This document shows positions 1 through 22,644 of a stretch of DNA of 22,644 nucleotides, one piece after another (position 1 is the stretch's first letter; each line of letters starts with the position of its first letter). The stretch lies in the IMG/VR virus record IMGVR_UViG_3300044825_000162, positions 1-22,644 of that record. One strand, given 5' to 3'. The notes beneath the pieces were generated by a model. It worked only from the letters and a program-made list of their open reading frames with translations. It made no database searches and was not told the origin of the DNA. Position numbers and translations under genes: made by a program. Source of the DNA: a virus.

Positions 1-21
1 ACAGCGTGCGAGTATGTGCGC

Positions 22-50
22 CCGATAGCCGGTCCGGTCGGTCTTGTCAA
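22..50 (-). promoter_or_regulatory. Candidate leftward sigma70-type promoter
   Basis: On the minus strand a perfect TTGACA (45-50) is followed after exactly 17 bases by TATCGG (22-27). The -35 box is ideal but the -10 box matches the consensus only in its first three bases. If real, it would drive genes to the left of the window, possibly the early region. Sequence match only. Confidence 0.3.
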
Positions 51-128
51 GTCAGACTGTTGGGGTACATCATCTGGATGTGTATTCCCAGTTCAGGTAC
101 CGGGCGTAACGCGCCACATGTGCGACAT

Positions 129-153
129 GGGGGTGGGTATGGGGGGGCACGGG
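129..153 (+). other. Canonical G-quadruplex motif
   Basis: Four G-runs of 5, 3, 7 and 3 bases are separated by loops T, TAT and CAC. This satisfies the G3+N1-7 rule with very short loops, which favours a stable parallel quadruplex. It lies in non-coding DNA on the plus strand. More G-runs follow at 205-207, 211-214, 216-218 and 235-238, but the last loop there is too long for a canonical motif. Confidence 0.6.
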
Positions 154-219
154 CGTGCGAATGTGTGTGACTCCAATAACCCGTAGCCGTGGCGTTTTGT
201 TTTTGGGTTTGGGGCGGGT

Positions 220-228
220 TGTGGATAT
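220..228 (-). promoter_or_regulatory. DnaA-box-like site (ATATCCACA)
   Basis: Read on the minus strand this is ATATCCACA, one mismatch (first base) from the DnaA box TTATCCACA. It points towards the second box at 269-277 across the 243-256 palindrome. A single 9-mer could occur by chance. The pair is what makes it notable. Confidence 0.35.
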
Positions 229-242
229 CTTATTGGGGTTTG

Positions 243-256
243 GTGACGGCCGTCAC
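243..256. repeat. Perfect 14-bp palindrome
   Basis: GTGACGGCCGTCAC is its own reverse complement, with a second palindrome GGCCGGCC three bases further on (259-266). A perfect non-coding palindrome of this length is a typical dimeric-protein operator or an origin hairpin. It sits almost midway between the two DnaA-like boxes. Confidence 0.5.
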
Positions 257-268
257 ATGGCCGGCCTG

Positions 269-277
269 TTTTCCACA
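269..277 (+). promoter_or_regulatory. DnaA-box consensus match (TTTTCCACA)
   Basis: TTTTCCACA fits the relaxed bacterial DnaA-box consensus TTWTNCACA. It lies a few bases upstream of the AT-rich stretch at 287-310, a plausible unwinding element. Sequence match only. Confidence 0.4.
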
Positions 278-309
278 GGAGTCCCAGGCTAGATATAAAA
301 TCTAATTGG

Positions 310-621
310 TTATGAACCCTTAATCCATTTTTTGGATGGAGATGCCGTTTTGCTGGGGGACCACTTAACTTTCGCCGCCCAAAAGGCAGGCGAAGATGGA
401 CCCTTGGCAATGTTCTTGGCATGACGACTTTCGAACGCTTTACGCTGTCCAACGGTCTGATTGGTCTTGACGCCTTGCTGACCGAAACGAATTGTCTTGA
501 CATTGTCGCCCCACTTGGCAACCACAATATGAGACTTGGTAGGATGATTGGGTGTACGCTTCGGCTTGTTATAGCCGGTGACACCGGCCCGTGCCAAACG
601 AGGGTCTTTCTTGGCAACCAT
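310..621 (-). CDS. Small basic phage protein (103 aa), function unknown
   Basis: The protein begins MVAKKDPRLARAGVTGYNKP and is rich in Lys and Arg. It has no membrane segment and no signal peptide. The layout (DPRLARAG..GYNKPKRTPNHP near the N-terminus, then TIRFGQQGV, then a RHAKNI..G..SPAFWAAKVKW end) resembles short conserved proteins I recall from environmental phages, all uncharacterised. The RHAKNI/FWAAKVKW end is also similar to small virus proteins with an 'xxARH...YWxxKxKW' pattern. It is the last gene of a five-gene leftward cassette, and its ATG overlaps the stop of the upstream gene by one base, so translation is probably coupled. Nucleic-acid binding is inferred only from charge. 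Confidence 0.8.
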   Translation of the reverse strand: MVAKKDPRLARAGVTGYNKPKRTPNHPTKSHIVVAKWGDNVKTIRFGQQGVKTNQTVGQRKAFESRHAKNIAKGPSSPAFWAAKVKWSPSKTASPSKKWIKGS

Positions 622-1022
622 TACTTGTTCCTTGCTCGTCGGCCCGCCGCCTTAGCGGCAGGCGTATTGGATACAAACTGTTGTCCACGCCTAGTGGCTT
701 GACGCTTCCGTTCACTAGTGGCACGATACTCGGCGACCGACAACGCCGCAATCGCCTTTTTGGGCAGATACCGTTCACCACTAGCCTTGGGTCCTTGGAC
801 GCTGGGGCGTCCGGACTTGGTACCCCATTCCTCCTTAGTCCACTTGGACAACGACCGCTGGGCAGTCGTCTTGGAACCAGTATATCCGCCACCTGCCTTC
901 TCATATTTCTGAGCCACTAGTTGGGCTTTACGAGCCGACCACTGGCCAGGCTTACCTCCCTTAGAGGACGCTTTTACTTCAGCAACAATACGCTTACGCA
1001 ACTCCGGCTTACTATAGGCCAT
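621..1022 (-). CDS. DUF5872-type basic protein (133 aa)
   Basis: Key features are the N-terminal ELRKRIVAEVKASSKGGKPG, then QWSARKAQLVAQKYEKAGGGY, a SLSKWTKEEWGTKSGRPS segment, RYLPKKAIAALS and the C-terminal QQFVSNT.AAK. This order matches the DUF5872 family, known from phages and some large eukaryotic viruses, sometimes fused to other domains. The function of the family is unknown. The protein is highly basic and appears soluble. It is fourth in the cassette, with one-base overlaps on both sides. It may help organise DNA or be packaged, but that is inference from charge and company. Confidence 0.85.
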   Translation of the reverse strand: MAYSKPELRKRIVAEVKASSKGGKPGQWSARKAQLVAQKYEKAGGGYTGSKTTAQRSLSKWTKEEWGTKSGRPSVQGPKASGERYLPKKAIAALSVAEYRATSERKRQATRRGQQFVSNTPAAKAAGRRARNK

Positions 1023-1204
1023 TACTTCTTCTTGCCAACACCAGAAATACGCTTCAGGCGTGGATTAGCCTTGATAGCGGCAGGCGACGCCTTGCGTGCC
1101 CCAGCCGCCAGAATTGCACCAGCACGCTCCATACTAATATTTTGCTTGGCCGCAATCTCTTTCTGGACTGCTTTAAAACCACGATGCTTCTTCTTAGCCG
1201 CCAT
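1022..1204 (-). CDS. Very small basic protein (60 aa), phage-typical
   Basis: The 60-residue product has about 17 Lys/Arg and only 2 Glu. Its core (F.AVQKEIAAKQNIS.ERAGAILAAGARKASPAA, then NPRLKRI) recalls uncharacterised miniproteins found in many environmental phages. It looks like one or two helices followed by a basic tail ending KKK. Its ATG overlaps the stop of the 50-aa gene by one base. The charge suggests nucleic-acid contact. No catalytic motif is visible. Confidence 0.8.
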   Translation of the reverse strand: MAAKKKHRGFKAVQKEIAAKQNISMERAGAILAAGARKASPAAIKANPRLKRISGVGKKK

Positions 1205-1356
1205 TACTTGCGGCCTTTCTTTGCCTTCGGCTTTGGACCATACTCAGCCCGCTTCTCAGCCCTAGACTCGGTACGCTCATGCCGAGCGCCCTCCATCAAC
1301 TTACCATTCGGCATACGATGATACCCCTTGGGGGTCGCCTTCTTCTTAGCGGCCAT
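1204..1356 (-). CDS. 50-aa Lys/Arg-rich miniprotein
   Basis: This gene fills the gap between its neighbours exactly. ATG at 1356-1354 overlaps the TGA of the upstream gene, and TAA at 1206-1204 overlaps the ATG of the downstream gene. The product starts MAAKKKATPKGYHRMPNGKL and ends KPKAKKGRK, with about one third Lys/Arg. The 'ATPKGYHRMPNGKLM.GA.H' segment resembles phage miniproteins I have seen but cannot assign. Reality is supported by the overlaps, the composition and the shared MAAKKK start with the next gene. It is short enough to be missed by length-filtered gene finders. Confidence 0.75.
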   Translation of the reverse strand: MAAKKKATPKGYHRMPNGKLMEGARHERTESRAEKRAEYGPKPKAKKGRK

Positions 1357-1571
1357 CACTTACCACGCCCACGACGAATAGCATCCGAAACCGACTTACG
1401 GCGCGTAACCCCAGCCCCAGGATTACCCACAACCTCTTCCTTACCATACCCAGAATGAACCCGCTTAGAATCACCCATCTTAACCTTCTTACCAGACTTG
1501 ACGCCCGCCTTCTTCGCGGCGGCCACCCCAGCCTTAGTATACGGATACTTCTTACTTCCAACAGTGGGCAT
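1356..1571 (-). CDS. Small basic protein with KKYPYTKAG motif (71 aa)
   Basis: The first gene of the leftward cassette. ATG at 1571 is chosen over longer frames because an AAAGG Shine-Dalgarno (1578-1582 on the minus strand) precedes it at suitable spacing and the product then begins MPTVGSKKYPYTKAGVAAAK, the usual start of this phage miniprotein family. The C-terminal half is Gly-, Lys- and Arg-rich, ending AIRRGRGK. Function is unknown. A role in DNA binding or condensation is inferred from charge. As the promoter-proximal gene it lies just across a divergent intergenic region from the rightward late operon. Confidence 0.8.
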   Translation of the reverse strand: MPTVGSKKYPYTKAGVAAAKKAGVKSGKKVKMGDSKRVHSGYGKEEVVGNPGAGVTRRKSVSDAIRRGRGK

Positions 1572-1689
1572 AATCATCCTTTGCTGTCCACGCAACAATA
1601 CAATACCATACACTAGATTCCAGTCACATGTCACTATCGTTCCATGTTCCTGGAAATAAAACCCCCCCTATAGTCCCCCCCATCGTTCA
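1572..1689. promoter_or_regulatory. Divergent intergenic region with C-tracts
   Basis: This 118-base gap separates the leftward cassette from the rightward block and should hold promoters for both. Visible elements are GTCACATGTCAC (a GTCAC direct repeat, 1623-1634), an inverted pair TTCCAG (1618-1623)/CTGGAA (1650-1655), and two seven-C tracts flanking TATAGT (1669-1674). TATAGT could be a plus-strand -10 box, but no good -35 box stands 16-18 bases upstream. If used, the leader before the GTG at 1690 would be only a few bases. Confidence 0.35.
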
Positions 1690-2151
1690 GTGAACGCCAG
1701 CCACTATGGTATGAAGCATGAATTAAGCGCGGACAACGCCCCCCTGCTGGATGCGCGACAAGAACAATACCTTGAGTGGCTGGTCACACCGGCATCCGAA
1801 AGGGTGCCGCGTACCCAAGCCGAACTGGCCCGTCAACTAGCGGTGGACCCCACTACCCTTAGGAGATGGGAAAAGAAAGATTGGTTTAAACGGGAATGGG
1901 ACCGACGAGTAACCGAAATCCAAGGTTCCCCCGAACGAACACAACGGCTACTGGATAGTCTGTACGCTAAGGCTATTGAAGGCGACAACAAGGCGGCACA
2001 ACTATATCTCCAGGCAACCAATCGTCTACTGCCACCCCAAACAGTAATCAACACCTCCAAAGCCTCGGACCTTAGTGACGATGAATTGGATGCCTTGATT
2101 GTTTCTATTGCGGAACACCAGTCGAAACGGAATCCTCCTAAAGCCGTCTAG
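1690..2151 (+). CDS. Terminase small subunit-like HTH protein
   Basis: The protein has an N-terminal helix-turn-helix (about residues 42-62: TQAELARQLAVDPTTLRRWE, then KKDWFKREW) followed by helices (LLDSLYAKAIEGDNKAAQLYLQ). This layout is typical of phBC6A51-type homeodomain-like proteins, commonly annotated as phage small terminase. Such proteins bind the packaging site and load the large subunit. The context agrees: it heads the late operon, although five fibre genes separate it from TerL. The GTG at 1690 gives 153 aa. An ATG at 1711 (MKHELSADNAP) is an equally plausible start because neither has a clear Shine-Dalgarno. A transcriptional regulator with the same HTH is the main alternative. 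Confidence 0.75.
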   Translation: MNASHYGMKHELSADNAPLLDARQEQYLEWLVTPASERVPRTQAELARQLAVDPTTLRRWEKKDWFKREWDRRVTEIQGSPERTQRLLDSLYAKAIEGDNKAAQLYLQATNRLLPPQTVINTSKASDLSDDELDALIVSIAEHQSKRNPPKAV

Positions 2152-2153
2152 TT

Positions 2154-2291
2154 ATGTCCACGCACAAAACGAACGAATGTGACATCTGTGGAGAGGAATA
2201 TCCGTCTAATATTCGTGATTGCCCCTGGTGCTACGCACCGAAACGAACGAAATACCCCCTAGTAGAACCCTACCCCAAGGACGACGAATGA
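2154..2291 (+). CDS. 45-aa zinc-ribbon miniprotein
   Basis: The product is MSTHKTNECDICGEEYPSNI and onward, with Cys at 9, 12, 23 and 26 (CxxC-x10-CxxC), a compact zinc-ribbon or rubredoxin-like knuckle. It starts two bases after the previous stop, and its TGA overlaps the next ATG as ATGA. Position and cysteine spacing make chance unlikely. Function unknown. A small zinc module in a late operon may bind nucleic acid or a partner protein. It is too short for most gene callers. Confidence 0.7.
   Translation: MSTHKTNECDICGEEYPSNIRDCPWCYAPKRTKYPLVEPYPKDDE
2245..2272 (+). promoter_or_regulatory. Shared intergenic element, copy 1
   Basis: This copy contains GAACGAAAT and CCCCTAGTAGA, with TAGTAG beginning 28 bases before the ATG at 2288. 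It lies inside the end of the 45-aa zinc-ribbon ORF, so part of its conservation could be coding. The match to 11343-11369 in unrelated context argues for a regulatory role. Confidence 0.45.
2277..2281 (+). promoter_or_regulatory. Shine-Dalgarno fixing the start at 2288
   Basis: AAGGA lies six bases upstream of the ATG at 2288. It selects this start (MSISNYLENALLD) over an upstream in-frame alternative at 2219 whose extra residues are unlike the family and which would overlap the zinc-ribbon gene. Confidence 0.7.
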
Positions 2292-2650
2292 GCATTTCTA
2301 ACTATCTTGAAAACGCGCTACTGGACACCCTGCGCAACCAGTCGCTGGCTGTGGCCAACGTGTACCTGAAGTTGCATACTGGTGACCCTGGTGAGGCTGG
2401 TACGGCTAACGCCGCAACTAACACCAGCCGTCAGGCCGTAACCTTTAGCGCCGCGTCAGGCGGCTCCATGGCTTCCAGCGCGGCTGTCACTTGGACGAAC
2501 GTGAGCACGACCGAGACTTACACGCATTGGTCGGCATGGGACAACGCAACCACAGGCAACTGCTTGTGGTCAGGTGCCCTGAGCGCCTCCGCCTCGGTGG
2601 CGGCAGGCGACACCTTCCAGATTACTTCGCTGACCCTGACCCTGGACTAA
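2288..2650 (+). CDS. Probable tail fibre/appendage protein (120 aa)
   Basis: The N-terminus MSISNYLENALLDTLRNQSL followed by VYLKLHTGDPGEAGTANA matches a widespread small phage structural family (S.YLEN.LLD...., then VY..L.TGDP...G). This family is usually found with tail-fibre genes and is assumed to be virion-associated. The rest is Ser/Thr/Ala-rich and beta-predicted, ending DTFQITSLTLTLD. It is the first of five consecutive appendage-type genes. The ATGA overlap with the zinc-ribbon ORF suggests coupled translation. Confidence 0.75.
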   Translation: MSISNYLENALLDTLRNQSLAVANVYLKLHTGDPGEAGTANAATNTSRQAVTFSAASGGSMASSAAVTWTNVSTTETYTHWSAWDNATTGNCLWSGALSASASVAAGDTFQITSLTLTLD

Positions 2651-2668
2651 GAGAAACTAGGACCCTAG

Positions 2669-3328
2669 ATGCCCACTAACTTTCCCACCAGTCTTGATGC
2701 GTTGACAAACCCCGTTGCGGGCGACTCGCTAAGTAGCCCCTCACATGCGGGTCAGCACGCTAACGCCAACGACGCCATTGAAGCACTAGAAGCCAAGGTT
2801 GGTGTAAACAGTTCTGCTGTTACAACCAGCCTTGACTACAAGGTGACTCAGTTGGAAACCAATGGTGTTACGCTTACGGGCACCCAGACGCTAACGAACA
2901 AGACGCTGACGAATCCTGTGGTGAATGGTGCGATTCTTGACCGTACTGAGGAGAATTGGAACATTGTTGCGTCAGCCGCTACGGGGACCATCAACTTTGA
3001 TGTGTTGACAGCAAGTATCTGGTATTACACGAGCAATGCTACGGCTAACCATACGGTGAATGTGCGTGGTGATGGTTCTACTACCTTGTCGTCGTTGTTG
3101 GCTGTGGGTGATTCAATTACGGTCGTGTGGGCCACGGCAAACGGTACAACGGCTTATCGTCCCAGCACGTTTCAGGTTGATGGTTCGACGGTGACACCTT
3201 TGTGGCAGGGTGGTACGGCTCCGACCGCTGGTAATGCTTCGGCTACGGATGTGTATTCGTATGTGATTGTGAAAACTGCGGCAACTCCGACGTATACGGT
3301 GTTTGCTTCTCAGACTCAGTTCAAGTGA
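2669..3328 (+). CDS. Tail fibre-like structural protein (219 aa)
   Basis: The N-terminal third (FPTSLDALTNPVAGDSLSSPSH, then HANANDAIEALEAKVGVN) is a conserved start of phage fibre-like proteins and contains a short coiled-coil. The segment GVTLTGTQTLTNKTLTNPVV is the 'TQTLTNKTLTNP' motif often found in trimeric tail fibres. The C-terminal part is beta-rich (SIWYYTSNATANHTVNVRGDG, DSITVVWATANGT). An AGGA lies upstream of the ATG at suitable spacing. It probably contributes to the adsorption apparatus. No enzymatic residues are seen. Confidence 0.75.
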   Translation: MPTNFPTSLDALTNPVAGDSLSSPSHAGQHANANDAIEALEAKVGVNSSAVTTSLDYKVTQLETNGVTLTGTQTLTNKTLTNPVVNGAILDRTEENWNIVASAATGTINFDVLTASIWYYTSNATANHTVNVRGDGSTTLSSLLAVGDSITVVWATANGTTAYRPSTFQVDGSTVTPLWQGGTAPTAGNASATDVYSYVIVKTAATPTYTVFASQTQFK

Positions 3329-3336
3329 GGTAACTG

Positions 3337-4215
3337 ATGCCTTTGTGGGCAACACTAGCAAATTCTTCGGCTAAGGCTTTCGGTTCCACTAGCGGTGGGG
3401 CCACAAAGATTGTTGCGTCTGGTGGTACGGAAACAACAAGTGGCGCATACAAGATTCATACATTTACTTCAAGCGGAACATTTACTGTTTCAAAAGCACC
3501 AACTGGTTCAAAAGTTGATATGTTAATTGTTGCTGGTGGCGGCGGAAGTGGATGGTGGAACGAAGGAAACGCCTCTGGCGGTGGCGGTGCTGGTGGTTTT
3601 AGGCAGATAGCAGACATATCTGTATCTGAACAGGCTTATACAATTACTATTGGCGCTGGTGGCGCTGGAAATGCTAGTGGTTCCAATACTTCGGCGCTTT
3701 CATATACTAATACGGGCGGCGGCAAGGGCGGAAACTCTGGTGGATACAATGGCTCTACTGGCGGTTCTGGCGGCGGTGGCGGTGGTGACTCCAACGCCGT
3801 AGGCGGTGGCGGTACAGGAACATCTGGGCAGGGGAATGGCGGAGGGTCGGCAGGTTCCCGCGACCCATATTCTTTCGGTGGCGCTGGCGGCGGCGGAGGG
3901 GCAAGTGCCAGTGGTGGCATAGGAGGAAATGGCCAGGTTGGTGTCGGCGGCAATGGCGGCAGTGGCGGTTCTGGAAGTTCAAGTTCATATTCTGGTTCTT
4001 CGGTGACTTATGCGGGTGGCGGTGGCGGCGGGTCATCCTATTCCCAATCGGGCCCAGGCGCTGGTGGTGCTGGCGGTTCTGGTGGGGGAGGAAGAGGATA
4101 CGGCTCTGGCGGCGCGCCGACAAGTGGTACGGCCAATACAGGCGGTGGTGGAGGCGGCGGTTCTAGCGCTGGTTCTGGCGGTTCAGGAATTGTAATTATT
4201 AGGTATCTTGCATAA
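3337..4215 (+). CDS. Glycine-rich tail fibre/receptor-binding protein
   Basis: After about 60 residues (…SGAYKIHTFTSSGTFTVS) the protein enters a glycine-rich domain. It opens with VDMLIVAGGGGSG and YTITIGAGGAG, carries many GGxGG and GSGG blocks from about residue 70 to 280, and closes with SGIVIIRYLA. This is the classical phage 'glycine-rich domain', which in T-even-like adhesins and marine phages forms polyglycine-II sandwiches at the receptor-binding tip. Direct contact with the host surface is therefore likely. The DNA is locally repetitive (GGCGGTGG units), which could allow slippage variation. The stop overlaps the next ATG (TAATG). Confidence 0.8.
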   Translation: MPLWATLANSSAKAFGSTSGGATKIVASGGTETTSGAYKIHTFTSSGTFTVSKAPTGSKVDMLIVAGGGGSGWWNEGNASGGGGAGGFRQIADISVSEQAYTITIGAGGAGNASGSNTSALSYTNTGGGKGGNSGGYNGSTGGSGGGGGGDSNAVGGGGTGTSGQGNGGGSAGSRDPYSFGGAGGGGGASASGGIGGNGQVGVGGNGGSGGSGSSSSYSGSSVTYAGGGGGGSSYSQSGPGAGGAGGSGGGGRGYGSGGAPTSGTANTGGGGGGGSSAGSGGSGIVIIRYLA

Positions 4216-4547
4216 TGGCACACTTCGCACAAATAAACGCCGACAACATTGTTGTTCAAGTTCTAGTCGTTCCCGATGAACAAGAACATCGTGGCCAAGA
4301 TTTTCTTGCCAATGACTTGGGGCTTGGTGGAAACTGGATTCAAACCTCGTATAATCATCGCATCCGCAAGCAATTTGCGGGCGTTGGTTATACTTATAAT
4401 CCAGTAGCAGATATTTTTATTCCGCCAGCACCATATCCGTCGTGGATTTTGGATGAAAATTATGATTGGCAACCTCCCATCCCGAAACCCGATAGTGGTA
4501 TTTGGTATTGGGATGAATCAAGTGGTTCTTGGCTAGAGGTTAACTAG
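4215..4547 (+). CDS. Conserved phage fibre-cluster protein (110 aa)
   Basis: The product begins MAHFAQINADNIVVQVLVVP and contains WIQTSYNHRIRKQFAGVGYTY, then IPPAPYPSWILDE and W.PP.P.P. This architecture matches a small family present in cyanophages and other marine phages, often next to fibre genes and sometimes at fibre C-termini. The family has no established activity. It is often assumed to be a fibre domain or assembly factor. Start and stop overlap or abut the neighbours, so it is translated with the fibre cassette. Codons here are more A/T-ending than in the capsid gene. Confidence 0.75.
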   Translation: MAHFAQINADNIVVQVLVVPDEQEHRGQDFLANDLGLGGNWIQTSYNHRIRKQFAGVGYTYNPVADIFIPPAPYPSWILDENYDWQPPIPKPDSGIWYWDESSGSWLEVN

Positions 4548-4549
4548 CA

Positions 4550-5425
4550 ATGCCTCTGCTGTACGATTCAGCAGAAACATATGAAACCGCCTCGTATGTT
4601 TATGATGGCGGTTATGCGTATTGGAACGACCCGAACACAACCTATGATTCGGCAGTACGGTCATACGATGGTGGCTGGCTAGTAACAGCATCTGGTTCGG
4701 GTACAGGAACACAAACGGCATCTGGGTCTGTCACCAAGTTCCGTACCGCCACAGGCGACGGAACAGGAACCTCGGTAGCCACAGCGTTTTCTACGCATTA
4801 CAAGTTGGCTACGGGTTCTGGTGGCGCAACGACAGGTGATACTGCTACACCGTTGACAACGCATATTCGTGTGTCGTCGGATTCTGGTACTGGCACCAGC
4901 GATTCGTATGGCGCGTCCGCCCAGTTGCGTACCGCAACGGGCGACGGCCTCAGTTTCTCTAGCGTCACCACCCTGAGGACCGCTATCAAGACTGCTAGCG
5001 GGTCTGGTGCTGGTACTGAATCTGCTAGTGGGTTTAAGTCTGTATTCAAGACTGGAACGGGTTCTGGAACGGGAACCTCTACTGCGTCTGGTATCAAGTT
5101 TGTATTCAAGACTGCTACTGGTGCTGGCGGGGCTACGGCTGGCGACCAGGCTACTGGACTACTGACGCACATCCGCACCAGTTCTGGTTCTGGCCAGGGC
5201 ACTCAGTCTGTCACCGCCACACATTCGCATCTGCGCGTAGCCACAGGTTCAGGAACTGGTAGCGCTATTGCTATTCGCAATGTGATTAATATTCGTGTAT
5301 CGGCATCGGGTGGTGCTGGCACCACCGATGTTGCCTTGTGGGTGAACAAGGGTCAACCAAGTCGTGGTAAGATGGTTCTGCCACCGCATTGGTCCAGTCG
5401 AAAGCCATACTATATTCCTAGGTGA
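4550..5425 (+). CDS. 20-residue-repeat structural protein (291 aa)
   Basis: The N-terminus (1-45) has two YDSA...YDGG(Y/W) units. Residues 47-268 are about eleven tandem units of 20-22 residues with the pattern [AST]xG[SD]GxGT...A......[FL][RK][TV], for example ASGSGTGTQTASGSVTKFRT. A short basic C-terminal tail (WSSRKPYYIPR) follows. No catalytic motif, signal peptide or membrane segment is visible. Regular Gly/Ser/Thr turns with a hydrophobic pair and an Arg or Lys at the end of each unit suggest a beta-solenoid or fibrous shaft. It sits at the end of the fibre cassette, four bases before TerL. A tail-fibre or decoration role is inferred. I do not recognise a named family. Confidence 0.75.
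   Translation: MPLLYDSAETYETASYVYDGGYAYWNDPNTTYDSAVRSYDGGWLVTASGSGTGTQTASGSVTKFRTATGDGTGTSVATAFSTHYKLATGSGGATTGDTATPLTTHIRVSSDSGTGTSDSYGASAQLRTATGDGLSFSSVTTLRTAIKTASGSGAGTESASGFKSVFKTGTGSGTGTSTASGIKFVFKTATGAGGATAGDQATGLLTHIRTSSGSGQGTQSVTATHSHLRVATGSGTGSAIAIRNVINIRVSASGGAGTTDVALWVNKGQPSRGKMVLPPHWSSRKPYYIPR
4688..5353 (+). repeat. About eleven tandem 60-66-bp coding repeats
   Basis: The DNA encodes about eleven tandem units of 20-22 codons. Protein-level similarity is clear (G-x-G-T core, terminal RT/KT/RV), but the DNA copies have diverged with different synonymous codons. This argues for old duplication kept by selection rather than recent expansion. Not a CRISPR, since there are no constant repeats with unique spacers. 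Confidence 0.7.
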
Positions 5426-5428
5426 TTT

Positions 5429-7033
5429 GTGGAACTAAATGAACTGGTTCAGGAACGCGAATGGCGTTTATGTCGTGGTCCGTCTGAACCAACAGTAGAA
5501 GATTTGTTGGATGCGTTCACACATTTCTGTGTGAACTATTGGGCAATTAAACATCCTGAGCGTGGACGAATCATGTTTGATATGCGTGAAGCCCAACGCG
5601 AAACTGTCCGCGCATGGCTAGAGAACCGCTATAGTGTTGTCCTCAAGGCACGCCAGATTGGGTTCTCCACTCTGGCGGCGGCATATGCTTTCTGGCTAGT
5701 GTTTTTTCAATCGGACCGGTTTGTGATTATGCTCAGTCGTACTGAGCGTGAGGCTATGAAGTTGCTTCAGAAATCTAAGTATGGTTATCGGTGGTTGCCG
5801 TCTTGGATGCGGGACCGTGGCCCGCGATTGTTGACGGACCATCAGTTGAAGATGGTGTTTGATAATGAGTCGGCTATTGAGTCGTTGCCGTCATCGAATG
5901 ACCCTGCTCGTGGCGAATCGGTGTATTTGGTGATTGTTGACGAGATGGCGTTCTTGCCGAATCCTGACGAGGCTTGGGCATCTATTGAACCGATTGCCGA
6001 TGTCGGTGGACGGGTTATTTGTTTGTCCACGGCAAACGGTTCAGGAAACTTTTTTCATAAACTATGGGTAGGTTCCCAAACTGGGACCAACCTATTTAGG
6101 GGTATCTTTTGGGCTTGGGATGCGGGCGACCGCAACCAAGATTGGTATGAGGTAAAAAAGAAATCGTTACCTGATTGGCAGTTACATCAGGAATATCCAC
6201 GCTCCCCCGAGGAAGCGTTTATCAAGTCAGGTAATCCTGTTTTTGATTTGGATATTATTTCTGGCCTTCAGTCCATTGACCCCACTTGTGGTGCTTTGGT
6301 CGTGGACAGTGCGTCGGGTGAATCTAATTTTAAGCAGTATGCTGATGGTCCTTTGCGTGTGTGGGAGTTCCCCGAGCAGGGGGAAACCTATGTGGTGGGG
6401 GCTGATGTGGCTGAAGGTTTGGCTCATGGTGACTATAGTTCTGCTCATGTGATTGATGCTAGAACTGGTGCTGTGGTGGCTCATTGGCATGGGCGCATTG
6501 AACCTGATTTGTTTGGGGAAATGTTGGCTGAGTTGGGTTGGATGTACAATTCGGCGCTAGTGGGTGTGGAGAATAACAACCACGGTCTGACAACCCTCAA
6601 GGCTTTACAGCGGTATGGCTATAAGAATATTTATCGTCAGCGCCGTTTGGCTCAGGCGCGGCCTGTGCCGACTGAGATTTTGGGGTGGCGTACTACGGCT
6701 TCTTCTAAGCCGTTGATGATTGACGAGTTGTCTGCGGCTATTCGGCAGACTGAGTTGGATATTTGTTGTGAGCACACAATTGGGGAACTTAGGACTTTTG
6801 TTCGCAAGGAGAATGGCAAGATGACCGGGTCGCCACACGACGACCGAGTTATCTCCTTGGCTATCGCTAACCAGATGCTGAAGTTTGTTTGGCTACCAGA
6901 ATATTATGTTGGCGAGGTCATCCCAAGAAACACTTTGGCTTGGTGGGAACAGTTTATTATCCAGGATAAACCTCCCCAGAATCAGCCGATTGGGGCATAT
7001 AATGTCCGACATGGTGCCGGTATCACCCGCTAG
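5429..7033 (+). CDS. terL: Terminase large subunit (ATPase/nuclease)
   Basis: Packaging motor protein, 534 aa. The ATPase domain shows a Walker A-like KARQIGFST (residues 73-81), Walker B VYLVIVDEMAF (165-175, with D171/E172 catalytic) and a CLSTAN coupling motif (198-203). The C-terminal RNase H-like nuclease shows GADVAEG (D326), GVENNNHG (E381) and SPHDDRVIS (D471/D472), the expected acidic triad. All key residues are present, so the enzyme should be active. It uses a GTG start four bases after the preceding stop. It would dock on the portal (7654-9453), cut concatemeric DNA and translocate it into the prohead. Confidence 0.95.
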   Translation: MELNELVQEREWRLCRGPSEPTVEDLLDAFTHFCVNYWAIKHPERGRIMFDMREAQRETVRAWLENRYSVVLKARQIGFSTLAAAYAFWLVFFQSDRFVIMLSRTEREAMKLLQKSKYGYRWLPSWMRDRGPRLLTDHQLKMVFDNESAIESLPSSNDPARGESVYLVIVDEMAFLPNPDEAWASIEPIADVGGRVICLSTANGSGNFFHKLWVGSQTGTNLFRGIFWAWDAGDRNQDWYEVKKKSLPDWQLHQEYPRSPEEAFIKSGNPVFDLDIISGLQSIDPTCGALVVDSASGESNFKQYADGPLRVWEFPEQGETYVVGADVAEGLAHGDYSSAHVIDARTGAVVAHWHGRIEPDLFGEMLAELGWMYNSALVGVENNNHGLTTLKALQRYGYKNIYRQRRLAQARPVPTEILGWRTTASSKPLMIDELSAAIRQTELDICCEHTIGELRTFVRKENGKMTGSPHDDRVISLAIANQMLKFVWLPEYYVGEVIPRNTLAWWEQFIIQDKPPQNQPIGAYNVRHGAGITR

Positions 7034-7053
7034 CGAACGGAAACCCTATTGGT

Positions 7054-7284
7054 ATGAACAATATTGCGTGCGAATCCTGCGGTCAATCTTTCGAATTCGA
7101 TGAGGAACTTCCTCGTCGTGGTGCCGTATGTTTCCGATGCCACATCCGAGGCATCAGTATTGGTTTCACCTACGGTAAGCAGGACTTTCATGGGCCGACG
7201 ATTAACGAGCGTCGGCGTCAGCAGGAACAGCAAGCCACGGATGCTGGCATCAAGGCCGAACCTGTCGGGAATCGTTGGGTGTAA
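7054..7284 (+). CDS. Zinc-ribbon protein between terL and portal (76 aa)
   Basis: Cys 6/9 and 26/29 form CxxC-x16-CxxC, a zinc-ribbon. The segment FTYGKQDFHGPTINERRRQQ follows, and the C-terminal half is charged and probably helical. Similar small proteins occur next to terminase genes in environmental phages, to my recollection, and have no established function. Location suggests a link with packaging, but that is inference. There is only a weak GGAAA ahead of the ATG. Confidence 0.75.
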   Translation: MNNIACESCGQSFEFDEELPRRGAVCFRCHIRGISIGFTYGKQDFHGPTINERRRQQEQQATDAGIKAEPVGNRWV

Positions 7285-7290
7285 TACGCT

Positions 7291-7482
7291 ATGTGGTGGG
7301 TTCCGATTGTTGTCGCTTTGATTGGTGGGCCGCTAATGTGGGGGCTAAGCAGATTCGACAAACGGAATACCATCCAGCATGCCGAAAACCAGAAGGTTCT
7401 TCTAAGGATTGAATCCAAAGTTGACCATATTGATAACCGTCTTGATGACCATATTGATTACCATTTGAAAGAGGGACTGTGA
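7291..7482 (+). CDS. Membrane miniprotein with coiled-coil tail (63 aa)
   Basis: One hydrophobic segment at the extreme N-terminus (MWWVPIVVALIGGPLMWGL) is followed by a charged heptad-like tail (IESKVDHIDNRLDDHIDYHL). This is the layout of small phage lysis-cassette accessory proteins: a single transmembrane anchor and a soluble coiled-coil. It precedes the holin-like gene and overlaps it at the GTGA junction, so a helper, antiholin or spanin-like role is plausible but unproven. No lipobox is seen. No clear Shine-Dalgarno is present. Confidence 0.7.
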   Translation: MWWVPIVVALIGGPLMWGLSRFDKRNTIQHAENQKVLLRIESKVDHIDNRLDDHIDYHLKEGL

Positions 7483-7670
7483 CTTATAAGGAAGCGTTGA
7501 AGCGTGGCATCGCCACTTTTGTGGCGGGCGCAACAGCATCCCCCATCAGTGCCGCCATACTAGACATCTCATTCTTCAAGGCCGCTGGAGCCGCTGGCGT
7601 TATCGCGGTATGGAACTGGCTGGCTCGGGTCGCCCAGGCATGGAAGGAAGATGATGGCTCGTCCCTCTAA
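7479..7670 (+). CDS. Putative r1t-like holin (63 aa)
   Basis: There are two short hydrophobic stretches (GIATFVAGATASPISAAIL, about residues 10-28, and AAGAAGVIAVWNWLARVA, about 36-53), a short charged N-terminus and a charged C-terminal tail (AWKEDDGSSL). The '(I/L)SFFKAAGAAGVIAVWNWL' part resembles the second helix of r1t-type holins common in phages of Gram-positive bacteria, which form holes in the membrane to release endolysin. The GTG start is preceded by GAGGG and overlaps the upstream stop. The 3' end overlaps the portal gene start. No endolysin is in the window, so the holin call rests on topology. Confidence 0.6.
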   Translation: MTYKEALKRGIATFVAGATASPISAAILDISFFKAAGAAGVIAVWNWLARVAQAWKEDDGSSL

Positions 7671-9453
7671 CTCGGACTATTTGGCGCGATATCGCAAGAA
7701 GATTAACGCCACCAAAAAGTGGCGCAAAGAAGAATCTTTCGATGACACATGGCGTCGTCTTATTGACCTATATAAGGGTCGGCATTACGAATATTTCACC
7801 AACGAGGACCGCATCTTGGTGAACATGGCATTCTCCACTATTAATGTTATTTATCCTTCTATTTCGGTGAACTACCCGAAAATTACGGTTAATGCTATTA
7901 ATCCCGAGAATGCCGCTAATGCTACTATTGCTGAAGCCGTAGTTAACTATTGGTGGCGTAACCGCAACATTAAAGACCAGTTCCGTACAGCCGTCAAAGA
8001 CTTCCTGATTGTCGGCCACGGCTGGTTGAAGGTCGGCTACAGGTATGTTGAAGAAGAACGCATCGGCCAAGACGAAGATGTGTCCGACCCGAATGTTCCC
8101 GAAAATGTAGCATCCACAACCTACAATGTTCTTGAGGATGCCCCGTTCGTTGAACGGGTATCCCCATTCGATGTGTTCGTTGACCCGGACGCAACCAGCA
8201 TGGACAACATCAAATGGATTGCTCACCGTGTACGCCGCCCAATCCGCGACATCAAGACCGACAAGCGCTACAACCGCTCTGTCCGCGAAGATATTGCCCC
8301 CGTCAGTTTCTCCCGTTACACATCGGATGAGCCTGCCCACCGTAAAGTCCACGACAAAGAAGAGGGCTATGCGGATGTGTATGAGTTTTACGATTTGCGG
8401 AACCAGACCGTCAGCGTGTTCGCAGAATCTGCTGACGGATTCCTAATTAAGCCAACCAGAATGCCGTATGCTTTCGGCCATCCGTTTGTGATGATTCGAA
8501 ACTATGATGTGCCGGACAACTTCTATCCGATTGGTGACCTTGAGGCTATTGAGCCGCTACAGCGTGAACTGAATGCTACTCGTACCCAGATGATGAACCA
8601 TCGTAAGCGGTATGCCCGTAAGTATTTGTTCCGTGAGTCGGCTCTTGATTCTAATGGTCGTGCGGCCATGGAGTCAGATGAGGATAATGTGATGGTGCCC
8701 GTGACGGGCGACACACCCCTTGGGGATGTTGTCGCACCGTTCCCCGCATTGATTAACCCACCCGAATTCTACAACCAGTCCAACCAAATCGAACAGGACA
8801 TCAACCTGATTTCAGGTGTATCGGAATTCATGCGTGGGTCCATGTCCGAAATCCGTCGCACCGCGACAGAAGTCGGACTTGTCCAAGATGCCGCCAATGC
8901 GCGTACAGCCGACAAACTTGCCACCATTGAGAACGCTATTGGGCAAGTTGGTCGCCGTCTATTGAAACTGACTCAGCAGTTCTTGACGGGCGAAGCAGTC
9001 GCGCGCATTATGGGACGGGATGGCGAACCGATTTGGATTCGCTACGACCGTGACTATATTGCTGGAGATTTCGATTTTGATGTGGTGGGTGGCTCTACCC
9101 GCCCCCACAACGAATCATTCCAGCGTGCCCAAACAGCCGAAATGATTCAGGCCCTGGCACCGTTTGCTGGTGCTGGGGTAATTGATATGACCAAGTTTGC
9201 GGCCTATGTGCTTCAGGTTGGTTTTGGTATCAAGAACCCTGAAGCCTTTGTTGTTAGCCCCGAACCGCCTGCACCTGAGCAGATGCCTGGCGGTGGGGCA
9301 CCGCAGATGATTGGTCCGCCCGGCCAGCCCATGCCTCCTGAGGCTGGTGCGGGCGGCCTTGATGTAGCCAGTTTACCTCCTGAAATTCTTCAGGCTTTGC
9401 TGGCACAGGGTGGCGGTCCTGCCCCGCAGGAGATGCCACCACCTGGTCTTTAG
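7654..9453 (+). CDS. Portal protein
   Basis: About 599 aa, the size of phage portals. The N-terminal region has WRRLIDLYKGRHYEYFTNEDRI..N.AFSTINVIYPSI, followed by FLIVGHGWLKVGY and DPDATSMDNIKWI. A long acidic and aromatic core (residues about 230-480) includes FYPIGDLEAIEPLQRELNATRTQMMNHRKRY and MRGSMSEIRRTATEVG, typical of the portal stem and clip. The last 60 residues are Pro/Gly/Met-rich and probably flexible. Twelve copies would form the DNA gate at one capsid vertex, contacting TerL, scaffold and adaptor. Two ATGs are adjacent (7651 and 7654). The AAGGA at 7644-7648 is better spaced for the second. Confidence 0.9.
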   Translation: MARPSNSDYLARYRKKINATKKWRKEESFDDTWRRLIDLYKGRHYEYFTNEDRILVNMAFSTINVIYPSISVNYPKITVNAINPENAANATIAEAVVNYWWRNRNIKDQFRTAVKDFLIVGHGWLKVGYRYVEEERIGQDEDVSDPNVPENVASTTYNVLEDAPFVERVSPFDVFVDPDATSMDNIKWIAHRVRRPIRDIKTDKRYNRSVREDIAPVSFSRYTSDEPAHRKVHDKEEGYADVYEFYDLRNQTVSVFAESADGFLIKPTRMPYAFGHPFVMIRNYDVPDNFYPIGDLEAIEPLQRELNATRTQMMNHRKRYARKYLFRESALDSNGRAAMESDEDNVMVPVTGDTPLGDVVAPFPALINPPEFYNQSNQIEQDINLISGVSEFMRGSMSEIRRTATEVGLVQDAANARTADKLATIENAIGQVGRRLLKLTQQFLTGEAVARIMGRDGEPIWIRYDRDYIAGDFDFDVVGGSTRPHNESFQRAQTAEMIQALAPFAGAGVIDMTKFAAYVLQVGFGIKNPEAFVVSPEPPAPEQMPGGGAPQMIGPPGQPMPPEAGAGGLDVASLPPEILQALLAQGGGPAPQEMPPPGL

Positions 9454-9454
9454 C

Positions 9455-9475
9455 GAACGCTAGGACTACTAGTAG
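9455..9475 (+). promoter_or_regulatory. Shared intergenic element, partial copy 3
   Basis: GAACG is followed after ten bases by TAGTAG, the same arrangement and offset (15) as copy 1. Here it is embedded in the palindrome CTACTAGTAG (9466-9475). It lies in the 58-base gap between portal and scaffold genes, 42 bases before the GTG start, so the distance to the start differs from the other two copies. Confidence 0.35.
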
Positions 9476-9511
9476 AGCAACCGTTATGGACTCTCATATC
9501 TAGGAGATATT

Positions 9512-10300
9512 GTGGAACAATTTAATGCTGAAGTATCGGCCCCCGATTCGGGACAAGTTGATACTCCGGAAGTTGGGACCCCCGCTTCGTCGGAGGCACC
9601 CAGTTACGATTATGTTGACCTGGATGGCGTTGGCGATAAATATGTCAAAGTCAAGGTTGACGGAACGGAACTGGATGTTCCCCTGAAGGAAGCGTTGTCT
9701 GGCTACCAGCGTCAAGCGGATTATACCCGCAAGACGCAGGAGTTGGCTTCCCAGCGAGAAAACCTACAGCGTGCGGCAACTATTGCTGAAGCACTTGAGC
9801 GTGACCCTCTGGCAACTTTGGATGTTTTGGGGCGGTATTATGGAGCGAACCAGCCGTTCGCCAACCAGCAGGCCGTTCCTCAGGAACCGGAGTTTACTGA
9901 CCCGTTGGAACGCCAGGTGTGGGAGTTGAATCAGAAGATTGCTTCTTTTGAACAACTCCAGGCTCAGCAGGAGTTGGAGCGCGAAGTGTCACGGCTACAG
10001 TCTCAATACCCGGACTTTAACCCTGTGGAGGTTATTAGCACCGCCCTCCAGGCGGGCACCGACAACTTGGAAGCGGTCTATAAGCAGATGGCTTACGACA
10101 AGTTGGTGCGAGAAGTTCAGACTTATCGTCAGGCTTCTCAGGTAATTACTGACCAGAACAAGTCTATTGAGGAAGCGAAACGCCAAGCGGCTTTTGTTGC
10201 TGGCGGGGCTTCCGCTAATGGTGCGGGGACAGAACCTGTGGGGCGCATCTCTAGTGTTCAGGATGCTTGGCTTGCCGCCAAGCGTCAGGCTGGGATGTAA
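9512..10300 (+). CDS. Capsid scaffolding protein
   Basis: 262 aa, acidic and highly helical. It has an N-terminal Pro/Ser/Glu-rich unstructured part, then YVKVKVDGTELDVPLKEALSGYQRQADYTRKTQEL (residues about 44-80), the standard motif of phage scaffolds, followed by a Gln/Glu/Leu coiled-coil. The C-terminal end is basic (VQDAWLAAKRQAGM), as expected for the coat-binding helix. It lies directly before the coat gene. It would assemble with the coat protein into proheads and then leave. The GTG start has an AGGAG five bases upstream. Confidence 0.88.
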   Translation: MEQFNAEVSAPDSGQVDTPEVGTPASSEAPSYDYVDLDGVGDKYVKVKVDGTELDVPLKEALSGYQRQADYTRKTQELASQRENLQRAATIAEALERDPLATLDVLGRYYGANQPFANQQAVPQEPEFTDPLERQVWELNQKIASFEQLQAQQELEREVSRLQSQYPDFNPVEVISTALQAGTDNLEAVYKQMAYDKLVREVQTYRQASQVITDQNKSIEEAKRQAAFVAGGASANGAGTEPVGRISSVQDAWLAAKRQAGM

Positions 10301-10337
10301 ATAGTACCAACAACAATTTTCTAGTTAGGAGAATCCA

Positions 10338-11282
10338 ATGCCCGGAAACGCTAGTTTCGACGCACTTTTGTCAACGACGCTTGCGAATTATCGTGACCAG
10401 TTGACAGACAACATTTTCACTGCCCGTCCCCTTACCTACTTCCTTACTGACAAGGGTCGTATTCGTATGGTTGATGGCGGAACCAAGATTGTGGAGCCGC
10501 TGATTTACGGCACCAACTCCACTGTTTCGTCGTACTCGGGATATGACACCCTGAGCCTGACGGCACAGGAAGGTATCAGTGCCGCAGAGTTCGAATGGAA
10601 GCAGTACGCCGCTTCTATCGCTATCTCGGGTATTGAAGAAGCCAAGAACAACGGTGAGCAGGCTATCATTAACCTCCTTGAGGCCAAGATTATGCAGGCT
10701 GAGGAGTCCATGAAGGAAGGCTTCAACCAGATGTTCTTCGGTGACGGCACCGGTAACTCGGGCAAGAACTGGAACGGCCTTGGCAACATCGTTGAGTCGG
10801 GTAATACCGTTGGTGGAATCAACTCGGCAACGGGCCAGGGTAACGACTGGTGGCGTGCATACGAGGAGAACACCGCTGGTGCTCTTACTCTTGCTCAGAT
10901 GGCTACGGCATACAACTCGGTGTCGGTTGGTAATGACCACCCCGACATGGTGCTGACCACCCAGACCCTGTACGAGAAGTACGAGTCGTTGCTCCAGCCG
11001 CAGTTGCGGTACACCGACACCAAGACGGCTGACGCTGGATTCCAGAACCTGCTTTTCAAGGCCGCCCCGGTGACCTACGATGCACATTGCACTTCTGGCG
11101 TGGTTTACTTCCTGAATAGCAAGTACCTCACGCTGGTGGGTCACTCGGGCAAGTGGTTTGCCCAGACCGACTTTGTGCGTCCGGAGAACCTGGATGCCCG
11201 CTACGCACTGATTATGTGCTACGGCAACCTGACGGTTCGTAACCGCGCCAAGCAGGGCAAGTTGACGGCCAAGACGGCCTGA
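10338..11282 (+). CDS. Major capsid protein (HK97-fold, Gp13-like)
   Basis: 314 aa. Key segments are LLSTTLANYRDQLTDNIFTARPLTYFLTDKGRIRMVDGGTKIVEPL, then YSGYDTLSLTAQEGISAAEFEWKQYAASIAISGIEEAKN and AIINLLEAKIMQAEESM. These agree with the Gp13-like major capsid family, an HK97-fold coat protein (long spine helix and E-loop region). It follows scaffold and portal, as expected. Codons are strongly biased to C-ending forms (AAC, ATC, GGC, ACC), unlike most neighbours, consistent with very high expression. AGGAG lies six bases before the ATG. A strong terminator follows immediately. Confidence 0.93.
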   Translation: MPGNASFDALLSTTLANYRDQLTDNIFTARPLTYFLTDKGRIRMVDGGTKIVEPLIYGTNSTVSSYSGYDTLSLTAQEGISAAEFEWKQYAASIAISGIEEAKNNGEQAIINLLEAKIMQAEESMKEGFNQMFFGDGTGNSGKNWNGLGNIVESGNTVGGINSATGQGNDWWRAYEENTAGALTLAQMATAYNSVSVGNDHPDMVLTTQTLYEKYESLLQPQLRYTDTKTADAGFQNLLFKAAPVTYDAHCTSGVVYFLNSKYLTLVGHSGKWFAQTDFVRPENLDARYALIMCYGNLTVRNRAKQGKLTAKTA

Positions 11283-11293
11283 TAGCCCACAAG

Positions 11294-11340
11294 ATAACCC
11301 CCTCACTGGCGCAACATGCCGGTGGGGGGGTTATTTTTTT
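11294..11340 (+). terminator. Strong rho-independent terminator after capsid gene
   Basis: A 17-bp stem (11294-11310 pairs with 11318-11334, with only two G-T wobbles) with a seven-base loop and a CCCCC/GGGGG core is followed by a run of T residues (11334-11340). This is a textbook intrinsic terminator 12 bases after the capsid stop codon. It would define the end of the capsid transcript or cut read-through to downstream virion genes. Confidence 0.93.
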
Positions 11341-11342
11341 GT

Positions 11343-11369
11343 GAACGAATCACCCCTAGTAGGAGCCTA
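11343..11369 (+). promoter_or_regulatory. Shared intergenic element, copy 2
   Basis: This 27-base stretch just after the terminator contains GAACGAA and CCCCTAGTAG and aligns with 2245-2272 at 23 of 27 bases with one gap. TAGTAG begins exactly 28 bases before the next ATG in both places. The position right after a terminator fits a promoter or a conserved 5' leader for the downstream transcript. Confidence 0.5.
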
Positions 11370-11384
11370 ATTTAAGGAGACTTT

Positions 11385-11750
11385 ATGCCCGCCAAGAAGC
11401 AACCTACCGCGATGGATAGCACTACCCGCCAGGCGGTAGCCAAGCGTACCGGGATGAAGAAGTTGGGTGATTTCTACGCTGGCAAGGGTGCTGGGTCGGC
11501 TGACACTCAGGCCGCTCGTGGGGCATCACGCCGTGCGGCTACCTATAAGATGGCGGCCAGCGAAGGCTCCAAGCGTAAGTCACCTGCCAAGAAGTCTGAT
11601 ACTGGATTCGGTGTTTACGATTCGCTTCGTTTGCCTGGTGCCAAGAAGTCGGCATCTGGTGTTATCCGCGCCGCGGCTAAAGTCAATTTTAATTCTCGTC
11701 CGGCCAAGAGCAAGTCTGGTGGTTACGGCATGGGAGCGAAAAAGAAGTAA
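11385..11750 (+). CDS. Basic, histone-tail-like protein (121 aa)
   Basis: A Lys/Ala/Ser/Gly-rich polypeptide without membrane segments, beginning MPAKKQPTAMDSTTRQAVAK. The SPAKK motif (about residues 66-70) resembles the minor-groove-binding SPKK motif of histone H1 tails, and the end GGYGMGAKKK is like the tails of the leftward basic cassette. Composition suggests nucleic-acid binding or packaging with DNA. I know of similar uncharacterised genes next to capsid genes in environmental phages. It has a good AAGGAG five bases before the ATG and is the first gene after the capsid terminator. A minor capsid or decoration role is the alternative. Confidence 0.75.
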   Translation: MPAKKQPTAMDSTTRQAVAKRTGMKKLGDFYAGKGAGSADTQAARGASRRAATYKMAASEGSKRKSPAKKSDTGFGVYDSLRLPGAKKSASGVIRAAAKVNFNSRPAKSKSGGYGMGAKKK

Positions 11751-12010
11751 TGTCTACCCCCAAGGGAGCAGTCCCGGCATACGCACTACATGGGCGCCCC
11801 GCGGTTGAAGCGCGGTTGGCCCATATTGAAAACGCCAGAATTGCTTCAGCATCTGCCGAATATGTTGGCCGTGGACCTAAGTGTATTGCTAACGAGGACA
11901 CATGTGAAGGTGCTCGCGCTAAGGGCACGGAGTATTGTGTCGGCCATTTGCGTTCGGCCATGAAGAATAAGGAAGTTGTTAATGGCGCAGACACGACTAA
12001 CGAAGGCTAA
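11750..12010 (+). CDS. Small Cys/His protein, possible zinc knuckle (86 aa)
   Basis: A TAATG overlap couples it to the basic gene. Cys45, Cys52, Cys63 and His66 (KC-IANEDT-C-EGARAKGTEYCVGH) could bind one zinc ion. A 'C...AKGTEYCVGH' ending is seen in small phage proteins. The C-terminal 20 residues overlap the next gene. Function unknown. No enzymatic motif. Confidence 0.65.
   Translation: MSTPKGAVPAYALHGRPAVEARLAHIENARIASASAEYVGRGPKCIANEDTCEGARAKGTEYCVGHLRSAMKNKEVVNGADTTNEG
11969..11974 (+). promoter_or_regulatory. Shine-Dalgarno fixing the start at 11982
   Basis: AAGGAA sits seven bases before the ATG at 11982, favouring it over the nearby in-frame TTG at 11976. Confidence 0.6.
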
Positions 12011-12668
12011 TATTCTCCAAGCGGTTCGTGACATCACGGAACTGGATAGCACCGATATTTCGGATAGTTTGCTGACGCTATATTTGCGCGACGGCTATAA
12101 TCGGATTATTGATTTGGAACGGCGTTGGCCGTTCCTTGAAGTGTCGTTCACTTTGACAACCGTTGCCGACCAACAGTCGTACACCATTAACGATTTCACA
12201 ACCGATGATATCCGTGAAGTAATCAGTGTCGTTGACCCCAATAACATTCGGCTATCGTACATTGATTATGATGAAGCCGAAGCCCAGTTTCTGACGCCCG
12301 CCACTCCGGTTGGGCGTCCAACATTCTTCTCTTTCTGGGCTGACGAAATCCATTTCTTCCCTCAACCCTCGGAAGCATACGCCCTTTCTGTCCGCGCCTA
12401 TAGACATCCTGAGGATTGGGTGACGGCGGGGACAACGCCAGATGGCCCCGACTCTTTCGACCTGCCGTTGGTGTACTACATTGTTTCTCGCGTCTATCAG
12501 TCGCAAGAGGAAATTGGTGTTGCGAACGAATATGAGCGTTCGTTTGCTGACGCCATCAGTTTGGCTAGGCGCGACATTATGCGCCCCGAATCGTATGCCC
12601 CTGTTGTGTTTGCTGGCGGTAAAGGTATCCGCCGCTGGAAGGGGACGGACTGGGATAGCACGATATGA
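11982..12668 (+). CDS. Head-tail adaptor protein
   Basis: 228 aa, beginning MAQTRLTKANILQAVRDITE. The helical N-terminal part (LRDGYNRIIDLERRWPFLE) is followed by beta strands with a GRPTFFSFWADEIHFFPQPSEAYALSVRAYRHPEDW segment. That W.D.I.F.P.P....L.VR.YR.P pattern is typical of podovirus and siphovirus connector/adaptor proteins that sit below the portal ring. The last helices (DLPLVYYIVSRVYQSQEE, then RSFADAISLARRDI) match the four-helix core. It is followed by an overlapping nozzle-like gene, which agrees with a short-tailed phage. Confidence 0.8.
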   Translation: MAQTRLTKANILQAVRDITELDSTDISDSLLTLYLRDGYNRIIDLERRWPFLEVSFTLTTVADQQSYTINDFTTDDIREVISVVDPNNIRLSYIDYDEAEAQFLTPATPVGRPTFFSFWADEIHFFPQPSEAYALSVRAYRHPEDWVTAGTTPDGPDSFDLPLVYYIVSRVYQSQEEIGVANEYERSFADAISLARRDIMRPESYAPVVFAGGKGIRRWKGTDWDSTI

Positions 12669-14320
12669 AGCGTGTTCTCCAAGCAGATGATTTTACTGGC
12701 GGGTTGAATCTTGAAGCCAATGTTTTTCAGTTGGCTAAGAATCAGTCGTCGGACATGTTGAATGTTGATGTTAACTCGCGTGGTGGCGTACAGCGTCGTT
12801 TGGGATGCGAGCGTCGTAACACTAGCGCTATTGGTAGTTTGTCTGCCGGTAACTTTAATGCTCAACGACTGTTTGGGTGGGATGCGGACCAGGGCCGCAA
12901 ATTGATGTTGGCCACAGATACTAAAGTATTCCATAGCACTACAGGAAACTTTACGGATTTGACTGTCACAAGTGACGCTATTTTGGGTTCGCAGTTTGCT
13001 GGATGGACTAAAGATTCTTCTAGCGATTTATATATTAATTTGGGTCATGGCTACAGTGGCGTCAAGTGGGATGGTACAACTAAGACTACTTTGACAACTA
13101 GTGCTACTGGTGCTTGGCAGAATGATTTGACGAATCCGAATGGTACGCATATGCCGCGTGCGAATCATATTACTGTCCACCAAGATAGGTTGTGGGTTGC
13201 TGATACTTATGAGAACTCGGTTCGTTATCCGAACCGTGTTCGCTTTAGTCATCCTTTGTTTCCTGAGTCTTGGCGCGAGGACGACTATATTGATGTTGTC
13301 GGTGGGGGTTCTGGTATTACTGGAATTGTTCCTATTGGCGGGCATCTTGTGGTATTTAAACCTCAGGCTGTTTATGCTATTCACGGCTATAGCGATGATA
13401 CTTTTCAATTAATTGAACTGACTCGTGTTGTCGGTGCCGTAAACGCTAGGGCTTGGGTTGCTACTGATTATGGTGTTTACTTTTTTTCGTATCCTGATGG
13501 CGTATATTTTTATGATGGCAAAGGTATTCGGGATGTGTTCCAGAATCTTAGACCAATTATTTATACTGCCGAAATTAACGAAACTGCTTTGGATGAAATG
13601 AGTATGGGTTACGCAAACAAGAAATTGTTTGTGTCTTTGCCAACCGGCCTAAGCAATACTGTTAATACTACTTACGATAATGCTGGTGTAACCTATGACC
13701 AGGATGACCGAAAGTATTCTGGCACTAGTCGTACCGCTAGGGCTACTGTTTCTTTTGTGTTTAATGAAACTGTTGGCAAGGCTGGGGCATGGACTGTTTA
13801 TCGCACTCATGATGACTATGCTTATCTTGCGGCAACTACTTATACGGACCCGAACGGCAAGACACATTTTGTTGCGGCTCATCCGCATCAGCCGTATGTA
13901 TTTAATTTCGATGTTCCGGATGTTTATACAGATAACATTACTGGAACAGCAACAGCATACGATTCATATTATTTGACTCCTTGGCTGGATGCCGGTAATT
14001 ATGTGACCAAGAAGTTTTGGCGGCGACCAGACTTTGTTGTTCGCAAAGAAAAAACTGCGGTAACATTAGGTGTTGCTGTTTACCATGATTGGGACAGCAT
14101 TCAAACAATCAAGTCGTTCTCGTTGTCCTCGCCTGCTGTTGACACAAGCACAATTTCTTATGAAGGTTGGAATGACCCTGAACTTGGGTCGTCATATCTT
14201 AAGGCTGATTCGTTGGGACTGGCAAGGGCAGTCCAACTTAAAATTTCGGATTCCTCTGGGAATCCGTGGTGCGTGAACTCTGTCGCTTACAAGTTCAACC
14301 CGAGAGGGGTTGAAGTCTGA
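12665..14320 (+). CDS. Tail nozzle-like (tail hub) protein
   Basis: 551 aa, beginning MKRVLQADDFTGGLNLEANV. The N-terminal region (FTGGLNLEANVFQLAKNQSSDMLNVDV, then GGVQRRLG) is the standard opening of podovirus nozzle/stabilisation proteins such as P22 gp10-like and T7 gp12-like tail-tube proteins. It is followed by beta-propeller-like strands: VHQDRLWVADT, RVRFSHPLFPESW, and IVPIGGHLVVFKPQAVYAIHG. The C-terminal part is a beta-sandwich (DAGNYVTKKFWRRPDFVV). It closes the tail channel and contacts the fibres. ATGA overlap with the adaptor gene indicates coupling. Codons are rich in T-ending forms, in contrast to the capsid gene. Confidence 0.82.
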   Translation: MKRVLQADDFTGGLNLEANVFQLAKNQSSDMLNVDVNSRGGVQRRLGCERRNTSAIGSLSAGNFNAQRLFGWDADQGRKLMLATDTKVFHSTTGNFTDLTVTSDAILGSQFAGWTKDSSSDLYINLGHGYSGVKWDGTTKTTLTTSATGAWQNDLTNPNGTHMPRANHITVHQDRLWVADTYENSVRYPNRVRFSHPLFPESWREDDYIDVVGGGSGITGIVPIGGHLVVFKPQAVYAIHGYSDDTFQLIELTRVVGAVNARAWVATDYGVYFFSYPDGVYFYDGKGIRDVFQNLRPIIYTAEINETALDEMSMGYANKKLFVSLPTGLSNTVNTTYDNAGVTYDQDDRKYSGTSRTARATVSFVFNETVGKAGAWTVYRTHDDYAYLAATTYTDPNGKTHFVAAHPHQPYVFNFDVPDVYTDNITGTATAYDSYYLTPWLDAGNYVTKKFWRRPDFVVRKEKTAVTLGVAVYHDWDSIQTIKSFSLSSPAVDTSTISYEGWNDPELGSSYLKADSLGLARAVQLKISDSSGNPWCVNSVAYKFNPRGVEV

Positions 14321-14709
14321 TGGCTATTGTTAAGCGCACTTGGACCGCCCCTCAGGTATATAACTTGGAGGGTCCTGATGCTGTTTCTTTGCGGACGGTG
14401 TTTGAGTCGTTGACCGAGTATTTGCGTGGACATATCGGGGTGTGGGGTACCGCCGAAGGAACAACTAGTGCTACTGGTCGGTTCACGGTTGTCCATAACG
14501 CCGGGTTTATTCCCACTAGTATTCTGGTAACCGAGGAGTATGTTGACTCGGCGGCTCACGATATGGGTCCATTCCATCTACATGATGCTGTTGGTATTAC
14601 GGAAACCTCGTTTGAAATCCATTTTCTAACTAAGTCTGGCCAGGACCGTGGGACCCATAATGTCAAGGTTAACTATTTGGTTTTGCCCCCTACTCGTATT
14701 AGGAACTGA
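14320..14709 (+). CDS. Small beta-rich virion protein (129 aa), unknown
   Basis: It overlaps the nozzle gene by one base (TGATG). The N-terminal half has a helix (AVSLRTVFESLTEYLRGH). The C-terminal half is beta-sandwich-like (GRFTVVHNAGFIPTSILVTEEY, then SFEIHFLTKSG and KVNYLVLPP), as seen in small tail-appendage domains. The position between nozzle and internal proteins suggests a virion component, perhaps a fibre attachment or nozzle cap. No named family recognised. Confidence 0.65.
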   Translation: MAIVKRTWTAPQVYNLEGPDAVSLRTVFESLTEYLRGHIGVWGTAEGTTSATGRFTVVHNAGFIPTSILVTEEYVDSAAHDMGPFHLHDAVGITETSFEIHFLTKSGQDRGTHNVKVNYLVLPPTRIRN

Positions 14710-14714
14710 ACGAA

Positions 14715-14719
14715 AAGGA
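14715..14719 (+). promoter_or_regulatory. Shine-Dalgarno for the gene at 14728
   Basis: AAGGA lies eight bases before the ATG at 14728 and five before an in-frame TTG at 14725. The ATG is the preferred start, though the spacing alone does not exclude the TTG. Confidence 0.45.
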
Positions 14720-14727
14720 TATAGTTG

Positions 14728-15162
14728 ATGAGCAGTTTCTACAATCCCAATTATGATTTAGAGGAGGCGGCGGCACGACGCCGCCGTGCTGTTTCGCGTA
14801 GAGGATACGAGTTCGATGTATCCGATATTGCTAGAACTTCTCAACAGCAGATTACTGATTTGAACCGCGAGTATGCTCGCGGTTTGGAACCTCGGGCTAC
14901 CGGGTTTTCTCGTCGCGGTTTGGGCCGGTCCGGTTTGTTCCGTCGCGCCATGTCTGATTATGCTTCCCAGCAACAGCGTGCTTTGGGTGATATTACTGCT
15001 GGCGTGACTCGCCGTATTGGTGGTTTGCAACTTCAGGAACAGCAGTCTCAGCAGGAACTTCAAGATACTTTGGATGCGATTGCGCGTGCCAAGGCACAAG
15101 AGATTTTTAGTTCGGCGGCCAACCTGAAGGCGTGGGCACCGTTGACCGGCTTGTATTCATAG
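14728..15162 (+). CDS. Probable internal virion protein A (144 aa)
   Basis: Arg/Gln-rich and almost all helical: AAARRRRAVSRRGYEFDVSD, TSQQQITDLNREYARGLEPR, then a long coiled-coil LQLQEQQSQQELQDTLDAIARAKA. A short Gly/Arg loop (GFSRRGLGRSGLF) separates the helices. Such proteins, placed after the nozzle gene, usually form the internal core ejected with DNA by podoviruses. The assignment rests on position and composition. It could also be an assembly chaperone. Confidence 0.65.
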   Translation: MSSFYNPNYDLEEAAARRRRAVSRRGYEFDVSDIARTSQQQITDLNREYARGLEPRATGFSRRGLGRSGLFRRAMSDYASQQQRALGDITAGVTRRIGGLQLQEQQSQQELQDTLDAIARAKAQEIFSSAANLKAWAPLTGLYS

Positions 15163-15171
15163 GAGATTATT

Positions 15172-16161
15172 ATGGCTGTTTCTAGAGGTACTGGCGTGTT
15201 CCGTCCTGATAGTGCGGAGCGTGCCGCGCAGGTTGCGGCACAGCGTCGTCAGGCTGGTGTTGTTAATGTCCCCACCTCCAGTGTTGCTGGTGGACGGTTG
15301 ATGCCTGCGACTCCTGCTCGTCCTGCTACTGGTCCCGCTTGGCGTGTTGGTGGGATTAATGAGATTGGTTCTGGCGGCTATGCTATTGGCGGTTTTCCCA
15401 AGGGAGATATTGGGTCTGAGGCTGAGGCTGCTTATAATGCGGCCACCCGTCCGACAACTAGTGTAACTGGTCCTCTGGGTGGAGGCGGGGGCGGTACCGG
15501 TGGTGCGGGTGGTACTGGTAGTGCTGGTAGCGGTGGCGGTATGGGTGGTGGTTTTGACCGTGGTCGTGGTTCCAGTATGCCTCAGCCTGGCACTAGTGCT
15601 TGGGATGAGTTGATGGCCGCATTGGACAAGTATGCGGCTGAGGCAGGTACCCAGATTCGTGGTGCTGGCGAGTCGTTGCGTTCTGCGTTGACATCACGGG
15701 ACCCTGAGGCGGCGTTCCAATGGAACCCCGCCAATGTTAATATTCCCGAGGCCACTTTGGCTAATTATGTCCAGGCTACTGGTGGTTCTCCTGCTGAAGT
15801 TGCGGCTACCCGTCAGTTGTCGCAAGATTTGTTGAACGCTTTCTTGGGTGATGTGGGCCAGGTCGCCCAGGGTTCTCAGACTGCTTCTCAGAACTGGCGT
15901 CAACGGCAGGTTGATGTTGCTTCTCAGTTGGAGGCCGATGCTTTGCGTCAGTTGGCTTTGAATCAGTTGGGTGCACGCTTCGGTATTTCGCAGGCCAAGA
16001 CGCAGGAACAACGGAATCTTGAGAATGATGCTTTGGCTTTGGCTCTCAAGTTTGCTGAAGCCCAGCGGCGTGGTAGCAATCTTAGTTTGACGCAACCTGC
16101 GTTGCCTTTCCAGACGGTCACATTGCCTGACGGCAGTATTGTCACTATTCCGAATCAGTAA
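15172..16161 (+). CDS. Probable internal virion protein B (329 aa)
   Basis: The N-terminal 100 residues are Ala/Arg/Pro-rich, then comes a polyglycine linker (about residues 103-127), then a helical C-terminal domain from about residue 140 (WDELMAALDKYAAEAGTQIRG, then RQRQVDVASQLEADALRQLALNQ). The layout resembles ejection proteins with a flexible linker. There are no lytic transglycosylase residues. The AGGAG for this gene overlaps the stop codon of the previous gene, so expression is linked. Confidence 0.65.
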   Translation: MAVSRGTGVFRPDSAERAAQVAAQRRQAGVVNVPTSSVAGGRLMPATPARPATGPAWRVGGINEIGSGGYAIGGFPKGDIGSEAEAAYNAATRPTTSVTGPLGGGGGGTGGAGGTGSAGSGGGMGGGFDRGRGSSMPQPGTSAWDELMAALDKYAAEAGTQIRGAGESLRSALTSRDPEAAFQWNPANVNIPEATLANYVQATGGSPAEVAATRQLSQDLLNAFLGDVGQVAQGSQTASQNWRQRQVDVASQLEADALRQLALNQLGARFGISQAKTQEQRNLENDALALALKFAEAQRRGSNLSLTQPALPFQTVTLPDGSIVTIPNQ

Positions 16162-16172
16162 GGAGAACTATT

Positions 16173-17489
16173 GTGAGTATGTCCGATAATGGTTTGGGTG
16201 ACATTGGCGCATTGTTGAGTTATATTGGCAGGCAGAATGCCGCATCTACACCAAACTTTGCGCCAGTTCGTCCTGGCATGACTAGTTCTTTAATTAGCGG
16301 TGCCTTTAGTCCTGAGACAATGTTTGCTAGCGGGTCCTTTAGTCCGCAAGCGCTTCAGGGTGCGATTGATTCCACCTATCAGCAGTTGCTGAATCAGTAT
16401 AATCAGGAACTGAGTAGGATTACTGCTGTTCCTTTTGAGGCAACATTCGGTTCTCTTAGTATCAATAGTGACCAGTTGTATGCTCCCGGTACTGAGATTG
16501 GCGAGTTGATGCGTGATGCCGTCAACAGTATTGCGCTTGGACAAGCCACAGCCGCTGACGCTCTCCAGGCTATTAATACTGGCATCTCTAACGGTTCTGT
16601 TCCTGCTGATGTTGCTAGTTATATCGGCAAGATTGGTGATGACCTCAAGCGTCTTGAAGAACGCGAGTTGCCCTCTTACCGTCAGGCTATTCAGAAGTAT
16701 CAGTATGATGCGCAACAGAAGTTGGCTAATGCTGGTTTGATGGAGCCGACCCGTCAGGATGCCAGAATGAAGGTGTATTCGGATTTGGGTGTTCCTCAGA
16801 TGGCTTTGTTGCCTGACCCGACTGAACAATTCCAGTTGGACCCCTATATGTTCCTGGACCCGAAGAAGGTATCACGCTATCAGGGGATGGCCGAAACTGG
16901 CACACAGCAGATGGCCGACATTGCGACACGCAATGCGGCTGATATCCAGCGTCGTGCCACTCAGGGTGAAGAAATTTCGATGCGCAACCGCAGGGATGTA
17001 GCATCGAATAAGGCGGTAACTGCCGCCGAAAGGGCGAAGCAAGAGTATTTGTCGAAGAACATCCCAAAGGATGACCGTGACCTGATTTCCAAGGGATTGG
17101 ATTTCCTTGGTGGCAACTTAAAGTTTGGTCTTGGCGATTTGTTTGGTGGAGATAAACGCAAGAAAGAATTGGAAAGAATTGGTGCCGAGGCGCAGAAGCG
17201 TTACGACATGGTTTACCAGCAAACCATGAACAAGGAAATGGGCAAGTATAAGCCCAAGACTGCTGAGCGTGTTGCTATGGAATCTATTTTGGCCACTCCT
17301 GATGGGCGCGAAGCGGTTAAGCAAAAGTTTGTGGGCGAAGCCGTTTTGCGTGTGATGGCTGGTGGCAATGCTCCGCGTGTTGCCAAGGCACAAACCTTCT
17401 TGGCTAATGCTGGTATCACACCCTATAGTCAGGCTATGAATCAGATTTTGTTGAACGCTCAAGCCGCTGGCACTAAACCCAGGAAGTAG
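16173..17489 (+). CDS. Probable internal virion protein C (438 aa)
   Basis: A GTG start with AGGAG seven bases upstream. The protein is helical, rich in Ala, Gln and Arg, with YQQLLNQYNQELSRITAVPFE and RDLISKGLDFLGGNLKFGLGDLFGGDKRKKELERIGAEAQKRY, an amphipathic segment followed by a basic helix. No enzymatic motif is visible. Position between other probable internal proteins and the giant ORF suggests part of the DNA-ejection apparatus. That is inference. Confidence 0.65.
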   Translation: MSMSDNGLGDIGALLSYIGRQNAASTPNFAPVRPGMTSSLISGAFSPETMFASGSFSPQALQGAIDSTYQQLLNQYNQELSRITAVPFEATFGSLSINSDQLYAPGTEIGELMRDAVNSIALGQATAADALQAINTGISNGSVPADVASYIGKIGDDLKRLEERELPSYRQAIQKYQYDAQQKLANAGLMEPTRQDARMKVYSDLGVPQMALLPDPTEQFQLDPYMFLDPKKVSRYQGMAETGTQQMADIATRNAADIQRRATQGEEISMRNRRDVASNKAVTAAERAKQEYLSKNIPKDDRDLISKGLDFLGGNLKFGLGDLFGGDKRKKELERIGAEAQKRYDMVYQQTMNKEMGKYKPKTAERVAMESILATPDGREAVKQKFVGEAVLRVMAGGNAPRVAKAQTFLANAGITPYSQAMNQILLNAQAAGTKPRK

Positions 17490-17503
17490 TAGAAAGAGTT
17501 TTA

Positions 17504-20500
17504 ATGGGCAAGTATTCTGACTTGTTTGCTAATGCGGCAGGTTCTGCCAGCACTAGTAGGATTGCGCCGGAGGCGGCTGAACTTGCTAGCGCAGTTCAAT
17601 CCGCACAATACCGTATCGGCTCCAGCCCTGCTGTAGCCAGTTCCGGCAAGTATGCTGATTTGTTCAGCAACATCCAGGGTATTGCGGCTGGTCAGAAGAA
17701 ACCATCTAGAGGTTTGTGGGGTGCTGTTGGTGGCGGACTAATGAAGGGATTGGAGGGGCTGGGTTATGTGCTTGGCACTCCTGTCCGCGCTACTGCTAGT
17801 GTCGCCAAGGAAATCACTGATGTTATTGAGGGTCGTGGTTTTTCTCCTAGCGATTTGGTTAAGCAGGTTGCGGATAAAAACTTTTATCCGTCAACACTAA
17901 TTAAAAAGACTGGCAACTCTTGGCTGGATTCCACGTTCGGCTTTGCGGCCGATGTGTTGGCTGACCCAACAACGTATGTGACGTTTGGTGCTAGCGCATG
18001 GGCTGGTAAGGCTGGGCGTTTGGCATTGGCCGCCAAGGCGGCCGAGGCCGCGAATATTGCCAAGGCTCCTGGTTTGGCTAATAAGTTGGATGAGATTGCT
18101 CGCCTGGGTGTCCACGCAGATTTAACGGATGCGGAGCGTGCGCTCCTTAACGCGCCCAAGGGAGTGTCATGGACCTTTGGCCCGTCGCGTGGACAGATTA
18201 TTGGCAAGGAGGGAACGGCTCTCCGCAGGGCGTCTGATGTGTTGTCGGAAACCGTGGGCAAGACGACAGCGCGTACTCGTGCCGCGATTGGCGACTTGCC
18301 GTTCTTGGAGCCGGTGCAGAAGGTGGTATTCAACAAGTCTATTCGTGATTCGGATTTGATTATGTTGGGCCGTCGCGGTGCGACTTACAAGCCACAGGAT
18401 ATTGTGGAGCGTTTGGCTGGTTATAGTTCTGCTCAGCGGGGCAAGGCTATGGGCCGAGCGTTTATTGCGAAGATTGGTTCCGAGAACCAGCAGTTGGCTA
18501 AGGAGATTTCAGAGTTTGAGCGTGCGACCGGCTTGCGTGTGTCGTCGTTTATTGAGGACCCGAATCTTCCTAGGCCACCGGAGGCTCAGGCTGTTCTCGC
18601 TAAGACGGAGGACTTTCTTGCTAGGGCCCGACAGGCGGCTAATGATACAACAGCAGAGTTCGCGGCTCGGCGTGGTGTGCGCACATATGACATTGGCCAT
18701 CAGGATAACTATGTGCCTCACACGTTGTCCGAGGACGCTAGGGCGTGGCTGGCTTCTAAGCGTTGGCGGGGTACGAAGTATGCGTCGTTTGTTCAGCAGG
18801 TGTTGGACCTGAGTCCTGACGAATTTATTAAGGGTCCTGCTGTTATGCGTGCCCGTAAATTGGGGCCAGGTAAGGTGTGGTTGGATGAGCAACTGGCGAC
18901 TGGTTCGATTGACGAAGTCAACCGAATCACTCAGCAGAAGTTGGGGTTCAAGTGGTTTGAGGATGATGGTGCCACCTATTTGAACTCGTATATCAACTCG
19001 TTGGGTTCGCAGATGAAGCGTGTCGGTTTTACCGACCGCCTGTTTGATTACGGCGTGGATGTTGTTAAGGCTATTGACTACAAGTTGATTCCCGACCAGG
19101 AGGTTGTGAAGTCGTGGCGTTCCGCTACGCGCGCATGGAATAGGATGTTGGGTGCGGTGACAGCCGAGAAGGGGAAGTTGGGTACCCAGGCCGCCAGCGT
19201 TCTCCGCAAGGGCGAGAACGTGGCGCGTCAGGTCATCCAGGATAATAATACTAAGTTGATTTTTTCTCAGGGTGAGATTGCCCGCATTCAACAGGAGTTG
19301 TCGCAGGCCCGGTATTTCTTGGATGTTGCGTCTGAGCGCGCATCCCAGCGCGGTGGCAACCTTCAGCAAACCTTTGAATCAACTGTCGCTCCGTTCCGGG
19401 CGCGCCTACAGGAGGTTGAACAGGCGTTGTCCACGAATGACCAGTTGGAGTTGGCGGCTGTCATGTATCTGGAGGAAACTCATGCAATGATGTTTCCAAA
19501 GATGAAGAATCGTCCTACCGACCCCCGTGTTATGGCGGAACAGATTCTGGCTAAGAACGAGTCACGCGCTACTGCTCGTGTGAAGGCTCTTGAAACTAGG
19601 ATTGCGAGACTTAAGCGTTCGTTGGGTGAAAGGGGCAAGACCGCTAAGGGCATCCGGAGAACGGAAGCAGAGATTGAAAACATTAAGGATGAGATTGCTA
19701 TTTATCAGTCTCAGATTGATAATGTCACCGAGGTAATCGGCAGGCAAACCGAAACCTTCCCTGATGGTTATTACGTTCTTGATGCCAATAAGGTTGATTG
19801 GATGTTGCAGACCGATAGAAGTGTAATTCCTTCTGTTGACTTTGACCCCGGTGACCCTGACGCGATTATCTTTAAAGCACCAGACCCCAAGTCGTGGGCA
19901 ATGATTGACCCCGCCGAAGATGTTGAATCAGCAAAGTATTTCTTTGATAACCTTGGTCGGGCTTTTCAAATGGAAATGGAAAGGTTCGGCCCGGAAGCCG
20001 CGGAGCAAGGCGCTTTGTTCGCTGGCGCGTGGAACGACCTTGTTTCTGGGCGTGGCTCAATTAACATGTGGAGCATGCAGAACCAGGAACTTGAATTCTT
20101 GTTCCAGTATGCCGAACAGTATAAGAAATATTTGGATGACGTTCTACAGAACGGGCCGGACGACTTCTTTGAAGAACAGTTCAAAGTGTTTTCTATTCTT
20201 GCTACTGAAAACATGGCTTCGTTTTTTGCTAAAGCACAGAACGAGGGATTGAATCTATCTGATTTTGCCGACGACCCCGCAGGTGTCGTCCGCCAGATTT
20301 TTGTGAACATCTCAGAAATTGCCACAAGGAAAGGCGACTTTGCCCCGGCAGGTAACAAGGGTATTGCTGGAATCTATTTGCCAGAAGAACTGTATGAGTT
20401 CATGGACACAAACTACTACAGGGCGGCCAATGTTGGAAACGAACCGCCGTTTGAAAGTGCACAGGAACTTTTAACTGGAGTAGATAAACAGACTGCGCCC

Positions 20501-22644
20501 GGCTACATTCCGCCGAACATGGAAGAAATCTTCCCTAATAGGGAGACAATGTTCACTCTTAATCAGGATTCTTTCTTCTCTGACGATGGGGAAAGATTGT
20601 TGTCGTTGAACTCTGATTACGTTCGTCGGACTGTTGACAGTTCTAGCAAAGATTTCACGATGATTACCGACAACACTGACCCGTTCTTTAAAGCGGTTGA
20701 GTCAATGTCTACTTTCGGCACTAATCCATTTGACGAGTACGCATACCTATCCGAGAACTTAGAGTTGCAGAGGTCGTTGTTGCCTTCGGCTGAGGCGAAC
20801 TTGGGCGGACTGGTGCTGGAACGTATGGGCAGAGAAGCGGAATTGAAGTCTGCTATTGGGCAGAAGGGTGGTACTATTTCCGCCGCCAAACGTCTAGAGG
20901 AAAAAGCCCGCGGTGCCGCCGAAACAGTACGTCGTTCAACTGAGGCTATTGAAATTCCCGACGGCCAGGGCGGGACAGCAAGCATTACACGCGAGGAAGC
21001 ATTAGCAAGATTGGGTAAGGATGCGCGCCGTATTGCGCGCGAAGAAAAGAAACTGGCTAAGGCCATTAGCGACGACCCGATTATGAAAGAGGCCCGCACT
21101 GCGGGCAAGACATACGAGCGCGTCCAGGCCAGTTTCGATTCAGCCAAGGCATTGCGCGCTGAGGCAGGTGATTGGGAGCAGACATACGGTGCATCGTATC
21201 GTGAAGATTTGATGGCATTGGAACAGGTTTTGGCGGACCGTCCCCCGAAGGGGGCCGCGGCCGAAGTTGTGAACGAATGGCAGAACCAGTTGACCAATGT
21301 GTTTTCCCAGATTCGCAACCCGCAGATTTTTACTGAACCTCAGCGTAATGCTATGGAGCGCATCATGCTCCAGAAGAAGGGGCTAGAGGCGCAGATTGCG
21401 ATATTGGAACAGACGGTTGACTTTGGCAACTTGATGTTGAAGCGAGCCGAGTCAGGCGAACTTGCTGGCAGGATTGTCCAGGACCTGAAAGATGGTTGGG
21501 GTGCTATTGAATCGTTGGGTGTTCAGATGCCTCCCGATTTGCGTGACCTGATGTTCAACCGTATTGATAACCTGAGCAACCCTAAGGAATTCAACAAGTT
21601 CCTAGATGCCTACTTCCGGTATCAGCGGTTCTTCAAGGTGACCGCCATGCTTACGCCTGGCTTTATTGTGCGCAACGCTATGACCGCGGCTTTCAACAAC
21701 TATGTGGCTGGTGTTACGACAGGCGAGATTGCTGATGCCATTAAGTTCTCGCAGAACTCGTTGAAGCATGGGTCCGCTAAGGCATTGGAGATGGTGCCTG
21801 CGGTTGACCGCAAGTTGTATGATGAGGCGTTTAATGTCGTCATGGCCACTGGCGCAGGCCAGACTGCCGACGACTTCTTCTACCCTATCGCATCCGAAAA
21901 GGGTCAGCGTTGGCTGAACTCCAAGATTGTTTCCAAGTGGCGTGGACGTAACGAGCAGGTGGAAATGGCCGCGCGTATGGCGTTGGCTTTGTCCTCGCTG
22001 AAGAAGAACCTTGGGTTCGATGGGGCGGTTGCCCAGGTTAACCGCTATCACTTCGACTATACGGACCTGAGCAGACTGGACGAGATTGCCAAGACGGTTG
22101 TCCCGTTCTGGACGTTCGCCACTAGGAACATTCCGCTTCAGATTATGAACCAGATTGCACGACCCAGTTTGTATCGTGCGTATGATTCGCTGGAGCGCAA
22201 CTTTGAGATTGACGAGAACTTGGTTCTTCCTCAGTGGGTGGCGGCCAACCGTCCCATTAGTGGGCCGGGTGGCCGGGTGTTCATGCCCGATTTGCCGTTT
22301 ATTGATATGGAGAACCAGTTGCGTCAGTTTGCTGACCCAATGCGGTTGGCGTCCCAGTTGAACCCGGCTGTCCGTCTGCCGATTGAGTTGCTGGGCGAAC
22401 GCCAGTTGGGCTTGGACATCCCGTTCTCCGATAAGCCGTATCAGGTGCGTGGGCCGCTGGATATTCCTGCGGCTATTGGTGGTGCGCTATTTGGGCAGAC
22501 CACCCAGACCGCTGACGGGCAGATGGTCACATCATCCAAGGCTGGGTATGCGCTACCAAGTTTGTTCCCAACTCTGGCTTTGGCACAGCGTCTGGTGCCA
22601 CAGGCCGGTGGCAAGGAATCATATGTTGAGCGTCAACCCTATAG
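17504..22644 (+). CDS. Giant virion/ejection protein, 5' part (>=1713 codons)
   Basis: An open frame begins at ATG 17504 (MGKYSDLFANAAGSASTSRI) and runs to the right edge without a stop, so the gene is truncated by the window. GKYSDLFANAAG at the start is repeated as GKYADLFSNIQG about 47 residues later. Most of the protein is helical, with a coiled-coil region around residues 640-750. Near the end are LTPGFIVRNAMTAAFNNYVAG (residues about 1383-1403) and YTDLSRLDEIAKTVVPFWTF followed by RNIPLQI (about 1519-1545). I recognise these as conserved in giant last-position virion proteins of environmental phages. No tape-measure-like hydrophobic repeats, peptidase or lysozyme residues are obvious. 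A large internal ejection protein, or polyvalent-protein-like injected protein, is the best guess. Confidence 0.8.
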   Translation, partial: MGKYSDLFANAAGSASTSRIAPEAAELASAVQSAQYRIGSSPAVASSGKYADLFSNIQGIAAGQKKPSRGLWGAVGGGLMKGLEGLGYVLGTPVRATASVAKEITDVIEGRGFSPSDLVKQVADKNFYPSTLIKKTGNSWLDSTFGFAADVLADPTTYVTFGASAWAGKAGRLALAAKAAEAANIAKAPGLANKLDEIARLGVHADLTDAERALLNAPKGVSWTFGPSRGQIIGKEGTALRRASDVLSETVGKTTARTRAAIGDLPFLEPVQKVVFNKSIRDSDLIMLGRRGATYKPQDIVERLAGYSSAQRGKAMGRAFIAKIGSENQQLAKEISEFERATGLRVSSFIEDPNLPRPPEAQAVLAKTEDFLARARQAANDTTAEFAARRGVRTYDIGHQDNYVPHTLSEDARAWLASKRWRGTKYASFVQQVLDLSPDEFIKGPAVMRARKLGPGKVWLDEQLATGSIDEVNRITQQKLGFKWFEDDGATYLNSYINSLGSQMKRVGFTDRLFDYGVDVVKAIDYKLIPDQEVVKSWRSATRAWNRMLGAVTAEKGKLGTQAASVLRKGENVARQVIQDNNTKLIFSQGEIARIQQELSQARYFLDVASERASQRGGNLQQTFESTVAPFRARLQEVEQALSTNDQLELAAVMYLEETHAMMFPKMKNRPTDPRVMAEQILAKNESRATARVKALETRIARLKRSLGERGKTAKGIRRTEAEIENIKDEIAIYQSQIDNVTEVIGRQTETFPDGYYVLDANKVDWMLQTDRSVIPSVDFDPGDPDAIIFKAPDPKSWAMIDPAEDVESAKYFFDNLGRAFQMEMERFGPEAAEQGALFAGAWNDLVSGRGSINMWSMQNQELEFLFQYAEQYKKYLDDVLQNGPDDFFEEQFKVFSILATENMASFFAKAQNEGLNLSDFADDPAGVVRQIFVNISEIATRKGDFAPAGNKGIAGIYLPEELYEFMDTNYYRAANVGNEPPFESAQELLTGVDKQTAPGYIPPNMEEIFPNRETMFTLNQDSFFSDDGERLLSLNSDYVRRTVDSSSKDFTMITDNTDPFFKAVESMSTFGTNPFDEYAYLSENLELQRSLLPSAEANLGGLVLERMGREAELKSAIGQKGGTISAAKRLEEKARGAAETVRRSTEAIEIPDGQGGTASITREEALARLGKDARRIAREEKKLAKAISDDPIMKEARTAGKTYERVQASFDSAKALRAEAGDWEQTYGASYREDLMALEQVLADRPPKGAAAEVVNEWQNQLTNVFSQIRNPQIFTEPQRNAMERIMLQKKGLEAQIAILEQTVDFGNLMLKRAESGELAGRIVQDLKDGWGAIESLGVQMPPDLRDLMFNRIDNLSNPKEFNKFLDAYFRYQRFFKVTAMLTPGFIVRNAMTAAFNNYVAGVTTGEIADAIKFSQNSLKHGSAKALEMVPAVDRKLYDEAFNVVMATGAGQTADDFFYPIASEKGQRWLNSKIVSKWRGRNEQVEMAARMALALSSLKKNLGFDGAVAQVNRYHFDYTDLSRLDEIAKTVVPFWTFATRNIPLQIMNQIARPSLYRAYDSLERNFEIDENLVLPQWVAANRPISGPGGRVFMPDLPFIDMENQLRQFADPMRLASQLNPAVRLPIELLGERQLGLDIPFSDKPYQVRGPLDIPAAIGGALFGQTTQTADGQMVTSSKAGYALPSLFPTLALAQRLVPQAGGKESYVERQPY

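Follow-up and report, generated by a model that had tools for sequence, protein, structure and literature searches.

Five overlapping genes for small basic proteins in a tailed phage, and their possible connection with head assembly and DNA packaging

The cassette and its surroundings

The window, which is the whole stretch of DNA analysed here, is one complete IMG/VR contig of 22,644 bases with its right end cut within an ORF. The source is a tailed phage. Its late module runs rightward, and comprises the terminase small subunit, structural genes, TerL, portal, an acidic scaffold-like protein (pI 4.5), the capsid protein and a giant ORF truncated by the end of the contig. No known phage matched the left 12 kb of the window by megablast. 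Five leftward genes (g1 to g5, Table 1) diverge from the late module. Their coordinates and lengths agree with the original prediction, and each neighbouring pair has exactly one base in common, within TGATG or TAATG. The proteins are all rich in Lys and Arg as had been claimed, with pI values from 10.7 to 11.9 and K+R far above D+E (19/4, 17/5, 17/2, 32/8 and 23/3 from g1 to g5). Under shuffling of the gene order of the window, five successive genes all with pI >10.5 have P ~0.005; the value is conservative, because three small genes at 7056-7671 were taken in a wrong frame, giving one false basic gene.

Homologues exist for each of g1 to g5, and dN/dS lies in the range 0.07-0.29 across the five in comparisons with unsaturated dS, corresponding to purifying selection (0.29 for g1 against locus L008, 0.26 for g2 against L005 and 0.21 for g3 against L068). 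On these two grounds they are real, selected genes. The window has three further one-base overlaps, at 4215, 11750 and 14320, and they are the general style of this phage. They therefore indicate an operon; the fixed ratio of translation that had been proposed does not follow from coupling.

Table 1. Location of the cassette genes and flanking features in the window
Feature	Position	Strand	Description
g1	1356..1571	-	71 aa, pI 10.8; N-terminal motif MPTVGxKKYPYTKAG; phrog_33179 (E 6.6e-7)
g2	1204..1356	-	50 aa, pI 10.7; two short motifs, GYHxMPxGxxM and HExxES..ER..EY
g3	1022..1204	-	60 aa, pI 11.9; GFKAVQKxIAxKQxxxMERAGAILAAGARKAS family
g4	621..1022	-	133 aa, pI 11.1; DUF5872-like; two halves, phrog_17747 and phrog_14910
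g5	310..621	-	103 aa, pI 11.5; phrog_7595 domain
Terminase small subunit	1690..2151	+	First gene of rightward late operon; phrog_2538 (E 2.4e-9)
Divergent intergenic region, cassette versus terminase small subunit	1572..1689		Holds a T7-promoter-like core on the minus strand (suggestive)
Non-coding stretch 3' of g5	1..309		Two DnaA-like boxes, one mismatch each

On the minus strand the sequence GGGGGACTATAGGGGGG (window 1661-1690) bears a suggestive resemblance to a T7-type promoter core directed into the cassette; ~26 bp around it are kept in the sister phages L002 and L003 (96% over 26 bp in L003). The region beyond g5 had been described as origin-like, for which there is little basis: the two DnaA-like boxes (~0.2 expected at the rate of the window), and conservation of the non-coding DNA in one sister, L008 (73% identity, 291 bp).

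Immediately past the major capsid protein, at 11385-11750, there is a gene for one more very basic protein, the sixth (121 aa, pI 10.9, with Lys-rich ends). It has no confident family match, and could likewise be associated with DNA or the head. The 617-bp interval at 7034-7650, between TerL and portal, apparently contains three small genes, one zinc-ribbon-like with CxxC and two membrane or holin-like. A match to Phage_tail_tube_init in the window was not taken as membership, scoring 20.5 bits against a cut-off of 27.

Protein families and modular construction

The phrog assignments of g1 and g5 are given in Table 1. For g2 and g3 the profile libraries gave no confident match, and an NCBIfam search returned nothing. 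The two halves of g4 match phrog_17747 (residues 3-47, E 9.2e-20) and phrog_14910 (residues 52-119, E 3.3e-21), and its AlphaFold model has a mean pLDDT of 89.9 and a pTM of 0.60. A DUF5872-type domain had been assigned to the cassette. The window g4 aligns over the core of this family (PF19197) at 24.1 bits, below the gathering cut-off of 27.5; the scores of its sisters are 32.9 (G001) and 30.8 (G003), and a sister protein above the cut-off is 78% identical to g4. The protein is thus best termed DUF5872-like, and the family has itself no assigned function. A giant alga virus has both a DUF5872 gene and a DUF5754 gene (PMC12085832). Against DUF6321 (PF19846) the best relatives reach 13.9-16.1 bits with a cut-off of 28.5, and the window gives zero match.

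The g4 family extends into bacterial chromosomes. A genome scan found g4 homologues in 77 contigs, most of them full-length and nearly all alphaproteobacterial, including Methylobacterium, Sphingomonas, Roseomonas and Aureimonas. The homologue is present in 8/60 genomes of one family, and in single copy per genome (10/10). At eight GC-rich bacterial loci, where genes were read by eye with GC3 weighting as automatic calls gave spurious long ORFs, the neighbours are mostly of housekeeping type (UvrD-like helicase, PhaR-like, proline-tRNA-ligase-like). There are no obvious phage genes beside the g4 homologue at these eight loci, except possibly a terminase-small-subunit-like neighbour near L261. 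The g5 profile, which detects 6/6 viral controls, found no g5 in the bacterial genomes carrying a g4 homologue.

Several of the cellular proteins carry additional domains. The homologue L327:7983-8732 contains Rho_N at 49.7 bits (cut-off 24.9), with weaker Rho_N in L272 (7980-8468), L283 and L280; the Rho_N repeats of L327 and L272 are C-terminal. L309:7980-8699 contains DUF3140, and L264:7977-8603 has an Ala/Pro/Lys tail like that of histone H1. Rho_N is a SAP-like nucleic-acid-binding domain. From these fusions the g4 family is probably associated with nucleic acid; the window g4 itself has no Rho_N partner. The chromosomal DUF5872-like genes of Alphaproteobacteria with Rho_N, DUF3140 or an H1-like tail possibly constitute a bacterial nucleic-acid-binding family.

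Residues 3-87 of g5 align with 3-96 of the 96 positions of phrog_7595 (E 2.9e-30), a profile matched by 19/19 members of A2. The AlphaFold model (mean pLDDT 81.1, pTM 0.68) is a hairpin with helices. A likeness to KOW/ribosomal L24 in PDB sequences (E 0.02) was rejected, given the predicted hairpin and helices and an empty PDB fold search. Foldseek against viral models places the g5 domain within larger proteins, including XkdF, a ChaB protein and ICP1 ORF125. In the sequence of the last, Peptidase_S78_2 occupies residues 36-160 and the g5 domain 188-267 (i-E 7e-12). ORF125 (YP_004251067.1) is Gp125, the predicted procapsid protease (PMC9040626, PMC7567579), and is three genes away from the coat protein Gp122 (YP_004251064.1). 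A scan with divergent g5 members gave 80 IMG/VR loci containing four ORFs >200 aa, and all four have the arrangement ChaB-(Hva1_TUDOR)-g5 domain-S78_2 (L221:2446-3726, L227:3548-4933, L236:166-1008 and L237:3545-4630). The domain is therefore N-terminal to the protease in the four IMG/VR proteins and C-terminal in Gp125. The XkdF-type (Peptidase_S78_2) prohead proteases, both ICP1 Gp125 and ChaB-XkdF, thus share a domain with the cassette, but differ in that the window g5 is free-standing, without a protease. None of the cassette loci searched had an S78_2 protease together with a stand-alone g5, and the idea that free g5 partners with XkdF was dropped. In Melnitz phage (L175:3306-5258) a cytidylyltransferase-like protein is fused to DUF5824 and a terminal g5 domain, so the domain is mobile and not exclusively a head module.

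Members of the g5 superfamily also reach Tlr6F/DUF5754 (PF19058), L230 at 27.7 bits (cut-off 27.4) and L250 at 23.2-23.7. The window g5 has zero match to PF19058, and since the link is made by these intermediates it is a remote one. Tlr6F proteins are small, uncharacterised and conserved in polinton-like viruses, virophages, giant viruses and some phages (PMC4642659, PMC12220804). The literature found makes no connection between Tlr6F and either XkdF or a cassette of basic genes.

The cassette behaves like a kit of basic modules that are shuffled, split and fused, judged from the sequences of its relatives. The g4 protein is encoded by a single gene, or by adjacent genes for the N- and C-terminal halves in environmental loci (L089, L090, L093, L107 and others) and in the cultured phages CRP-13, MEP402 and Lederberg; in HMO-2011 the halves are apart. 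The two g2 motifs, denoted M (MPxG) and H (HExxES), are arranged M-H in the window and L004, H-M in L002 and L006, and H alone in L027, L078 and L108, while in L054 and L068 the g2 motif is joined to that of g1. The g2 slot of sisters L002 (3883-4170) and L003 (7728-7940) contains a DUF6496 domain (44-46 bits) fused to the MPxG motif, to which the L002 protein adds HExxES.

Association and genomic position across lineages

Scans of IMG/VR found 306 relatives of g4 and at least 594 of g5. Co-occurrence was analysed in 160 IMG/VR loci with profiles built from these loci, counting anchors with at least 2 kb on each side and partners within 2 kb. Around g4 (n = 44) the partner was g5 in 37/44, g1 in 25/44, g2 in 7/44 and g3 in 7/44; on dereplication at 90% identity g5 was within 2 kb in 11/14. 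Around g5 (n = 42) g4 was found in 17/42. The partner was always on the strand of the anchor (66/66, 34/34, 19/19 and 12/12; 49/49, 13/13, 6/6 and 1/1). Homologues of g1 are present in 50 loci. Comparison of loci by profile shows that g3 is absent from the nearest sister phages; a g3 relative used as query matched a Bradyrhizobium phage, just 5' of the terminase, and a jumbo Agrobacterium phage. Searches with tblastn of the window g1 and g3 against phages gave zero matches, probably a result of low-complexity masking. Gene order varies among loci (g4-g5, g5-g4, g5-g1-g4 and more). The clustering is strong but the order is variable, so that this is a recurrent set and not a fixed operon. Of the original proposal a recurrent set is supported, by the co-occurrence of the families and the 100% agreement of strand, but a conserved order of the five is not, the modules being shuffled. 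Of the two departures that were to count against the proposal, failure to co-occur and failure to keep order, the second alone is seen. No description of the set as a unit was found in a literature search that mostly covered papers outside subscription.

The arrangement of the window, with the cassette diverging from TerS/TerL, recurs in the close relatives (L002-L015, L155). Past the cassette these have a non-coding stretch and, ~6-8 kb on, replication genes on the same strand. In the other lineages sampled it is within the late operon, co-directional with TerL (18/18), portal (21/21), MCP (9/9) and lysis genes (13/13, these being the loci with a recognised lysis gene, mostly adjoining the cassette). 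Its median position there is 121 bp past the lysis gene and 1.3 kb ahead of TerL. Orientation opposite to the late operon, put forward earlier as a feature of the cassette, is therefore a trait of the window lineage. Cultured phages show the same. In SIO1, Celeribacter phage P12053L and Lentibacter phage ICBM2 the cassette forms the terminal genes of the late operon. It lies between endolysin and TerL in CRP-13, immediately ahead of TerL in MEP402, and adjoins lysozyme in Synechococcus phage S-CRES1. In KBS-S-2A g5 is immediately ahead of the head scaffold (phrog_206) and two genes ahead of MCP. In one sister phage a tRNA-Asn(GTT) is located immediately past the cassette (L006:1460-1534).

Possible functions of the cassette

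Nucleic acid is suggested by the charge of the proteins and by the Rho_N partners of g4 relatives, and head assembly by the late position and the fusions to prohead proteases. Taken together, these are most simply read as basic proteins that would bind DNA while it is packaged or afterwards. We tentatively favour the view that the cassette encodes late-made basic nucleic-acid-binding proteins connected with assembly of the head and packaging of DNA, resembling the T4 internal proteins in their action; this seems to us quite possible, if rather short of probable. The five small Lys/Arg-rich proteins would be made together, in most phages alongside the late genes, and would bind viral DNA and/or the interior of the forming head. 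They would neutralise charge, and might remain with the packaged genome. We infer DNA binding by the phage proteins, a procapsid or virion location and cooperation of the five from the genomic comparisons. A literature search found no proteomics or binding data on any cassette member, and small proteins in the proteome table of the giant virus AaV are given only as 'hypothetical', with none that can be mapped to the cassette families.

The internal head proteins of T4 are small, basic, packaged and injected, and are variable and modular among T4 relatives. Of IPI, IPII and IPIII, the genes ipIII and ipII are immediately past lysozyme e, and in other lineages the cassette is likewise mostly beside a lysis gene; unlike them the cassette of the window lineage is not. 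The T4 proteins are also less basic (pI 8.9-9.5 compared with 10.7-11.9), and have an N-terminal MKTxxEF start that the cassette proteins do not. A second likeness is to the basic virion proteins A278L, A282L and MC1-like A437L of PBCV-1, proposed to neutralise the packaged viral DNA (PMC3281028). These differ in belonging to a eukaryotic virus and in being mostly larger and kinase-bearing, and are likened by description with no claim of homology. According to the same chlorella virus paper, evidence for a large contribution of basic proteins to the neutralisation of phage DNA is lacking (PMC3281028), which we count against a packaging function. We also count against it the single-copy chromosomal g4 homologues of bacteria, the opposite orientation of the window-lineage cassette, on the strand of the replication module, the presence of the g5 domain on the Melnitz cytidylyltransferase protein, the separation of stand-alone g5 from S78_2 proteases, and the lack of sequence relation to the T4 internal proteins (phmmer and profile searches insignificant, best 8.3 bits).

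The location of the window-lineage cassette on the strand of the replication module, together with the high positive charge of all five proteins, could instead indicate nucleoid-type proteins that remain in the cell unpackaged, where they coat or organise replicating viral DNA or displace nucleoid proteins of the host. This was the original prediction, and we consider it unlikely, though deserving of some weight. In Alphaproteobacteria the g4 relatives that carry Rho_N/SAP-like domains or H1-like tails are single-copy chromosomal genes, and g4 need not therefore be part of a virion. The proposed DNA-condensing set is in this way partly supported, charge and Rho_N fusions making nucleic-acid association probable. 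However, in other lineages the cassette is part of the late operon, with lysis and terminase genes as its neighbours, and the g5 domain is part of prohead proteases. HU, H-NS and other nucleoid folds were undetected, although this is a weak test; a PDB sequence search gave no significant matches and VIA-align a best Z of 2.1 for g4 and no match for g5, which excludes nothing. The prohead-protease (XkdF) fusions might alternatively mean that g5, and perhaps g4, are partners in capsid assembly and not DNA binders, binding scaffold, coat or portal within the procapsid, with their charge meeting that of the acidic scaffold. The scaffold-like protein of the window is indeed acidic and g5 adjoins the scaffold in KBS-S-2A, but such a role leaves the Rho_N fusions of g4 relatives and five separate basic proteins unexplained. 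The g5 domain is also found on the cytidylyltransferase protein, and its remote relatives are reported in giant and polinton-like viruses, the capsids of which are unrelated (PMC4642659). We regard this as quite unlikely.

Small, variable and shuffled gene sets typify take-over and anti-defence loci, and the modules here are shuffled. The proteins might thus bind host RNA polymerase, ribosomes or nucleic acids, or block defence, possibly after injection. Yet the cores of g4 and g5 are extremely conserved across many lineages, and the cassette has a late location whereas host-target factors are usually divergent and early, so we think such a function improbable. The variable membership of the cluster, the absence of g3 from the nearest relatives and the split and fused versions would also be expected if unrelated small genes with no shared role had gathered at a permissive site in the late operon. 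This we find highly improbable, as the same families cluster repeatedly on the same strand in otherwise different phages, and all have an extreme charge and are under purifying selection.

In tailed phages the charge of the packaged DNA is usually held to be neutralised by ions and polyamines, with hardly any part for proteins. If instead the cassette proteins function in packaging as we prefer, protein-assisted condensation would be widespread among tailed phages. Aquatic phages very commonly carry members of the g4 and g5 families, and there are related families in giant and polinton-like viruses. The late-operon position and the fusions to prohead proteases and Rho_N turn an 'unknown DUF' into a testable proposal. 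A broader and more speculative form, unlikely as it stands, is that phages carry a modular, horizontally shuffled, protamine-like kit of mini-proteins that bind the genome during packaging, partly common to giant viruses and bacterial chromosomes. Such a kit would run counter to the view based on ions and polyamines, and the ubiquitous orphan family Tlr6F would acquire a function. Its modules would be PYT, MPxG, HExxES, DUF6496, g3, DUF5872-N, DUF5872-C and Tlr6F-like.
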